64,000 nt of DNA from an uncultured SAR86 cluster bacterium. GTDB taxonomy: Bacteria; Pseudomonadota; Gammaproteobacteria; Magnimaribacterales; AG-339-G14. Shown in pieces: positions 1 to 64,000 of the stretch; position 1 is the first letter of the stretch; the number at the start of each line of letters is the position of its first letter. Under the pieces are notes generated by a model that had not been told where the DNA came from, did no database searches, and saw nothing but the letters and a program-made list of their open reading frames with translations. The DNA is taken from positions 1 to 64,000 of the forward strand of contig CACMKG010000003.1 of assembly GCA_902614235.1 (NCBI GenBank), read 5' to 3'. Position numbers and translations under genes: made by a program.

Positions 1-441
1 TGGAAAGGCAGACAAAGATTAATAAAATTCGACTTAATATCTGGAGAAAAGACTTCTATTGAACCGTTCGATAAAGAGGGCGGAGGCATCATTGCTCCAC
101 CGGTAAATGTTCCGGAATACGAAATGTGCATTGCTTGGGATAGTATCAATGGTGGTTTGGCAGGAATATCCACAACAGATAGAAAATTAGCAGTTTCTTG
201 GCAGTTAGATATGCGACCTACTATGCAGCCGGTAATCTTTCCTGAATCAGGCGAGTTAGTAATTAATAATTTTGAAAACGGCGAGGATGAATTAATTGTA
301 GTGGATATTGCAACTGGTGAATTGTTAAGTCGCGCAAAAGTAAATGCTAGGTTGGCGAATGGTATGTTTTTGACGCCTGGATTTAATAGAGATATTTTCT
401 ACTGCACCACAGGTACTTTTTCAAAAGTTACTTGGTATTAA
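1..441 (+). CDS. C-terminal part of an unknown protein, possibly beta-propeller
   Basis: The reading frame is open from the first base of the window, so this is the last 146 residues of a longer protein that begins upstream. The visible part is rich in short beta-strand-like segments joined by turns, with phrases such as FDLISGEK and VDIATGELLSRAK. These are typical of beta-propeller blades (PQQ, NHL or WD40-like) with a strand-turn-strand 'D.atGe' pattern. No catalytic motif or membrane segment is visible. It stops three bases before the convergent gltD. I do not recognise the family; the propeller idea rests on pattern only. Confidence 0.6.
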   Translation, partial: WKGRQRLIKFDLISGEKTSIEPFDKEGGGIIAPPVNVPEYEMCIAWDSINGGLAGISTTDRKLAVSWQLDMRPTMQPVIFPESGELVINNFENGEDELIVVDIATGELLSRAKVNARLANGMFLTPGFNRDIFYCTTGTFSKVTWY

Positions 442-444
442 TTT

Positions 445-1896
445 TTATTCTAAAGTTGTTGCGCCCATTAAATGAAGATCAACTTCTCTAGCTGCAGCTC
501 GACCTTCATTGATAGCCCAAACAACTAAAGACTGACCTCTGCGACAATCACCCGCGGCAAAGATTTTTGGATGAGAGGTTTTATGAACATTGTGCTCTGC
601 TTTAAAGTTAGATCTTTCATCAAGCTCTAGATTTAATTGTTCGTTGAGATAATGCTCTGGACCTAAAAAGCCCATTGCTAAGAGAATTAAATCGGCTTTC
701 CAAATCTTTTCAGTATCAGGTATTTCCTTAAAGTCTTTATCGACCTTGACGGTTTTGATACCAGTTAATTTACCATTTTTATCTCTTAGGAATTCTTTAC
801 CCGATACAGAGTATTCCCTTGGATCTTTGCCAAAAACTTCTCTGGATTCTTCATGACCATAATCAACCTTATAAATCCTTGGAAAAAGTGGCCAAGGATT
901 ATTGTCCATTCTTTCTGATGGTAATTCGGGAAGAATTTCAAAATTAGTCAAGGTCTTACAGCCGTGCCTTAAAGATGTGCCCAAACAGTCGTTTCCTGTA
1001 TCACCACCACCGATGACAATAACATCTTTACCTTTGGCATCGATGTAATCACTTTCTTTAAGTTCGTGATCAAGCAAACTTTTCGTATTTTGACCCAAAA
1101 ACTCCATCGCAAAATAGACACCTTCTCCTTCTCTATTTTTAATAGGTAGATCTCTAGGTTTGGTTGCGCCAGTTGACAACAATACTATGTCGTTATCATT
1201 GACTAACGCTTCCATAGAAACTGAATTTTCTCCGGTCCCGCCAACGTCTGTATTGACGTGAAATTTGATTCCTTCCTCTTCCATTATTTCGGTACGCATA
1301 TCGATAATTGATTTATCTAATTTCATGTTTGGTATGCCATACATCATTAGGCCACCGATACGATCGGATCTTTCGAAAACTTCAACGTTATGACCAACGC
1401 TATTTAGTTGTTGGGCTGCCGAAAGACCTGCAGGTCCCGAACCCACGATGGCTATTTTCTTATTCGTTCTTTTCTTTGGCGGATTGGCTTTTATCCAGCC
1501 AGATTCGATGCCTTTGTCAGCGATGGCAAATTCAAGATTCTTTATTGCAACTGGTGTTTCAGTTATACCAAGTACACATGCACCTTCACAGACGGCGGGA
1601 CAAACTCTTCCAGTGACTTCTGGAAAGTTATTAGTTTTCATTAAACGATGAAAAGCCTCTTCCCACTTTTCGTTGTAAACCAGATCGTTCCACTCAGGTA
1701 TTAAGTTATAAACCGGGCAGCCTTCACCGGATTGACAGAAGGGCACACCGCAATTCATGCATCTTGATGCTTGAGTTCCTAAAAGAGGTTCATCGTGATC
1801 AGTATAGATTTCTTTGAAATCTAGAATTCTCTTCTTTGCAGGTCGATAAGGTTCTACCGCTCTATCAAATTCTTTAAATCCTGTTACTTTTCCCAT
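445..1896 (-). CDS. gltD: Glutamate synthase (NADPH) small subunit
   Basis: This is the beta subunit of GOGAT. It takes electrons from NADPH through FAD and [4Fe-4S] clusters and passes them to GltB for reductive synthesis of glutamate from glutamine and 2-oxoglutarate. The 483-residue length is normal. The N-terminal ferredoxin-like domain has Cys46, Cys49, Cys54 and Cys60, followed by Cys99, Cys103 and Cys107. The FAD Rossmann motif VGSGPAG lies at 151-157, and a second dinucleotide motif VIGGGDTG in the NADPH domain near residue 295. The C-terminal AAGDCRRGQSLVVWA is the usual FAD-contacting end. It lies three bases downstream of gltB and is surely co-transcribed with it. Confidence 0.97.
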   Translation of the reverse strand: MGKVTGFKEFDRAVEPYRPAKKRILDFKEIYTDHDEPLLGTQASRCMNCGVPFCQSGEGCPVYNLIPEWNDLVYNEKWEEAFHRLMKTNNFPEVTGRVCPAVCEGACVLGITETPVAIKNLEFAIADKGIESGWIKANPPKKRTNKKIAIVGSGPAGLSAAQQLNSVGHNVEVFERSDRIGGLMMYGIPNMKLDKSIIDMRTEIMEEEGIKFHVNTDVGGTGENSVSMEALVNDNDIVLLSTGATKPRDLPIKNREGEGVYFAMEFLGQNTKSLLDHELKESDYIDAKGKDVIVIGGGDTGNDCLGTSLRHGCKTLTNFEILPELPSERMDNNPWPLFPRIYKVDYGHEESREVFGKDPREYSVSGKEFLRDKNGKLTGIKTVKVDKDFKEIPDTEKIWKADLILLAMGFLGPEHYLNEQLNLELDERSNFKAEHNVHKTSHPKIFAAGDCRRGQSLVVWAINEGRAAAREVDLHLMGATTLE

Positions 1897-1899
1897 TTT

Positions 1900-4800
1900 T
1901 TAACTAGCTTTTAATTTTTTTTGATCCATTTCTTGAAGAACTCTTTTGTAATCGGTTGGCATTACTTTAGAGAAATGTTTGATTTCTTTTTTCCAATTCA
2001 AAAGAATTTTTTTAGCCACTGTAGATTTAGTATATTTGTAATGATTGCTAATTAGTTCTTTCAATTCATTTATGTCTTCTTTTATAACCAAATCTTCTAA
2101 TTCAAATGTGCTTGTATTGCATTTTTTTACGAAATTTCCTTTTGGATTATAAACATAAGCAATACCGCCGCTCATTCCAGCACCAAAGTTTCGACCAGTT
2201 TCCCCTAAAATCACTGCTCTGCCTCCAGTCATGTATTCACAACCATGATCACCAATGCCCTCGACAACTACACGAGCACCACTATTTCTGACACAAAACC
2301 TTTCAGCAGCTATCCCTCTAAAATAAGCTTCACCTCCAGTTGCTCCATATAAAGCAACATTGCCGAGTAATATATTTTCTTCGGGAACAAAATGACTATC
2401 TCTTGGTGGATAGATGATAATTTTTCCTCCAGACAAGCCTTTTCCAACAAAGTCATTGGCGTCGCCTTCAAGGTTAAGAGTCATGCCTTTGGTAATCCAG
2501 GCGCCAAAACTTTGACCTGCAGAACCTTCTAAATTAATTTTTAAAGTATCATTTGGAAGACCTTTTGCGCCCCATAATTTAGAAATTTCATTTGAAATAA
2601 TAGTTCCGAAAACCCTATTTATGTTACCGATTTTCATATTTATGTTAATTCTCTGTCTATTAACGATGTTGCTTTTAATGGTCTTAAACAAAGCCATGTC
2701 TAAAGAATTTTCTAAATTATGATTTTGTTCTTTAGTATTGAAGACCTCGGTATCTTTGTAAACTATCTCTGCTGGCGTGAGAATTTTAGAAAGATCTAAC
2801 CCGTCTCGTTTCCAATGATTTAGGGCTTTCTCCATCTCCAAAAGATCTACTCTTCCAATCAGATCATTCACTTTTCTAATACCTAACTTAGCCATGATCA
2901 TTCTCAATTCTTTCGCAACCATAAAGAGGTAGTTCACAACATTTTCTGGCTTGCCATGGAATTTTTTTCTCAGTTCTTTATCTTGTGTCGCAATTCCCAC
3001 AGGGCAAGTATTCAAATGACACTTTCTCATCATAATGCAACCTAAAGTGACTAAAGGAGCAGTGGAAAAACCGAATTCCTCGGCACCCAAGATGGCGGCT
3101 ATGGCAACATCTCTTCCAGTTTTCAATTGGCCATCGGTTTGTAGGACAACCCTAGATCGGAGATTGTTCATGACCAGAGTTTGATGAGTTTCAGCAATGC
3201 CAAGTTCCCAAGGGAGACCAGCATGCTTAATAGAAGTTAGAGGAGAAGCGCCCGTGCCCCCATCATGACCAGCAATAACTAGATGATCCGTTTTTGCTTT
3301 GACCACTCCCGAAGCAATAGTTCCGACACCTATCTCAGATACCAATTTGACACTTATTCTAGATGCACGATTGGCGTTTTTTAAATCATGGATTAATTGA
3401 GCTATATCTTCAATGGAATAAATGTCGTGATGTGGAGGAGGGCTAATTAAGCCTACGCCAGGAGTTGAGTGTCTTATTTTTGCAATGTAGTCATCGACTT
3501 TCGTTCCAGGTAATTCTCCACCTTCACCTGGTTTTGCGCCTTGAGCAATTTTAATTTGTAGTTCATCGGAATTAGTTAAATACCACATCGTTACACCAAA
3601 TCTTCCAGATGCAACTTGTTTAATAGCAGATCTTTTTGATTCGCCATTTTCAAGTGGTTTAAATCTAATTGGGTCTTCACCACCTTCACCTGTATTAGAT
3701 TTTCCACCTAACTTATTCATTGCCAAAGCCAATGACTCATGTGCTTCTGTTGAAATTGAACCTAGAGACATGGCACCGGTAGCAAATCTTTTAACGATTT
3801 CTTTTTCGCTTTCGACTTCTTCTAAAGGGATAGGATCTTTTGCATACTTGAAACTCATCAAGCCTCTTAAGGTGCTATTCTTAGTTGTTTGTTCATTGGC
3901 ATGATTAGAAAAATTCCAATAAGCAGATTCATCGTTATTTCTTGAAGCCAGCTGCAGTGCGGAAATTGATTTAGGATCCCACATATGTGAATCACCGCCA
4001 TTACGCCAATGATAATCTCCTGGATTGGGCAGAGTTGTGACTGAATCAGCTTTAATTTTAGGAAAACCAATAGAGTGTCTTCTTTCAACTTCCTTTGAAA
4101 GCACATCAAAATTAACTCCTTGAACTCTACTTGGTGTACCAGGGAAAGATTTCTCAATAATTTCATCGGCAAGTCCAACGGCTTCAAATATTTGACCACC
4201 TTTATAGGATTGAAGCGTCGAAATACCCATTTTTGCCATAACTTTTAACATCCCTTTTGCGACACCTTTTTTGTAAGCCTTAACCAAATCTTTTGAATTT
4301 CTCAACGCCTTATCTTTTAGTGCTCCATCTTTTAATGACTGACTTAGAACGTCAAAGGCCAAATAAGGATTAATTGCATCAGCACCATACCCAATTAATA
4401 AACAATGGTGGTGAACTTCTCTTGCTTCTCCTGATTCTAAAATAATACCTATTTGAGTTCTTTTTTCTTTAGTTACCAAATGATGGTGAACAGTTGAACA
4501 AGCTATGAGAGAACTGAGAGCAATTCTATTTGCATTTATTTCCCTATCAGATAAGACAATAAAGGAAAAACCATTCTTGATTGCTTCTTCAGATTCTTTA
4601 CAAATTCTGTTGAGGGCCTTTATTAGTCCTTTGCTCCCGCTTTCTTTTTCATAAGTTATGTCTATAGTTTTTGTTCGCCAACCTTGGGTTTGAAGATTTT
4701 TTATCTTCAAAAATTCTTCATTTGACAAGATAGGATGCTGCAATCTCAGACGGTGAGCATTTTCTTTTTCAGTTGATAAAAGATTGCCTTCAGGACCGAT

Positions 4801-6447
4801 TAGACATTCTAGTGACATAATGACTTCTTCTCTAATTGAATCGATAGGGGGATTAGTTATTTGAGCAAATAACTGTTTAAAGTAGTCATAAATCATCCTT
4901 GGCTTATCTGACAAACAAGCTAGAGCAGCATCATTTCCCATGGAGCCTAAAGGGTCTCTAAGTTCTGTTACTAATGGAAGCAACATAAACTCAAGAGTTT
5001 CCGTGGTGTAACCAAAAGCTTTCATTTTGGAAATTAAATCTTTAGTTAAAGGTGGATTTTTATTAGTTTTTAGATCTTTCAAATCTACTATTTGATTTTT
5101 ATTCCATTCTTTATAAGGGTGCTGACTAGCTACTTGATTTTTAATTTCTTCGTCTGGAATTAATCTCCCTTTTTCAAAGTCAATCAAAAACATTTTTCCT
5201 GGCTGAAGTCTCCCTTTCTTTAAAACTGACTTGGAATCGACAGGCAGAACGCCTACCTCCGAAGCCATGATAACTTTGTCATCGTTGGTAACGTAGAATC
5301 TGCTAGGTCTTAAGCCATTTCGATCTAAAACAGCCCCAACTTGAGTGCCATCGGTAAAAACTATTGAAGCTGGACCATCCCAAGGTTCCATTAATGAAGA
5401 AGAGTATTCATAAAATTCTCTTTTTTTCTTCGACATTTCTTTATCATTTTGCCAGGCTTCTGGAATCATCATCATCGCTGCTTCAGGAAGTTTTCTTCCT
5501 GACATTATTAGAAGTTCTAGGACATTGTCGAAACTACCTGAATCTGAACAATCAGCTTCTGCAATTGGGAAAAGTTTCTTAATTTTGTTTCCAAAAAGTT
5601 TGCTCTCTGCTTTGCCTTGACGGGCACGCATCAGATTTACATTCCCCTTGAGTGTATTTATCTCTCCGTTGTGACACATGTATCTACAAGGCTGAGCTCT
5701 ATCCCAAGATGGAAAAGTATTAGTACTGAATCTTGAATGCACCATAGCAAGATGAGTTTCAAAATTAGAGTTTTCTAAATCTGGGAAAAAAGGAAACAAT
5801 TGACCGGGCGTAAGCATTCCTTTGTAAACAATGAGTCGAGAAGACAAACTACAAGCATAAAGCATCAGTCCTTGAGACAGATTTTCGTTATATCTTAGAC
5901 GGTCACTAAATATTTTTCTGATTAAATAAAGTTTTCTTTCAAAAGCATCTTGATCTAGGTTTTTTGAGCTACCAATAAAAATCTGTTCCATGAAGGGTTG
6001 GCACTCCTTGGCTGCTGGACCCACATTGGCCTTTTTAGAGTCAGTTGGAACTTTTCGCCAGCCCAAAAATTGTTGTCCTTCTTTAGAGACTATTTCTTCA
6101 ATAATTTTTTTACATTTTTCTCTTTCATTAGCTTTTTGCGGAAGAAAAATATTTCCGACAGCATATTTCCCTGATTTTGGTAAAGATATTTTTAATTTCT
6201 TAGATTCTTCTTGAAAAAAAGAATCTGGTAAAGCCATCAAGATACCTGCGCCATCTCCAGTATTTTCCTCAAAACCGCACCCGCCTCTATGATCCATTCG
6301 GGAGTTGATCAAATAAGCATTTTCCATAATCTCTCTAGAGGGAACACCTTTGATATTAGCAACTAAACCAACTCCGCAAGAATCCTTTTCGAACTCCGGA
6401 TCATAAAGACCAGATTTAACTGGGCGTTGTTTTAAAAATCTACTCAT
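1900..6447 (-). CDS. gltB: Glutamate synthase (NADPH) large subunit
   Basis: This is the alpha subunit of GOGAT. An N-terminal class II glutamine amidotransferase domain opens with DSCGVGLVANI; the Cys becomes the N-terminal nucleophile after propeptide removal. The central domain, the FMN synthase domain (EGGELPGTKVDDYIA, GHDGGTGASPL) and the 3Fe-4S cysteines of CIMMRKCHLNTCPVG follow in order. A C-terminal GXGXG beta-helix rich in GG repeats (GGRAVILGETG) closes the protein. About 1515 residues is the usual size. I chose the ATG at 6447; a GTG nine bases further out (6456) would add three residues, and neither has a clear Shine-Dalgarno. A tandem repeat and candidate promoter lie upstream. 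Confidence 0.96.
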   Translation of the reverse strand: MSRFLKQRPVKSGLYDPEFEKDSCGVGLVANIKGVPSREIMENAYLINSRMDHRGGCGFEENTGDGAGILMALPDSFFQEESKKLKISLPKSGKYAVGNIFLPQKANEREKCKKIIEEIVSKEGQQFLGWRKVPTDSKKANVGPAAKECQPFMEQIFIGSSKNLDQDAFERKLYLIRKIFSDRLRYNENLSQGLMLYACSLSSRLIVYKGMLTPGQLFPFFPDLENSNFETHLAMVHSRFSTNTFPSWDRAQPCRYMCHNGEINTLKGNVNLMRARQGKAESKLFGNKIKKLFPIAEADCSDSGSFDNVLELLIMSGRKLPEAAMMMIPEAWQNDKEMSKKKREFYEYSSSLMEPWDGPASIVFTDGTQVGAVLDRNGLRPSRFYVTNDDKVIMASEVGVLPVDSKSVLKKGRLQPGKMFLIDFEKGRLIPDEEIKNQVASQHPYKEWNKNQIVDLKDLKTNKNPPLTKDLISKMKAFGYTTETLEFMLLPLVTELRDPLGSMGNDAALACLSDKPRMIYDYFKQLFAQITNPPIDSIREEVIMSLECLIGPEGNLLSTEKENAHRLRLQHPILSNEEFLKIKNLQTQGWRTKTIDITYEKESGSKGLIKALNRICKESEEAIKNGFSFIVLSDREINANRIALSSLIACSTVHHHLVTKEKRTQIGIILESGEAREVHHHCLLIGYGADAINPYLAFDVLSQSLKDGALKDKALRNSKDLVKAYKKGVAKGMLKVMAKMGISTLQSYKGGQIFEAVGLADEIIEKSFPGTPSRVQGVNFDVLSKEVERRHSIGFPKIKADSVTTLPNPGDYHWRNGGDSHMWDPKSISALQLASRNNDESAYWNFSNHANEQTTKNSTLRGLMSFKYAKDPIPLEEVESEKEIVKRFATGAMSLGSISTEAHESLALAMNKLGGKSNTGEGGEDPIRFKPLENGESKRSAIKQVASGRFGVTMWYLTNSDELQIKIAQGAKPGEGGELPGTKVDDYIAKIRHSTPGVGLISPPPHHDIYSIEDIAQLIHDLKNANRASRISVKLVSEIGVGTIASGVVKAKTDHLVIAGHDGGTGASPLTSIKHAGLPWELGIAETHQTLVMNNLRSRVVLQTDGQLKTGRDVAIAAILGAEEFGFSTAPLVTLGCIMMRKCHLNTCPVGIATQDKELRKKFHGKPENVVNYLFMVAKELRMIMAKLGIRKVNDLIGRVDLLEMEKALNHWKRDGLDLSKILTPAEIVYKDTEVFNTKEQNHNLENSLDMALFKTIKSNIVNRQRININMKIGNINRVFGTIISNEISKLWGAKGLPNDTLKINLEGSAGQSFGAWITKGMTLNLEGDANDFVGKGLSGGKIIIYPPRDSHFVPEENILLGNVALYGATGGEAYFRGIAAERFCVRNSGARVVVEGIGDHGCEYMTGGRAVILGETGRNFGAGMSGGIAYVYNPKGNFVKKCNTSTFELEDLVIKEDINELKELISNHYKYTKSTVAKKILLNWKKEIKHFSKVMPTDYKRVLQEMDQKKLKAS

Positions 6448-6480
6448 ATTTGGCACACATTACAGACTAACTGTAGAGAT

Positions 6481-6510
6481 GTTGTAAAATGCCCTTTTTA
6501 CGCCTGGCAA
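6481..6510 (-). promoter_or_regulatory. Candidate gltBD promoter
   Basis: On the minus strand a TTGCCA -35 box (6505-6510) and a TACAAC -10 box (6481-6486) are separated by 18 bases. They lie about 25 bases upstream of the gltB start. The tandem 25-bp repeat begins only a few bases upstream of the -35 box, the usual place for an activator. This is read from sequence only; no transcript data. Confidence 0.4.
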
Positions 6511-6513
6511 GCG

Positions 6514-6564
6514 TCACTTTTAATGCATGTGATATGCATCACTTTTAAAGCATGTGATATGCAT
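6514..6564. repeat. Tandem 25-bp repeat with palindromic cores upstream of gltB
   Basis: Two copies of a 26-base unit (6514-6539 and 6539-6564, period 25, sharing one base) differ at a single position. Each copy contains GCATGTGATATGC, an inverted pair of GCAT/ATGC arms around GTGAT. A second perfect palindrome, GTGAT-ATGC-ATCAC (6529-6542), spans the junction. A period of 25 bases is about two and a half helical turns. The array abuts the candidate gltB -35 box, so paired regulator sites are the simplest reading. The regulator is unknown. Confidence 0.75.
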
Positions 6565-6621
6565 TAATACTTAAATATTATCTTTTAACTAGAAAAGTGT
6601 CGAATTCGTTAGCTGTTAAAA

Positions 6622-6638
6622 TGCACTAATTGAGTGCA
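6622..6638 (-). terminator. Inverted repeat, weak terminator of aroK-aroB or operator
   Basis: TGCACT and AGTGCA are perfect 6-base arms around a 5-base spacer. They lie 33 bases past the aroB stop in the direction of transcription, and on the minus strand a run of four T follows the stem. This could be a weak intrinsic terminator, or an operator belonging to the gltB control region. The remaining bases between 6448 and 6670 show no coding potential. Confidence 0.35.
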
Positions 6639-6670
6639 AATTACGGTAAAAATCCAAAATTTTTAAATTT

Positions 6671-7750
6671 TTATAAATTTATGCTTTTAAGGACTAAGTC
6701 TTCAGGCGGATCTTCAGTAATTTCAGCACTTCCAAGGCCTCTAAGGGTTATAAATCTTAATTTCTTATCCAATATCTTTTTATCCCTACTCATCGCTTCA
6801 ATGAAGTCATTCACATCAAAATTTTCAGGAATTTCATGAGGCAAACCTGCTGATTTGATTAAATTTTTTATTTTTTCAAACTCGTCAGAGGATATTTTTT
6901 TTAATAAAAATGATAAATGCGATGCACAAATCATTCCCAGCCCAACTGCTTGTCCATGAGAAAAACCTTCAAGTGATTGAATCGCTTCAAATGCATGTCC
7001 ATATGTATGCCCAAAATTTAGCAAAGCTCTATCGCCTTTTTCTTTTTCATCATTTGAAACTATGAATGCTTTGATCAAAGAGCTTTCATAAACAATCTGT
7101 ACAAGATCTTCGTCGGATAATTCATTGTTTTTGGAAAATATATTTTCTAATTTAGTAAATAAATTTTTATCCGCAATCAGAGAATGTTTGATAATTTCAG
7201 CGATTCCATCAGTAAAATCTGACTTAGAAAGTGATTTCAAACAATCTATATCCATTAAAACAAGTTTTGGTTGATAGAAAGCTCCAATATTATTTTTCGA
7301 ACCAGCAAAATTTATGCCAGTTTTGCCTCCGATCGCCGCATCAACTTGCGATAAAAGAGTTGTCGGAATTTGAATTAAATCAACACCTCGCAAATAAGAT
7401 GCGGCAACAAAACCAACCATATCTGTTGTAATTCCTCCCCCAAGACCTATTAAGAGACAATCTCTATTAAATTTATTTGCATTCAAAACTTCAAATATTG
7501 GTATTAATCCTTCAAAACTTTTAGTTTTTTCATTAGTTTCAATTTCTAAAACTTTAATTTCCATGGGTTGTGAGTTAGATAGGGAGATACGCAAGGTTTC
7601 TAAAATTTCATTTGGCACCATTGAATCTTTTATAATTAAGATCTGACGGTTTTGTACCAACCACTTAAAATTGTAACTACCAAGCAATTTACTACCTATA
7701 AGGACTTCATAGTCACCGGAAGGAGTTCTAACGTTAATAGATTTAGACAT
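6671..7750 (-). CDS. aroB: 3-dehydroquinate synthase
   Basis: This enzyme converts DAHP to 3-dehydroquinate, the second step of the shikimate pathway, using NAD and a divalent metal. The 359 residues match the family. Typical motifs are visible: LIGLGGGITTDMVGFVAASYLRG (NAD binding), PTTLLSQVDAAIGGKTGIN, and the metal-binding GHTYGHAFE with its two His residues. It overlaps the aroK gene by eight bases on the same strand, the common aroK-aroB order of gammaproteobacteria, so the pair is one transcription unit. DAHP synthase, which feeds it, is encoded elsewhere in this window at 54648. Confidence 0.97.
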   Translation of the reverse strand: MSKSINVRTPSGDYEVLIGSKLLGSYNFKWLVQNRQILIIKDSMVPNEILETLRISLSNSQPMEIKVLEIETNEKTKSFEGLIPIFEVLNANKFNRDCLLIGLGGGITTDMVGFVAASYLRGVDLIQIPTTLLSQVDAAIGGKTGINFAGSKNNIGAFYQPKLVLMDIDCLKSLSKSDFTDGIAEIIKHSLIADKNLFTKLENIFSKNNELSDEDLVQIVYESSLIKAFIVSNDEKEKGDRALLNFGHTYGHAFEAIQSLEGFSHGQAVGLGMICASHLSFLLKKISSDEFEKIKNLIKSAGLPHEIPENFDVNDFIEAMSRDKKILDKKLRFITLRGLGSAEITEDPPEDLVLKSINL

Positions 7751-8246
7751 TTAAAAAATTAATTATTTCTTTAACAATATCTTCATTAGACAACAAATCA
7801 GGACTAAGTTCCAAATTTGAAACCGATTTATATAACTCCAGCCTGTGCTCATACAAGGACTCTAAAACTTGTCTTGGATTTTCATTATTTAGAAGAGGCC
7901 TTTTAGTTTTATCTTTAGTAGCCTGAAATTGACTTTCAATAGAAGCATTGAGAAAAACTACATATTCTTCTTTGTTCAATATATCTCTATTAGCAGAGGC
8001 TTCAATAATTCCTCCGCCTGTAGAGACAACAGCATCCTCAATTTCGTTGACCTCAGTTAAAAAATCAATCTCTTTTTTTCGAAAACCTTCTTCTCCTTCC
8101 GAAGCAAAAATATCTACAATAGTTTTTTCAAACTTTGCTTCAATTTCTCGGTCTATATCAATGAGATTGAGATTTAATTGAGAAGAGAGGAGTTTACCAA
8201 TTTTGGATTTACCTGAACCCATGGGGCCAACCAAGAAAATTTTCAT
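7743..8246 (-). CDS. aroK: Shikimate kinase
   Basis: This kinase phosphorylates shikimate at the 3-hydroxyl with ATP. It is a small P-loop kinase of 167 residues with a Walker A at the N-terminus (GPMGSGKSKIGK, residues 7-18), the shikimate-contacting DIDREIE and STGGGI motifs, and the LID-region KTKRPLL. All are standard for AroK/AroL. It is first in the aroK-aroB operon, with its stop overlapping the aroB start. It diverges from the penicillin-binding protein gene across 51 bases, the classic ponA-aroK arrangement without the pil genes that sit between them in Pseudomonas. Confidence 0.95.
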   Translation of the reverse strand: MKIFLVGPMGSGKSKIGKLLSSQLNLNLIDIDREIEAKFEKTIVDIFASEGEEGFRKKEIDFLTEVNEIEDAVVSTGGGIIEASANRDILNKEEYVVFLNASIESQFQATKDKTKRPLLNNENPRQVLESLYEHRLELYKSVSNLELSPDLLSNEDIVKEIINFLNV

Positions 8247-8297
8247 GAAAATATTTCTTCCTTTAGAATTAATTAATTATTTTACTGTAAAGAAGAC

Positions 8298-10682
8298 GTG
8301 AATAGATTTTTAAATAAAAAAATATTTTTCTTAATATTATTTTTACTTTTACTGCCGATCCAATTTGCAATGGGGATTTATATTTATTTTTCTCCGCAAT
8401 TGCCTTCAACGGACGATGTCAGAAGAGTCGAACTTCAAGTCCCTTTGAAAATTTTTACCAGCGATGAAAAGTTAATTGGTGAGTATGGAGAAATTCATAG
8501 AACCAAGCTCTCTTTTGAAGAAATTCCTGCAGATTTGGTTAATGCATTTTTAGCAGCTGAAGATAGCGGTTTTTTCTCTAATACTGGGGTGGATTTTCTT
8601 AGCTTAATCAGAGCTACTTATGAATACGTAAGGGAGGGTCGAATTGTCAGTGGTGGTGGAACAATCACCATGCAAGTAGCTAGAAATTATGTGCTTACGA
8701 AAGAGCAAACTTTTGAAAGAAAAATAAAAGAAATTTTTATGGCTTTTAAATTGAATTTATCTTTTTCAAAAGAAGAAATATTTGAATTATATGTGAATCA
8801 AATTTTTCTAGGCAATAGAGCCTATGGTATTGCTGCGGCTTCAGAGATCTATTACGGAAAAAAATTATCTGAACTCTCATTGGCCCAAAAGGCAATGATT
8901 GCCAGTTTGCCAAAGGCACCATCAAGAATAAATCCTATCGCAAACCCAAGAAGAGCTCTAATCAGAAGAAATTGGGTCTTAACTCGCATGGAAGCCTTAA
9001 ATTACGTAGATTTCATTAATTTTGAGAATGCAATTAAAGAGCCTATCACTGCGACTTTTAAAGGTGTCTCTTCAGAAATTGAGGCCGATTACTTAGCTGA
9101 AGAAATAAGAAGATACATGATATCTAAATTTGGTTTGGCAGCTTATAAAGAGGGTTATGAAGTTTATTCAACTATTAACTCAAAGAATCAATTGGCAGCT
9201 AATAGTGCTCTCAAAGAAGGAATAGAAAAATATGAAGTCAGACACGGATACAAAAAACCAGATAACTTTGTTGATTTGTTACCTGAAAATTTTATTCAAA
9301 GAAGTGATCTTTTTTATTACCTTTCCTACAACCCAGAAAATTTTAAAGACGACTATGGGATCGCAATAGATTTAAAAAATCCTTTTGATGAAGTGCTAGA
9401 TTTTCTAGCTGACAATCCCAATTATAATGATTTTTCGCCGCATATAGTTTTATCATCAGGAGTAAAAAAAATAAGTTTGCTTAGTAAGAGTGGAAATATA
9501 GAAACTATTAATTTTTTACAATTAAACAATAAAATTCGACCTAGAATTGATGCCAACAAAAAAGGAAAATTTTTGACTGAATTTAACTCTTTTTTTGAAG
9601 CAGGCGATTTAATTTGGGTAAAAGATGAAGGTGATTCGTCTTACGAATTTGGAATGCATCCTGATGTGCAAGCAGCTTTGGTTAGTCTTGATCCCAAAAC
9701 GGGGAAAATTTTATCTATGGTAGGAGGATATAACTTTCAAGCAAGTAAATTCAACCGAGTTACCCAGGCTAAACCTCAACTAGGATCTAACTTTAAGCCT
9801 TTTCTCTATGCCGCGGCATTTGAAAATGATTTTACTCCAGCAAGCTTAATTAATGATGCTCCAATCGTATTTGAAGATGCAAATTTGGAAGATTATTGGA
9901 GACCAAAAAATTCAAGTGGAAGATTTTATGGTCCTACGAGACTAAGAGAAGCTTTGTTGCAATCAAGAAACGTTGTATCCATTAGATTATTACAAGATTT
10001 AGGACTTAATAGGACAAAAAACTATTTAACTAGATTTGGCTTTGAAAAAGATGAGTTACCCAACGACTTATCTTTGGCACTGGGCTCTTATGGATTAAGT
10101 CCTTTAGAAAATGCATCTTATTTTGCTGTATTTGCTAATGGAGGCAAATCAATTCAGCCATTTTTTATTAACAAGATATTGAAAAATGGAGAAGAAATTG
10201 AATTTTTAGATAGAAAAGAAATTGAAGAAAATTTAGTTGAGTCATGGGTTGGAAAAAAATTTCCTAAAAAAGAATCCTTTACTATTGATCCAAGAGTTTC
10301 ATACATAATCAACGATATTCTTTTGGAGGCCACTAGACGTGGCACAGGAAAGAAAATTCAATCTTTGAATAGAGATGATTTTGCTGGAAAAACAGGAACC
10401 ACCAATGATGCTGAAAGTACTTGGTTTACTGGATTTAACAAAAATATTTTAACGACTGTTTGGTTTGGTTATGATCAGCCAGCTTCTTTGGGTAATAATG
10501 AATTTGGTAGTTCAACTGCTCTTCCCATATGGCTCAATTACATGGAAGAGATAATTGATGACATTGAATATGGCATTCAGCCAAGGCCATCAGGTCTGAT
10601 TGCTAAAAAAATTAATTTGATTGATGGTATGCCGGCCAACCCAGAAGATAGCAAGACTATGTTTGAACTTTTCTTAGATTAA
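8298..10682 (+). CDS. mrcA: Bifunctional penicillin-binding protein 1A (transglycosylase/transpeptidase)
   Basis: This is a class A PBP that polymerises lipid II and cross-links peptidoglycan in the periplasm. It has 794 residues. One N-terminal membrane anchor (about residues 9-30) is followed by the GT51 domain, with catalytic Glu in AAEDSGFF (Glu88) and GGGTITMQVARN. An OB-like linker follows, then the transpeptidase with SxxK at Ser497-Lys500 (SNFK), SRN and KTG at 698-700. The start codon is GTG, preceded by AAGAAG. It is divergent from aroK, as ponA/mrcA commonly is. The C-terminus ends soon after the transpeptidase domain. Confidence 0.95.
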   Translation: MNRFLNKKIFFLILFLLLLPIQFAMGIYIYFSPQLPSTDDVRRVELQVPLKIFTSDEKLIGEYGEIHRTKLSFEEIPADLVNAFLAAEDSGFFSNTGVDFLSLIRATYEYVREGRIVSGGGTITMQVARNYVLTKEQTFERKIKEIFMAFKLNLSFSKEEIFELYVNQIFLGNRAYGIAAASEIYYGKKLSELSLAQKAMIASLPKAPSRINPIANPRRALIRRNWVLTRMEALNYVDFINFENAIKEPITATFKGVSSEIEADYLAEEIRRYMISKFGLAAYKEGYEVYSTINSKNQLAANSALKEGIEKYEVRHGYKKPDNFVDLLPENFIQRSDLFYYLSYNPENFKDDYGIAIDLKNPFDEVLDFLADNPNYNDFSPHIVLSSGVKKISLLSKSGNIETINFLQLNNKIRPRIDANKKGKFLTEFNSFFEAGDLIWVKDEGDSSYEFGMHPDVQAALVSLDPKTGKILSMVGGYNFQASKFNRVTQAKPQLGSNFKPFLYAAAFENDFTPASLINDAPIVFEDANLEDYWRPKNSSGRFYGPTRLREALLQSRNVVSIRLLQDLGLNRTKNYLTRFGFEKDELPNDLSLALGSYGLSPLENASYFAVFANGGKSIQPFFINKILKNGEEIEFLDRKEIEENLVESWVGKKFPKKESFTIDPRVSYIINDILLEATRRGTGKKIQSLNRDDFAGKTGTTNDAESTWFTGFNKNILTTVWFGYDQPASLGNNEFGSSTALPIWLNYMEEIIDDIEYGIQPRPSGLIAKKINLIDGMPANPEDSKTMFELFLD

Positions 10683-10686
10683 AAAA

Positions 10687-11271
10687 TTAAATAAAAATGG
10701 CTTTTTTTATTATTTGCCAATGTTCATTCCAACTATGTGTAATATCTCTTTTGAACTTGCTTCTGATAAAAATTTGAATTTGTCCTTCTAAGCATGAAAC
10801 TATCAAATCGGCTGCCGAACCAGCATTTAAAGATAGTTTATTTTTAGTTTCTTTTTCGTAGTTCTGAAATGATTGCTTTATTTCTAAAGCCAAACGATCA
10901 AACAAAAGATTAACTTTGTCTTCTATTTTAGACTCATCTACAGACAAAGCTTCTCTATTCAAGATTTTAGATATACCTTTATTTTTATCACAGAAAGTTA
11001 AAATTAACATTACAATATTTCCAGCCACCTCATCTGGAGCAGAATCCTTTTTGATAGATGCAATTCTTGGAAATATACTATCTTCAAAAAACTCAACTAA
11101 TTCCTGATAAATTCTCCTTTTACTTGGAAAATGCCTATAGATTGCTGCTTCAGTAATGTTGGTTCTTTTAGCTAATTCTGCGGTTGTAATTTTTACTGGC
11201 TCTCTATCTTCAAGCATCGAAGCAAGAGTTTGCATGATTTGAATTTTTCTTGAAACTTTCTCTTTTGCCAT
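10687..11271 (-). CDS. slmA: TetR-family nucleoid occlusion factor SlmA
   Basis: SlmA binds specific chromosomal sites and blocks FtsZ ring assembly over the nucleoid. The protein (194 residues) has an N-terminal TetR helix-turn-helix, KITTAELAKRTNITEAAIYR, followed by HFPSKRRIYQELVEFFEDSI. This matches the SlmA signature (ITTA.LA....SEAALYRHFPSK). The C-terminal helical domain fits SlmA length. Position immediately after argB, with the phosphomannomutase gene upstream, is the Pseudomonas-type slmA neighbourhood. That context supports SlmA over a drug-responsive TetR regulator. Confidence 0.88.
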   Translation of the reverse strand: MAKEKVSRKIQIMQTLASMLEDREPVKITTAELAKRTNITEAAIYRHFPSKRRIYQELVEFFEDSIFPRIASIKKDSAPDEVAGNIVMLILTFCDKNKGISKILNREALSVDESKIEDKVNLLFDRLALEIKQSFQNYEKETKNKLSLNAGSAADLIVSCLEGQIQIFIRSKFKRDITHSWNEHWQIIKKAIFI

Positions 11272-12129
11272 TTAATTGGATATTAACGTACCTACACCTT
11301 TTGTAGTTAAAATTTCTAACAAAACTGCATGAGGGACTCTGCCGTCAACGACATGCGCGTTAGAAACTCCTTTATCTAAACAATTTATTATAGAACTTAA
11401 TTTAGGAAGCATGCCCCCTTTAATGGAGCTCTTATCTTTCAGAATTTTTTTTGCTTCCTTAACATTCATTTCTGAGATTTTTTTTCCTGTTTTGCCTTTT
11501 ATGCCAGAAACATCCGTCATCAAAATTATTTTTTCAGCTTTAAGAGCTGAGGCGATAAAACATGCAACATTATCCCCATTAATATTTAAAGGCTTTAATT
11601 TTTTGTCCCAACCAATTGGCGAAATCACTGGAATTTTATTTCTTGATGCATTAAAAATTATTTTTTTTTGAATATTTACTATCTCGCCTACTTCGCCGAG
11701 ACGTTTATTGGATATTTTTTTGGCTTTGATAAAGTTAATTCTTTTACCAGCTAAAGCTTGAGCCTTTCCCCCCCATGAGGTAATTAAATTCACGATTTCT
11801 TTATTAACTTGGCTATCTAATACTTTTTGCACAGAATGTATAATTTCAGGCGAAGTTATTCTCACGCCATTTAAAAAATCTGATTTGATATTTTTTTTAT
11901 CCAATTCTTTTTGAATTTGAGGGCCGCCCCCATGAACAATGATAGGGTTTATACCCACGGTTTTCATTAAAACAATATCGCGAGCAAAACTTTTTCTTAA
12001 ATAAGTATTGCTCATTGCGCTACCACCATACTTGATGACTATGGTTTTACCTGAAAATTTTTGTATGTAAGGCAAAGCTTCACTTAGAACCTTAGAAATA
12101 TTTTCTGCACTTTTTTTTGAAACAGCCAT
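11272..12129 (-). CDS. argB: Acetylglutamate kinase
   Basis: This kinase phosphorylates N-acetylglutamate, the second step of arginine synthesis. It is an amino acid kinase fold protein of 285 residues. Motifs seen are VIKYGGSAM near residue 33, the substrate loop IIVHGGGPQIQ, NINGDNVACFIASALKA and GGMLPKLSS near the C-terminus. Its stop codon directly abuts the slmA start, and it begins three bases after the phosphomannomutase stop, so algC-argB-slmA is one operon. An N-terminal extension like that of arginine-inhibited ArgB may be present (ISKVLSEALPYIQKFSGK), but feedback sensitivity cannot be read with certainty. Confidence 0.96.
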   Translation of the reverse strand: MAVSKKSAENISKVLSEALPYIQKFSGKTIVIKYGGSAMSNTYLRKSFARDIVLMKTVGINPIIVHGGGPQIQKELDKKNIKSDFLNGVRITSPEIIHSVQKVLDSQVNKEIVNLITSWGGKAQALAGKRINFIKAKKISNKRLGEVGEIVNIQKKIIFNASRNKIPVISPIGWDKKLKPLNINGDNVACFIASALKAEKIILMTDVSGIKGKTGKKISEMNVKEAKKILKDKSSIKGGMLPKLSSIINCLDKGVSNAHVVDGRVPHAVLLEILTTKGVGTLISN

Positions 12130-12132
12130 AAT

Positions 12133-13509
12133 TCAATTCACTTTAATTTCAAGCTTATCATCTATAACGAATAGGGCTTTTTGAAATACTTCAATTATTT
12201 CTTGCAATGCTTCCTTAGACTCTCCCTCGAATCTAAAAACCAATGATGGAGTAGTATTAGATGCTCTTGCCAAGCCCCATGAAGTATCATTTTCCAATCT
12301 TATCCCATCAATTAAGACCTTCTCGAAGCCATTAAATTCAAAATCTTTTTTCAATCTTTCAATAATTTTAAATTTTCTATCATCTGTTGTGCTGAGATTA
12401 ATTTCTGGAGTATTGAATAGTTGAGGAAATTTATTAAAAATCTCAGAGGAAGAACTTTTAGATTCAGAAATAATTTCTATCAACCTTAGTGCTGAATAAA
12501 TACCGTCATCAAAACCGTACCAATCGTCATTATAAAAAATATGTCCACTCATTTCCCCACCTAAAATGGCATTTTGATTCAAGATTTCTTTTTTAATAAA
12601 AGAATGTCCAGTTCGAGTCATAACCGGTATACCATTGCTTTTAATTATTGATTCTTTGAGCTTTGAAGAGCACTTAACATCAAAGACAACTTTTCGTCCT
12701 GGATTTTTTTTTAGGACTTTATCTGCTAACAAAGACATATATTGATCTGGATAAATAATTTTGCCTAAGTTATCTACGACTCCCAACCTATCGGCATCTC
12801 CATCTAAAGCAATTCCCAAATCAGCATTTACTTCGCAAACTTTATTAATTAAATCTTCTAGGTTTTTTGGGTTCCCTGGATCAGGATGATGATTAGGAAA
12901 ATTCCCATCAATTTCGCTATAAAGTTCAAATAATTCAATCCCCAAATCTTTGAAAAGAGTTGGCGCGATTGATCCTCCAACTCCGTTACCGCAATCAAGA
13001 ACGACTTTAAGATTTTTATTGAGATTAATTTTTGTTTTGATTTCTTTTTTATAGCTCTCTAGCATAGGCGTCTTTATTTCTATGCCTTCTCCAGAAAGGA
13101 AATCCTCATTTTCAATGAGATCTTTTATTTCAGTAATTGACTCTCCTGACAGAGGCTTTTGATCAAATACTATCTTAAAGCCATTATAGTCTTTCGGATT
13201 GTGACTACCTGTAATCATTACACCATTTTTAATCGATGATTTGAATGTTGAAAAATAAAGTAGAGGAGTGGGTCCTAAATCTAAATTATAGACATCACAT
13301 CCCGTTGAAAGTAATCCTTTAGTAAATAACTTTGATACATGTGGCCCTGAGAGTCTACCGTCTCGGCAAATGTTTAAAGAATTTAAATTATTTCTCTTCA
13401 GTTTGGTACCAATAGCTTTTCCTAATTTTTCAATTAATTCATCTGAAAGCTCTTTTCCAACGACTCCTCTTACATCATAGGCTCTAAAAACTTTAGAATT
13501 GACTTTCAT
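12133..13509 (-). CDS. algC: Phosphomannomutase/phosphoglucomutase
   Basis: This is an alpha-D-phosphohexomutase that interconverts the 6- and 1-phosphates of mannose or glucose, supplying sugar nucleotides for LPS core and exopolysaccharide. It has 458 residues. Visible motifs are the phosphoserine loop MITGSHNPKDYNGFK (Ser102), the Mg2+ loop DGDADRLG, the sugar-binding GEMSGHIF and a C-terminal phosphate loop RASNTTPSLVFRFEG. The size matches AlgC of Pseudomonas without the long N-terminal membrane extension seen in some relatives. It is first in an operon with argB and slmA. Substrate preference (mannose, glucose or both) cannot be settled from sequence. Confidence 0.9.
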   Translation of the reverse strand: MKVNSKVFRAYDVRGVVGKELSDELIEKLGKAIGTKLKRNNLNSLNICRDGRLSGPHVSKLFTKGLLSTGCDVYNLDLGPTPLLYFSTFKSSIKNGVMITGSHNPKDYNGFKIVFDQKPLSGESITEIKDLIENEDFLSGEGIEIKTPMLESYKKEIKTKINLNKNLKVVLDCGNGVGGSIAPTLFKDLGIELFELYSEIDGNFPNHHPDPGNPKNLEDLINKVCEVNADLGIALDGDADRLGVVDNLGKIIYPDQYMSLLADKVLKKNPGRKVVFDVKCSSKLKESIIKSNGIPVMTRTGHSFIKKEILNQNAILGGEMSGHIFYNDDWYGFDDGIYSALRLIEIISESKSSSSEIFNKFPQLFNTPEINLSTTDDRKFKIIERLKKDFEFNGFEKVLIDGIRLENDTSWGLARASNTTPSLVFRFEGESKEALQEIIEVFQKALFVIDDKLEIKVN

Positions 13510-13525
13510 ATAAATCTCTCCTGCT

Positions 13526-13531
13526 TATAAT
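13526..13531 (+). promoter_or_regulatory. Candidate -10 box upstream of ilvE
   Basis: A perfect TATAAT sits 20 bases before the ilvE ATG in the 42-base divergent spacer with algC. A TTTCAT 16 bases upstream (13504-13509) is a poor -35. No Shine-Dalgarno is visible between it and the start. Support is limited to the hexamer and its position. Confidence 0.3.
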
Positions 13532-13551
13532 GTCCCATCTTATAAACAATC

Positions 13552-14475
13552 ATGGATACTTTAGCAAATAGGGAAGGATTTATATGGATGGACGGCCAAT
13601 TAATTAACTGGGCGGATGCAAAGGTTCATGTTCTGACCCATACTTTACATTATGGCCTAGGAGTTTTTGAGGGAGTAAGAGCATATTCAACCCCAGAAGG
13701 TACAAAGATTTTTAGATTAAATGATCATACAAATAGGCTTTTTGAATCTGCTAAAGCAGTAAATATGAAAATTCCATTTTCAGAGCAAGAATTAAATGAA
13801 GCGCAAAAGAAGGTTTTTAGAGTGAACGAATTGGAGGAGGGCTATATAAGACCAATGTGTTTCTATGGGTCTGAAGGAATGGGCTTAAGAGCAGATAATT
13901 TAAAAGTTCATTGCATAGTTGCAGCTTGGGAGTGGCCAAGCTATATGTCACCTGAAGCATTTGAAAAAGGAATAAATATTAAGATTTCCTCCTATAAAAG
14001 AGAAACAGGAAACATTGTTTCAAGATCAAAAGTAAATGGTAATTACGTTACTTCCATAATGGCTCTTCAAGAAGCTATGAAGGAAGGTTATGACGAAGCC
14101 CTGCTATTGGACGATGAAGAAAATATCTCTGAGGGCTCTGGAGAAAATTTCTTTATTGTAAAGAACAAAATTCTTTTTACTCCAGATCTTGATGCATCTC
14201 TGGATGGAATAACAAGAAAAAGCATTATAAGTTTGGCAGAGGAATTAAATATTAAGGTCGAAGTTAAAAAAATTAAGTTGCAAGATGTTTTAGAAGCTGA
14301 TGAATTATTCTTTACTGGAACAGCTGCTGAGGTCGTTCCAATTAGAAGCGTAGACAAAAAACTCATCTCAGATGGTGAAAGAGGAGAAATAACAACTATT
14401 CTTCAAAAAAATTACTTTGATCAAGTTAGAGGGAAAAGGGATTCTTTTTCTGAATGGCTTTATTCAATAGATTAA
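13552..14475 (+). CDS. ilvE: Branched-chain amino acid aminotransferase
   Basis: This is a PLP fold-type IV transaminase that carries out the last step of leucine, isoleucine and valine synthesis. The 307-residue length is typical. The Schiff-base lysine is Lys160 in SRSKVNGNYV. HTLHYGLGVFEGVRAY, the phosphate-binding SEGSGENFF and the GTAAEVVPI motif near the C-terminus are characteristic of IlvE rather than D-amino acid transaminase or PabC. It diverges from algC over 42 bases. It precedes the glycosyltransferase gene by 12 bases and may be co-transcribed with it. Confidence 0.95.
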   Translation: MDTLANREGFIWMDGQLINWADAKVHVLTHTLHYGLGVFEGVRAYSTPEGTKIFRLNDHTNRLFESAKAVNMKIPFSEQELNEAQKKVFRVNELEEGYIRPMCFYGSEGMGLRADNLKVHCIVAAWEWPSYMSPEAFEKGINIKISSYKRETGNIVSRSKVNGNYVTSIMALQEAMKEGYDEALLLDDEENISEGSGENFFIVKNKILFTPDLDASLDGITRKSIISLAEELNIKVEVKKIKLQDVLEADELFFTGTAAEVVPIRSVDKKLISDGERGEITTILQKNYFDQVRGKRDSFSEWLYSID

Positions 14476-14487
14476 ATTTTAATAAAA

Positions 14488-15726
14488 ATGAAAAAACTCA
14501 GGATCGCTTTCCTTAGTTATAGAAGCAATCCTTACTCGGGTGGTCAAGGAATATATGTTAAGTATGTGACTAAAGCTTTGGTCGATTTAGGACATGAAGT
14601 TACTGTCTTTTCCGGACCGCCTTATCCAGATTTAGATTCACGTGTCAAACTTGAAGTTGTGCCTAGTCTCGATCTTTATTCGAAAGATAGTAAATTTAAA
14701 GATGTGAAGCTTAAAGATCTTTTAATACCTATAAATTTTTTTGAATGGTTCAGCATCAATTCAGGTGGCTTTGCAGAGCCATATACTTTTGGAAAAAGAA
14801 TAAAAAAAATTTTAAAAAATAGATTAGATGAATTTGACGTTATCCATGATAACCAAAGTCTTTGTTATGAGTTGTTGTTTTTTCAAAAGAAAATTCCTTT
14901 GGTCACAACCATTCACCACCCGATTTCGAAGGATTTAAAATTTCAACTTAAAAGTACCAAATCAATTTTTTTAAAGTTACTGATGATTAGGTGGCATTCT
15001 TTTTTAAGAATGCAGATAAGAGTAGCTAAAAAGTTAAAATCTGTGATTGTCGTTTCAAAGTCTTCAAAACAAGACATTCACGAAGATTTTGGTTTAAAAA
15101 AAGAAGTCATGAAGGTCATTCTCAATGGAATTGATACGGAAGCTTTTTTTCCGGATAACAATGTAACAAAAATACCTTTTAGAATTGTTACTACCGCTAG
15201 CGCAGACGTACCCTTAAAAGGATTAGATTATCTGCTTGAAGCTTTTTCTAAAGTTATCAAAATTTTTCCAGAATCAACACTCCAAGTGATAGGCAGTTCA
15301 AAAAAAGGAGGACATACTTCAAGAAAAATCAAAGATTTAAATATTAAAGACAAAGTCCATTTCAACAAAGATCTTACTTTCAAAGAAGTAAGAGATTTGT
15401 ATTGTTCCTCGGATGTTGTTGTAATACCTTCTCTTTACGAAGGTTTTGGATTTGCCATTGGCGAAGCAATGGCATGTCGAGTTCCTGTAATAACAACTTC
15501 AGGCGGAGCCATTCCAGAAGTAATTGGAAATTGCGGAATTACAGTTGCTCCTGGCAATTCTGAAGAGTTGGCAGAAGCAATGCTAAAACTTCTTCCAGAT
15601 GAGAATTTGAAGAAATCTTTGGCTGAAAAAGGATTCAAGAGAATTATTGAGCATTTGCAGTGGAAAGAAGTAGCAAAACTTATGACAGAGCGTTACGAAG
15701 AAGAAATTAAAAGAATGATTCATTAA
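14488..15726 (+). CDS. GT4-type glycosyltransferase, substrate unknown
   Basis: This is a retaining GT-B glycosyltransferase of 412 residues. The N-terminal Rossmann half opens with RIAFLSYRSNPYSGGQGIYV, a glycine-rich acceptor-side loop of GT4 enzymes. The C-terminal donor domain begins near ILNGIDTEAFFP and carries the E-x7-E motif in YEGFGFAIGEAMACRVPVI followed by GGAIPEVIG. There is no signal peptide, so it is cytoplasmic or membrane-associated. It is followed without a gap by a methyltransferase and then a toroid protein. Together with waaA and an acyltransferase some kilobases downstream, an envelope glycan role is likely. Sugar and acceptor are unknown. Confidence 0.88.
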   Translation: MKKLRIAFLSYRSNPYSGGQGIYVKYVTKALVDLGHEVTVFSGPPYPDLDSRVKLEVVPSLDLYSKDSKFKDVKLKDLLIPINFFEWFSINSGGFAEPYTFGKRIKKILKNRLDEFDVIHDNQSLCYELLFFQKKIPLVTTIHHPISKDLKFQLKSTKSIFLKLLMIRWHSFLRMQIRVAKKLKSVIVVSKSSKQDIHEDFGLKKEVMKVILNGIDTEAFFPDNNVTKIPFRIVTTASADVPLKGLDYLLEAFSKVIKIFPESTLQVIGSSKKGGHTSRKIKDLNIKDKVHFNKDLTFKEVRDLYCSSDVVVIPSLYEGFGFAIGEAMACRVPVITTSGGAIPEVIGNCGITVAPGNSEELAEAMLKLLPDENLKKSLAEKGFKRIIEHLQWKEVAKLMTERYEEEIKRMIH

Positions 15727-16437
15727 ATGCAAACCATTGATTTAAATAAACTCGAGCTAGAGCCAAATTCTAAATTTCTAGATTTGGGATGCGGAGAGGG
15801 CAGACATTGTTTTGGAGCTTATATGTCTGAAAATATTGATGTGTTTGGGTTCGATATGAGTTTGTCCGACGTATCAACAGCTAAAAAGAACTTTGATCAA
15901 TTTAATGAAAATAAATTTTCAAAAAGCTGTAATTTTGGAGTGGCTGATGCAAAAAAGTTACCTTTCAAAGACAATACTTTTGATTTCATTGTATGTTCCG
16001 AAGTTTTAGAACATATTATCGATTATCAGAGTGCTCTATCCGAAATCAATAGAATCTTAAAGCCACAGGGTAAATTAGCAGTAAGTGTTCCAAAATTTTT
16101 TCCTGAATGGGTCTGCTGGAAACTTAGTCTAGATTATCAAAATACTCCAGGTGGACATGTCAGAATATTTAAATTTAAAGAATTAAAGAAAGATATAACA
16201 AACTATGGCCTAACATTTACTAAAAGGCATTGGGCTCATGCCTTACATTCGCCTTACTGGTGGCTTCAATGCTTATTTTGGAACTCAAAAGAAAATTCAA
16301 AAGTAATAAATCTTTACCATGATTTTCTTGTTTGGGACATGATGAAAAAACCTTTGCTGACTAAAATTCTTGAATTCATATTTCAGCCTTTAATAGGGAA
16401 AAGTGTGGTTCTTTACTTTAATAAAGATAAAACATGA
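15727..16437 (+). CDS. Class I SAM-dependent methyltransferase in glycan cluster
   Basis: This is a Rossmann methyltransferase of 236 residues with motif I FLDLGCGEGRH (residues 18-28), motif II acidic end VFGFDMS, an ADAKKLPFKDNTFDFIVCSEVLEH stretch (Methyltransf_11 style) and LKPQGKLAVSVP. Its ATG starts right after the glycosyltransferase stop, and its own stop overlaps the next gene by four bases (ATGA), so translation is coupled on both sides. The C-terminal third (HWAHALHSPYWWLQCLFW) is aromatic-rich and could contact membrane or lipid-linked substrate; that is inference. The substrate is unknown; modification of a sugar or lipid-linked glycan fits the context. Confidence 0.85.
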   Translation: MQTIDLNKLELEPNSKFLDLGCGEGRHCFGAYMSENIDVFGFDMSLSDVSTAKKNFDQFNENKFSKSCNFGVADAKKLPFKDNTFDFIVCSEVLEHIIDYQSALSEINRILKPQGKLAVSVPKFFPEWVCWKLSLDYQNTPGGHVRIFKFKELKKDITNYGLTFTKRHWAHALHSPYWWLQCLFWNSKENSKVINLYHDFLVWDMMKKPLLTKILEFIFQPLIGKSVVLYFNKDKT

Positions 16438-17429
16438 TAAGCGGGTCAATAGAAACATACGGCTATTTGGGAGAATATATCGTTTCTTGTCAGGAAAAAA
16501 ATGGGGCTATAGCTTGGGAGCCAAGTTCTAAAATTGATCCATGGGATCATGTTGAATCAGCTATGGGATTAGACGTATTGGGCTTTGAAGAAAGTTCAAA
16601 AAAAGCTTATGAATGGCTTATTGATTCGCAAGAAAGTGATGGATCTTGGTTCAGCGAATATAAAAAAGAAAAGGTTACTAATTTCAGAAAAGAAACAAAT
16701 TTCACTGCATACATAGCAACAGGGGCTTGGCATCATTACCTAAATTTTGAAAATAAAAAATTTTTACAGGATCTATGGCCGTCAATTGAAAAAGCAATGA
16801 ATTTCGTCTTAGAGGGCCAAACAAGGGACGGTGATATTCTTTGGGCAAAAGATGAATCTAATGAATGGATGGACGATTCTTTGCTGACTGGCTGTTCTTC
16901 GATTTATAAGAGCTTAGTTTGTGCACAAAATATTTCTCATGAATTAGGTCTAAAAAAAGAAGCTTATAAAGAAGAAATTCTAAAAATTTGTGAGGCAATA
17001 AAAAATAAGCCTGAAAGATTTGATAGGTCTTGGGAGAGTAAAAGTAGATATAGCATGGACTGGTATTATCCGGTTTTATGTGGGGTTATTGTTGGTGAAG
17101 AAGCTCAAAAAAGAATCAATGATGGCTGGAATAAATTTGTAGTCAAAGATTTAGGTTGCAAATGTGTTGAAGAGGAGCCTTGGGTTACTGCAGCCGAATC
17201 ATGTGAGCTTGTCCTTGCCTTAAATAAAATTTTAGAAAAGGAAAAAGCTGAGACAGTTTTTAATAATGTTTTAAATTTAGCAGATCCAAAAAGTAATCTT
17301 TTCTGGACAGGTTATGTTTTTAAAGACAAAAAGTATTGGCCGATAGAAAAGCCTAGCTGGACCGCAGCTGCAGTAATTTTAGCTGCTAATTCTCTTTATA
17401 AATTTACAAAAGCTTCAAACTTTTTCTAG
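16434..17429 (+). CDS. Alpha/alpha-toroid protein (prenyltransferase/squalene-cyclase-like repeats), function unknown
   Basis: This 331-residue protein is built of helical repeats with QW-type signatures: CQEKNGAIAW (19-28), QESDGSW (66-72) and QTRDGDILW (about 123-131), plus a late WPIEKPSWTAAAV. Such repeats form the (alpha/alpha)6 toroid shared by squalene cyclases, protein prenyltransferases and several glycoside hydrolases and lyases. The squalene cyclase DxDD signature is not seen, but an acidic DPWDHVE (35-41) and EWMDDS are. There is no signal peptide. It is translationally coupled to the methyltransferase. A cytoplasmic glycan- or lipid-acting enzyme is possible; I assign no reaction. 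It overlaps the convergent gene by 15 bases. Confidence 0.8.
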   Translation: MISGSIETYGYLGEYIVSCQEKNGAIAWEPSSKIDPWDHVESAMGLDVLGFEESSKKAYEWLIDSQESDGSWFSEYKKEKVTNFRKETNFTAYIATGAWHHYLNFENKKFLQDLWPSIEKAMNFVLEGQTRDGDILWAKDESNEWMDDSLLTGCSSIYKSLVCAQNISHELGLKKEAYKEEILKICEAIKNKPERFDRSWESKSRYSMDWYYPVLCGVIVGEEAQKRINDGWNKFVVKDLGCKCVEEEPWVTAAESCELVLALNKILEKEKAETVFNNVLNLADPKSNLFWTGYVFKDKKYWPIEKPSWTAAAVILAANSLYKFTKASNFF

Positions 17430-18017
17430 AATAGCCAAGGACTTTACAAGTTCAATTTCTTTAAATTTGTCGGACTCCTTTGCAAAGCAATATATTTCAT
17501 ATGGAGGTCTACCGCCGTCCTCGGGATTTGGGAAAACGTCATGAATTGCAAGCAACCCGCCGGAAACTAAATGCTTGCTCCAGTTGTCAAAATCGTTTTT
17601 GGCAGCTTCCATGCTATGGCCTCCATCAATAAATAGAAGACCCAGGGGAATTTCCCAATTTTCAGAAATTTCTACTGAATCACCAATGATTGGAATTATA
17701 TTTTCAGAAAAAGAAGATTTTTGAATGTTTTTTAAAAATTCAGGTAAAGAATTGAATCTATTTAATCTAGGATCAAATAAGTCCTCATCATGATATTCTT
17801 CTCCAACTTGATGCTCTTCAGAGCCAACATGATGATCTAAAGAAAAGATATAGCTATTGTTTTTATTGCATGCTTCTGAAAATACTAAAGCCGATTTACC
17901 ACAATAAGTACCAATTTCCAAAGCTGGACCCAAAGAAGAAGTTTTGCCAATTAAACTTGAAAGTTTTTTTGCTTCAGTATCATCTAGAAAACCTTTAACC
18001 TTATCCAAATATTCCAT
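17415..18017 (-). CDS. Class I SAM-dependent methyltransferase (Methyltransf_24 type)
   Basis: This protein has about 200 residues with the MdmC/Methyltransf_24 pattern: ALEIGTYCGKSALVFSEA (motif I), FSLDHHVGSEEH, then LLFIDGGHSMEAAKNDFDNW and GGLLAIHDVFPNPEDGG. The DGGHS and HDVF pieces are metal- and substrate-site features of that family. I start it at the ATG at 18017; a longer reading from 18137 would run through the start of the divergent hydrolase gene, and its extra 40 residues look non-native. It converges on the toroid gene with a 15-base overlap. It probably belongs functionally to the same cluster though it is on the other strand. The substrate is unknown. Confidence 0.8.
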   Translation of the reverse strand: MEYLDKVKGFLDDTEAKKLSSLIGKTSSLGPALEIGTYCGKSALVFSEACNKNNSYIFSLDHHVGSEEHQVGEEYHDEDLFDPRLNRFNSLPEFLKNIQKSSFSENIIPIIGDSVEISENWEIPLGLLFIDGGHSMEAAKNDFDNWSKHLVSGGLLAIHDVFPNPEDGGRPPYEIYCFAKESDKFKEIELVKSLAILEKV

Positions 18018-18040
18018 AATTAAATATAGTTTAAGAAATA

Positions 18041-18946
18041 ATGACTGATAAAGCCAAAGCGTCTCGAGAAAAAATCTTATTGAATGAGGAAAGTTTTTCT
18101 TATCTTTTTTTTGAGGGAAGCTCTCCTCAAAATCCAATCATTTTCTTTCATGCAACTGGACTCAATGCCGCAACCTATTTGAACTTGTTAACAAAGATAT
18201 TTGAAGATTTTGATGGAGAAAGATCTATTTATGCTTTTGATCAAAGAGGCCATGGGTTGAGTTTAGCTGAAGCTGATCATACAAAATTAAAATCTTGGAA
18301 ACAGTTCTCAAAAGAGGCTATTTCTTTTTTAAATTCTCTTGATCATGAGAGTGTTGACCTTATGGGGCATTCAATGGGTGGAATAGTAGCTTCAGAAGTG
18401 GCTAGTCAATTAAAACTTAAAGTTCAAAATTTAATTATGCTGGAACCGGTTTTATACTACGCGCCGAAAGATGTAATTAAATTAAAACTGAAAAATTTTT
18501 TAAATTTTGACGATTTGAGCGCTTCCAATAAATCCTCGAGCGCAAAGCAACGAAGAAACAATTTTGCTAGTTTTGAAGAAGCTATCGAGCATTTTACTGG
18601 ACGGGCAATGTTTGCAAGTTGGCCTGAAGAATCAATTATGAATTATTTGGAGGGTGGACTGGTGAAAAAAGAAGGAAGTTTCTTTCTTTCTTGTGATCCA
18701 GCTTGGGAGGCAAAAACTTTTCAAACAGTAACTTTTGATACCTTTAGATTTTTAAAAAAAGCAACTTGTCCAGTTTTAATAATAAGAGGCGACAAAGAAA
18801 CTTCAACTTTTACTGATGAAGCAAAAGACGCTTTGCTGAATAAAGATAGAATATTAATTGAAGAATATAAAGGAACTCATTTTCTTCCCATAGAAAATGT
18901 CGAATTAGTTTCCTCAAGAGTATTTGATTTTTTACACAAAGATTAA
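18041..18946 (+). CDS. Alpha/beta hydrolase
   Basis: This is a 301-residue alpha/beta-hydrolase fold protein. The oxyanion-side FFHATGLNAATY, the strand YAFDQRGHGLS, the nucleophile elbow GHSMGGIVAS and a late catalytic pair are visible, with Asp in IIRGDKETST and His in GTHFLPIEN. Hydrolases of this sort act on esters, lactones or C-C bonds; the substrate is not predictable. The start lies 23 bases from the divergent methyltransferase gene, leaving almost no room for two promoters. It precedes panB by 24 bases in the same direction and may be co-transcribed with panBC. Confidence 0.88.
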   Translation: MTDKAKASREKILLNEESFSYLFFEGSSPQNPIIFFHATGLNAATYLNLLTKIFEDFDGERSIYAFDQRGHGLSLAEADHTKLKSWKQFSKEAISFLNSLDHESVDLMGHSMGGIVASEVASQLKLKVQNLIMLEPVLYYAPKDVIKLKLKNFLNFDDLSASNKSSSAKQRRNNFASFEEAIEHFTGRAMFASWPEESIMNYLEGGLVKKEGSFFLSCDPAWEAKTFQTVTFDTFRFLKKATCPVLIIRGDKETSTFTDEAKDALLNKDRILIEEYKGTHFLPIENVELVSSRVFDFLHKD

Positions 18947-18970
18947 TGTTAAAGTTATTTTTTACTTCAA

Positions 18971-19786
18971 ATGGCTAAAACGCAATCTAATAAAACAGTT
19001 TCCCTGCAGACTTTTAGAGATCTTAAACAAAAAGGAGAAAAGTTTGCTGCATTGACTTCCTATGAAGCAACTTTGTCTTCTATGATGTGCGATGCCGGCG
19101 TGGAACTTATTCTTGTTGGAGATAGCTTGGGTATGGTGATTCAAGGTCACGATTCTACCGTCCCAGTTTCAATGGAAGATATTTTGTATCATTTAAGATG
19201 CGTAAAGTCGGGAAATAAGGGAGCCCATTTAATGGCAGATATGCCATTTATGAGCTATGCAACAGAGCAACTTGCATATGAAAATGCCACAAGGTTAATG
19301 CAAGCTGGAGCAAATTCGGTAAAAGTGGAAGGCGGGGAAGTAATTCTTAAAATAACAGAACTTTTGTCAGAAAGAGGAATACCTGTTTGTGCTCATATGG
19401 GGCTCACCCCTCAGTCGATAAATAGAATAGGAGGTTTTTTTGTTCAAGGCAGAGATCCCTCCTCTCATTCAAAAATAATAGAAGAAGCGTTGAGTCTGGA
19501 GAGCGCAGGAGCTGAGCTTTTATTATTAGAATGTATCCCAAACGAATTAACAAAAAAAATCTCTCAGGTCATTAAAATTCCAACGATAGGAATTGGAGCA
19601 GGATTAGAAACGGATGGGCAAATTATGGTCGTGCATGACATGCTCGGAGTTTCTTGTTTAGAAAAGCCTCCGAAGTTTATAAAAAATTTTTTAGAGAAAA
19701 ATAACTCCATTTTTGAAGCGCTAGAGGATTACGTTAATTCGGTAAAATCGTCGACTTTTCCAGCTAAAGAAAATTGGTTTGATTAG
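18971..19786 (+). CDS. panB: 3-methyl-2-oxobutanoate hydroxymethyltransferase
   Basis: PanB transfers a hydroxymethyl group from methylene-THF to 2-oxoisovalerate, giving ketopantoate, the first committed step to pantothenate and CoA. It is a 271-residue TIM barrel with the family motifs ALTSYEATLSSMMCDAG, LVGDSLGMVIQGHDSTVPVSM (Mg2+ ligand Asp), SVKVEGG, AHMGLTPQS and IGIGAGLETDGQIMVVHDMLG. The stop overlaps the panC GTG start by one base, so the two are translationally coupled. The 2-oxoisovalerate it uses is also the IlvE substrate. No panD or panE is in the window. Confidence 0.97.
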   Translation: MAKTQSNKTVSLQTFRDLKQKGEKFAALTSYEATLSSMMCDAGVELILVGDSLGMVIQGHDSTVPVSMEDILYHLRCVKSGNKGAHLMADMPFMSYATEQLAYENATRLMQAGANSVKVEGGEVILKITELLSERGIPVCAHMGLTPQSINRIGGFFVQGRDPSSHSKIIEEALSLESAGAELLLLECIPNELTKKISQVIKIPTIGIGAGLETDGQIMVVHDMLGVSCLEKPPKFIKNFLEKNNSIFEALEDYVNSVKSSTFPAKENWFD

Positions 19787-20637
19787 TGAAAGTTATCAAA
19801 AAAATTGACGATTTAAAAATTATTAATAAAAAAAGGCCAATTGCTTTAATTCCAACTATGGGAAATTTACATGAAGGTCATCTAAGTTTAGTCAAACAAT
19901 CAATTAACTTGCAGTTAAGTCCTTTAGTAACTATTTTTGTAAATCCTCTTCAGTTCGGTCCTAATGAAGATTTTGAAACATACCCTAGAACGATCAAGCA
20001 AGACAAAGAAAGTCTTGAAAAACAAAAATGTGAGTTTCTGTTTCTTCCAGAAAAATCGGAAATATTAGAAGGCATAAAAAAATTAAAAGCTCCATATTCA
20101 AATTTTTTATGTGGAAAGAAAAGACCTGGGCATTTTGATGGGGTAATAACGATAGTGAATCGCTTTTTTGAGTTAATAAAACCAGAATATTGTTTTTTTG
20201 GGCAAAAGGATTTTCAACAACAACTAATTATCCATAATCATTTAAAAGAGAATAAGCTATCTACAAAATTAGTTATTGGTGAAACAGTCCGAGATGCAAA
20301 TGGACTTGCGCTGTCATCTCGAAATAATTATTTAACTCAAAGTGAACAAAAAGATGCGTCAATTATTTATAAGTATCTACAAGAAATAGCTGATCAACTG
20401 AGACAAGTTCGTTCCGATTCTTCAAAAGACCTTTCAATGAGCGCTCTGATGGTTTGTGAAGAATATAAAAAAAAATTTGAAGATAAAGGTTTTGAAATTG
20501 ATTACTTGGAAATTATCAATGCCAAAAACTTAGAACAATCCAAGAAAGACGATACCGATTTGCTCATTGCAATTGCGACTCACTTTAAAGGAGTAAGATT
20601 GATAGATAACTTGCCATGTGATTTATCTTTTTCTTAG
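19786..20637 (+). CDS. panC: Pantothenate synthetase
   Basis: PanC joins pantoate and beta-alanine with ATP through a pantoyl-adenylate. The 283 residues are typical. The nucleotidyltransferase HIGH-type motif appears as PTMGNLHEGHLSLV near residue 25. Further family pieces are TIFVNPLQFGPNEDF, RPGHFDGVITIVNRFF, FFGQKDFQQ and LALSSRNNYL with the KMSKS-like region. The start codon is GTG, sharing one base with the panB stop. The 3' end overlaps the convergent acyltransferase gene by 15 bases. Confidence 0.96.
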   Translation: MKVIKKIDDLKIINKKRPIALIPTMGNLHEGHLSLVKQSINLQLSPLVTIFVNPLQFGPNEDFETYPRTIKQDKESLEKQKCEFLFLPEKSEILEGIKKLKAPYSNFLCGKKRPGHFDGVITIVNRFFELIKPEYCFFGQKDFQQQLIIHNHLKENKLSTKLVIGETVRDANGLALSSRNNYLTQSEQKDASIIYKYLQEIADQLRQVRSDSSKDLSMSALMVCEEYKKKFEDKGFEIDYLEIINAKNLEQSKKDDTDLLIAIATHFKGVRLIDNLPCDLSFS

Positions 20638-21513
20638 CAAGTTATTAGGATAAAAAGATTCCTCGCCGTCGGGTCTATTTTTAAATCGTCTATGCGGCCA
20701 TAGATAATTATCTGGATTTTTTCTAATAAACTCCTCTATTTCAAAGTTTATAGTTCTCAAATCATCTTCTAAATTTTTTCCTAATACGTTTAATTTTTTA
20801 AAATTTGCAAAATATTTTTGATCCTTTTTTTCTAGCGAAAACATGTAGACATCGCAATTAGTTCTTCTAACAGCAATGTAAGGAAATTTTACCGTTAATG
20901 CCTTATTTCCAAAGAAGTTAACAAAGATAGAATTTTTAAAGCCATAATCTTGATCAGGCGCATATAAACAAGCTTTACCTTTTTTTAAAAAATCCATAAG
21001 CTCGAGAATTTCTCTGGGACTGAAGATTCTTTCTGCAAATTTTTCTCTACTTGATACAAATAGGTTATCAACAATTTTATTCTTCTGTTTTTTAGCCATA
21101 CCTGAAACAGGCATGAATAAAGATGACGCCCTTACTACCAAGTCTAAGTTTGGATTGTGCATGAACAATAAAAGCTTCCCTTTTGAGTTGTCCATGTCAG
21201 AACATTCGTTATAAACATCGTCGAAATTAACTATTAATTTTTTCAGTTTCCTGTTGGACATCCAAGATGCATTTAAAAATTCAAATAAAGCCTCACCAAG
21301 TCTGTAAAAACTTTCTTTCAAAATTAAATTAATTTCTGTTGAGTTTTTTTCAGGAAAACATTTTTTTAAATTCCATCTAGCAATTTCTTTTCTTTCTCTC
21401 GAAAGCGAAAAAAAAACGAAACCTAGAAATTTTCCCAAAAGAAACTGAAGTCTTCTAGGGAGCAAATTGAGAATTTTCAGTACAAAGAAAATTAAGTATT
21501 CTATTAATTTCAT
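20623..21513 (-). CDS. LpxL/HtrB-family lipid A acyltransferase
   Basis: This is a membrane-bound lysophospholipid acyltransferase family enzyme that adds a secondary acyl chain to lipid A precursors on the inner face of the inner membrane. It has 296 residues. A hydrophobic N-terminal anchor (YLIFFVLKILNLLP) is followed by the arginine-rich RERKEIARWNLKKCFP typical of HtrB, the catalytic HX4D as HNPNLD (His119-Asp124) and YAPDQDYGFKNSIFVNFFG, another conserved block. It is divergent from waaA, which makes the Kdo-lipid A acceptor, so the two form a lipid A pair. Lauroyl or myristoyl specificity cannot be told. Confidence 0.9.
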   Translation of the reverse strand: MKLIEYLIFFVLKILNLLPRRLQFLLGKFLGFVFFSLSRERKEIARWNLKKCFPEKNSTEINLILKESFYRLGEALFEFLNASWMSNRKLKKLIVNFDDVYNECSDMDNSKGKLLLFMHNPNLDLVVRASSLFMPVSGMAKKQKNKIVDNLFVSSREKFAERIFSPREILELMDFLKKGKACLYAPDQDYGFKNSIFVNFFGNKALTVKFPYIAVRRTNCDVYMFSLEKKDQKYFANFKKLNVLGKNLEDDLRTINFEIEEFIRKNPDNYLWPHRRFKNRPDGEESFYPNNLLRKR

Positions 21514-21574
21514 TATTGCCGTTTATAAAACTGTATATTTATAACATTATCCTATTTAGTCTAGAATCACCCTA

Positions 21575-22840
21575 ATGATCTTTTTTTATAATTTATTAAC
21601 TTTTTTTTACCTGCCTATTGCTCTAATAAAATTATTTTATAAAAAGAATTTTTCTTTTGAAGAATTTAAAAGAATATTAGAGAGATTTGGACAATTCAAA
21701 CTCTCTGGATTTGATCACAATAAGAAAACTTTTTGGTTGCATGCCGTATCAGTTGGTGAAGTTAATACCTCAATCGATTTAATTAAAAAATTAAAAAAAA
21801 TATTCCCTAACGCTAATATTCTTGTAACCACGACAACAAAGACAGGTTCAAATAGATTAAAGCAAATTTTTAAAGAAGAAGTTTTTCATCAATACTTGCC
21901 TTTTGATATTGTTTATTTCGTAAATAAATTTTTGCGCTTCTGGAAGCCAGATTGTTTAATTTTAATTGAAACAGAAATTTGGCCAAATTTAATCTTTCAA
22001 TGTTCCAATAAAAAAATTCCTGTTCTTTTGTTAAATGGTCGTCTTTCAACTAAATCTCTAACTAACTACCAAAAACTAGAAAATTTATCTAAAAAAACTT
22101 TTTCCAAAATAGATATGATCATCGCTCAAACAGATCAAGATAAAGAAAATTTCAGCACTCTTGGAGCAAATCTAAATAATATTCATGTTGATTCTTCGCT
22201 AAAATTTGATGCTCTAGAGTTGAATTCATTAGAAAGTACATTCTCTTACGATAAAAATTTGATTGAAGAAAAGAAAATAATTACCTGTGCTAGCACTCAC
22301 CCAACAGAAGATGAAATTTTGTTTGAAAGTTTTCAGATTCTAAATGACGAATCGACGCATTTAGTTTTGGTTCCTAGACATCCGGAAAGAGCTATTGAGA
22401 TATCAAAATTTCTGTTTAAAGAGGATGTCTCTTTTGCTTTATTAAACAACAACGATACTAAATTTTTAGATCTCAATAACAAAGTGACCATTGTAAATGA
22501 AATTGGACACCTGAATTTTCTTTATTCAATTTCGCGTCTTGCTTTTATTGGTGGAACACTCATAGAGCATGGAGGCCAAAATTTTTTAGAGCCAGTAAAG
22601 CATGGTATCCCAATTTCTTCAGGAGATAGCGTTTACAATTTCCAAGAAATTGCCGATAAATTACTTGAATTGAATATTTTAAAATATGGAAATAATGCAA
22701 AAGAAATTGCGTTGATTTGGAATGCAGCCCTTGAAACAGAAAATACTGAATTAATAAAAGAAAAAAGTGTTAGATATATTGCTTCTCAACAAGGCTCAGT
22801 AAATAGATCAGTTAAAAAAATAATGAGATTTATAAATTAG
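21575..22840 (+). CDS. waaA: 3-deoxy-D-manno-octulosonic acid transferase
   Basis: WaaA (KdtA) adds Kdo to lipid IVA, starting the LPS core. It is a GT30 enzyme of 421 residues with an N-terminal membrane anchor (FFYNLLTFFYLPIALI) and RFGQFK, the catalytic-region WLHAVSVGEVNTSIDLI, VTTTTKTGSNRLK, LIETEIWPNLI and, in the C-terminal CMP-Kdo half, LVPRHPERA, FIGGTLIEHGGQNFLEP. The fit is complete along the length. It is transcribed away from the LpxL-type gene across a 61-base AT-rich spacer. Confidence 0.96.
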   Translation: MIFFYNLLTFFYLPIALIKLFYKKNFSFEEFKRILERFGQFKLSGFDHNKKTFWLHAVSVGEVNTSIDLIKKLKKIFPNANILVTTTTKTGSNRLKQIFKEEVFHQYLPFDIVYFVNKFLRFWKPDCLILIETEIWPNLIFQCSNKKIPVLLLNGRLSTKSLTNYQKLENLSKKTFSKIDMIIAQTDQDKENFSTLGANLNNIHVDSSLKFDALELNSLESTFSYDKNLIEEKKIITCASTHPTEDEILFESFQILNDESTHLVLVPRHPERAIEISKFLFKEDVSFALLNNNDTKFLDLNNKVTIVNEIGHLNFLYSISRLAFIGGTLIEHGGQNFLEPVKHGIPISSGDSVYNFQEIADKLLELNILKYGNNAKEIALIWNAALETENTELIKEKSVRYIASQQGSVNRSVKKIMRFIN

Positions 22841-22851
22841 TTTTAAATTCT

Positions 22852-22880
22852 TTGAATACATCGAAATTTAAGAGTAATAT
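22852..22880 (+). promoter_or_regulatory. Candidate promoter of the PII gene
   Basis: TTGAAT (22852-22857) and TAATAT (22875-22880) are separated by exactly 17 bases in the 87-base spacer between waaA and the PII gene. AGAGGACAAGAAAG immediately before the TTG start gives a good ribosome site. No sigma-54 (GG-N10-GC) element is evident here. Confidence 0.45.
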
Positions 22881-22927
22881 GGATCTATACCCCCAATAAC
22901 TATTAATCTTTAGAGGACAAGAAAGAT

Positions 22928-23266
22928 TTGAAATTTATTGTTGCGATTATAAAACCAATAAAATTAGAAGATGTACGTGCGGCCTTAGGTGATGCCGAAT
23001 CTTCAGGTATGACTGTTTCTGAAGTGAAGGGTTTTGGAAGGCAAAAAGGTCAAACTGAACTTTACCGTGGAACTGAATATAAAGTTGATTTTCTTCCTAA
23101 AATGAAAATAGAACTAGCAGTTTCAGACTCAGAAGTAGATAACGTAATAGAGGCCATACGTGGGGTAGCCAATACAGGCAAAGTTGGAGATGGAAAAATT
23201 TTCGTCTATTCTCTAGATGACGCGGTTAGAATAAGAACTGGCGAACAAGGAGAAGAAGCTTTATAA
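22928..23266 (+). CDS. glnB: Nitrogen regulatory protein PII
   Basis: PII is a trimeric signal protein that senses 2-oxoglutarate, ATP/ADP and, through uridylylation, glutamine. It has 112 residues. The T-loop QTELYRGTEYKVDFLPK contains the uridylylation site Tyr51, and GVANTGKVGDGKIFVY is the PII C-terminal signature. The start is a TTG at 22928, inferred because the protein must begin MKFIVAIIKP and a strong AG-rich ribosome site precedes it. No amtB follows, so GlnB is favoured over GlnK, though sequence alone does not settle this. It is functionally linked to GltBD at the left end of the window. Confidence 0.95.
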   Translation: MKFIVAIIKPIKLEDVRAALGDAESSGMTVSEVKGFGRQKGQTELYRGTEYKVDFLPKMKIELAVSDSEVDNVIEAIRGVANTGKVGDGKIFVYSLDDAVRIRTGEQGEEAL

Positions 23267-24883
23267 GCTTTGCATATATTTATCAGCTGTTTCTTTGGCC
23301 CACTTATAATTTGCTTTTCCATTAGGAGCTCTTTTTACTTCATCGACAAAAATAACTTCTTTCGGCAATTTATATCCTGACAAATGAGATCTTGCAAAAT
23401 TTACTAGTTCGTCAGCGTTAAGATTTGATTCGTCCGACGAAACAACTGCTACAACTTTTTGGCCAAACTTTTTATCTTCAACACCAACTACCAGAGAATC
23501 AATTATTTGAGAGTGTTTTTTTAAGGCCTCTTCAACTTCTTCAGGATAAACCTTTTCTCCTGCAGTATTTATACAATTACTTCCCCTTCCTAATAATTTT
23601 ATAGTTCCGTCAGCATCAACAGTTGCATAGTCGCCAGGAAAACTATATCTAACTCCTTTGTACTCTTTAAAAGTTTCGTCAGATTTTTTTTGATCTTTGT
23701 AATAACCTTCTGGAACTAATCCGGAGGTGCCTATTTTCCCCATTTGGTCAGATCCAGGTTCAACTTCTTCGCCTTCATCAGTAACTACAATTACACCAGG
23801 ATTGATTGAAAATTTTGCAGTCTTAACAGGGTTTTCTCTATTAGAAACAGCAGAGCCCATACCACCTTCAGAAGAACCCATAGCATCTATTAAAGTTATA
23901 TCTGCATGCTCCAACAATCCTTCTTTGACTTCAGCACTCCACATCACTCCACTCGAAATCATACTTCTCAAAGAAGATAGATCATATGGCGTACCTTCAT
24001 TTTTGGCTTTGTTAAGGGATTCTAAAATAGGCCGAGCAAAAGCATCACCAACGATCACAATATTATTAATTTTTTGATCTTGTACTTTCTGCAATAAAAG
24101 ATCTGGATCAAAGCCGAGTTGTGGAATAGTAACGCAACTACCTCCTGAAAAAAATGGAACTAAGGCACCAAGCCACATGCCTGTTCCATGCATAAGAGGG
24201 CAGGCCACGATTGTTTTTGATAGCGTGCCTTTGGATGAAAGCTCGGTAACGGTCTTCGATATATCAAGGTGACTTTCTGGAACATCAAAACCCATGGCAA
24301 AAGCAGTTTTTAAAAGGGAGCTCATAAAAGCACCTTGTTTATACATTACCCCTTTTGGCATGCCAGTAGTCCCACCTGTATAAAGCATATATATGTTGTC
24401 CTCGCTTCTAGTTTTTCTTTTTAAAGAAGGATTTTGAGAAATTATTTCTTCATACATATAACAATTTTCTAAATCTAAAAGTTCTTTGCCGCCTACCTGA
24501 ATATAGGCCTTTATGTTTGGTAATTGATCGGCTATTTTTTTAATTCTTTCAGCATAAGAGTTTTGAAAAAAGACAACTTCAGAATCTGAATTATCCAACA
24601 AGTAAATAAGTTCTTCTTCGACATATCTATAATTTACATTTATTGGGACTCCTTCTACTTTGAAGGTTGCAAATTGAGCTTCAAGGTATTCATTTGAGTT
24701 GTGAAGATAGAGTCCAACTTTAGAATTATTAGAAACTGATTTCTCATTCAGAAAGTTTGCTAATTTAGCAGCTCTTTCTTCATATTCTTTCCACGTTTTG
24801 ACGTTATCGTCGCAAATCAATGCAGGTTCATCAGGTATATGATCTGAAATAGTTTCCCAAACGCTCGCAAAATGCATTTCCAT
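23261..24883 (-). CDS. Acyl-CoA synthetase (AMP-forming)
   Basis: This adenylate-forming ligase of 540 residues activates a carboxylic acid to acyl-AMP and then acyl-CoA. The P-loop-like A3 motif is YMLYTGGTTGMPKGVMYKQG. Others are GHTG-equivalent GMWLGALVPFFSGG, MGSSEGGMGS (A5), GDYATVDADGTIKLLGRGSNCINTAGEKVYPEEVE (A7-A8) and the catalytic lysine end RAPNGKANYKWAKE (A10). The pattern resembles FadD3/steroid- or medium-chain-type ligases more than the classical long-chain FadD; the substrate is unknown. A ribosome site GGGAGAGAAAT precedes the start. It overlaps the PII gene tail to tail by six bases. Confidence 0.9.
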   Translation of the reverse strand: MEMHFASVWETISDHIPDEPALICDDNVKTWKEYEERAAKLANFLNEKSVSNNSKVGLYLHNSNEYLEAQFATFKVEGVPINVNYRYVEEELIYLLDNSDSEVVFFQNSYAERIKKIADQLPNIKAYIQVGGKELLDLENCYMYEEIISQNPSLKRKTRSEDNIYMLYTGGTTGMPKGVMYKQGAFMSSLLKTAFAMGFDVPESHLDISKTVTELSSKGTLSKTIVACPLMHGTGMWLGALVPFFSGGSCVTIPQLGFDPDLLLQKVQDQKINNIVIVGDAFARPILESLNKAKNEGTPYDLSSLRSMISSGVMWSAEVKEGLLEHADITLIDAMGSSEGGMGSAVSNRENPVKTAKFSINPGVIVVTDEGEEVEPGSDQMGKIGTSGLVPEGYYKDQKKSDETFKEYKGVRYSFPGDYATVDADGTIKLLGRGSNCINTAGEKVYPEEVEEALKKHSQIIDSLVVGVEDKKFGQKVVAVVSSDESNLNADELVNFARSHLSGYKLPKEVIFVDEVKRAPNGKANYKWAKETADKYMQSL

Positions 24884-24966
24884 ATTTCTCTCCCAAAAGC
24901 TTTTTTAATATCGTTTTGATTCTAAGTTATCATTTATTTCAATTAGAACTCAAGATAAATTAAATT

Positions 24967-25884
24967 GTGGAAACTTTAAAACCTATCATTTCAATTATTG
25001 GGCCTACTAACACCGGCAAAACGTCCTTGGCAATTGAACTTTCTCAGAAGCTAGATGCGGAAATTATCTCGGTTGATTCAGTTCAAATATACAAGCATGC
25101 AAATATCGGGAGTAATAAATTAAGTCCAAATAATTTAAGAGATTACCCCCATCATTTAATTGACTTCTTGGAGCCCACAGATTCATATTCAGTAGGAAAT
25201 TTTAGGAACGATATTTTAAAAATTATTAGCTCTCTTGATAAAAAGAATAAATCTGCGATTCTTGTCGGAGGATCAATGATGTATTTCCACTCTTTGTTCA
25301 ATGGAATTTCAGAGTTACCTAAAAACGATCCAAAAGTGAGAAAAAAACTCGATGAAGAACAAAAAAAGCTAGGACTCAAACATTTATTTAATAAGCTTCA
25401 AAAAATAGATAAAGAATCTGCAAAAAATATTCATGCAAACGATCAGCAAAGAATAAAAAGATCCTTGGAAATTTATATGCTTTCTGGAAAAACTCATACC
25501 GAGTTAAAAAAGAACTCATTAAATTCCTTTCTAAATAGAGACTTTTTAAATTTTGCCATTGTCCCTGAAGATAAAAAGTTATTTAAAAAAAACCTGAAAG
25601 AGAGATTTCTAAAAATGTTGGATGAAGGCCTTATAGAAGAAACAAAATACTTAATCGATAATTTTTCAAAAAATATAAAAGTTCTTGGTTCAGTCGGATA
25701 CAAACAAATTGTAGATCACTTAGACGGAAAAATTTCTAAGGAAGAAATGATAGAAAAAGCTACCAACGCTAACTATCAACTTTCAAAAAGACAAATTACT
25801 TGGTTGAAAAAGTTTGAAATTAAAGAAACTTTTTTCGCGAATCAATCGAATATGGTTATAAAAATTCTAGATTATTTAGAATAG
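24967..25884 (+). CDS. miaA: tRNA dimethylallyltransferase
   Basis: MiaA transfers a dimethylallyl group to N6 of A37 in tRNAs that read UNN codons. It has 305 residues. P-loop GPTNTGKTSLA, the DSVQIYKHANIGSNK motif, HHLIDFLEP, LVGGSMMYFHSLFNG and the C-terminal RQITWLKKF are family landmarks. The start codon is GTG, a position forced by the P-loop distance. It is followed after 40 bases by hflK. In most gammaproteobacteria hfq and hflX lie in between; both are absent here. Confidence 0.96.
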   Translation: METLKPIISIIGPTNTGKTSLAIELSQKLDAEIISVDSVQIYKHANIGSNKLSPNNLRDYPHHLIDFLEPTDSYSVGNFRNDILKIISSLDKKNKSAILVGGSMMYFHSLFNGISELPKNDPKVRKKLDEEQKKLGLKHLFNKLQKIDKESAKNIHANDQQRIKRSLEIYMLSGKTHTELKKNSLNSFLNRDFLNFAIVPEDKKLFKKNLKERFLKMLDEGLIEETKYLIDNFSKNIKVLGSVGYKQIVDHLDGKISKEEMIEKATNANYQLSKRQITWLKKFEIKETFFANQSNMVIKILDYLE

Positions 25885-25924
25885 TTAAGTTCCATTCTTA
25901 TCATGAAAGCCTTAGAATACGATC

Positions 25925-27067
25925 ATGTCTTGGAATGATAATGGAAAAAATGGTTCAAGAGATCCATGGGGGAATAAAAACGATGCCCCAGATATTGATG
26001 AAGCCATAAAAAAATTTAAATCTTTAATAGGTTCTTTTGTCGGGGGAAGTGGAGGAGGAGATTCCTCAGGAAGTTCTCCGTCTTTTAAGAAAATACTACC
26101 TACGGCTTTAGTAATTTTAATAGTACTTTATTCTGCGTTGGGAATTTACACAGTTGATGCTCAAGAGGAGGCAGTTATATTAAGATTTGGAAAATACTCC
26201 ACCACTAAGGGGCCAGGTATTCATTGGAATCCTCCATTTATTGATAATAGATTTATAGTTAACACAGAAAAATTATTCACTCACACTACCAATTCTTCAA
26301 TTCTTACAAAAGATGAAAACATTGTGAATGTTGAAACCGCAGTTCAATATAAAAGATCTAATCCAGTTTTTTATCTCCTTGAAGCTGCATCTCCTGAAGA
26401 TAGCATTGCTCAAGCATCAGAATCTGCTTTGAGGCATGTAGTTGGAAGTAATTCGATGGATAATGTTTTGACTACAGGTAGAGAGCAAATTGCCATTGAT
26501 GTTAGAAAAAGATTGCAAGAGAGACTTAATGCTTATTTCACTGGAATAGAAGTTGTTACGGTCAGCATAAGAGAGTCAAGACCGCCGGAAGCTGTAAGAG
26601 AAGCATTTGACGATGTTGTTAAAGCTAGAGAAGATGAAGTCACTCTCAGAAATGAAGCCGAAACATATGCAAATGAAGTTGTGCCAATCGCTCGTGGTGC
26701 AGCTAAAAGAGCGATACAAGATGCCGAAGGTTACAAAGCGAAAGTTATTGCTGAAGCGGAAGGTGAGGCAACAAGATTTGATCAATTGCTTAAAGAATAT
26801 TCCAAAGCTCCAGATGTAACAAGAAAACGTCTTTATATCGATGCAGTCCAGTCTGTGATGTCAAATAGTACGAAAGTTATGATCGACGTTAAAGATGGAA
26901 ATAACATAATGATGTTGCCACTCGATCAAGTTGCAGCCGCATCAATTGCAAGAAGTAATCAAAATACTGAAGTTGAAACTGATTCAGGAGCAATATCCGG
27001 AACTGCAATTCAAAACTTGACTGATCAAGTTATCGAAGAAATCAGAAAAAGGCAGGAAAGGAGATAA
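25925..27067 (+). CDS. hflK: FtsH protease modulator HflK
   Basis: HflK forms, with HflC, the SPFH/prohibitin-like membrane cage around the FtsH protease. The 380-residue protein has the usual Gly/Asn-rich cytoplasmic N-terminus (MSWNDNGKNGSRDPWGNKN and a GGSGGGDSSGSS stretch), one membrane segment (about residues 59-77, ILPTALVILIVLYSALGIYTV), a band-7 domain beginning VDAQEEAVILRFGKY, then a long charged coiled coil with AEGEATRFDQLLKEY. The end is TDQVIEEIRKRQERR. It precedes hflC by three bases. Confidence 0.96.
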   Translation: MSWNDNGKNGSRDPWGNKNDAPDIDEAIKKFKSLIGSFVGGSGGGDSSGSSPSFKKILPTALVILIVLYSALGIYTVDAQEEAVILRFGKYSTTKGPGIHWNPPFIDNRFIVNTEKLFTHTTNSSILTKDENIVNVETAVQYKRSNPVFYLLEAASPEDSIAQASESALRHVVGSNSMDNVLTTGREQIAIDVRKRLQERLNAYFTGIEVVTVSIRESRPPEAVREAFDDVVKAREDEVTLRNEAETYANEVVPIARGAAKRAIQDAEGYKAKVIAEAEGEATRFDQLLKEYSKAPDVTRKRLYIDAVQSVMSNSTKVMIDVKDGNNIMMLPLDQVAAASIARSNQNTEVETDSGAISGTAIQNLTDQVIEEIRKRQERR

Positions 27068-27070
27068 TCT

Positions 27071-27958
27071 ATGAGATCTTTCGGAATAGGATTCGTTATT
27101 GCAATACTAGCTTTAATAATTTTACTTGCTAATAGCCTTTATATTGTTACTGATAAACAAACTGCAATTCTTCTTAGATTTGGAGAAATTATTGATCCTA
27201 AAATTGAATCAGGTTTACATTTTAAAGTTCCTATTTTAAATACTGTGAGAAAATTTGACTCAAGGGTTTTAACTCTGGATGCAATTCCACAACCTTACTT
27301 TACTGAAGAAAAGAAAAGACTCATTGTAGATGCTTTTGTGAAGTGGAGAATAACTGACAACGAACAATTTTATATAACATCATCAGGCGGACAATTGAGC
27401 GCACTAAGAACTTTGCTTACTCAACGTGTGGATGAAGGTCTTAGGAACCAATTCGGTAAAAGAACTGTCCAAGATGTTATCTCTGGTGAAAGAGACCAAT
27501 TAATGAGAGTGTTAACAGCAGATTTAAATAAAGTGGCAAATTCCGAACTTGGCGTTGAAGTAATCGACGTTAGAGTAAAAAAAATAGAATTACCTTCAGA
27601 GGTAAATGATTCTGTTTATAATCGAATGAGAACTGAACGAGAAAGACTTGCGCAGGAACTTAGAGCTGAAGGAAATGAAATTGCAGAAGAAATTAGAGCT
27701 AACGCTGATAAAGAAAGAACCGTTATCCTGGCGGATGCTTATAAAACTGCTGAAATTATTAAAGGTGAAGGTGATGCGGAAGCTACGAGCACCTATGCGA
27801 AGGCATTTAATAAAAATCCAGAATTTTATGAATTCACTAGGAGTTTATCTGCTTATCAGTCAACATTTGAAAACAAATCAGATGTTTTATTGATCGATCC
27901 CGATAGTGACTTTTTTAAATATCTTGACAGCTCTTTCGGTACTTCCAAAAGCGAATAG
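27071..27958 (+). CDS. hflC: FtsH protease modulator HflC
   Basis: This is the partner of HflK: 295 residues, an N-terminal membrane anchor (FGIGFVIAILALIILLANSLYIV) and a band-7 domain starting TDKQTAILLRFGEI. A coiled coil follows with RTERERLAQELRAEGNEIAEEI, the usual RMRAERER-type HflC signature, then YAKAFNKNPEFYEFTRSL near the C-terminus. The stop lies two bases before the hisZ start, so hflK-hflC-hisZ-purA is a single operon, the arrangement known from Pseudomonas. Confidence 0.96.
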   Translation: MRSFGIGFVIAILALIILLANSLYIVTDKQTAILLRFGEIIDPKIESGLHFKVPILNTVRKFDSRVLTLDAIPQPYFTEEKKRLIVDAFVKWRITDNEQFYITSSGGQLSALRTLLTQRVDEGLRNQFGKRTVQDVISGERDQLMRVLTADLNKVANSELGVEVIDVRVKKIELPSEVNDSVYNRMRTERERLAQELRAEGNEIAEEIRANADKERTVILADAYKTAEIIKGEGDAEATSTYAKAFNKNPEFYEFTRSLSAYQSTFENKSDVLLIDPDSDFFKYLDSSFGTSKSE

Positions 27959-27960
27959 TT

Positions 27961-28914
27961 ATGACATCAGGCTATTTTAATCTTCCTGGTGGGGTGGAAG
28001 ACATACTCTCTGAGCGAGCATTAGAATTAGAAAATCTTAGAAGAACTTTAATTGATCTCTATTCTCAAAAAGGATTTAGCTTAGTTTATCCGTCTATTAT
28101 TGAGTTCGCCGATGCCATCGGAGGAGAAGTAAATTCAGAGTTAAAAAAAAGAGCATTTACTTTTTCAGATAATTCTATCTCAAGCGATCTTGCAATCAGA
28201 CCTGATATTTCCCAACAAATAGCTCGAATAGACCAAGCAAGCAATTCAGAAGAAATCAAAAAATACTGTTATGCCGGAGAAGTAATTAAAAAAAGAAAAG
28301 ACTCATTCGCCAAGTCTATTTTAGCTATAAAATCAGGTGTAGAAATCTTTGGCTCAGATGGTTCAGAAATAGAAATAATAGATTTACTACTTGAAAGTCT
28401 TGATTCGGTTGGTTTGACTTCTTCTTGTTTGTCTTTAGGAAGAACAGAAGTTCTAGATGAGATAATTAAAGATGAAAACTTACCGGAACTTAAAGAAAAA
28501 AAACTTAGAGAAATTATTTCTGATAAATCTGAATCAAATTTAATTGAGTGGAGTGATTCAAATAAAGTAGATAAAAAATCTTTAGGAAAAATAATTACTC
28601 TGATGCATTCTTATGGAGACATTCAATGTTTAGAAAAGATAAGTAGCTTTAGTAAGCTGGCTAAAAATTCGGTAGAAAATTTAAAGGCTATCACAGAAAA
28701 AATAAGCCATGAAAACATTCACATTGATATGACTGATTTTCCTGGATTTAATTATCACCAGGGTTTGGTTTTTTCGGTTCATTCTCAAAATTTTGGATTT
28801 GCAATTGCAAATGGAGGACAATATTCTTATCAAAAAAATTCGGAAGAAAAGAGACTCGCTATTGGTTTCGATATTGACCTGATTTCTTTATTAAATATTA
28901 AAGAGAATGATTAA
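27961..28914 (+). CDS. hisZ: ATP phosphoribosyltransferase regulatory subunit
   Basis: HisZ is a catalytically inactive histidyl-tRNA synthetase paralogue that forms a hetero-octamer with short-form HisG and confers histidine control on the first step of histidine synthesis. The 317-residue protein has class II synthetase core pieces: LPGGVEDILSERALEL, the motif 2-like AIRPDISQQIARI, CYAGEVIKKRK and a C-terminal FAIANGGQYSYQ. The anticodon-binding domain is absent, as in HisZ. Location between hflC and purA matches the Pseudomonas hisZ locus. Its presence predicts that this organism has the short form of HisG. Confidence 0.9.
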   Translation: MTSGYFNLPGGVEDILSERALELENLRRTLIDLYSQKGFSLVYPSIIEFADAIGGEVNSELKKRAFTFSDNSISSDLAIRPDISQQIARIDQASNSEEIKKYCYAGEVIKKRKDSFAKSILAIKSGVEIFGSDGSEIEIIDLLLESLDSVGLTSSCLSLGRTEVLDEIIKDENLPELKEKKLREIISDKSESNLIEWSDSNKVDKKSLGKIITLMHSYGDIQCLEKISSFSKLAKNSVENLKAITEKISHENIHIDMTDFPGFNYHQGLVFSVHSQNFGFAIANGGQYSYQKNSEEKRLAIGFDIDLISLLNIKEND

Positions 28915-30200
28915 TGAAAGCTAAAAATCTTGCCGTTCTGGGATTGCAATGGGGAGATGAGGGTAAAGGAAAAATAGTCAACTTTCTTTCGGATCGAGCA
29001 GATGCTGCTTGTAGATATCAAGGAGGTCATAACGCAGGCCATACTCTTATAGTTGAAGGAAAGAAACTTGTTTTGCATCTGTTGCCTTCTTCTATTTGTC
29101 ATCAAAATGCAAGTTCACTTATTGGAAAAGGAGTTGTTATTTCTTGCGAAGCTCTTTTTGCAGAAATCGAAGAGATAGAACCAATTGCCAATGGAATACT
29201 GGACAGATTAAAAATTAGCCCCGCTTGCACCTTAATCCAACCGTATCATATTTTATTGGATCAACTGAAAGAAAAGTCTAATAGTTTTACAACCATCGGG
29301 ACTACCTTAAGAGGCATAGGACCCGCTTATGAAGATAAAGTAAGCAGAAAAGCGATAAGAATTATAGATACGCTTTCTGAAACTAAATTAAATTCAAAGC
29401 TTGAAGAAACTTTGTCTTTTTATAATTTTTTATTCAAAGAATATTTTGGAGAAAAAGAATTAGATTTTAACGAAGTCAAAGATAAGAATCTTGAATATGG
29501 AAACAAGCTTTCACCTTTGCTTGCAGATGTTTCCAATGAAATATTTACAATGAATAAAAAAAATAAAAGGGTTCTATTTGAAGGAGCTCAAGGTGCTTTG
29601 TTAGATGTGGATCAAGGAACTTATCCCTTTGTAACTGCAAGCAATTGCTCGCCAGCGGGCATAGCCTCTGGTGCAGGCTGCGGTCCTTTAGATGTTGGTT
29701 ATATTCTTGGAGTAGTAAAAGCTTATGTTACAAGAGTGGGCGAAGGCCCAATGCCAACAGAAATAGAAGGGAGCCTTGGAGAAGAGATTGCCAAAAAAGG
29801 TGGCGAAGTTGGCGCAACAACGGGTAGGCCGAGAAGATGTGGTTGGTTTGATGCTGTCAGTGTAAAGAGAATAATCCAATCAAACAGTGTCTCAGCTTTG
29901 TGCTTAACAAAAATTGATGTTCTTGACGGTTTAGAAAATATAAAAATATGCACTGGCTATGATGAAGATGAATCAAAAAAAGCCTTTGCTGAATGTATGG
30001 AACTTGAAGATGTGAATCCTTCTTATATTGAAATCGAAGGGTGGCCAGAGCCAACTGCGGGCATAAATAATTATGATGATTTTCCACAGAAAGCAAAAAA
30101 TTTCGTCGAAAAAATAGCGGAAGTTTGTGGAGTGCCTGTCGATATTATCTCTACCGGACCCGATGACGCTAGCACAATTCTAATTAATCAAGAAATTTAA
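28914..30200 (+). CDS. purA: Adenylosuccinate synthetase
   Basis: PurA makes adenylosuccinate from IMP and aspartate with GTP, the first step to AMP. It has 428 residues. The N-terminal GTP loop GLQWGDEGKGKIVNFL, GHNAGHTLIVEG, the IMP-binding TIGTTLRGIGPAYEDK, LFEGAQGALLDVDQGTYPFVTASN, and TTGRPRRCGWFD with the base-recognition KIDVLDG are all present. Its ATG overlaps the hisZ stop by one base. It ends two bases from the convergent nusB stop. Confidence 0.97.
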   Translation: MKAKNLAVLGLQWGDEGKGKIVNFLSDRADAACRYQGGHNAGHTLIVEGKKLVLHLLPSSICHQNASSLIGKGVVISCEALFAEIEEIEPIANGILDRLKISPACTLIQPYHILLDQLKEKSNSFTTIGTTLRGIGPAYEDKVSRKAIRIIDTLSETKLNSKLEETLSFYNFLFKEYFGEKELDFNEVKDKNLEYGNKLSPLLADVSNEIFTMNKKNKRVLFEGAQGALLDVDQGTYPFVTASNCSPAGIASGAGCGPLDVGYILGVVKAYVTRVGEGPMPTEIEGSLGEEIAKKGGEVGATTGRPRRCGWFDAVSVKRIIQSNSVSALCLTKIDVLDGLENIKICTGYDEDESKKAFAECMELEDVNPSYIEIEGWPEPTAGINNYDDFPQKAKNFVEKIAEVCGVPVDIISTGPDDASTILINQEI

Positions 30201-30202
30201 AA

Positions 30203-30595
30203 TTATTTTGCTTTATCTAAAAGAGCATTTACAAATTTATGACTGGAATCTTGCCCAAATCTTTTTGATAGCCGTATTGCTTCGCTGATGATTATTGGAC
30301 TATCTAATTCGTTTTGTTTTAATTCATAAATTGCCTGCTTCAAAATAGCCAATTCGATCTTACTAATTTGTTCGATATCAATATTAGTGTGTTTTTCTAT
30401 GATTGAGTTTATTTCCAGAATATCTTTTTTAATTTCCCTAAGGCAGTTTTCAAATCCTTTTAAATTAAAATTGCGATTAGTCTGCTTGAATTGTTTTATT
30501 AGATCTGTGTTTGAAGAACCAGATATTTCTTTTTGATATAAAGCTTGCATGACTAACTCTCGAAGCTTCGCCGGGGAGGGATTTTTTTTAGCCAT
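30203..30595 (-). CDS. nusB: Transcription antitermination factor NusB
   Basis: NusB binds boxA RNA with NusE (S10) in rRNA antitermination complexes. It is a small all-helical protein with ARELVMQALYQKEISG-like N-terminus (here KLRELVMQALYQKEISG) and IELAILKQAIYEL and AIRLSKRFGQDSSHKFVNALLDK at the C-terminus. I start it at the ATG at 30595 (130 residues, MAKKNPSP), which overlaps ribH by eight bases; an upstream ATG at 30610 would add five hydrophobic residues foreign to the family. ribH-nusB adjacency is the standard gammaproteobacterial order. Confidence 0.94.
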   Translation of the reverse strand: MAKKNPSPAKLRELVMQALYQKEISGSSNTDLIKQFKQTNRNFNLKGFENCLREIKKDILEINSIIEKHTNIDIEQISKIELAILKQAIYELKQNELDSPIIISEAIRLSKRFGQDSSHKFVNALLDKAK

Positions 30596-31049
30596 CAAAA
30601 ACAATATCAAGGACGCTTAGCGTGCTCAAGGCAAGTTCTTTACCTTTATAAGATGCTCTTTCTCTTGCTTGATCAGCGCTATTCGTTGTTAAAACTCCAA
30701 AAATAATTGGTATTTTTCCACGCATATTTGCTTGCAAGATCGAATCGCTGATGGATTGAGAAATAATTTCAAAATGAGGTGTTTCGCCTCTAATAATTGC
30801 TCCCATGGTGATGATCGCATCAAAGTAAGGGCGTTCGTATTTGAGGTACTTGCCAACAATATAAGGAATTTCATAAGCACCGGGTACAGAAAGGACATGC
30901 ACATTAGCTTTGTACTCTTCGAGGGTTTCCTTACAATCTTTCACCATTGGTTTAATTATTTCCGAATTCCAATGGGTATCGATGATGACTATTTTTTTCT
31001 TTGAATAATCGTCTTGGAAAAGGTTAATGTCTAAATTTTCTGTTTTCAT
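30588..31049 (-). CDS. ribH: 6,7-dimethyl-8-ribityllumazine synthase
   Basis: RibH condenses 5-amino-6-ribitylamino-uracil with 3,4-dihydroxy-2-butanone 4-phosphate. It has 153 residues. Motifs are VPGAYEIPYIVGKYL, TMGAIIRGETPHFEII (active-site His), FGVLTTNSADQARERA and the KGKE end. The start codon overlaps the ribB stop by four bases, and the end overlaps nusB. It belongs to the nrdR-ribD-ribB-ribH-nusB run on the minus strand. No FMN riboswitch precedes it; there is no spacer to hold one. Confidence 0.96.
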   Translation of the reverse strand: MKTENLDINLFQDDYSKKKIVIIDTHWNSEIIKPMVKDCKETLEEYKANVHVLSVPGAYEIPYIVGKYLKYERPYFDAIITMGAIIRGETPHFEIISQSISDSILQANMRGKIPIIFGVLTTNSADQARERASYKGKELALSTLSVLDIVFDG

Positions 31050-32143
31050 TTTTGAATATATTTTATTACTTCTAATCCAAAACCTGAAATGGAGGGATAT
31101 CTGGTTTGTGAGCCCATGAGAATAAGTTTCTTTACCCCGAGATCCCTTAAAATTTGAGAACCAGCTCCTATTCTTCTTACGTCAATACCAACCTGAGAAG
31201 ACTGTTTATACGGCTTTTTTAAAAGTTTTATTTCTTCAGGAATGTTATCTTTACTATGACCGCCATCGATCAGAATAATCAAACCAGAACCAGCTTTATT
31301 TATTTTTTTCATTGCATCGCCAAGCGACCACCTCGATCCAAATTCGTCGATCTTTAAAAGATCATGCATAACATTTGTTTGTTGAACTCTTACTAAAACA
31401 GGTTTTGATTTTGATATTTTACCTTTCTTAAAAACCACATGAGTTTCTCCGGTAATGGAATCTTCATATAAAATTAAAGAAAATTTTCCAAATTCAGTGT
31501 TAACAATTTTTTGTTCAATTTTTTCTACCGTATGTTCGTTGATGATTCTGTAATTAATAAGATCAGCAATTGTTCCTATTTTCAGACTATGTTTCTTACT
31601 AAATTCTAATAACCCTTTTTTTCTTGCCATAGTCCCATCTTCGTTCATAACCTCACAAATTACAGCAGATTCGGTTAGTCCTGCTAATCTGCAAAGATCA
31701 GTGCTGCCCTCGGTATGACCTGCGCGAGATAAAACTCCACCGGGCAATGCCTTCACTGGAAAAATATGACCTGGCGAAACAATGTCTCTTGCTTTTGCTC
31801 TCGCTTTAGAGGCTACTGCTACAGTTCTAGCTCGGTCGGCAGCAGAAATCCCAGTTGTTATTCCTGAGGCTGCTTCAATAGAAACTGTAAAACCAGTTCC
31901 ATGCCCACTTTTGTTATCACTAACCATTTGATTCAAATCTAGAGCAGCACATTTCTTTTCACTCATAGCCAAACAAATCAACCCACGAGCGTGTTTAGCC
32001 ATAAAGTTTATCTTTTCCGCAGTAACCTTTTCTCCAGCAAGAATAACATCACCTTCGTTTTCGCGATCCTCATCATCCATTAGGAGTACCATGTTGCCTC
32101 TCTTAATTTCAGATATAAGTTCTTTCGTACTGTTTAAATCCAT
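31046..32143 (-). CDS. ribB: 3,4-dihydroxy-2-butanone 4-phosphate synthase with degenerate GTP cyclohydrolase II domain (RibBX type)
   Basis: The N-terminal domain (about 1-205) is a complete DHBP synthase: [19 protein letters not shown] near residue 19 with the acidic metal loop, then [24 protein letters not shown] and [16 protein letters not shown]. It makes the four-carbon riboflavin precursor from ribulose 5-phosphate. The C-terminal part (about 215-365) has the GTP cyclohydrolase II fold pattern, but the zinc motif is lost. Where RibA has three cysteines around 'SECLTGD..SLRCDCG', this protein reads [11 protein letters not shown]...SRWSLGD; no Cys occurs after residue 163. The second domain is therefore predicted inactive for GTP, as in described RibBX proteins. 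Confidence 0.92.
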
Positions 32144-32146
32144 CTT

Positions 32147-33241
32147 TTAAATTCTTTTAAAAATTAATTTTTTATCCTCTTTAATTGTTGATTCTTCAAT
32201 TAATTTAAACTGCTTTGAATGAAAGGGAGATTTACTTTCATCCCCATTAAAAAAAGATAAAGCTGTATTTGATAGCATCTTAGGAGCAATGTAAATAATG
32301 AACTCATCTATTAGGTCTTCATTTATAAAAGAAGTAATTAAAGTTGGTCCAGACTCAAGCAGAATGTCATTAAACTTTAGAGAGTGAATTTTTTTTAAAA
32401 GCTCCTTCAAATTAATTTTATTATTTTCTGTATTTTCTATTTCCAGAATTGAGACTTCTTCGTTTTGTTGGAAGTTTTCAAAAATATTTTTATCTTTACA
32501 AAAAATATATTTCTTTCCAGCCATAGAAAAAAAGTTAAGCGACGACTCAAGTTTAGATGAAGTAATTATCCCTCTAGCTGGTTGTTGAAAGCCTTTGAGT
32601 TTTGTTATTTCTTTGTTTCTTACATTTAACAATGGATTGTCTCTCTCAATAGTACCTGAGCCAGTTAATATTAAGTCAGACAGAGCCCTATATTGCTGAC
32701 TATCTTCTCTGGATTCTTCAGAAGTTATCCATTGTTGGTCATCTTTGATAAATGATATTTTTTGATCATCAGACATTGCAATCTTAGCTCTTACGTAAGG
32801 TCTTTTATGTAAAAGAGAACTGAAAAAACCATTATTTAAATCATTTGAAACTTCTTCTAGTGATACTTCAATTCCTGCAGCTTTGAGTTTTTTTACACTT
32901 GATTGGGAGGGGTCCAAGGCTCCGATAATGACTTTTTTAAAGTTGTGTTTAAGAATTTCATCTAGACAAGGAGGTGTTTTCCCAAAGGTGCTGCAAGGTT
33001 CTAAAGTTACAGTAAGTGTGCTGTCCGATAAGACCTCTTCATAATTATTTTTGTATTTTTCTTTTACCGATTCAATAGCTCTAATTTCTGCGTGCGGAGC
33101 ACCATAATATTCGTACCATCCTTGGCCGAGGATTTTATTATCTTTAGAAATTACACAGCCTACACATACACCATTTTGCACAGTAAATTGTCCTTTTTTT
33201 GCCAATTCAAAAGCTTCCAGCATAAAAGAAGATTCAGTCAT
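32147..33241 (-). CDS. ribD: Bifunctional diaminohydroxyphosphoribosylaminopyrimidine deaminase / uracil reductase
   Basis: RibD performs the deaminase and reductase steps that follow GTP ring opening in riboflavin synthesis. It has 364 residues. The N-terminal zinc deaminase has HAEIRAIE and [14 protein letters not shown] (zinc ligands His and two Cys). The C-terminal reductase of the DHFR-like fold begins [15 protein letters not shown] and contains the dinucleotide-binding [15 protein letters not shown]. The deaminase core looks intact, although [11 protein letters not shown] replaces the common NPxVGCVIV. Its start overlaps nrdR by eight bases. Confidence 0.95.
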
Positions 33242-33686
33242 CGCTTAGACGTTTTACTTCTTCGCTGAACTCTAAAGGATCTTGGAAACTTCGATAAACT
33301 GAGGTAAATCTTACAAAGGCTACTTCATCAATTTTTCTAAGATTTTTCATCACCGTCTCACCAACAGTTTTTGAGGCAACTTCTCTTTCTCCCATTGATC
33401 TTAGCTCTTTTTTTATTGTCTCTATTAAAGTCTGAAAAGCTTCATCACTCACGGGTCTTTTTTCTAGAGAGCGAGCAATACCTTCTTTCAACTTTATTTC
33501 GTCAAATGGAACTCTGGAGTTATCTTGCTTTATTATTTTAGGCATAACTAGCTCAGCAAGTTCATAGGTAGTCCAACGCTCTTGGCATCTCAAACATTCT
33601 CTTCTTCTTCGTATTTCACTGCCATCAGCAATTAGGCGTGAGTCTATGACTTTGCTTTCTTCAAAGGTACAAAAAGGGCAATGCAT
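33234..33686 (-). CDS. nrdR: Transcriptional repressor NrdR
   Basis: NrdR is an ATP/dATP-sensing repressor of ribonucleotide reductase genes that binds paired NrdR boxes. The 150-residue protein has the N-terminal zinc ribbon [17 protein letters not shown]...[16 protein letters not shown] (Cys3, Cys6 and the CLRC pair) followed by an ATP-cone beginning [20 protein letters not shown]. Both domains are complete. It lies between glyA (three bases upstream) and ribD (overlapping), the common gammaproteobacterial order. Confidence 0.96.
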
Positions 33687-33689
33687 GAT

Positions 33690-34946
33690 TTATTCAGAAT
33701 AAACTGGAAACTGGCCACAAAGGTCCGTTACTTCTTTCTTAGTTTGATTGATTAATTTTTCATTGTCTACGTCTTCAATGATATTTTTAATCCAAGAAGC
33801 AATTAAGTTCATTTCATTTTCTTTGAAACCTCTTCTAGTGACAGCGGGTGTCCCAATTCTTATCCCAGAAGTAACAAATGGAGATTGTGGATCGTTTGGC
33901 ACCGAGTTTTTATTCACCGTAATGTTGGCTTGACCCAAAGCAGCATCCAAAACTTTTCCGGTAATTTTATTTTTTACGAGATTAACCAAAAACATATGAT
34001 TTGAGGTGCCGTTCGAAACTACATCTATATCATTTTCAATTAATGCAGCACTCATTCGTTTGGCGTTATTAAGGATCTGTTGTTGATACTCGAAAAATTC
34101 AGGCTCCATCGCTTCTTTAAAACATACGGCCTTAGCAGCAATAACATGCATTAAAGGACCACCTTGAGAACCAGGGAAAAGGGCTGAATTTAATTTTTTG
34201 TGCAATTCTTCGTCTTTGCCAGCAAGAATAAGACCACCCCTTGGCCCTACAAGGGTTTTGTGAGTAGTAGTAGACACGACATGGGCATGCGGAAAAGGGT
34301 TCGGATATAAACCAGCGGCAACCAATCCTGAAACATGAGAAATATCAGCCAAAAGGTATGCTCCGATCGAATCAGCTATTTCTCTGAACTTTTTAAAATC
34401 TAAAATGCCTGAGAAAGCAGAGAACCCACAAATAATTAATTTTGGTTGATGCTCTTCGGCTAATGATTTGACTTCGTCGTAATCGATGTCACCAGTTTCG
34501 GGGTTGATTCCATAACTATAAGATTCATATATTTTTCCAGAAAAATTTACTTTAGAGCCATGAGTTAAGTGTCCACCATGGTCAAGACTCATACCTAGAA
34601 TTTTATCGCCAGCATTTAAAAGAGCTAAAAATATAGCGGCATTAGCGCTAGCACCGGAATGAGGCTGTACGTTGGCAAAGTCTGCTTTGAAAAGTTTTTT
34701 TGCTCTATCAATTGCCAATTGCTCTGCCACGTCAACAAACTCACAACCTCCATAATATCTTTTACCAGGATAACCTTCGGCATACTTGTTGGTAAGAATA
34801 CCGCCTTGGGCTTCCATGACTCTTGGCGAAGCATAGTTTTCAGAAGCAATCAGTTCTATATGCTGTTCTTGACGCTTACGCTCTGACTCCAAGGCTTCCC
34901 AAAGGTCTTTATCAAAAGCTTCTATGGATAAATTATTTCCGTACAT
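33690..34946 (-). CDS. glyA: Serine hydroxymethyltransferase
   Basis: GlyA interconverts serine and glycine with tetrahydrofolate and PLP, the main source of one-carbon units. It has 418 residues. Landmarks are [21 protein letters not shown], the PLP-lysine motif [29 protein letters not shown] and [15 protein letters not shown] near the C-terminus. A TATAAT on the minus strand lies 24 bases upstream of the ATG, so glyA may have a promoter of its own though nth is just upstream in the same direction. Confidence 0.97.
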
Positions 34947-34969
34947 GTTTAATTAAATTTTAAGGATTA

Positions 34970-34975
34970 ATTATA
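34970..34975 (-). promoter_or_regulatory. Candidate -10 box of glyA
   Basis: The minus strand reads TATAAT here, inside the 48-base nth-glyA spacer. The expected -35 position falls at the nth stop codon and is weak (GTAGAA). If real, the glyA leader would be about 17 bases. Only the hexamer and location support it. Confidence 0.3.
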
Positions 34976-34994
34976 CCTTGGCTATTCATCTTTT

Positions 34995-35648
34995 CTACGG
35001 CTTCTTAGTTATAACCTTACTTCTTCTTTTTGGAAAAAGACTGGTGCAAATTTGACACTCTAAGCCATAACATTTTCTGGCCAAACAGAATTCACGACCA
35101 TAAAAAATAATTTGCAAATGCAAATCACCCCAATTTTCTTTTGGAAAAAGTTCTTTTAAGTCTTTTTCAGTTTGTTCTACGCTTTTTCCATTGCTAAGTT
35201 TCCAACGTTGCGCTAATCGATGAATATGGGTATCAACCGCGAAAGCAGGATAGCCAAAAGCTTGATTAACTACAACTGAAGCAGTCTTATGACCTACTCC
35301 AGGAAGAGTAACAAGTTCTTCAATTGTTTTCGGTACCTTAGAACCGAATTTTTCAATCAGTATTTTAGATGTTTCGTAAATTGCTTTTGATTTTTTTGGA
35401 GCCAAACCGCAAGTTTTAATATACTTGTGAATTTTCTTTATCCCTAAAGCGTGCATCTTTTTTGGAGTGTTGGCTACTTTGAAAAGTTCTTTGGTGACAA
35501 TGTTCACTCTTTCATCTGTGCATTGAGCACTCAAGAGGACTGCTATTAAAAGTGTAAAAGGGTTCGAAAACTTAAGCGGTGGTTTTGGATTTTTGTAAAG
35601 TTTTTCTAATTCTTTCTTTATAAAGATAGCTCTTTCTTTTTTATTCAT
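34995..35648 (-). CDS. nth: Endonuclease III (DNA glycosylase/AP lyase) with unusual iron-sulfur loop
   Basis: Nth removes oxidised pyrimidines and cleaves AP sites. It has 217 residues. The helix-hairpin-helix is LPGVGHKTASVVVNQAFG with catalytic Lys121, and the catalytic Asp is Asp139 in FAVDTHIHRLAQRW. The [4Fe-4S] loop is odd: cysteines at 188, 193, 198 and 201 give C-x4-C-x4-C-x2-C, whereas E. coli Nth has C-x6-C-x2-C-x5-C. Four cysteines are kept, so a cluster is still likely. The C-terminus then ends in a basic tail (KRRSKVITKK). Confidence 0.93.
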   Translation of the reverse strand: MNKKERAIFIKKELEKLYKNPKPPLKFSNPFTLLIAVLLSAQCTDERVNIVTKELFKVANTPKKMHALGIKKIHKYIKTCGLAPKKSKAIYETSKILIEKFGSKVPKTIEELVTLPGVGHKTASVVVNQAFGYPAFAVDTHIHRLAQRWKLSNGKSVEQTEKDLKELFPKENWGDLHLQIIFYGREFCLARKCYGLECQICTSLFPKRRSKVITKKP

Positions 35649-35778
35649 TTAAATCCTAGATAAAAGTTCAAGCAAGAAGATTATATATTCAAAATAAAGT
35701 GATTTTTTTCAAATTAAGAGACAATATTAAATTGTTTTTGGCACACTAAATTAATAAGATTTATTTCTATACGAATGC

Positions 35779-35807
35779 TTGTCATATAAAAAAAGCTAGG
35801 GTATTAT
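35779..35807 (+). promoter_or_regulatory. Promoter candidate of the first TonB-dependent receptor
   Basis: TTGTCA (35779-35784) and TATTAT (35802-35807) are spaced by exactly 17 bases, the best consensus promoter seen in the window. It would give a leader of about 115 bases containing a GAAGC/GCTTC hairpin (35835-35849) and ending in a strong GGGAGGAG ribosome site. The rest of the 280-base gap from 35649 to 35928 shows no gene. Confidence 0.55.
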
Positions 35808-35928
35808 CGAAAATAAGGGGAGACATATACACTCGAAGCAGGACGCTTCAGCCTTTCAATAGTCAATGGATTGAGAAATAGAAAGTTTGTTTCTAGAACA
35901 ATTCATTTGTACCAATTGGGAGGAGTCA

Positions 35929-38900
35929 ATGAATCGATTTATTAAATATTGCTTGGCAGTAGCCGTGGCGCTTGGATTTCAAGTACCTGCGTTTGCCCAA
36001 GCTTCGCTTGAAGAAGTAATTGTTACGGCACAACGTACCGAACAGAGTCTACAAGACGTTCCGATTGCGGTAACCGCTTTATCTGCGGACGATCTTGTAG
36101 AGAAACAAGTTGTAACTTTTTCAGATCTTCAATTAAACGTGCCAAGTTTACAATTTGGACAAGGCCAGTACGCTGATTCATCAATCAGTTTGAGAGGTAT
36201 CGGGGCTTTAGCAGTTGGTTTGTCTTACGACGGATCAGTCAGTTATCACCTTAATGAGATACCAATTCCAACTTCTGCAATTGGTGATGAAAATTTTGAT
36301 ACTGCGCGTATAGAGATTTTAAGGGGTCCGCAAGGAACTCTGTTTGGAAGAGGATCTACTGGTGGTGCTGTGAACGTTGTTTCAGCGATGCCAGATTTCG
36401 ATGAGCAATATGGAAGAGCAAAAATAACTGCTGGTAATTACAACACGCAAAAATTTGAAGGGATGTTCAACATGCCAATTAACGAGAATCTAGCAGTGCG
36501 TTTTGCAGGTTATGGCTTGAAAAGAGATGGTTACATCGATAATCTCTTCATGCCTGATACGCATTACGATAACCGAGATCAAGGTGCGGGCAGAATGACC
36601 CTAGCTTGGCAAGACGGTGATACCAGTGCTTCTCTAATGTACCAACAGTACAACGAAAATTCTCACCGTTCTAGAAAAGGTGATTACATTTGTACTACCA
36701 GTCCTACTCCCGATCGTGGTTGTGTCTTAGGTGGCACAGGCAAAGATATGCCAAACCCAGCTGGAACTTACGATGGAATGATTGGAGCTTATTTATTAGG
36801 AATAGCACCAAGAGGTGGAAATTATCAAAAATACATTGATTTGGGTTTATTGAGTGGAAGTGCCATTCGTCCAACTGGGATGAACAGGCAACAAACGCAC
36901 TCAGACTTTGAGCCTACTTGGGAGACCGATGCTGAAACAGTGATCTTCGAAATTGCGCATCAATTGGATGCCGGTGAACTTTCACTTTCCTATGCAACTT
37001 ACGACAGTTTCCACAAATCTAGAGCCGATACCGATATGACGGTTGGTCCTAGAGTTGGTTGTGTAATCGATGCAAACGGAACTATTGGTGTTAACGATGG
37101 TACAAGCTGTGTTTCAGCTGCTTCGAATGCTACTGCTGGTAATGTGATCATGTACGATCTAGTCAACGGTGGCCAAAGAGGAGTTTACGGTCCTACTATT
37201 GCTGAAGAAAATTACGGTGGAAGTATGACTGGGTTCACTGGAATTTATCAACAAAAATACATTTTACAATCTGGAAAAAGAACTACGTTCATTAACGGTA
37301 ACGTAGGAGAAGGTCAAACTAGATACACCGAAGCAAAATTTGCTTCAGACTTTGCTGGACCGCACAACTTCCTATTGGGTGTTAATTACATGGAGCAAGA
37401 ATCCGTTGGTAGATTTTTAACTGCGAGCTCGCCACTAACTATGTTAGGTGCAGCGGCAGCTTACTACTTACCAACTTTTGGTCCGAGCACAGAGTTTTCT
37501 ATGCAAGCACTTGGAGTATTTGGTGAGTACTACTATCAAATCAACGACGACATGAAGCTTACAATTGGAGCCAGATGGGCCGATGAAACTAAAGATTTAG
37601 ATTCTATAGATGCTTCTTATTTAACAGCAGTTGACTATGCGGGAATCCCATATAGTGCTGCGGCTTTCAATGTTGGTGGTGCTTTAAGAGCTGATAACAC
37701 AGTAGCAGCTGATCAAGCTTTCTTAGTGGATTACGCAGTTCATAACGGTATTTTGAACTTTGCTGTTTTAGAAAATGAAGGAACTGATGTTGCTTCTCAA
37801 ACATTAGTAGCTGGTATGAAAGCTGGTTTAGCTAGTGGTGCAGCTGCTGTTATATCTACTCGAGAAGCAATCGATCGAGAAGAAGCAAGAACTGGTGTCG
37901 ATTACGATGCTGCTATTAATAGTGCTACTCAGGCCTATGTAGTTGGTTGGAACACGATTGTAGATAATTTTACTGCTAATGGAGATGCCGCAAGAACGGC
38001 TGCAATAGCTCAGGGATATGAAGTGGTTCTTGGCAAAACTATTGCCAGTGCTACAGCTGCTGAAAAAGCTGCTGCAGATAGATCTTTCGCAAGAGTTGCT
38101 AATTTAGCTAACTATGTTTCCTTGGTGAAAGCTGCCGGTGCCGTGCCATCAATGCAGGCTGTTGATAGTGGTTACCTAAACAAAGGTTGGCCTTCATATC
38201 AACAAGATAAGTTTGACTATGAAACAGTAGCCGGACGTGTGGTTTTTGACTGGCAATATGATGACAATTCATTGTTTTATGCTTCTTATGCTAGAGGTGT
38301 GAAACCAGGTGGAATTAACTCTTCGGCAAGTCCTAGAACCTTTAAGCCTTGTGCAGCGGGTAGTTCAGGTGGAGTGGCTTGGGCTGCAGGACCAGCGGCA
38401 ACTTGTGTAGATATACCTCCTCAAACTGATGAGGAAGTTGCTGATACGTTTGAAGTTGGTGTGAAAACAGACCTTATGGATGGTCAGTTGAGATTAAATG
38501 CGACAGCATTCTTTACGGACTACACCGATTTCCAGATTGCTTCAACAATCAACGCTTCAGAGTATAACTTCAACTCGGACGCGGAAATTACAGGTGCTGA
38601 AATTGAGTTAACTTATTTGCCAGAAGCATTCCCTAACTTAAGAATAGACTTCATGGCTAACTTCTTGGATACAGAGATTCAAACTCAAGTGAAAAAGTTG
38701 AATCCATTTAACAAATTAGCGATTGGAATGCCTGAAGATATTTCGGCGACGCACGCTATGGTTAGTTGTACGGTCATTATCTTTGATGGAACGGATGCTT
38801 GTATTGGTACTCGATTCATCGTGAAGAAATCTGACCTAGACGCTGAGTTAGCAGCTGGTACCTACACAAATGGTAACCAAGCCACTATGACTGCAGCGCA

Positions 38901-39417
38901 AATGTGGGTAATGGATTTGGGTACTCTTAATGCTAACGGTACTGCAGCAACTTACCCATCTTATGGTGATCGTAACTTCTATGATGCTACTTCAACAACC
39001 GCTGCTATGGGATCAATGGGAATTGAAACCATACAGGGTGCTTTAGTTAGTATTGACGGTAACTCACTACCGCAAGCTCCAGAGGAGTCATTCAACCTAG
39101 CTTTCTCATACAATTACGCAATGGGCAATGGTACAACATTGATACCTACTGCTAGTTTTTACTACCAGAGTGAAATGTTTAACTCAGAGTTCAACTCGAC
39201 CCTGTCGGATCAAATTGATTCTTGGGAAGAAGTTAACTTGGGCTTAACTGTTATTCCAGCGCAAGGTGATTGGGTTGCTAGACTTTACGTTAGAAACGCA
39301 ACTGACGAAGACAACGTAACGACTAAATTTAATTCAACGGATATTACTGGTAACTACCAAACTTGGCAGTACCGTGATCCAAGAACGGTTGGACTAGAAC
39401 TAACAATGGATTTCTAA
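35929..39417 (+). CDS. Large TonB-dependent outer-membrane receptor, copy 1
   Basis: This is a 22-stranded-barrel type transporter powered by TonB-ExbBD. It has 1162 residues, far longer than the usual 700-900. The signal peptide ends at FQVPAFAQA; the TonB box region is LEEVIVTAQRTEQSLQDVPI; the plug has IEILRGPQGTLFGRGSTGGAVNVV. The barrel ends in the classic C-terminal Phe (TVGLELTMDF). Large extracellular loops carry Cys pairs (ICTTSPTPDRGC; CVIDANGTIGVNDGTSC). I use the ATG at 35929 behind GGGAGGAG; a reading from 35887 would place 14 residues before the signal peptide. The substrate is unknown. A paralogue follows. Confidence 0.92.
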   Translation: MNRFIKYCLAVAVALGFQVPAFAQASLEEVIVTAQRTEQSLQDVPIAVTALSADDLVEKQVVTFSDLQLNVPSLQFGQGQYADSSISLRGIGALAVGLSYDGSVSYHLNEIPIPTSAIGDENFDTARIEILRGPQGTLFGRGSTGGAVNVVSAMPDFDEQYGRAKITAGNYNTQKFEGMFNMPINENLAVRFAGYGLKRDGYIDNLFMPDTHYDNRDQGAGRMTLAWQDGDTSASLMYQQYNENSHRSRKGDYICTTSPTPDRGCVLGGTGKDMPNPAGTYDGMIGAYLLGIAPRGGNYQKYIDLGLLSGSAIRPTGMNRQQTHSDFEPTWETDAETVIFEIAHQLDAGELSLSYATYDSFHKSRADTDMTVGPRVGCVIDANGTIGVNDGTSCVSAASNATAGNVIMYDLVNGGQRGVYGPTIAEENYGGSMTGFTGIYQQKYILQSGKRTTFINGNVGEGQTRYTEAKFASDFAGPHNFLLGVNYMEQESVGRFLTASSPLTMLGAAAAYYLPTFGPSTEFSMQALGVFGEYYYQINDDMKLTIGARWADETKDLDSIDASYLTAVDYAGIPYSAAAFNVGGALRADNTVAADQAFLVDYAVHNGILNFAVLENEGTDVASQTLVAGMKAGLASGAAAVISTREAIDREEARTGVDYDAAINSATQAYVVGWNTIVDNFTANGDAARTAAIAQGYEVVLGKTIASATAAEKAAADRSFARVANLANYVSLVKAAGAVPSMQAVDSGYLNKGWPSYQQDKFDYETVAGRVVFDWQYDDNSLFYASYARGVKPGGINSSASPRTFKPCAAGSSGGVAWAAGPAATCVDIPPQTDEEVADTFEVGVKTDLMDGQLRLNATAFFTDYTDFQIASTINASEYNFNSDAEITGAEIELTYLPEAFPNLRIDFMANFLDTEIQTQVKKLNPFNKLAIGMPEDISATHAMVSCTVIIFDGTDACIGTRFIVKKSDLDAELAAGTYTNGNQATMTAAQMWVMDLGTLNANGTAATYPSYGDRNFYDATSTTAAMGSMGIETIQGALVSIDGNSLPQAPEESFNLAFSYNYAMGNGTTLIPTASFYYQSEMFNSEFNSTLSDQIDSWEEVNLGLTVIPAQGDWVARLYVRNATDEDNVTTKFNSTDITGNYQTWQYRDPRTVGLELTMDF

Positions 39418-39431
39418 TCTATTATCGGTTT

Positions 39432-39464
39432 AAAAAAACCCCCGTTTTGACGGGGGTTTTTTTT
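39432..39464 (+). terminator. Rho-independent terminator after receptor copy 1
   Basis: A perfect stem of A7-C5-G with C-G5-T7 closes a short TTTTGA-type loop and runs into eight T. The A-tract on the left makes it work in both orientations. It begins 14 bases after the stop codon, so copy 1 is a single-gene transcript. Confidence 0.9.
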
Positions 39465-39561
39465 GGCAACTGAAAGTTTTTTTAGTAATATAAAAATATA
39501 CGACACAATGTCTGACGATTTTGCTTCTCCATTACTATACTTTTTGTTTATATAACCTAAA

Positions 39562-39668
39562 GGGGAGAGTTTTAAATAGAGTAATCTGTTTATCCAGACC
39601 GATTTCAAACTACTGAAACTAAAAATTCACGTAATTCTCCTCGATATTTAATACTCAGGGAGGAGTAC
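39562..39668 (+). promoter_or_regulatory. Leader region of receptor copy 2 with possible ribosome-site hairpin
   Basis: The region opens with GGGGAGA (39562-39568), which also occurs at 35817-35823 in the copy 1 leader at nearly the same distance from the start codon (107 versus 112 bases). CTCCTC (39637-39642) can pair with GAGGAG (39660-39665), the Shine-Dalgarno, which would mask translation. Upstream, CTGACG (39512-39517) and TATACT (39536-39541) with 18-base spacing are a possible promoter. Nothing else is visible in the 251-base gap. Confidence 0.35.
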
Positions 39669-42600
39669 ATGAATAAATTAATCAAACTTTCTATAACTAG
39701 TGCATTAGTTTTTGGCTTTCAAGTTCCTGCTTTTGCTCAAGCTTCATTAGAAGAAGTAATTGTTACTGCGCAACGTACTGAGCAAAGTTTACAGGATGTA
39801 CCGATTGCGGTTACGGCTTTATCAAGTGACGATTTAGATACTAAGCAAGTAATAACATTTTCAGACTTGCAGTTGAACGTGCCAGGATTGAATTTTGGAC
39901 AAACATATTTCGGTGGATCTTCAATCAGCATTCGTGGAATAGGTAATCTTTCCACAGGTGATTCGTTTGATGGCTCCGTGTCTTATCACATTAATGATGG
40001 AACAATTAATACTTCCGGAATTGGAGTTGAAAATTATGACGTAGAAAGAATAGAGATTCTTAGGGGTCCACAAGGAACTCTTTTTGGACGAGGAACTACA
40101 GCTGGATCGGTTAACGTAATTAACAACAAAGCGGAACTTGGTGAAGATTACGGGAGAATTAAAGTCACAGCAGGTAATTATAATACTCAGAAATTAGAAT
40201 ACATGGCAAACCTATCGATTACTGATCAGTTGTCTGCAAGATTTGCTGGGTATGCACTTCAAAGAGATGGTTACATCGATAATTTATTTTTACCCGACAC
40301 TGGTTATGACGGTCGTGACCAAAATTCTGCTCGTCTTTCCTTAGCCTGGGAAAATGATCAAACAAGAATTGATTTTAATCATGAAGTCTATAACGAAGAC
40401 AGTACGAGAGCTCTGAGAGGAGATTATATTTGTGAAAATAGTCCTACACCCGATCGTGGTTGTGTTTTTGGAGGACAAAAAATGGAACAAGCTAACCCAG
40501 CGGGAACTTATGATGGAATCATCGCAGCTGCTTTATTAGGTATTGCTCCAGCTGGTGCGAACATTGATGCTTACATAGCATCTGGCTTGCTTTCAAGTGC
40601 TGATAACTCAATAAGACCTGCCAATATGCAAAGGGGACAAACTCATGTAGATTTTGTTCCAATTTGGGAAGTTGATTCTGACTTAACTCAATTACTTATT
40701 TCTCATGATCTTGATGTAGGCACGTTATCTTTTAACGCCACTTTGCAAAATACCAATTATTACAATAGGGCTGATACCGACATGTCTGTCGGCCCAAGAA
40801 TTGGTTGTAAAAATGCTGCAGGTAATGTTGTGGTAAACGACGGATCGGGTGTTTGTGCAAGTGCTACTGATAATGCCTCTGGTGGAGTCTTTAATCTAAT
40901 GAATATTGCTGTCGGTGGCTATAGAGGGGTCAGAGGGCCAACTATTGCTGAAGAAATTGCTGGTAATTTATCGGTTTTAGAACAAGATAAATACCTTTTA
41001 GTCAAAAATAAAAACAGAACAGCTTTTATCGACGGTAACACTGGCGAAAGGCAAACTCGTTATTACGAAATGAAGTTCAATTCTGATTTTGATGGCCCGC
41101 ATAATTTTTTACTTGGAGTAAACTCTTTTGAAATTGAATCCACTGCTAGATATTTAACAGCAAGCTCGCCTTTATCAATGTTGGCACCAGCGGCGAGTTA
41201 CTACCCTAGAACTTTTGGAACAGCGGGTGCATATGACCTAAATGCGATTGGGGTATTCGGTGAGTATTACTATCAAATCAATGCTGATATGAAATTAACT
41301 GTTGGTGCTAGGTGGGCTGATGAAGAGAAAAATATTGATACTTTTAGGTCAACTTATAATATGGGTAGAGACTATAATAGCGGTGCTTACGGTGCTCAAT
41401 TAGCAGCAATTGGTCAAGCCAACTTCGGGTGGCCAACCAATGGTGATGCTTATTTAGTTCATGCATCTCTGACCTCTTGTGTTCCGTCAGCTTCTGGAAT
41501 TGCGGGTTTATCTGCCGGCGGAAACTTTTGTAACGAATCTGCTAACGAAGTTCTACAAGCTATGAAGGACATTGACGGAACTGATATTACAGCTGCCTTG
41601 AACACTCAAGCTGCTACTTATGTAACAGCTGCTACAGCTTCCGCTGCTGCAACTGCTGCTGCAACAGCTGCTGCAACTGCCTTAGCTGCAGATCCAACGA
41701 ACAATGCTTTAATAGCTGCTGACGCAGCTGCGACTGCTGCTGCAACAGCTGCTACGACTGCTGCTGCAGGAGCGATGCTTACTTCTGTAACTACACTTTC
41801 TACGGTTCGTTCAATGTACGTAGCAGATCTAGATTATCGTAAAAATGGGTGGCCAGCTTTGAATACTGATAAATTCGACTATGAAACAGTCTCTGGTCGT
41901 GTGGTCTTTGATTGGCAGTACGATGATAATTCAATGTTATATGCGTCTTACTCAAAAGGAGTTAAGCCTGCTGGTGTGAACCCGGCTTACAACCCAAGAA
42001 TCTACAGACCTTGTTCGGCTGGATCTTCGGGTGGTAAAGCTTGGGTTGCCGGTGATGCTGCGTCTTGTATTGATATTCCTTCTAAAACAGAAGAGGAAGA
42101 ATCGGATACTTTTGAAGTGGGTGTGAAAACCGACTTAATGGATGGTCAACTAAGGCTTAATGCTTCAGCATATTTCACTGATTATACTAACTTGCAGTTG
42201 GCTTCAGTAATTGCAGCAACAACCTATAACTTTAATTCAGATGCTGAAATTATGGGTGCCGAATTAGAATTGGCTTACTTACCAGATTGGGATAATAATT
42301 TAAGATTTGATCTTATGTTTTCTTTTATCGATTCTGAAATAACTTCTGATGATTCAAGGTTGAACCCGTTCAACAAATTAGCTATTGGAACAAATGCTCC
42401 TTCTAACGATTATCACTTAATGAGATGTACGGCTCTTTTATATGATGCTACGGCAGCATGTATCGGAACAGCTTTTTTAGTTAAAAAAGCAGACCTTAAT
42501 ACAGCCTTGGCAGCAATTGGTACAGCAAATGAGAGCATTCCAGCTGCTGATTGGATTGGTGGTTTAGGGCAAATTACAGGCCTACCAAATGCAGCAGGAG

Positions 42601-43076
42601 CGACAGCTACAGTAACTAGTTACCCATTTTATGGTGACCGTAACAAGTTTGATATTGCTGGAACTGCAGGTTTGTATAATATTCCGACGTTTGTTGGATT
42701 AAACTCTCCTATTAAAGGCAATGAGTTACCACAAACTCCTGAAACAGCGATTAACCTTACAGCTACTTATCAAGTCAATTTAGGTAATGGCGACTTTTTA
42801 GTTCCAACATTAACTTATTACTATCAAAGCGATATGTTCTCGACAGAATATAATGTTGTAGCGACAGATACGATTGAGTCTTGGGACGAAATTAACTTAG
42901 GACTGCTTTATGTTCCGGCGCAAGGTGACTGGACTATAAAAGCTTACGCTAGGAATGTTACTGATGAAGACAACGTGACTACTAAGTACAATTCCACTGA
43001 TATCACCGGAAGTTTTCAAACTTGGCAATATCGTGAACCTAGAACTGTTGGTATCGAACTAACTATGGATTTCTAA
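39669..43076 (+). CDS. Large TonB-dependent outer-membrane receptor, copy 2
   Basis: This is a paralogue of the preceding gene, 1135 residues. The signal peptide ends FQVPAFAQA, followed by a 27-residue TonB-box/plug segment identical in protein sequence to copy 1. IEILRGPQGTLFGRGTTAGSVNVI marks the plug and TVGIELTMDF ends the barrel. Cys-bearing loops recur (ICENSPTPDRGC; CKNAAGNVVVNDGSGVC; RPCSAGSSGG). A low-complexity Ala/Thr run lies at about residues 648-702. Start is the ATG behind GGGAGGAG. The two genes arose by an old duplication. Such receptors in oligotrophs import polymers, lipids or chelates; the substrate here is unknown. Confidence 0.92.
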   Translation: MNKLIKLSITSALVFGFQVPAFAQASLEEVIVTAQRTEQSLQDVPIAVTALSSDDLDTKQVITFSDLQLNVPGLNFGQTYFGGSSISIRGIGNLSTGDSFDGSVSYHINDGTINTSGIGVENYDVERIEILRGPQGTLFGRGTTAGSVNVINNKAELGEDYGRIKVTAGNYNTQKLEYMANLSITDQLSARFAGYALQRDGYIDNLFLPDTGYDGRDQNSARLSLAWENDQTRIDFNHEVYNEDSTRALRGDYICENSPTPDRGCVFGGQKMEQANPAGTYDGIIAAALLGIAPAGANIDAYIASGLLSSADNSIRPANMQRGQTHVDFVPIWEVDSDLTQLLISHDLDVGTLSFNATLQNTNYYNRADTDMSVGPRIGCKNAAGNVVVNDGSGVCASATDNASGGVFNLMNIAVGGYRGVRGPTIAEEIAGNLSVLEQDKYLLVKNKNRTAFIDGNTGERQTRYYEMKFNSDFDGPHNFLLGVNSFEIESTARYLTASSPLSMLAPAASYYPRTFGTAGAYDLNAIGVFGEYYYQINADMKLTVGARWADEEKNIDTFRSTYNMGRDYNSGAYGAQLAAIGQANFGWPTNGDAYLVHASLTSCVPSASGIAGLSAGGNFCNESANEVLQAMKDIDGTDITAALNTQAATYVTAATASAAATAAATAAATALAADPTNNALIAADAAATAAATAATTAAAGAMLTSVTTLSTVRSMYVADLDYRKNGWPALNTDKFDYETVSGRVVFDWQYDDNSMLYASYSKGVKPAGVNPAYNPRIYRPCSAGSSGGKAWVAGDAASCIDIPSKTEEEESDTFEVGVKTDLMDGQLRLNASAYFTDYTNLQLASVIAATTYNFNSDAEIMGAELELAYLPDWDNNLRFDLMFSFIDSEITSDDSRLNPFNKLAIGTNAPSNDYHLMRCTALLYDATAACIGTAFLVKKADLNTALAAIGTANESIPAADWIGGLGQITGLPNAAGATATVTSYPFYGDRNKFDIAGTAGLYNIPTFVGLNSPIKGNELPQTPETAINLTATYQVNLGNGDFLVPTLTYYYQSDMFSTEYNVVATDTIESWDEINLGLLYVPAQGDWTIKAYARNVTDEDNVTTKYNSTDITGSFQTWQYREPRTVGIELTMDF
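41611..41775 (+). repeat. GCT/GCA/ACT triplet-rich low-complexity tract inside receptor copy 2
   Basis: An imperfect triplet array built from gct, gca, gcg, aca and act codons encodes an almost pure Ala/Thr segment, broken by LAADPTNNALIAADA. It resembles replication-slippage expansion. The frame is kept throughout. Copy 1 has a milder Ala-rich, more complex segment at the equivalent place. Confidence 0.85.
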
Positions 43077-43094
43077 CTTAGAAACACCCCCCCA

Positions 43095-43122
43095 AAAAAG
43101 CCCTGTTTCGACAGGGCTTTTT
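43095..43122 (+). terminator. Rho-independent terminator after receptor copy 2
   Basis: A perfect 12-bp stem, AAAAAGCCCTGT with ACAGGGCTTTTT, encloses a TTCG tetraloop and starts 18 bases after the stop codon. It separates the receptor from the thiolase gene. Confidence 0.9.
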
Positions 43123-43210
43123 ATTAAATTGAATAGAAAACAGCACATAAATTCTTTATAATCGAGAACTATTTTATAAAAGTTAAAAATAGATTATTTT
43201 AGGAGAAAAA

Positions 43211-44404
43211 ATGAAAACAGCAGTAATAGTAGATAGCGTCCGAACTGGATTAGCTAAATCTTTTAGGGGAGGATTTAACCAAACTCGTGCCGATGATATG
43301 ACCGCACACCTAGTAAACGCCTTACTAGAAAGAAATCCTGGGCTAGACCCAGCGTTAGTTGAAGATATGATTTTAGGTTGTGGGGCACCAGAAGGAGCAC
43401 AAGGCCACAACGTTGCAAGAAACGCAGCAGTACTATCAAACCTTCCAATCGAAGTTGGCGGTACTACAGTCAATCGATACTGTTCTTCAGGGTTACAAAC
43501 CGTTGCCATGGCAGCTACCCAAGTACAAAGTGGATTTTCTGATTGCATTATTGCCGGTGGAGTGGAGTCGATAAGCACCACGCAAGGCAATACTAACATG
43601 CACATGTATGTGAATGATAAGTTAGCTGCGGACGTGCCTGGTATTTACCACGCCATGGGTCAAACAGCAGAATGTGTTGCTAAACGTTACGATGTCACTA
43701 GAGAAGCACAAGACGAATATGCACTTTCTAGCCAATTAAGAACAGCAGCTGCTCAAGAGGCGGGACTTTATGCTGATGAAATTGTTCCAATGGACACAGT
43801 AATGAAATTAGTCAATAAAGAATCTGGTGAAGAAAAAGATGTCGAAGTGACAGTTGATAAAGACGATTGCAATCGTCCTGAAACTACAATTGAAGGTCTG
43901 CAGTCTTTGAAACCAGTTTTTGATCCTGAAAATGGATCTGTGACTGCAGGAAACTCTTCTCAACTTTCAGACGGCGCATCTGTTACATTGGTTATGAGTG
44001 AAGACAAGGCAAAGGAACTTGGACTTACGCCAAAACTCTATTTTAGAGGTTTCACAGTTGTAGGCTGCCAGCCAGATGAAATGGGCATTGGTCCAGTTTA
44101 TTCTATTCCTAAGTTGTTAAAATCAGCAGGCTTATCAATCGAAGACATTGATTTATGGGAATTAAACGAAGCCTTCGCTTCTCAGGTTGTCTACATTAGA
44201 GATCAGCTCAAATTGCCTAGCGACAAACTAAATGTGAACGGCGGTTCAATATCTATTGGACATCCATTTGGCATGACTGGTTCTAGACAAGTTGGACACT
44301 TAGCCAGAGAGTTAAATCGAAGAGACGGCAAATACGGCATCGTCACTATGTGTGTTGGTGGTGGTATGGGTGCAACTGGACTCTTCGAAGCTTACAAAGC
44401 TTAA
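43211..44404 (+). CDS. Thiolase (acetyl-CoA acetyltransferase / 3-ketoacyl-CoA thiolase)
   Basis: This thiolase of 397 residues catalyses reversible Claisen condensation or cleavage of acyl-CoAs. The nucleophile is Cys91 in VNRYCSSGLQ. The other catalytic motifs are NGGSISIGHPFGMTGSRQ (His) and CVGGGMGATGLFEAY (second Cys). WELNEAFASQ (the NEAF motif) is also present. A good ribosome site (AGGAG) stands eight bases before the ATG. A single free-standing gene without fadB beside it gives no clear hint between beta-oxidation and biosynthetic use. Like the receptors it uses more C-ending codons than the neighbouring minus-strand genes, perhaps reflecting high expression. Confidence 0.92.
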   Translation: MKTAVIVDSVRTGLAKSFRGGFNQTRADDMTAHLVNALLERNPGLDPALVEDMILGCGAPEGAQGHNVARNAAVLSNLPIEVGGTTVNRYCSSGLQTVAMAATQVQSGFSDCIIAGGVESISTTQGNTNMHMYVNDKLAADVPGIYHAMGQTAECVAKRYDVTREAQDEYALSSQLRTAAAQEAGLYADEIVPMDTVMKLVNKESGEEKDVEVTVDKDDCNRPETTIEGLQSLKPVFDPENGSVTAGNSSQLSDGASVTLVMSEDKAKELGLTPKLYFRGFTVVGCQPDEMGIGPVYSIPKLLKSAGLSIEDIDLWELNEAFASQVVYIRDQLKLPSDKLNVNGGSISIGHPFGMTGSRQVGHLARELNRRDGKYGIVTMCVGGGMGATGLFEAYKA

Positions 44405-44426
44405 TTAAACTTATTCCGTATCTTTT

Positions 44427-45374
44427 ATGAAAGATTCGGATGAGTTTTCAATACTCAAAAAAGTATTTAAAAATTTGGGGAATCAATATTTTGATTCCTC
44501 GAATTTATTTATCGGACCTGGAGATGATGCCGGTCTCTTTAAAACAAAAAAAGAATTAATTTTTTCCACTGATACTTCCTTAGCAAACGTTCATTTTCCA
44601 AAAGACTTAGAACCCAAATTAATAGCCTACAGAGCATGTGCTGTGGCGGCGAGTGACATTGCTGCATGCGGCGGAAAATTGAAATGGCTCTCAATTGCTC
44701 TAACTGCGAACAGTAAAAAGAAAAAATGGGTAGAAGAATTTTCAAAAGGTATTAAAGAATTTTCAGATGATTACAAAGTACCAATCATTGGCGGTGATTT
44801 GACTTTGGGAAAGGAGATTTCTGTTTCAATTGGAGCTTGTGGGGAAATTGATAAAAAATACTTCATGAGAAGAAATGGAGGCAAAGAAAAAGATTTAATC
44901 TTTGTCACAGGTAATTTAGGAGAGGCCTCAATTGGCCTTAATCTGCTGAAACAAAAAAAACAAAATCTTAAGTCTGCAGAAAAAATCTTCCTCAAAAGAT
45001 TTTTAAAACCTGAAATTAATTTTTTGTTTAGCCAAGATCTATCTAGAATAGCCAACAGTTGCATAGATATCTCTGATGGCTTGATGGCGGATTTGAATCA
45101 TATTTGTGAGCAAAGCAATTTAAAAGCAGAAATTAACCTAGACAATATGCCTCTGATTGGAAACGCTATTAAAGCAATAACCTGGGGAGATGATTATCAG
45201 CTTTGCTTCACTATTAGTTCTTCAAAGATAAAGAAATTGACCGAAATTTCAAAGAAACATAAAGTAAAAATTACCAATATAGGCAAACTCACCAAGGGTA
45301 AGGGTATTTCCGTTCTTTCAAAAGGAAAAAAAATAAACATAAAAAAAGCTGGTTATAATCATTTCAATGGATAA
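44427..45374 (+). CDS. thiL: Thiamine-monophosphate kinase
   Basis: ThiL makes thiamine diphosphate from the monophosphate. It is an AIR-synthase/ThiL-fold protein of 315 residues. IGPGDDAGLF, FSTDTSLANVHFP, IAYRACAVAASDIAACGGK, GGDLTLGKEISVSIGACGEI, ISDGLMADLNHIC and WGDDYQLCFTI are all expected motifs; WGDDYQL replaces the usual GGEDYEL. The 3' end overlaps pgpA by eight bases. In many relatives nusB-thiL-pgpA are adjacent; here nusB is 14 kb away with ribH. Confidence 0.94.
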   Translation: MKDSDEFSILKKVFKNLGNQYFDSSNLFIGPGDDAGLFKTKKELIFSTDTSLANVHFPKDLEPKLIAYRACAVAASDIAACGGKLKWLSIALTANSKKKKWVEEFSKGIKEFSDDYKVPIIGGDLTLGKEISVSIGACGEIDKKYFMRRNGGKEKDLIFVTGNLGEASIGLNLLKQKKQNLKSAEKIFLKRFLKPEINFLFSQDLSRIANSCIDISDGLMADLNHICEQSNLKAEINLDNMPLIGNAIKAITWGDDYQLCFTISSSKIKKLTEISKKHKVKITNIGKLTKGKGISVLSKGKKINIKKAGYNHFNG

Positions 45375-45867
45375 GTTTCCAAATTTATTAAAACCCAGTC
45401 ACATATTTGCGACTTTATTTGGCGTTGGGTTGTTGCCTTTTGCACCAGGCACTTGGGGCTCTCTTTTTGGCTTAATTTTATTTTTTTACACAAATATTTA
45501 CTTATCAATAAATGTGCAATTCTTTTATCTTTTATTACTAGCAATCATTCTTGTTGCCATTTTAGTTTGTTATTTTGCAACTAAGGAGCTTAGTGATAAT
45601 GAAAAAGATCAAAAATCTATTGTCATAGACGAATTGGCGGGTGTGTGGATAGCTTTTATTCCAGTGAGTGGAATAGTTATGATGCAAGATTTTTTAACTT
45701 ATTCCATTTTAGCCTTTTTAGCATTTAGAGTTTTTGATATTTGGAAACCTTATCCCATAGGCTATATAGATAAAAAGATAAAAAATTATTTAGGTGTAGT
45801 TTTAGACGACTTGGTTGCAGGTCTTTATGCGGCAATTACAATTTGGCTAATTTTGATTTTATTTTAG
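45367..45867 (+). CDS. pgpA: Phosphatidylglycerophosphatase A
   Basis: PgpA dephosphorylates phosphatidylglycerophosphate in the inner membrane to yield phosphatidylglycerol. It has 166 residues with several hydrophobic helices. N-terminal FGVGLLPFAPGTWGSLFGLILFF, the acidic KSIVIDELAGVWIAF, and FRVFDIWKPYPIGYID with VVLDDLVAGLYAA at the end are the family signature. Its last 32 bases overlap the convergent dxs gene, the longest tail-to-tail overlap in the window. Confidence 0.95.
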   Translation: MDKFPNLLKPSHIFATLFGVGLLPFAPGTWGSLFGLILFFYTNIYLSINVQFFYLLLLAIILVAILVCYFATKELSDNEKDQKSIVIDELAGVWIAFIPVSGIVMMQDFLTYSILAFLAFRVFDIWKPYPIGYIDKKIKNYLGVVLDDLVAGLYAAITIWLILILF

Positions 45868-47704
45868 CAAGCAAGTTTTCCTTGGTTAGAAGAGCAGCTT
45901 CCTTTTGATCCTCTGGAGACCCAACAATTGGAAATTCGTCGGGAACACCAAAATTCAATAATTTCACTGATAGAGAATTTGCATTAACGAACTCATTGAC
46001 AGCTGAACCTGCTCCTCCTGCTATAACGTTTTCTTCTACAGTTACAAACAAATCATGAGAATGACTTAATTCCATAAGAAGACTTTCGTCTAACGGTTTT
46101 ACAAATCTCATATCCACTAAAGTCGCATCAATTTCCTTAGCAACCTTTTCAGAAATATCTAGAAGACTCCCAAAAGATAAAATAGCTATTCTTGAAGACT
46201 CCATTAATCGAAGAGTTTTCGCTTTTCCAAATTCAATGGTGTTGATATTTTTTTCGATATTCTCGCCAGGAGCATTGCCTCTTGGGTATCTCACTGCAAC
46301 TGGACCTTTTAAAGAGTAACCAAACTCTAGCATTTGCCAACATTCATTTTCATTGGCTGGCACCATAATAGTAAGATTAGGAATACATCTAAGAAAAGTT
46401 AAATCAAAAATTCCTGCGTGAGTTGCGCCATCTTCTCCGACAAATCCAGCTCGATCAATTGCCAAAAGAATATCTAAGTTTTGAATTGCTACATCATGTA
46501 TTAACTGATCGTAAGCGCGTTGTAAAAAAGTAGAGTAAATAGCTAAAACTGGCTTTTTGCCTTCACAAGCCAAACCGGCAGCAAAGGTCATGCTGTGCTG
46601 TTCTGCAATAGCAACATCGAAAAACTGATTGGGAAACCTTTGAGCAAATTCTGTCATTCCAGAACCTTCAGACATAGCAGGAGTTATTGCAATTAAACTC
46701 TCATCACCAGATTCTGCTTTTTCACACAACCATTCTCCAAATACCTCTTGATACTTTGGCCCGTTATTTTTTCCTGAAGAGGACTCGATCTTTGATAAGG
46801 CATGAAACTTGATTGGATCTTTTTCCGCAGGAAGATAGCCTTTTCCTTTTTGTGTAACTAAATGTAAAAAAACAGGACCTGAAAGATCATTGATATTTCT
46901 TAAAGTTCTTACCAAATCTTTTAAGTTATGTCCGTCCATTGGGCCAATGTATTGGAATCCCAATTCTTCAAATAAAGCACCAGGAGATAAAAAACCCTTG
47001 ATATGAGTTTCAGTTTTTTTGGCAAATCTCTTGGCAGATGGAATCATTCTTAGGACAGATTTACCTCCTTCTCTAATTTGTATATACCACCTGCTAGACC
47101 AAATTTTTGCAAGATAATTAGACATTCCACCAGTATTATTTGAAATCGACATATTATTATCATTTAGGATAACTAAGAGATCTTTGTCTATAGATCCAGC
47201 ATGAGCCATCGCCTCATATGCCATGCCAGCTGTAATAGCTCCATCTCCAATCACTGAAATGTATTTATTCGTTGAGTTTGCAACACTCATTCCTAAAGCA
47301 GCTCCGATTGAGGTGCTAGAGTGACCAACTCCAAAAGCATCAAATTCACTTTCATCTCTAGAAGGAAAAGGATGCAAGCCGTTTTTTTGTCTCATAGAGA
47401 GCATTTTTCCTTTTCGCCCTGTTAGGATTTTATGTGGATAGGCTTGGTGTCCTACGTCCCAAACTATCTTATCCCTGGGAGTATTAAAAACATGGTGCAA
47501 AGCTACTGTTAGTTCCACAACGCCTAGTCCAGCACCAAAATGTCCCCCCGAATGGTTAGTTGAATATAAAAGAAATTCTCTTATCTCATCTGCGAGTAAC
47601 GAAAGGTCAGATGAAGAAAAATTTTTTAAGGCGTCCAATGTTTTTAAAGAATCTAATAAAGGAGTAGATGGCTCATGCCCGGGAAGCTTATCGAAAGTTT
47701 TCAT
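45836..47704 (-). CDS. dxs: 1-deoxy-D-xylulose-5-phosphate synthase
   Basis: Dxs makes DXP from pyruvate and glyceraldehyde 3-phosphate, the entry to MEP-pathway isoprenoids and also thiamine and pyridoxal synthesis. It has 622 residues. TPP-binding GDGAITAGMAYEAMAHAG, NDNNMSISNNTGGMS, the FEELGFQYIGPMDGHNL block, AEQHSMTFAAGLA and the C-terminal transketolase domain RYPRGNAPG are present. It lies one base after ispA, which uses the pathway's products, in the frequent xseB-ispA-dxs order. Confidence 0.97.
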   Translation of the reverse strand: MKTFDKLPGHEPSTPLLDSLKTLDALKNFSSSDLSLLADEIREFLLYSTNHSGGHFGAGLGVVELTVALHHVFNTPRDKIVWDVGHQAYPHKILTGRKGKMLSMRQKNGLHPFPSRDESEFDAFGVGHSSTSIGAALGMSVANSTNKYISVIGDGAITAGMAYEAMAHAGSIDKDLLVILNDNNMSISNNTGGMSNYLAKIWSSRWYIQIREGGKSVLRMIPSAKRFAKKTETHIKGFLSPGALFEELGFQYIGPMDGHNLKDLVRTLRNINDLSGPVFLHLVTQKGKGYLPAEKDPIKFHALSKIESSSGKNNGPKYQEVFGEWLCEKAESGDESLIAITPAMSEGSGMTEFAQRFPNQFFDVAIAEQHSMTFAAGLACEGKKPVLAIYSTFLQRAYDQLIHDVAIQNLDILLAIDRAGFVGEDGATHAGIFDLTFLRCIPNLTIMVPANENECWQMLEFGYSLKGPVAVRYPRGNAPGENIEKNINTIEFGKAKTLRLMESSRIAILSFGSLLDISEKVAKEIDATLVDMRFVKPLDESLLMELSHSHDLFVTVEENVIAGGAGSAVNEFVNANSLSVKLLNFGVPDEFPIVGSPEDQKEAALLTKENLLAKIKSKLAKL

Positions 47705-47705
47705 C

Positions 47706-48605
47706 TTAATTTTTTCTATTTACGACTAATTTACAAAGCGCATTTAATTTTTCTGTATTGAAGGGAAGTTTATCTAAAATTAAAAGCGCTTCTTCAATCA
47801 AAAGCTCAGCTTTTTTTTGAGATTCTTCAATACCCAGAATAGAGGGATAAGTGGATTTATTATTTTTTAAATCTGACTTTACAGGTTTTCCAATTGTTTC
47901 TTCATCACCAATTTCATCTAAAATATCATCTCTTATTTGAAAAGCTAGACCAAATTTATTTGAGAATGTCTTAAGTTTTTCTATTAAATCTTTATCTATA
48001 TTTTTTTTCATCAAACAAACGCATAAAACACAAGCTTCAATTAATTTTCCTGTTTTTAAATAGTGCAATTCATCTAGTTCTTCTTCTGTTAAAACCTTAT
48101 TTTCTGCAAGAATATCTCTATTTTGTCCTTCAACCATGCCCTCAGGACCGCAGGCTCTTGCAAAAAGATTGATGATTTCTAATTTAGTTTTAGCTTCTAG
48201 ATTTGGATCTTCTAAAGAAGTTAATACTTCTAAAGATAAGGGTTGTATTGCGTCTCCTGCAAGTATAGCTGTAGCTTCATCGAACTGCTTGTGACAACTT
48301 AATTGCCCCCTGCGGTAGTCATCGTCGTCCATTGCAGGTAAATCGTCATGAATCAGAGAATAACAATGAATTAGTTCTCCAGCAGCAGCAATTAGATCCA
48401 CATTATCACTTGTAATTTCAACTTCGAGCATTTCACAAAGCAAAAGAATAATCTGGGGTCTTATTCGTTTACCCCCATTCATCACAGAATAATGAATTGC
48501 TTCTGTAACTCTAGAATTTTCCTTTTCAGGAAGGGTTTTAAATAAGGCTTTATTTATTCTAGTTAAGTTTTCTTCTAGAAAATTAACATCCTTAGTTTTC
48601 ATCAA
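47706..48605 (-). CDS. ispA: Farnesyl/geranyl diphosphate synthase
   Basis: This short-chain trans-prenyltransferase condenses IPP with DMAPP and GPP. It has 299 residues. The first aspartate-rich motif is DDLPAMDDDDYRRG and the second is FQIRDDILDEIGDEE; GGKRIRPQIILL and KTGKLIEACVLCVC are also standard. The spacing before the first Asp motif fits the farnesyl-type IspA class. It overlaps xseB by 14 bases and runs into dxs. Confidence 0.95.
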   Translation of the reverse strand: MMKTKDVNFLEENLTRINKALFKTLPEKENSRVTEAIHYSVMNGGKRIRPQIILLLCEMLEVEITSDNVDLIAAAGELIHCYSLIHDDLPAMDDDDYRRGQLSCHKQFDEATAILAGDAIQPLSLEVLTSLEDPNLEAKTKLEIINLFARACGPEGMVEGQNRDILAENKVLTEEELDELHYLKTGKLIEACVLCVCLMKKNIDKDLIEKLKTFSNKFGLAFQIRDDILDEIGDEETIGKPVKSDLKNNKSTYPSILGIEESQKKAELLIEEALLILDKLPFNTEKLNALCKLVVNRKN

Positions 48606-48822
48606 AAGATTCTAAATCAAAGGACCCATCGTCAGAATCAACTAATTTTTCAATTTTTAATTCCGCTTCAGTAAGCAGTTTTTGACAGTGTCTAGTTAAT
48701 TTAATTCCTTCTTCAAAAGCTTTGATTGATTTTTCAAGCGGAAGGTCTCCTTCTTCAAGCTCAGAAACTATTTTTTCTAGTTTTTCTAGTGATGATTCAA
48801 AATCTTTACTTTTTTCAGCCAT
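48592..48822 (-). CDS. xseB: Exodeoxyribonuclease VII small subunit
   Basis: XseB is the small helical subunit that assembles on XseA. It has 76 residues. FESSLEKLEKIVSELEEGDLPLEKSIKAFEEGIKL is the complete family helical hairpin. It overlaps ispA, and its ATG lies two bases from the end of the RND transporter gene, so it probably rides on the efflux transcript. xseA is not in the window. Confidence 0.95.
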   Translation of the reverse strand: MAEKSKDFESSLEKLEKIVSELEEGDLPLEKSIKAFEEGIKLTRHCQKLLTEAELKIEKLVDSDDGSFDLESFDEN

Positions 48823-48824
48823 AC

Positions 48825-51800
48825 TTAATTATTTAATTTAGGTTCTGATTTTACAGAATTAAGTCCCGCATACAATTCTTTAATTTTTGTCGGCAACATT
48901 AGCCAGCAAGGAGTCAAAATCAATGTCATTAATGAAGCAAAAGTTAGCCCCCAAACGACAGCAAAAGAAAGAGGAGACCACCATTCCACAACTCGACCAC
49001 CAACACCAATATCTCTAGCAATCAGATCGACCCCTAAACCCATAGCCAGAGGCATCAGACCTACCACTGTTGTAGCGGTTGTTAAAATTATTGGCCTAAT
49101 TCTTTGTGCAGCAGTTCTTACAATCAAATCTTTTTGAGAGGCGCCAATATTTTCACGTCTCAATACGTTATAGGTATCGACAAGAACAATATTGTTATTT
49201 ACGACGATACCAGCTAACGCAATTATTCCAAGATTCGTGAAAAGGAAACTAATGGGATATTGAGTGATCAAGTGGCCCAAATAAACTCCAGCAGTTGATA
49301 AAAATACAGCAGATATCACAATCCAAACTTGATAAAAACTATTTAATTGAATCATTAATAGGATTGCCATGAGGAAAAGACCAATGATAGCTGCAAAGAG
49401 AAAAAATTCGGCATCATCAGCTGCTTGTTCTGCTTGCCCACCAAAATCAAATTGTAGTTTTTGATATTCATTATTATCTACGATCCATTGATTTATTTTC
49501 GGCAAGACATCTTCAATTAAGGCACCGGGGGCATAATCCGCTGCAATAGTGAAAGCTCTTTCTCCTTCAACTCTTCTAATTGCAGGGGCTTCATAAGAAG
49601 GGTTAACTGAAACAAAACTACTTAGCGGAACAGAACCAAATCTAGTTGAAATAGTTAATTGATCAAATAAATCTAATCGTCTTTGAGATTCAGGGAATCT
49701 GACTCTAATATCAATTGCTTCATCTAAATCGGTAGGACGATATTCGCCGACTTTTACTCCAGCTGTCAGGAATTGAATCGCAGTGCCTATCTCACTGGTT
49801 GTCACTCCGAATTGCGAGGCTTTTTCCTTATCAATGTTTAGTTTCCATTTAAGTTCCTCTCTTGGAATTGTGTTGTAAACATTTTTTGCTCCAGGAACTT
49901 GTTCGTCTATGTATTCCGTTAAAGCGACAGTTGCTTCATAAACCATCTGACTGTCAGGTCCGAATACGTCAATTTCAATAGGATTGTCAGATGGAGGGCC
50001 GCTATCTCTTTCTCTAATGGCAATTTTGATGCCAGGAATATCTTTTAATTTGTATTGAAGCTCGTCCAAAACCTCACTACCAGTTTTAATTAATGAATCT
50101 CTATCAAAAGGCATACCAACATAAATTTTGCCAATTGAGTCAGCATTTCCTCTATCTCTTGGATCGTTTGAACCAGCTTGTTCTAAAAAAACACTTTCTG
50201 GTCCCTCTACTGTTAAAACAATTTTTTCTACTTCTTTTAGATACTCCAGTGTTTCATTGGCATTTAAATTGCCTCTAGCTTGAACTTCAACAATAATCGT
50301 ATCTGGATCTTCTTCAATAAAAAAAGAACCACCAGGCCCATGCTGACCATAAATACTGTAGATAGTAATTACTGTGAGAAGTAAAAAAGAAATTACAAAA
50401 CCAGGTTTATCTAATAACTTATCTAAAAACCTAGCGTATCTTCCAGTAAAACCATCTAAGGTTTTTGGGTCTCCATTTTCTAGCAGAGCTGAATTTTGAA
50501 GTGTTTTAAAATTTCTTCTACCTAAACTACCAAAAATAGAACCAATAGCAGGAGTAAAAGCCAAAGCATAAAGTATAGAGGCACTTAAAACTAAAAATAG
50601 TGTTGTTATCATTGGCCTCATAAACTGCCCTGAGATTCCTTCCCAAAATAGAAGTGGAAAAAAGATTGCTAAAGTTGTTCCGATGGAAATGATCACTGGC
50701 CAAAACATTCTTTTAGCAGACTTTTTATAAGCTTCAACTCTATCTAGACCTTCACTCATTTTTCGATCAGCATATTCGACTACTACCACGCTTCCGTCTA
50801 TCAACATCCCTAATGAAATTAAAAAACCAAAGCAAACCATAAAGTTGAAGGTGTATTCAATGATATTTAGAAAGATGCATGCAAACAGGAAGCAAGCGGG
50901 AATAGCCAAGGCTACCATTGAAGACGATCTTAAGCCCATTGCCGCTACGACGATGGTAACGACCAAGATTAAGGCTGCTAAAGTATTTCCAACTATTTCG
51001 CTAATAAGTTCTACTGAATACTGAGTTCTATCTTCTGTAATTACAATATCGATATCGGGGGGAAGAATTTCATCAGATTCAGAAATAATTTTATAAATTT
51101 GATTTGCTACAACAACTTCTCTTGCATCAGTTTTTTTATAAATAGATATAGTTGCCGATGGCTGACCATTAACTCTAGAGAAAGTATCCTTGTCTCTAAA
51201 CGTTCTTTTGACATCAACCAAATCGTCTAAAGAAACAACAGCATTATCACTTTCTAAAATAGGTATTCTTTTTACATCCTCAGCAGTTTCAAAAACTGAA
51301 GGAACAATGACAGAAAATTTTCCTGTTCCAGAAATTATATTCCCTGCTGGAATTGCTCTATTATTTTGTTGAATAGCATTATAAATATCCAGAGCCGAAG
51401 CTTGATAACTGTCTAATTTAGTTTTATCAACAATAGCTTCTAAAACTTCATCTGGAGCTCCCGATAATCTAGCTTCTAAAACTCCTGGTAAAGATTCAAT
51501 TTCTGTAGCCATTTCCTTTGCAAAGCGTATTAATTCTCTTTCAGATGAAGCAGCTGATATAAAGTTAAGATTCATTACTGGAAAAGCATCAAAGGAGAAT
51601 TCTTTTACAAAGGGCTTTTCAGACTCTTCAGGTAAATCTAGAAGAATTTCATCAATTGCGTCTTTTACATCCACTAAAGCATCTTCTTTGGGATATCTGT
51701 CAGGAAATTCTAAAATAAGGTAGCCCATTCCATCTCGGCTCCAAGATTGCATGCTTTTAACTTCGCTTAGAGATCTAAAACGATCTTCCAATGGTCTTGT

Positions 51801-51992
51801 AATAAGTCTTTCTACATCTTCAGGAGAAGCTCCTTCATAGCCTGTAGAAACAAAAACATAAGGAATGTTTATGTCGGAGTAAGCGGAGGCAGGGATCAAT
51901 GCAACAGATGAGAGTCCCCACACAATTATTAAAGCAAGAAATGTCAGTGTTGCTTTGTATCTATCTACAAAAAAGTCAATTAATGCGTTCAT
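48825..51992 (-). CDS. RND-family efflux permease
   Basis: This inner-membrane pump has 1055 residues with two symmetric halves, each with an N-terminal helix, a large periplasmic porter loop and a helix bundle. The first helix is LTFLALIIVWGLSSVALIPA. In TM4 the motif is LGMLIDGSVVVVEYADR, with Asp399 matching AcrB Asp407 and Gly400 where AcrB has Asp408. In TM10 IVVNNNIVLVD has Asn in place of the AcrB Lys940. It therefore belongs to the wider HAE1-like group lacking the canonical proton-relay triad. The adaptor gene overlaps upstream by 17 bases. No TolC-type gene is adjacent. The substrate is unknown. Confidence 0.92.
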   Translation of the reverse strand: MNALIDFFVDRYKATLTFLALIIVWGLSSVALIPASAYSDINIPYVFVSTGYEGASPEDVERLITRPLEDRFRSLSEVKSMQSWSRDGMGYLILEFPDRYPKEDALVDVKDAIDEILLDLPEESEKPFVKEFSFDAFPVMNLNFISAASSERELIRFAKEMATEIESLPGVLEARLSGAPDEVLEAIVDKTKLDSYQASALDIYNAIQQNNRAIPAGNIISGTGKFSVIVPSVFETAEDVKRIPILESDNAVVSLDDLVDVKRTFRDKDTFSRVNGQPSATISIYKKTDAREVVVANQIYKIISESDEILPPDIDIVITEDRTQYSVELISEIVGNTLAALILVVTIVVAAMGLRSSSMVALAIPACFLFACIFLNIIEYTFNFMVCFGFLISLGMLIDGSVVVVEYADRKMSEGLDRVEAYKKSAKRMFWPVIISIGTTLAIFFPLLFWEGISGQFMRPMITTLFLVLSASILYALAFTPAIGSIFGSLGRRNFKTLQNSALLENGDPKTLDGFTGRYARFLDKLLDKPGFVISFLLLTVITIYSIYGQHGPGGSFFIEEDPDTIIVEVQARGNLNANETLEYLKEVEKIVLTVEGPESVFLEQAGSNDPRDRGNADSIGKIYVGMPFDRDSLIKTGSEVLDELQYKLKDIPGIKIAIRERDSGPPSDNPIEIDVFGPDSQMVYEATVALTEYIDEQVPGAKNVYNTIPREELKWKLNIDKEKASQFGVTTSEIGTAIQFLTAGVKVGEYRPTDLDEAIDIRVRFPESQRRLDLFDQLTISTRFGSVPLSSFVSVNPSYEAPAIRRVEGERAFTIAADYAPGALIEDVLPKINQWIVDNNEYQKLQFDFGGQAEQAADDAEFFLFAAIIGLFLMAILLMIQLNSFYQVWIVISAVFLSTAGVYLGHLITQYPISFLFTNLGIIALAGIVVNNNIVLVDTYNVLRRENIGASQKDLIVRTAAQRIRPIILTTATTVVGLMPLAMGLGVDLIARDIGVGGRVVEWWSPLSFAVVWGLTFASLMTLILTPCWLMLPTKIKELYAGLNSVKSEPKLNN

Positions 51993-53049
51993 CTGACATT
52001 AGGCGATCATCTATGGCAACTTCTACTTTCTCTCCGTCACTAACATAGTCTTGTCCAACAGTAATGATTCTTGATTTTCTTGGTAAGCCAGAAATCCATG
52101 CTCCTTTTTCAGTATCTTGAATTAAATTTACATTTACAAATTGGACAGTTCCAGAATCTCCGACGATTCTAATACCTAAGTCACCCTTATCATCTAATCT
52201 TAAAATTGAAAGAGGAACTAAATTGGCAAGTTGATCTTCGCCTGGAAGATAAATTCTTGCTGAGGAACCATCTTTAATGAGTCCATCTTTATTTTCTATA
52301 GTGACTTCTACTCTAAATGTGTGCGTTCTACTATTTGCAGACGAAGAAATAAAACTCACCTTACCTTCATGAGATTTGCCATCCAAAGTTTCAACTATTG
52401 CAGAAGATCCTATATTAATGAATCCAATATCAGTTTCAGAAATTTCTCCGCTCACAATCATTGGATCAAGATCAAGCAAAACTGCGCAGGTTGAACCTCT
52501 GGTTAAAAAATCTCCTTCATCAAGGGGGATTCTATCTACAATTCCAGCAAAAGGAGCCTTGATAGTCGCATTATCGAGCTCTAGTTTGGCTCTTTCAAAA
52601 TTAGATTTGATATTTTGAAATTGATTTGAAGAGTACAAGCCTTCATCAAAAAGTTTTTGGGCAGATTTATATTCGAGCTCAGCTTTTTTAAAAAAAGATT
52701 CTTTTTCAGCCATAAAAATTGAACAGATAGGATCCCCCTGTTTAACTTTTGTACCTTGTTTGATTGGCAGAGCTATTACTCTTCCAGAAGTTTCAGCTTT
52801 TAATTCAACTTTCTTATCAGCTTCGGCAAATCCTTTGATTAAAATCTCTCGTGTAAAGTTTTGTGAGGTCTGGTCGATGACTCTTACAGTTGATTCTTTA
52901 TCTATATAGGTTTCAATTATTTCATCTTCCTTTACTAAAGTGCCTGATATCATCCATATCAAGGCAAAACCAAGAAACATGGCAGACCACTCGATATTTG
53001 ATCGAGTAAGTAAAACTTCCTTAATAATCAAGAAATATTTATTTTTCAT
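51976..53049 (-). CDS. RND efflux periplasmic adaptor (membrane fusion protein)
   Basis: This adaptor of 357 residues links the RND pump to an outer-membrane channel. It has an N-terminal signal anchor (IEWSAMFLGFALIWMISGTLV), a split lipoyl/barrel-sandwich domain (AETSGRVIALPIKQGTKVKQGDPICSI and ATIKAPFAGIVDRIPLDEGDFLTRG), a short alpha-hairpin (KAELEYKSAQKLFDEGLYSSNQFQ) and a beta-barrel near EISETDIGFINIGSSAIVETLDG. It is the first gene of the operon; two palindromes stand in the 78-base spacer ahead of it. Confidence 0.92.
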   Translation of the reverse strand: MKNKYFLIIKEVLLTRSNIEWSAMFLGFALIWMISGTLVKEDEIIETYIDKESTVRVIDQTSQNFTREILIKGFAEADKKVELKAETSGRVIALPIKQGTKVKQGDPICSIFMAEKESFFKKAELEYKSAQKLFDEGLYSSNQFQNIKSNFERAKLELDNATIKAPFAGIVDRIPLDEGDFLTRGSTCAVLLDLDPMIVSGEISETDIGFINIGSSAIVETLDGKSHEGKVSFISSSANSRTHTFRVEVTIENKDGLIKDGSSARIYLPGEDQLANLVPLSILRLDDKGDLGIRIVGDSGTVQFVNVNLIQDTEKGAWISGLPRKSRIITVGQDYVSDGEKVEVAIDDRLMSDERIN

Positions 53050-53067
53050 TTAGTAAATAATGGGAAC

Positions 53068-53099
53068 AAATCTAATTATATCAAGGGAGAATTAGATTT
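53068..53099. promoter_or_regulatory. 10-bp inverted repeat upstream of the efflux operon
   Basis: AAATCTAATT and AATTAGATTT are perfect arms around a 12-base loop, about 20 bases before the adaptor start. It could terminate transcription from the replication module upstream, though the T tail is poor in that direction, or act as an operator. Confidence 0.4.
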
Positions 53100-53105
53100 T
53101 TGTAT

Positions 53106-53119
53106 CACTTTTGAAAGTG
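53106..53119. promoter_or_regulatory. CACTTT-TG-AAAGTG palindrome upstream of the efflux operon
   Basis: Perfect 6-base arms with a 2-base centre, placed next to the previous inverted repeat in the same 78-base spacer. It has the look of a dimeric regulator site. It lies eight bases past the stop of the lambda-P-like gene. Confidence 0.4.
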
Positions 53120-53127
53120 TCTTAAAT

Positions 53128-53706
53128 TTAAAAATTTTTCTTTAGATTTTCTATAAAATTTAATTGTTGAGATTTATCAAGTTTTGAATTCATTTTTTCC
53201 AATTTTGGAACATCAGGACTTTTAAATTTCTTTCCTTCAAGCCACTCATCTATTAAGAAATCAAACTTATTTTTAAACTCTTTCAAAGCAGATTGCTCAG
53301 ATTCATTTTGTAAAAAGAACCATCCTGTCTCCGAGCCAGCATGATAGACAATAGGATGAGACCAGTTGTGTTCTGAGGGAGCATCGCAATAAGACGATGC
53401 TTCCTTAAAAGCTTTTTCAAGACTTGGAATATTATTTGCGTTTAATGTAAGAGTTTTGCATTTTTGAAGAACGGAACTTAATGAAGGCAGGTATTCAGAA
53501 TTACTCATAATATTATCAATACTTTTAAAGATAATTTCATTTTCAAACAATGAAAGTTTTTTAAGCCAAAGTTGTTTAGCCAATTTGAGACTATCTGAAT
53601 CAGGAAAAGCTTTGTGAAATTGATTATGATAAGTAATCTCTAACTGAGTGAATAGAACATTAATAAGGTCTATAGGATTGTCAGGTATCTTAATTTTAGT
53701 GTTCAA
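53128..53706 (-). CDS. Lambda P-like replication protein, candidate helicase loader
   Basis: This 192-residue soluble protein has no signal or membrane segment. Its plan follows bacteriophage lambda P. An N-terminal helix LINVLFTQLEITYHNQF is followed by LKLAKQLWLKKL, then IIFKSIDNIMSNSEYLPSLSSVLQKCK. This aligns with the P pattern of W, paired helix, 'FLPSPGQFVAWC'. A second half (SLEKAFKEASSYC...HPIVYHAGSETGWFFLQN) corresponds to the P segment around its YCRKRG and HYWLV. Lambda P loads DnaB helicase. No Walker A is present, so it is not DnaC-like. It overlaps the DnaT-repeat gene by 11 bases. Function is inferred from remote similarity that I judged by eye. Confidence 0.7.
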   Translation of the reverse strand: MNTKIKIPDNPIDLINVLFTQLEITYHNQFHKAFPDSDSLKLAKQLWLKKLSLFENEIIFKSIDNIMSNSEYLPSLSSVLQKCKTLTLNANNIPSLEKAFKEASSYCDAPSEHNWSHPIVYHAGSETGWFFLQNESEQSALKEFKNKFDFLIDEWLEGKKFKSPDVPKLEKMNSKLDKSQQLNFIENLKKNF

Positions 53707-54646
53707 TTGCCCAATCTTTATCGGTTAATCTAGAAATTATACCTGAGGATTCGGAATTATTTTTATACCACTTAAATTTCACATGCTGTATAAATTTTGA
53801 ATTCCATGAAGTCATAACCTGATTAGAATCAATCCAATATATTTTAAATTCAGGTATTTGTTTTTTAGCAAAACTTTCATCAATTCTTGCTAATTTTAAA
53901 ACATCCAAACAGTTTTGATTGGGCTCCCAATCGTTTGTCATTTTTTTTGGAGAAACATCGTCTTCAATAATATTTTTATATCTTGCCCATTGTCTTCTTA
54001 CATGGTTTATAAAGATGGAGTTCCAATTATTAGATCTAAACTGTTTTTCTTGCCAATAAACTATAAATTCAGGAATACATTTTTTAATAAATTTAGAATC
54101 CATCTCAGTTGTCTCTAAAATAGAAATTACATCCTCAGATGGAAACCAATCCTTTTGTATCAACACTTTTTCCGCTTCTAATTTTTTATTTTTCTCTTCA
54201 AGTCGCCATTCTTTTATTAAATACTTGAGGAACTTGAAGTCGTTTTTAAAATTTGATTCTGATGGAGCTTTATATGAGTCAAAAAATATTTCATGTTTGA
54301 AATTTATAAATTCCTCAGGTATTCCGAGACTCTTTGCTTGGTTGACAATTTGTTTTGAAATTTTTGTATTCTCGACAACAATTTTATTTTTTGTTTCTGA
54401 CTTCAAAGAAAGATTGTTTTTTAAAATAAATTTTGAATCTATTTCTTCAATGAGCTCTAAGGTTAATAATCTAGATATTGCATCGTTGAATCTTTTTTTT
54501 TGTAAAAAGCTTAATTTGTTATTTAAATTTTTCTGAAGAATTCCAACTGATGAATCACATATTAAGTTAAAAATGATGGCTTCCTCTAATCCAAGAGATG
54601 TTGCAATTTCAGGAGAAAAAAAAAGATTCTTAGAATCTTTAGGCAT
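53696..54646 (-). CDS. Primosomal protein with two to three DnaT-like repeats
   Basis: The protein has 316 residues. Residues 1-80 look like a small winged-helix N-domain. Two DnaT-type ssDNA-binding repeats follow, at about 165-224 and 238-297. They share DW-P, a central FIKK/FAKK, PEF-x-x-YW, then WNS-x-FI-x-HV and W. A third, degenerate copy seems to occupy 94-147 (IPEEFINF, then FKFLKYLIKEW). E. coli DnaT has one such domain and acts with PriA/PriB in replication restart. A charged linker joins the first and second repeats. The next gene encodes a lambda P-like loader, so the pair may deliver DnaB. It ends near DAHP synthase and starts one base after it. Confidence 0.75.
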   Translation of the reverse strand: MPKDSKNLFFSPEIATSLGLEEAIIFNLICDSSVGILQKNLNNKLSFLQKKRFNDAISRLLTLELIEEIDSKFILKNNLSLKSETKNKIVVENTKISKQIVNQAKSLGIPEEFINFKHEIFFDSYKAPSESNFKNDFKFLKYLIKEWRLEEKNKKLEAEKVLIQKDWFPSEDVISILETTEMDSKFIKKCIPEFIVYWQEKQFRSNNWNSIFINHVRRQWARYKNIIEDDVSPKKMTNDWEPNQNCLDVLKLARIDESFAKKQIPEFKIYWIDSNQVMTSWNSKFIQHVKFKWYKNNSESSGIISRLTDKDWAIEH

Positions 54647-54647
54647 G

Positions 54648-55718
54648 CTAAGCAGTTTCCTCTAGATTTTTTCTTCTAGATTTCACCGCTGAAGATAAAA
54701 GCTTGAGCATTACTTCTGTATCTTCCCAACTGACACAGGCATCTGTAATGCTCTGTCCGTAAGTTAAAGATTCTTTAGGCCCTATAGATTGATTGCCTTC
54801 TACTAAGTGACTTTCTATCATGACTCCAAAAATTGATCTTTCACCAGATGCAATTTGGTCAGCAATGTCTTTATTAACCAACAACTGTTTTTTAAACTGT
54901 TTCTGACTGTTTCCATGACTCATGTCTACCATTAAAGAAGTAGAATTTCCTGATTTAGCTAAAATGCTTGATGTTTCTTTAATAAATTTGCTTTCAAAAT
55001 TAGGAATTTTTCCGCCGCGCAAAATTACGTGACAGTCTTTATTGCCTGATGAGTTAAAAATAGCAGATTTTCCTTCTTTTGTTATGGAAAGAAAAATATG
55101 AGGCTGAGAAGCTGAGCCAATAGCATCTATCGCTACTTGAATAGAACCATTTGTAGAATTTTTAAAACCAACGGGACAAGAAAGACCTGATGCTAGCTCT
55201 CTATGAACCTGACTTTCTGTAGTTCTAGCACCAATAGCGCCCCATGATATTAAGTCAGAAATATATTGAGGAGTGATAATGTCAAGGTATTCCGTAGCAG
55301 CTGGCAAGCCTATTTCATTAATATTTAAAAGAATTTTTCTTGCTTCTCTTAACCCTTTATTTACATCGTAACTATCATCTAAATTTGGATCATTTATTAA
55401 ACCCTTCCAACCAACAGTTGTTCTAGGTTTTTCAAAATAAACTCTCATGACAATCTTTAATTCAGAAGATAATGAAGATTCAAGATTTTTGAGTTTTTTC
55501 GCGTATTCAATTGCAGCTTTAGGATCGTGTATTGAGCACGGGCCCACAACCACAACCAGCCTGTCATCTCTACCGTGAATGATGTCGGATATATTTTGTC
55601 TTGATTTAAAAACAAGCTCTGAAACAGGCGGTGTAATAGGAAATTCTGATATAACATCATTAGGAGGAGAGACCTCCAAAAGGCCCGTTATTCTGGTATT
55701 ATCGGTCAAATATTGCAT
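54648..55718 (-). CDS. 3-deoxy-7-phosphoheptulonate synthase (class I)
   Basis: This enzyme condenses PEP and erythrose 4-phosphate to DAHP, the first step of aromatic synthesis. It is an AroF/AroG/AroH-type TIM barrel of 356 residues. N-terminal TPPVSELVFKSRQNISDIIHGRD, VVVVGPCSIHDPKAAIEYAKKL, GARTTESQVHRELASGL, PVGFKNSTNGSIQVA and MVDMSHGNSQK are all characteristic. The N-terminal regulatory segment is present, but which aromatic amino acid inhibits it is not readable, so no specific symbol is given. It supplies AroB (6671). Confidence 0.95.
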   Translation of the reverse strand: MQYLTDNTRITGLLEVSPPNDVISEFPITPPVSELVFKSRQNISDIIHGRDDRLVVVVGPCSIHDPKAAIEYAKKLKNLESSLSSELKIVMRVYFEKPRTTVGWKGLINDPNLDDSYDVNKGLREARKILLNINEIGLPAATEYLDIITPQYISDLISWGAIGARTTESQVHRELASGLSCPVGFKNSTNGSIQVAIDAIGSASQPHIFLSITKEGKSAIFNSSGNKDCHVILRGGKIPNFESKFIKETSSILAKSGNSTSLMVDMSHGNSQKQFKKQLLVNKDIADQIASGERSIFGVMIESHLVEGNQSIGPKESLTYGQSITDACVSWEDTEVMLKLLSSAVKSRRKNLEETA

Positions 55719-55775
55719 AACAAAGTTGTTGATTGTATCTATTCTATTCTAAATTGAAAATCAAAATTTAAAAAT

Positions 55776-57386
55776 ATGGCAAAAATTAAATTGATTCAAG
55801 AAAATCCTGTAGTGGGAGACATATCAGGAAACCTTCTGATGGCAAAAAAAGAAGTTGAAAAGGCAGAAGAAAATGGTCTTGAATTAATAATTTTTAGCGA
55901 AATGTTTCTTTCTGGATATCCGCCAGAAGATTTAGTTTTGAGGTCTGATTTTATGGAAAAAATAGAAGCATCGATTGATGAACTATCAAATTTAACTTCT
56001 AATATTTCTATAATTATTGGAGCTCCTTCAAAAAAAGATAAAGAAATTTTTAATTCTGCCTACTTCTTAGAAAAGAACGAAATAAAAGACATATATTCAA
56101 AACAAATCTTGCCTAATTACAAAGAATTCGATGAAAGAAGATATTTTACTAGCGGGAAAGAAAATAAAATTATCGAATTTGATGGAATTAAATACGGTTT
56201 ATCTATTTGTGAAGATATATGGTCTGAAAAGTATGTTTCAAACTTAGTTACTGATGGAGCTGAGATTATTATCAACTTAAGTGCTTCTCCCTTTACAGTC
56301 ACAAAAAAAATTACAAGAGAAAAGATGCTTTCGTCTTATCTAAAGAAGCATGAGGTGCCAATAATTTATTTAAACCAAGTCGGTGGACAGGATGAATTAG
56401 TTTTTGACGGTTCATCAATGGTTTTTTTTGGAGACGAAGAAATTTTTAAATTTAAAAGTTTTGAAATTGACTCAAAGGAAATTGAGATTACTAAGAGTCA
56501 AGAATTAAAACTCCTTATTGATGAAGTAGAAAAATATCAACCCGATGATTTGGAGGATATTTATAACGCTTTAGTTTTGGGTACTAAAGATTATGTAGAT
56601 AAAAATGGTTTCAAAGGAATTATTATAGGATCTTCCGGGGGAATTGATTCAGCTTTGACTGCAACAATTGCCTATGATGCCCTAGGCTCCTCAAGAGTTA
56701 ATACAGTGATGATGCCTTTCGATTATACAGCTGATATGAGTATAGAAGATGCAAAAGAATTGGCAGAAAACCTTTCCATTAATCATTCGGTCATCTCTAT
56801 CAAAGAAATTTATGAATCCTTTTCAGACGTGTTACAACCTTCCTTTGAGAATAAAGAAATTGATAAGACTGAAGAAAATCTACAATCTCGTTGCCGGGGG
56901 GTTACTTTAATGGCTCTTTCAAATAAGTTAGGTTATTTGGTCTTAACGACAGGAAATAAAAGTGAAGCTGCAGTGGGTTATTCAACTTTATACGGCGACA
57001 CAGCTGGAGGTTTTTCTGTATTAAAAGATGTTAGCAAGACTTTAGTTTACAGATTGTCTAACTTTAGAAATTCAAAAAATCTTGTGATACCTGAAAGAAT
57101 CATCGAGAGGCCTCCTTCAGCAGAATTAGCGCCTGACCAAAAAGATACCGATTCATTACCAGATTACAGTATCTTGGATCCTATTATCGAAATGTATGTC
57201 GAGAAGGATATGAGTCCATATGACATAATTTCTAAAGGTTTTGACGAGGATGAAGTAAGACGAATTTTAAGATTAATTGATTTAAATGAATATAAAAGAA
57301 GACAGGTGCCCATAGGAATTAAAATTTCTGATAGAAATTTTGGAAAAGATAGAAGATATCCAATTACTAATGGATGGAAGCCCTAA
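55776..57386 (+). CDS. nadE: Glutamine-dependent NAD+ synthetase
   Basis: NadE converts nicotinic acid adenine dinucleotide to NAD+, taking ammonia from glutamine. The 536-residue, two-domain form is present. A nitrilase-type glutaminase (1 to about 250) has catalytic Glu42 (FSEMFLSGYP), Lys109 (SKQILPNYKEFDE) and Cys145 (GLSICEDIW). The synthetase domain has the PP-loop GSSGGIDSALT near residue 285, then SEAAVGYSTLYGDTAGGF and RPPSAELAPDQKD. An ammonia tunnel between them is known for the family. It is divergent from DAHP synthase across 57 bases. Confidence 0.97.
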   Translation: MAKIKLIQENPVVGDISGNLLMAKKEVEKAEENGLELIIFSEMFLSGYPPEDLVLRSDFMEKIEASIDELSNLTSNISIIIGAPSKKDKEIFNSAYFLEKNEIKDIYSKQILPNYKEFDERRYFTSGKENKIIEFDGIKYGLSICEDIWSEKYVSNLVTDGAEIIINLSASPFTVTKKITREKMLSSYLKKHEVPIIYLNQVGGQDELVFDGSSMVFFGDEEIFKFKSFEIDSKEIEITKSQELKLLIDEVEKYQPDDLEDIYNALVLGTKDYVDKNGFKGIIIGSSGGIDSALTATIAYDALGSSRVNTVMMPFDYTADMSIEDAKELAENLSINHSVISIKEIYESFSDVLQPSFENKEIDKTEENLQSRCRGVTLMALSNKLGYLVLTTGNKSEAAVGYSTLYGDTAGGFSVLKDVSKTLVYRLSNFRNSKNLVIPERIIERPPSAELAPDQKDTDSLPDYSILDPIIEMYVEKDMSPYDIISKGFDEDEVRRILRLIDLNEYKRRQVPIGIKISDRNFGKDRRYPITNGWKP

Positions 57387-57443
57387 ATCTAGGATAAATT
57401 TTTAAAAAAACCACTACATAGTGTGTAAAAAGCGTTTTTGCCT

Positions 57444-57449
57444 TATAAT
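57444..57449 (+). promoter_or_regulatory. TATAAT box close to the scpA start
   Basis: A perfect TATAAT lies 12 bases before the scpA ATG at 57462. A palindrome CACTA-CA-TAGTG (57412-57423) sits just upstream. If this is the -10 box, the transcript would be nearly leaderless, and no Shine-Dalgarno is visible before the ATG. The 75-base spacer after nadE contains nothing else. Confidence 0.35.
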
Positions 57450-57461
57450 TGCGCTATATTT

Positions 57462-58277
57462 ATGGTTAAAACGTCTGTTTTTCAGCCCAAACAAGCTGAA
57501 TTTAACCTTGCAATTCTTAATGGCGAGGAAGTATCTCTACCTTCAGATGACTTATATATCCCTCCAAATGCGTTAAAGATTTTTTTGGAATCTTTTGAAG
57601 GGCCTCTTGATCTACTGCTGTATTTTATAAAAAAACAAAATTTAAATATTTTAGAAATAGACGTTTCTAGAATCACTGATCAATACGTTCAATACATTGA
57701 ATTAATGGAAAAGATTCAATTTGATTTAGTCGGAGAGTATCTTGTGATGGCGGCTTACTTAACAGAAATCAAATCAAGGATGATGTTGCCTAAAGAATTT
57801 GACGATGAAAATGAAGAGGAAGATCCTAGATCTGAATTAATTAGAAGACTTCAAGAATATGAGCGCTACAAAGAAGCGTCTAATAAGATTGAAGAGCTAC
57901 CTAGAGTAAATAGAGATTTTTATATTGCTTCTTCTGCATTACCTGAATTTGAATCAAAAGAAAATCTTCCTTCTGTTGATTTAAGTCAAATAGCTCAAGT
58001 TTTTGCTGAATTGATAGAAAGACAGAAATTAAATGTCAGTCATGTAATAGAATTTGAAAAACTTTCTACCAGAGAAAAAATGTCTTACATTCTTGATCTT
58101 TTGGTGAATGAAAAATATTTAGATTTTTTTAAAATTTGTCTTATCGAAGAAGGAAAAATTGGAATCATTGTTAATTTTCTAGCTATGCTGGAATTAGTCA
58201 AAGATTCTTTGATCACTTTAATCCAGTCCGAAGATTTTGGGCAAATTCATCTATCGGCGAAAGAGGAAATTCACTGA
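57462..58277 (+). CDS. scpA: Segregation and condensation protein A
   Basis: ScpA is the kleisin of the SMC-ScpAB condensin. The 271-residue protein has the N-terminal kleisin signature FEGPLDLLLYFIKKQNLNILEIDVSRITDQY, LVMAAYLTEIKSRMMLP and RRLQEYERYKEAS, and a C-terminal winged-helix segment after VIEFEKLSTREKMSYILDLL. The ATG at 57462 is chosen over an upstream TTG (57438) whose first eight residues look spurious and overlap a TATAAT box. scpB follows after one base. Confidence 0.93.
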   Translation: MVKTSVFQPKQAEFNLAILNGEEVSLPSDDLYIPPNALKIFLESFEGPLDLLLYFIKKQNLNILEIDVSRITDQYVQYIELMEKIQFDLVGEYLVMAAYLTEIKSRMMLPKEFDDENEEEDPRSELIRRLQEYERYKEASNKIEELPRVNRDFYIASSALPEFESKENLPSVDLSQIAQVFAELIERQKLNVSHVIEFEKLSTREKMSYILDLLVNEKYLDFFKICLIEEGKIGIIVNFLAMLELVKDSLITLIQSEDFGQIHLSAKEEIH

Positions 58278-58278
58278 T

Positions 58279-58869
58279 ATGACTGAAAAAATAGAAAAGA
58301 TTGTCGAATCTCTATTGCTATCGTCTTCAAGACCTCTGACTGAAGCTGAAATTTTGAAGGCTTTCAATGATTCAGATGATGTGAATTCAGCAGAAATTAA
58401 AGAGGCACTTAATAAGCTTGAGAATTTTTACTCAGAGCGCAGTATTGAACTGGTTAAGGTGGCTAATGGATACAGATTGAAGGTTAAGCAAGAATATTCC
58501 ACTTGGATATCAAAACTTTGGGAAACGAAGCCTCAAAAGTTTTCTCGAGCAATGATGGAAACTCTTGCTTTAATTGCTTATAAACAACCAATCACTAGGG
58601 CTGAGATTGAAGAGGTAAGAGGAGTTTCTGTGAGTAGTCAAATTATAAGAAATTTAATGGATCGAGGATGGATTAAAGTAGTAGGCCATAGGGATGTTCC
58701 TGGAAGACCTTCTTTGCTATCCACTACGAAGGATTTTTTAGACGACTTGAATTTAAGAAAATTATCAGATTTGCCTGAATTACCTGACATAGGAAATATA
58801 CCAGAAGAAATTCAGATGCCACTGCTTATTGAAGAGCAAAAAGAGGATTCAGCCTCGATTCAGGAATAA
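58279..58869 (+). CDS. scpB: Segregation and condensation protein B
   Basis: ScpB is a two-winged-helix accessory dimer of the SMC complex. The protein has 196 residues, KIVESLLLSSSRPLTEAEI at the start, the WHD core TLALIAYKQPITRAEIEEVRGVSVSSQIIRNL, GWIKVVGHRDVPGRPSLLSTTKDFLDDLNL, and an acidic tail. Its ATG at 58279 follows the scpA stop by one base and has an AGAGGAAAT ribosome site. An upstream in-frame start inside scpA is less likely. rluB follows two bases later, as in many gammaproteobacteria. Confidence 0.94.
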   Translation: MTEKIEKIVESLLLSSSRPLTEAEILKAFNDSDDVNSAEIKEALNKLENFYSERSIELVKVANGYRLKVKQEYSTWISKLWETKPQKFSRAMMETLALIAYKQPITRAEIEEVRGVSVSSQIIRNLMDRGWIKVVGHRDVPGRPSLLSTTKDFLDDLNLRKLSDLPELPDIGNIPEEIQMPLLIEEQKEDSASIQE

Positions 58870-58871
58870 AA

Positions 58872-59582
58872 ATGGCAGTTCGCCTTCAAAAGGCTGTCGC
58901 AGATGCTGGCATCTGTTCAAGAAGAAAAGCTGAATTGCTTATTGAATCTGGAAGAGTCTTTTTAAACGATAAAAAAGCTAGATTAGGCGATAAAGTAGAA
59001 GCTGGAGATAAAATATTTATTGACGGCAAAGAGATTAAATTAACTCCTTCAAAAAAAAGACTTATTATTTATCACAAGCCACTAGGTGAGATCTGTTCGA
59101 AATCAGGATATGGCAAGCCAACAGTTTTTGACAATCTTCCAATTTTAAAAAACTCTAGATGGGTGGCTTTAGGTAGATTAGACATAAACACAAGCGGACT
59201 ACTTTTATTTTCAAATGATGGAGTTTTAGCTAACAAAATAATACATCCGAAGAAACAAGTAGAAAGGGAGTATCTAGCAAGAATAAGAGGCAAACCAACG
59301 GAGGAAGATTTAGAAAAGCTTTTAAAAGGCATAAAAATAGAAGGAGATTTTTTAAAATTTACCGATGTTGTTAGAGGGAGGACCACTAAATCTCATACTT
59401 GGTTTGCCATGGTTATTATGGAAGGCAAAAATAGAGCAGTTAGAAAATTATGGAACAGTTTAGGCTTTGAAGTTTCGAGACTAAAGAGGACAAGATTAGG
59501 GCATATCTTTTTGCCCGCTGATCTTTCTCCTGGCAAATTTAGAGATTTAGAGGATAAAGAGATTAAGGAGTTTCTTAAGTAA
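58872..59582 (+). CDS. rluB: 23S rRNA pseudouridine synthase RluB
   Basis: RluB makes pseudouridine 2605 in 23S rRNA. It is an RsuA-family enzyme of 236 residues. An N-terminal S4 domain (LQKAVADAGICSRRKAELLIESGRVFLN) is followed by the catalytic motif LGRLDINTSGLLLFSNDG with the active-site Asp, LVMIMEGKNR-type VIMEGKNRAVRKLWNSLG and RTRLGHIFL. RluB, RluE and RsuA are close relatives; the scpB neighbourhood favours RluB. The 3' end overlaps the convergent phosphatase gene by eight bases. Confidence 0.9.
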   Translation: MAVRLQKAVADAGICSRRKAELLIESGRVFLNDKKARLGDKVEAGDKIFIDGKEIKLTPSKKRLIIYHKPLGEICSKSGYGKPTVFDNLPILKNSRWVALGRLDINTSGLLLFSNDGVLANKIIHPKKQVEREYLARIRGKPTEEDLEKLLKGIKIEGDFLKFTDVVRGRTTKSHTWFAMVIMEGKNRAVRKLWNSLGFEVSRLKRTRLGHIFLPADLSPGKFRDLEDKEIKEFLK

Positions 59583-60240
59583 AAGTAAGGATTTCTTTAA
59601 TATTCTTTATATTAAAGCCGTTTTTATTAGCAGGAAATTTTTTATCCTTTATATACCCATATTCAGCAAAAACAGGGGTTATATTTGCATTTCTTGCAGC
59701 TTCAAGATCTCGCCAATTATCGCCCACATAAAGTGTATCTTCGGGATGTTGATTCAGTTTTTTTAAAGCATATTTTAATGTGGCTGGATCAGGTTTTCTC
59801 AAATTTTCAACGTCATCGGGACAAACCAATATTTTTGCTTTTTTGTTCCATCCCAAAGATTTGAATATTTGAGCTGAAAATATTTTTGGTTTATTGGTGA
59901 CTATTCCCCAAAGCATTTTTCTTTCTTCAAACAAAGAAATAACTTCATCCACTCCTTCGAAAGGCTTCGAATCTAAAAAGACCTTTTTATAGGCCCTTAA
60001 CAGAGCATTTCTTTTTTCTTCAAAATTAATACTTTGCTCATCTATGTTAAACCCCAAAGTTACTAAGGCTCCAGCTCCATCAGATACCTTTTCTCTTACT
60101 TTTTCAAATTCTTGACTTTCTTTGCCTTCTTTTTTTAAAACTTCATTCAAGGCTATATGAAATTCTTTAGCTGTATCCAAAAGTGTGCCATCTAAGTCAA
60201 ATAGAAATAATTTATATTTTTTATTTAGATTTTTCTGCAT
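59575..60240 (-). CDS. HAD-family phosphatase (MupP or phosphoglycolate phosphatase)
   Basis: This is a HAD subfamily IA phosphatase of 221 residues. The first motif is FLFDLDGTLLDT with nucleophile Asp15 and acid/base Asp17; motif II is WGIVTNKP, and the C-terminal metal motif is TLYVGDNWRDLEAARNA. Position directly downstream of ubiG (20-base overlap) is that of MupP, the MurNAc 6-phosphate phosphatase of Pseudomonas cell-wall recycling. Gph is the alternative and similar in sequence. I leave the symbol blank because only biochemistry or a careful tree would decide. Confidence 0.88.
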   Translation of the reverse strand: MQKNLNKKYKLFLFDLDGTLLDTAKEFHIALNEVLKKEGKESQEFEKVREKVSDGAGALVTLGFNIDEQSINFEEKRNALLRAYKKVFLDSKPFEGVDEVISLFEERKMLWGIVTNKPKIFSAQIFKSLGWNKKAKILVCPDDVENLRKPDPATLKYALKKLNQHPEDTLYVGDNWRDLEAARNANITPVFAEYGYIKDKKFPANKNGFNIKNIKEILTFT

Positions 60241-60916
60241 GGATTAAGTAGTTTACGTCTACGTCTTTTCCAAGCCAATATTTCTTAGTAAGAGGGTTAT
60301 AACTCATCCCAATAATTTCCTTTACCTCTAAATTAGAATTTCTCATCATATTTGAAAGTTCGGAAGGTTTGATAAATTTCTTGAACTCATGAGTGCCTTT
60401 AGGCAAAAGATTTAAAATATATTCCGCCCCTATGATTGCAAAAAGAAAAGATTTAGGATTTCTGTTTATTGTTGAAAAAACTATAGTTCCTCCTGGTTTG
60501 CATAAATCTGAACAAGTTTTCACCAATTGTTGTGGATCTGGAACATGCTCAATTGCTTCTAAGCAGGTTACTACATCAAACGCTTCTTTTTTTTCTGGTA
60601 ACAGCTCTTCGGCTTCTCCATTAATGTATGTTACATCGCAATTAGTTTTTTTTGCATGAATTTGTGCTGTATTAATCGCAACATCAGATATATCGATGCC
60701 GGTAACGTTGGCCCCAAAATTATGTAAAGCTTCTACTAGCAATCCACCACCACAAGCGACATCAATTACATTTTTATTTTTTAAATCAACTTTTTCAGAA
60801 ATATAATTAGATCTCAAAGGGTTGATAATATGAAGCGGGGCAAATTTTCCATTGGGGTCCCACCATTCCTCAGCAATTTTATTAAATTTTTCTTTTTCCG
60901 ATGGATCGATATTCAT
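60221..60916 (-). CDS. ubiG: Ubiquinone biosynthesis O-methyltransferase
   Basis: UbiG performs both O-methylations in ubiquinone synthesis. It is a 231-residue SAM methyltransferase. EKEKFNKIAEEWWDPNGKFAPLHIINPLR is the UbiG-specific start, then motif I VIDVACGGGLLVEAL, VTGIDIS, DVVTCLEAIEHVPDPQQLV and GGTIVFSTINRNPKSFLFAIIGAEYILNLLPKGTHE, a membrane-contacting stretch seen in UbiG. It is upstream of the HAD phosphatase gene in the same operon, and divergent from the transhydrogenase genes across 64 bases. Confidence 0.96.
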   Translation of the reverse strand: MNIDPSEKEKFNKIAEEWWDPNGKFAPLHIINPLRSNYISEKVDLKNKNVIDVACGGGLLVEALHNFGANVTGIDISDVAINTAQIHAKKTNCDVTYINGEAEELLPEKKEAFDVVTCLEAIEHVPDPQQLVKTCSDLCKPGGTIVFSTINRNPKSFLFAIIGAEYILNLLPKGTHEFKKFIKPSELSNMMRNSNLEVKEIIGMSYNPLTKKYWLGKDVDVNYLIHAEKSK

Positions 60917-60980
60917 TACAGAAGCATTATGTTAGATTTAATAGTTTTTTGTCATTAAAATTAAGTAAATTTATATTCAT

Positions 60981-62108
60981 ATGAAAATTTTTTTTCCTAA
61001 AGAGCTAGATTCAGAGGCAAGAATTTCAATCACTCCTGATTTTTTAAAAAAATATATTGATAGTGGTTTAAAAGTTTCTGTGCAAACAAGTATTGGTTTG
61101 CATCTCGGATTTAAAGATGAAATTTATAAAGAACTTGGCGCTGAAATAGTAGATCGAAAAAAGGGTCTTAAAGAAGGAAATATTATTTGTTCTGTAAACA
61201 AATTATCTGGGGAGGATTTAATTGATGTAAAAGAAAATTCTCTAATTGTTAGTTTTTTGGATCCTTTTAACGATAAAGGATTAGTTGAAGACTTAAAAGC
61301 AAAGAATATTTCTTCAATCAGTATGGAGTTAATCCCAAGAACTACTCGAGCTCAAAAAATGGACGCACTGAGTTCGCAAGCAAATTTAGGTGGGTATGCA
61401 GCAGTTTTAATAGCTTCTAATATTCTTTCCAAGTCTTTTCCTATGATGATGACAGCAGCTGGAACAATTTCACCTTCCAAAGTTTTTGTTGTTGGTGTAG
61501 GTGTGGCTGGTCTTCAAGCAATTGCTACAGCGAAAAGATTAGGCGCTAAAGTTGAAGCTTTTGATACTAGGCCGGTTGTTGAGGAGCAAGTAAAATCTTT
61601 AGGTGCAAGATTTGTCAAAATCGATATTGGAGAAACTGAGGAAACATCTCAAGGTTACGCAAAGGAATTAACAGCTGAACAGATAGATCTTCAAAGAGCT
61701 GGGATGAAAAAAGTATGCTCAAACTCTGATGTAATAATTACGACCGCTCAAGTTTTTGGGCGCAAAGCTCCCATTATTATCACTTCAGAAATGATAGAAG
61801 ATATGAATCCTGGTAGCGTAATCGTAGATATGGCTGTTGGAACTGGTGGGAATGTCGAGGGTTCAAAACCAAATGAAAATGTAGATTTAAACGGTATAAC
61901 TATTGTAGGTAATACAAATCTTCCTGGAGAAGTTGCTGTACATGCTAGCCAAGTTTATTCTGCAAATATATTTAATCTTATTGATGAATTTTGGGATCAA
62001 AAAAATTCCATATTAGAAATTACAACTAGCGACGAGATATTATCTGGATGTCTTGTTACGCATAAAGGAGAATTTGTAAACTCCATAGTAAAAGAGAGGT
62101 ACAGCTGA
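60981..62108 (+). CDS. pntAA: Proton-translocating NAD(P) transhydrogenase alpha-1 subunit (domain I)
   Basis: This is the NAD(H)-binding peripheral subunit of transhydrogenase, 375 residues. It resembles alanine dehydrogenase: KIFFPKELDSEARISITPDF at the start, QANLGGYAAVLIASNIL, the Rossmann motif VVGVGVAGLQAIATAKRLGA, and VIVDMAVGTGGNVEGS. The membrane part found in fused E. coli PntA is missing because it is encoded by the next ORF, whose ATG overlaps this stop by one base. This three-gene layout is that of Rhodospirillum rubrum; a frameshift is not needed to explain it. Confidence 0.94.
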   Translation: MKIFFPKELDSEARISITPDFLKKYIDSGLKVSVQTSIGLHLGFKDEIYKELGAEIVDRKKGLKEGNIICSVNKLSGEDLIDVKENSLIVSFLDPFNDKGLVEDLKAKNISSISMELIPRTTRAQKMDALSSQANLGGYAAVLIASNILSKSFPMMMTAAGTISPSKVFVVGVGVAGLQAIATAKRLGAKVEAFDTRPVVEEQVKSLGARFVKIDIGETEETSQGYAKELTAEQIDLQRAGMKKVCSNSDVIITTAQVFGRKAPIIITSEMIEDMNPGSVIVDMAVGTGGNVEGSKPNENVDLNGITIVGNTNLPGEVAVHASQVYSANIFNLIDEFWDQKNSILEITTSDEILSGCLVTHKGEFVNSIVKERYS

Positions 62109-62389
62109 TGGATAGTCTTTTCATAATGTTATTGTTTGTTTTGATCTTAGCAATATTTTTAGGCTTTGAATTAATTAATAAAGTTCCATCTACTCTTCAT
62201 ACGCCTTTAATGTCAGGGGCAAATGCAATATCAGGAATAACTATCGTAGGTGCAATTCTTTCATCAGGTTCTGATAGCGTTCTCTTGACTACGATTCTAG
62301 GCACAGGAGCGGTTTTTTTTGCAACTATAAATGTTGTGGGTGGCTATTTAGTAACAAATAGAATGCTAGGGATGTTTAAAAAGAAATGA
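62108..62389 (+). CDS. pntAB: Proton-translocating NAD(P) transhydrogenase alpha-2 subunit
   Basis: This small membrane subunit of 93 residues corresponds to the C-terminal part of fused PntA. There are three hydrophobic helices: one from LFIMLLFVLILAIFLGFELI, one around GANAISGITIVGAIL and one in LGTGAVFFATINVVGGYLV. The conserved VPSTLHTPLMSGANAISG lies between. Translation is coupled on both sides: one base overlaps pntAA and four overlap pntB (ATGA). Confidence 0.94.
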   Translation: MDSLFIMLLFVLILAIFLGFELINKVPSTLHTPLMSGANAISGITIVGAILSSGSDSVLLTTILGTGAVFFATINVVGGYLVTNRMLGMFKKK

Positions 62390-63795
62390 ATATGTTTTTT
62401 CAGTCGGAACTTTTCGTAAACCTATCTTACATATTGGCTTCAATCTTATTTATTTTTGGATTAAAAATGCTCAGTTCTCCCGAGACGGCGCAGAGAGGTA
62501 ATTTAATATCTGCTTTAGGAATGCTCTTAGCAATTATTGTAACTTTAATGGGTAACAATATAATTTCTTATCAGTGGCTTGCTATAGCACTTATTGCCGG
62601 CGCAATCGTAGGGGCTTCAGCTGCGTCTTTTGTAAAAATGACTACTATGCCTGAATTAGTAGCATTATTTAATGGTTTTGGAGGAATAGCTAGTTTGCTT
62701 GTGGGTTCAGCAGAGTTTTTAAATATAACTTCTTCATTGAATGTAATCGCTCTCACAGCTGTTTTTTTGACCGTTTTAATTGGTGGAGTAACTTTTACTG
62801 GCAGTTTGTTAGCTTTTGGAAAGTTATCTGAAATTATTAACGGCAAACCTTTTCTATATTTTGGTCAGAGAGCAGTTCTAACCATTTTTATTTTCTTATC
62901 TTTTATACTAGGAATCGAAATTGTTGTAGATAGTGGGCTTCTAGGAATCTCAAGATTCTATCTTTTAGTTTTCCTAACCATAACCGCTTTAATATTGGGA
63001 GTTTTACTGACAGCTCCTATTGGCGGTGCTGACATGCCCGTAATTATAGCTTTATTAAATAGTTATTCAGGTGTAGCTGCTGCTGCTGCTGGTTTTGTAA
63101 TCAATAATAATGTTTTGATTGTGGCTGGTTCATTAGTTGGTGCTAGTGGTTTGATACTTACAAACATTATGTGCAAAGCCATGAATAGATCCTTAATGAA
63201 CGTTCTTTTTGGAGGCTTTGGAGCTGTTTCTTCATCAGAAGGAAATAAATCTGGAGAAATACAAGGGGAAGTCAAGCCAATTAATACTTCAGATGCATAT
63301 TTAATTCTAGAGGCAGCGAATTCTGTTTTATTTGTTCCTGGGTATGGGATGGCAGTGTCTCAAGCTCAACACAGTGTAAGAGAATTAGGAGAACTATTAG
63401 AAGAAAATGGATGCGAGGTAAATTATGGTATTCATCCTGTTGCAGGACGAATGCCTGGGCATATGAATGTTCTATTAGCCGAAGCCAATGTATCTTATGA
63501 TTTGTTAGTTGAGCCTGATGATGTGAATCCAATTATGGATACTGTAGATGTTTGCGTTGTTATTGGGGCAAATGACGTTGTTAATCCTGATGCCAGAGAA
63601 AATGAGGGTAGCCCAATTTATGGTATGCCTGTCATAGAAGTGGATAGAGCTAAAACCGTTTTTATCCTCAAAAGATCCATGGCTTCCGGGTTTGCTGGAA
63701 TAGATAATCCTCTTTTTCTAAAAGAAAATTCAAGAATGTTATTTGGAGATGCTAAAGAATCAATTTCCACTTTGGTCTCTGAATTTAAGTCTTAA
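62386..63795 (+). CDS. pntB: Proton-translocating NAD(P) transhydrogenase beta subunit
   Basis: This subunit has 469 residues: about nine membrane helices (residues 8 to about 260) form the proton channel, and a C-terminal NADP(H)-binding domain follows, with VPGYGMAVSQAQHSVRELGELL, GIHPVAGRMPGHMNVLLAEANV, VIGANDVVNPDAR and VFILKRSMASGFAGIDNPLF. The enzyme uses the proton-motive force to reduce NADP+ with NADH and would supply NADPH for GltBD and other reductive steps. It ends 112 bases before gyrA. Confidence 0.96.
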   Translation: MNMFFQSELFVNLSYILASILFIFGLKMLSSPETAQRGNLISALGMLLAIIVTLMGNNIISYQWLAIALIAGAIVGASAASFVKMTTMPELVALFNGFGGIASLLVGSAEFLNITSSLNVIALTAVFLTVLIGGVTFTGSLLAFGKLSEIINGKPFLYFGQRAVLTIFIFLSFILGIEIVVDSGLLGISRFYLLVFLTITALILGVLLTAPIGGADMPVIIALLNSYSGVAAAAAGFVINNNVLIVAGSLVGASGLILTNIMCKAMNRSLMNVLFGGFGAVSSSEGNKSGEIQGEVKPINTSDAYLILEAANSVLFVPGYGMAVSQAQHSVRELGELLEENGCEVNYGIHPVAGRMPGHMNVLLAEANVSYDLLVEPDDVNPIMDTVDVCVVIGANDVVNPDARENEGSPIYGMPVIEVDRAKTVFILKRSMASGFAGIDNPLFLKENSRMLFGDAKESISTLVSEFKS

Positions 63796-63830
63796 ATTAG
63801 CTAATTTAAAGCCTTTATTATGCTGCTAGA

Positions 63831-63839
63831 TGGTATAAT
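63831..63839 (+). promoter_or_regulatory. Extended -10 promoter candidate for gyrA
   Basis: TGGTATAAT (TATAAT at 63834-63839) is a full extended -10 element 68 bases upstream of the gyrA start. The -35 region (GCCTTT, about 17 bases upstream) is poor, as is usual with an extended -10. TTAGCTAA a little upstream is a small palindrome. No Shine-Dalgarno is obvious before the ATG. Confidence 0.45.
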
Positions 63840-63907
63840 TTAGACTTTGAAATTGCATACATTTTTAAAAAAAACTTTAATCTTTTTTATTAAAAATTCC
63901 TCATTTT

Positions 63908-64000
63908 ATGGACGACATAGCTAAAGAAATAATTCCTATAAATATAGAAGAAGAGCTTAAAAACTCATACATGGAATACGCTATGAGCGTAATAGTGGGA
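63908..64000 (+). CDS. gyrA: DNA gyrase subunit A, N-terminal fragment
   Basis: Only the first 31 codons lie in the window; the gene runs off the right edge. [20 protein letters not shown] followed by EYAMSVIVG is the highly conserved GyrA start (compare the [24 protein letters not shown] of E. coli). ParC differs in this segment, and the closeness of ubiG and the HAD phosphatase matches the Pseudomonas gyrA neighbourhood. Confidence 0.93.

Follow-up and report, generated by a model that had tools for sequence, protein, structure and literature searches.

Why do two long TonB-dependent receptor genes stand side by side in a SAR86 genome, alike at both ends and very different in the middle? 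SAR86 are among the most abundant bacteria of the surface ocean, and their genomes are small, with such receptors as a main uptake tool. The window analyzed here is a 64,000-nucleotide stretch of contig CACMKG010000003.1 from an uncultured SAR86 cluster bacterium (genome G000 in our comparisons). A sequence-only reading of it had proposed a paired uptake system with different ligands. Is the pair kept for a joint task, or is it one of several contents that this place in the chromosome can hold?

The receptor pair and its shared segments

Receptor A (35929..39417, + strand, 1162 aa) and receptor B (39669..43076, + strand, 1135 aa, with an Ala/Thr-rich insert) are open reading frames that each carry Plug and TonB_dep_Rec domains, PF07715 and PF00593 scoring above cut-off in both. 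By reading, each has a hydrophobic start ending in AFAQ, an EEVIVTA box and a final Phe, all hallmarks of such receptors. The ORF tool placed the start of A at TTG 35887 and the sequence-only reading at ATG 35929; we favor the ATG because a GGGAGGAG site lies just before it. Sequence searches of the PDB with A and B gave distant matches, nearly all limited to the plug and the initial strands, and for the named NCBIfam ligand models (haem, B12, siderophore) every listed score was far below the curated cut-off. One scan of viral contigs returned three stretches matching a pattern, with no relative among them. The earlier estimate that both proteins exceed common receptors by 300 to 400 residues is roughly right; against the genome's seven other plug-domain receptors (675 to 875 aa), the excess is about 260 to 490 residues.

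In alignment, A and B are identical at 632 of 1124 residues. The 28-residue segments covering the TonB box and plug start (36001..36084 in A and 39741..39824 in B, both + strand; delimited from translations and related receptors) are, as first noticed, identical in protein although 14 of 28 codons differ; at the base level, 15 of 84 positions are different. The protein identity reaches upstream into the signal peptide (GFQVPAFAQ). The near-identical C termini (20 of the last 24 residues the same) and the strongly divergent middle (positions 556 to 730 of A only 24 to 34% identical by window) were also described correctly. What does the codon pattern mean? If codons are drawn independently from the window's codon usage, 11.6 matches are expected within the segment (14 of 28 observed), and 294.5 are expected over all identical residues (307 of 632 observed). 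Amino acid identity between A and B is beyond chance; the codon difference is not. Judged by synonymous sites, the split is indeed old (saturated, at pS 0.71), and purifying selection on the segment is supported, but saturation extends along the whole pair and the codon pattern does not single the segment out. Because dS is saturated, dN/dS between A and B is not measurable; the predicted unevenness along the genes is nonetheless there, with amino acid change very uneven and synonymous change saturated throughout. Windows of A with lower pS against B lie at 101-150, 251-300, 402-455 and 675-730. Nor is the segment peculiar to this pair; it is a motif shared among related receptors. Within the genus, nine class I receptors (including A and B) have 24 to 28 of its 28 residues identical, and 12 receptors of genus g4 have 21 to 23.

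The slot varies while its surroundings are conserved

On the left, the pair is bordered by an nth-type gene (34995..35648, − strand), an ORF named from a reading of its protein, which was our comparison anchor and in relatives lies beside the slot, whether filled or empty. On the right stands an acetyl-CoA C-acyltransferase, or thiolase (43211..44404, + strand, 397 aa). The relatives were sampled at one genome per species, and many of these genomes are incomplete. Within the genus, the slot holds two A-type copies in G018, one receptor in G022 and in G017, a class I gene next to a receptor of another class in G019 and G020, and two receptors of that other class in G023. Both borders fall on one contig in 33 of the 40 family genomes (G003, G004, G010, G024, G025, G028 and G035 were uncounted): 10 of these slots hold two receptors, 15 hold one and 8 hold none. 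All eight empty slots belong to one genus, and the 25 filled slots hold one or two long receptors.

Beyond the family, we chose 28 genomes (22 of the 25 with a search match and 6 without), and in 24 of them a single contig carries both borders, leaving G048, G071, G111 and G118 uncounted. Nine of the 24 junctions are empty (five read, four by distance only), and six contain one receptor. Five contain two further ORFs with a receptor, these ORFs being annotated as acyl-CoA dehydrogenases in G095; one has two further ORFs with a receptor in pieces (the broken one of G110), and three lack a receptor and carry other genes over about 13 kb. Across all 57 assembled junctions (33 + 24, four judged by distance only), the number of receptors never exceeds two.

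How do these differences compare with the flanks? Between G000 and G019, DNA alignment runs through 35.65 kb and 21.1 kb of flanks at about 94% and fails only in the slot, where pS is 0.70 to 0.71 against a median of 0.19 (0.07 to 0.48) in 47 surrounding genes. Synonymous sites of the slot are saturated between G000 and G019 and ordinary between G000 and G021, at similar flank distance. Between G000 and G018, receptor A has a dS of 0.88, versus 1.36 to 2.53 in nine flank genes. A rise of pS at the borders is clear only for G019, where the first 100 codons of nth reach 0.51, higher than all 148 background windows, and the thiolase gene (thl) 0.36, with 9 of 148 windows equal or higher. The G021 comparison gives a somewhat raised nth (12 of 147 background windows) and a low thl (134 of 147), and in G022 the border windows do not stand out, being matched or surpassed by 31 and 45 of 147 background windows. 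Nor is the slot the sole exchanging place, since dS is likewise decoupled from the flanks in further receptors of this genome.

Receptor lineages, mosaic genes and leaders

In sequence trees, the slot receptors are shown to fall into several receptor lineages. A match of their clades to the flank tree is rejected, as is a single clade of the 27 slot rows, with at least seven changes of state on 45 rows. The 45-row tree, a quick one with long branches, comprised 16 family slot receptors, 11 from other families (without the broken G110 gene) and 18 others selected for their resemblance to B or to serve as controls, among them "non-slot" receptors of G111 and G118 whose place is assumed, the borders lying on other contigs. 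An earlier receptor tree used 6 of 45 fetched non-slot receptors and omitted the G003 receptor, which is cut by a contig end; 2 of the genus's 47 non-slot receptors (G017 C16 and G023 C8:128626) were unfetched. Within class I of the genus, A and B form sister lineages, and the position of the G022 receptor differs from tree to tree.

At a finer scale, B compared between G000 and G021 is a mosaic in which recent segments stand beside older ones: five runs of 69 to 135 codons lack any synonymous change, and the longest was reached in 15 of 10,000 shuffles. Synonymous changes in A are clustered between the same two genomes, more weakly than in B (longest run 43, 99 of 10,000 shuffles). The earlier exclusion of recent gene conversion may stand in that the 28-residue segment bears no sign of A-B conversion, but it misleads, since B is such a mosaic.

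Amino acid variation in A, compared with G021, concentrates in three stretches on the + strand: residues 361-401 (37009..37131, pN 0.13 at pS 0.31), residues 602-729 within a long insert (37732..38115, pN 0.19 to 0.36) and residues 970-1009 (38836..38955, pN 0.29). The second stretch is probably an extracellular loop, its membrane side taken from family topology; loop sides rest on family knowledge because the AlphaFold models of A and B, built from 9-sequence alignments, have unusably low confidence (mean pLDDT 35.1 and 37.0). It is plausible that A and B take different ligands. A lipid- or acyl-like ligand would be our guess, given the acyl-CoA dehydrogenases in some relatives' slot, the bordering thiolase and a carboxylesterase between receptors in another genus, though the thiolase weighs little because it also adjoins empty slots.

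Upstream of A, a promoter-like site (TTGTCA, 17 nt, TATTAT) and 5′ leader (35779..35928, + strand) are kept in relatives, and the leader ends with GGGAGGAGTCA before ATG 35929. The upstream region and leader of B (39519..39668, + strand) are of another type, with an A-B leader identity of 0.41. A promoter scan lists the site of A but found fewer sites in total than in shuffles, so conservation in relatives is what supports it. The A-leader pattern occurs once in the whole genome, at A. In the A leader, the ribosome-binding site is paired within a predicted hairpin; the folding z is −2.59 for the leader of A and −0.64 for that of B. Two-sided change is found at 4 of 26 predicted pairs in the A leader, but with several pairs disrupted in part of the sequences and a covariation term of only −0.2, a structured RNA is only a lead here; Rfam gave no match at the gathering threshold within the window.

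Leader and coding sequence can have separate pasts, as sequence comparison shows for G023, where the putative promoter and leader were kept while the receptor class changed. The second gene of G023 resembles the second gene of G020 in its leader (0.82) and not in its mature protein (0.21), whereas it resembles its own neighbor in mature protein (0.75) more than in leader (0.47). In G017, the other class-changed case, a single gene, the leader match is weak (0.53 to 0.65 to the A-type leaders of G000 and G018). Terminator-like hairpins, found by eye and absent from the scan list, lie 3′ of A (39439..39464, + strand, a CCCCC/GGGGG stem then a T run) and 3′ of B (43100..43122, + strand). An operon of A, B and thiolase was considered, and these hairpins oppose it; together with the separate leaders, they indicate that A and B probably share no operon.

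Proposed exchange, its alternatives and known systems

We consider it likely that A and B occupy a fixed nth-thiolase slot where SAR86 species carry different receptors, that is, a replacement-type exchange slot. Receptors would be exchanged through homologous recombination, located in the conserved flanks, the leader and signal-peptide region and the receptor genes themselves. The TonB box and C terminus would be kept constant because TonB and the barrel-assembly machinery depend on them, and the variable stretches would be extracellular loops in contact with the ligand or with attackers, for example phages.

Could an ordinary old tandem duplication suffice, in which A and B arose once and diverged by drift and selection, other species lost different array members and nothing was exchanged? 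That A and B are sister lineages fits, as does genus g3, where two or three receptors stand together elsewhere. However, this would require several ancestral copies and precise losses where none of the assembled junctions counted exceeds two receptors, and it is at odds with an A younger than its flanks between G000 and G018, with the mosaic B and with the unlike leader and coding histories of the second G023 gene; we regard it as unlikely. Differential loss from an older array of at least three receptors could account for part of the pattern.

The paired uptake first proposed, with A and B cooperating or taking two related ligands and retained for that, draws on the tandem receptors of 10 of the 33 assembled family slots and on the differing middle regions. 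It is quite improbable in our judgment: a single receptor or none is the content of the other slots (15 and 8 of 33), the A + B combination sought in relatives is present in only two of eight genus genomes (G000 and G021), and each gene has its own leader and by-eye hairpin. Fast substitution in place, by hypermutation or positive selection without exchange, could draw on the raised pN in three stretches of A between sister species and on a few windows of B with pN > pS against G021, each with only 0 to 2 synonymous changes. Against G021, no window of A has pN > pS, so no diversifying selection is demonstrated there, and a local mutation rate would not explain saturation toward G019 with ordinary divergence toward G021; we give this account hardly any credence.

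It is tempting to extend the exchange slot to the whole order, as a docking site at the nth-thiolase junction that repeatedly gained, lost and swapped distinct receptor lineages across SAR86, sometimes keeping the promoter, the signal peptide and a leader that can hide the ribosome-binding site. We put this forward tentatively, as possible but somewhat doubtful. If true, a new receptor would be expressed at once under old control, and streamlined genomes would change uptake range or phage receptors by a one-cassette swap. The variability of the slot already suggests that SAR86 exchange their surface uptake range or points of attack. A fixed slot is also simple to count: in metagenomes, what lies between the two conserved genes would reveal the receptor type, which could then be related to nutrients, phages and place, and what keeps close SAR86 species apart would become testable at a single locus.

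TonB-dependent transporters are abundant across SAR86 (Magnimaribacterales), in which beta-oxidation is central to carbon metabolism (PMC11582366). The available part of that paper treats receptor numbers and annotation labels without describing a fixed exchange slot, and the word "hypervariable" is absent from its text; our concern is the fixed site. The closer parallel is the replacement flexible genomic islands of aquatic bacteria, exemplified by O-chain and flagellum clusters in strains of one species (PMC4033161). As in those islands, relatives of SAR86 carry different genes for a similar function at the same chromosomal place, and the dS peak in a bordering gene, the recombination proposed in flanks and the phage pressure discussed there are features we have also considered for the slot. 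Unlike the islands, the SAR86 slot carries one or two receptor genes, each with its own leader; the comparison spans species, genera and families of one order, and empty versions exist. The text of the island paper has "receptor" twice and "outer membrane" nowhere. At the level of the single gene, the Neisseria haemoglobin receptor HmbR varies in surface-loop regions through horizontal exchange and mutation, with 3.9% of codons under diversifying selection (PMC3068627). Receptor A likewise seems variable in surface loops, by inferred placement, with exchange a probable source of its diversity. HmbR, however, is one gene within a species, whereas the SAR86 slot alternates whole receptors of different lineages.

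Two long receptors and a shared segment

The source genome (G000; 1.09 Mb, 13 contigs) has nine plug-domain genes. Two encode the tandem TonB-dependent receptors A (35929-39417, + strand; 1162 residues) and B (39669-43076, + strand; 1135 residues), both with plug and barrel domains; the other seven products have 675-875 residues. The closest named record for B is from the SAR86 cluster isolate AG-337-G20 (97% identity), a match suggesting that G000 and its order belong to SAR86. The long insert of B includes a low-complexity Ala/Thr-rich stretch at about 41580-41790, helical according to a low-confidence prediction.

A sequence-only reading had singled out a 28-residue segment at the TonB box and plug start (36001-36084 in A, 39741-39824 in B), and we confirmed that the proteins are identical there while 14 of 28 codons differ. 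Its view that the codons record an old split holds, but they do not set the segment apart. Overall pS between A and B is 0.71, and the same codon is used at 307 of 632 identical residues (294.5 expected under independent draws) and at 14 in the segment (11.6 expected). Because synonymous sites are saturated along the entire pair, the codons say "old" everywhere and add nothing further on the segment. Amino-acid divergence is uneven, with pN of 0.13 in the first window, 0.07 in the last and 0.53-0.58 in the middle. Nor is the segment a property of this pair, since the motif is common to other receptors: counts of identical residues out of 28 are 24-28 for nine class I receptors from the window's genus (A and B included), 21-23 for twelve from genus g4, 19-22 for nineteen from genus g3, and 16 for a further receptor of G000.

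Occupants of the slot in and beyond the family

A and B are flanked by nth (34995-35648, - strand) and a thiolase gene (43211-44404, + strand), and we call the space between these borders the slot. We searched 40 genomes of the family, of which 33 have both borders on a single contig. Ten of these slots hold two long receptors, 15 hold one and eight hold none. All eight receptor-free slots are in genus g3, where 124-126 bases separate the border-gene matches. Seven g3 genomes carry clusters of two or three receptors outside the slot, adjoining a 679-residue ORF (loci L052-L056, L065, L066); in G012, the sole annotated array, this ORF encodes a member of the prolyl oligopeptidase family, and a gene of the carboxylesterase family separates receptors. 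The family's slot receptors fall into two classes: class I (EEVIVTAQRTEQSLQDVPIAV and alike) in genera g1 and g4, and class II (EEVTVTAxR...) in g1 and g2. Within the window's genus, the G019 and G020 slots have class II then class I, and those of G017 and G023 class II only.

From other families we selected 28 genomes, of which 22 had a receptor match and six had none; in 24, both borders are on a single contig. Nine of these junctions are empty (five read, four inferred from 366-378 bases between border matches), six have one receptor, five have two further ORFs plus a receptor, and three carry about 13 kb of other genes, receptor-free. The remaining one (G110, L161) has two further ORFs and a receptor broken into several reading-frame pieces, reflecting either gene decay or a misassembly; the ORFs beside it resemble the acyl-CoA dehydrogenases of G095. 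These kinds rest on one annotated genome each, with the remaining junctions assigned by similar ORF length and start: the two extra ORFs of G095 are acyl-CoA dehydrogenases, and among the products encoded in the G043 slot are a sulfatase, reductases, hydrolases and an acyl-CoA dehydrogenase-type protein. Other-family receptors were identified by BLAST, five also by Pfam (G045 by its plug domain only).

When 45 receptors (27 slot, 18 non-slot) were placed in one tree, those from slots fell in several clades among non-slot ones, with at least seven state changes. A single clade is rejected for all 27 slot receptors (p 2e-42) and for the 16 from the window's family (p 7e-97). The tree, built quickly, has long branches, and the non-slot receptors in it were included because they resemble B or to serve as controls.

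Probable exchange at the slot

As a control, we compared 47 other window genes with four relatives (G019, G020, G021 and G022). Against G019, these genes have a median pS of 0.19 (range 0.07-0.48) and median identity of 0.97, versus 0.70-0.71 and 0.56-0.59 for the slot. The DNA alignment is continuous over 35.65 kb to the left of the slot and 21.1 kb to its right, breaking only at the slot itself. Against G022, median pS is 0.42 for the 47 genes and 0.71-0.73 for the slot; against G020, the flank median (0.66) is near saturation, so pS has no discriminating power there. G021 is at a distance like that of G019 (flank pS 0.23), with pS of 0.30 for A and 0.11 for B; by these distances, its slot holds the same receptors as G000. 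At the borders, nth of G019 ranks first among the 47 genes in pS (0.48), and its opening 100 codons exceed all 148 background windows; 9 of 148 equal or exceed the first 100 thiolase codons. The same comparison found no pS rise beside the slot in G022; for G021, pS is somewhat elevated in nth and low in the thiolase gene. A second, smaller divergence peak against G019 (20623-22840) covers the genes for a lipid A acyltransferase and a Kdo transferase, also surface-related (identity 0.81 and 0.84, pS about 0.40).

Could loss alone leave such a pattern? In the flank tree, G000, G019 and G021 group together, G022 joins them next, and G018 and G020 lie outside, whereas in the receptor tree both G018 receptors group with A. 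A and the first G018 receptor have dS of 0.88, against 1.36-2.53 for nine flank genes. A clade of the G000, G021, G019 (class I) and G022 receptors is rejected (p 5e-81), also when the G022 receptor, whose position differs from tree to tree, is left out (p 2e-46); the tested clades derive from the flank tree, though they were chosen after a first receptor tree was seen. In B, 85 of 1134 codons show a synonymous difference between G000 and G021, and five runs of 69-135 codons are free of such changes, the longest matched by 15 of 10,000 shuffles. Clustering is weaker in A (99 of 10,000), and the smallest fraction among 28 further window genes was 0.011 (1,000 shuffles each). Altogether, these sequence comparisons most likely point to exchange, beyond loss alone.

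The second G023 gene matches that of G020 at 0.82 in the leader and 0.21 in the mature protein, and its own neighbour at 0.47 and 0.75. Upstream, then, a leader can persist while the receptor is changed, a pattern weakly seen in G017 (0.53-0.65 to the A-type leaders of G000 and G018). In the RNA of the A leader (35809-35931), the ribosome-binding site is predicted to pair (z -2.59; 2 of 200 shuffles equally stable); across the eight leaders compared, both pairing sides are almost constant, so that covariation speaks neither for nor against this pairing.

Between the A genes of G000 and G021, most 40-codon windows have pN of 0-0.07, with values rising to 0.13 at 361-401, 0.19-0.36 at 602-729 and 0.29 at 970-1009, where pS is 0.30-0.62. 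From family topology, these variable stretches should be outside loops. In no window of A does pN exceed pS, so relaxed and diversifying selection look alike; in B it does in a few windows, each with only 0-2 synonymous changes.

Elsewhere in G000, four of five reciprocal best receptor pairs with G019 over 50% identity have dS of 1.15-1.66 (flanks 0.36). Two neighbouring receptors (L094) have dS of 0.13 and 0.07 to G022 (flanks 0.66), with no close match among the fetched G021 and G019 receptors. Across loci L091-L096, dS departs from the flanks in both directions. Receptor turnover seems general in the genomes compared, and can be read most cleanly at the slot.

Possible mechanism, ligand and known systems

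In the most likely mechanism, recombination in the conserved neighbouring genes, in the leader or within the receptor genes themselves would swap whole receptors at one fixed location. Surface loops would vary while the ends of the mature protein, which contact TonB and the barrel-assembly machinery, would stay constant; nutrients, phages or both are candidate drivers. An NCBIfam search of A and B named no ligand. On weak evidence, the ligand may be lipid- or acyl-like: in another family some slots contain acyl-CoA dehydrogenases, an esterase lies inside a g3 receptor array, and a thiolase stands at the border, though it also adjoins empty slots.

The abundance of receptors in SAR86 is already known (PMC11582366; PMC8371827). 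Among the matches listed, none described a SAR86 slot in which receptors are exchanged (judged by titles and abstract openings, with subscription journals mostly outside the search). The closest known counterpart of the slot is the so-called replacement flexible genomic island (PMC4033161); a Salinibacter study also uses this term and mentions TonB receptors within islands (PMC6060240). Neisseria HmbR already combines loop variation with exchange in a receptor (PMC3068627).
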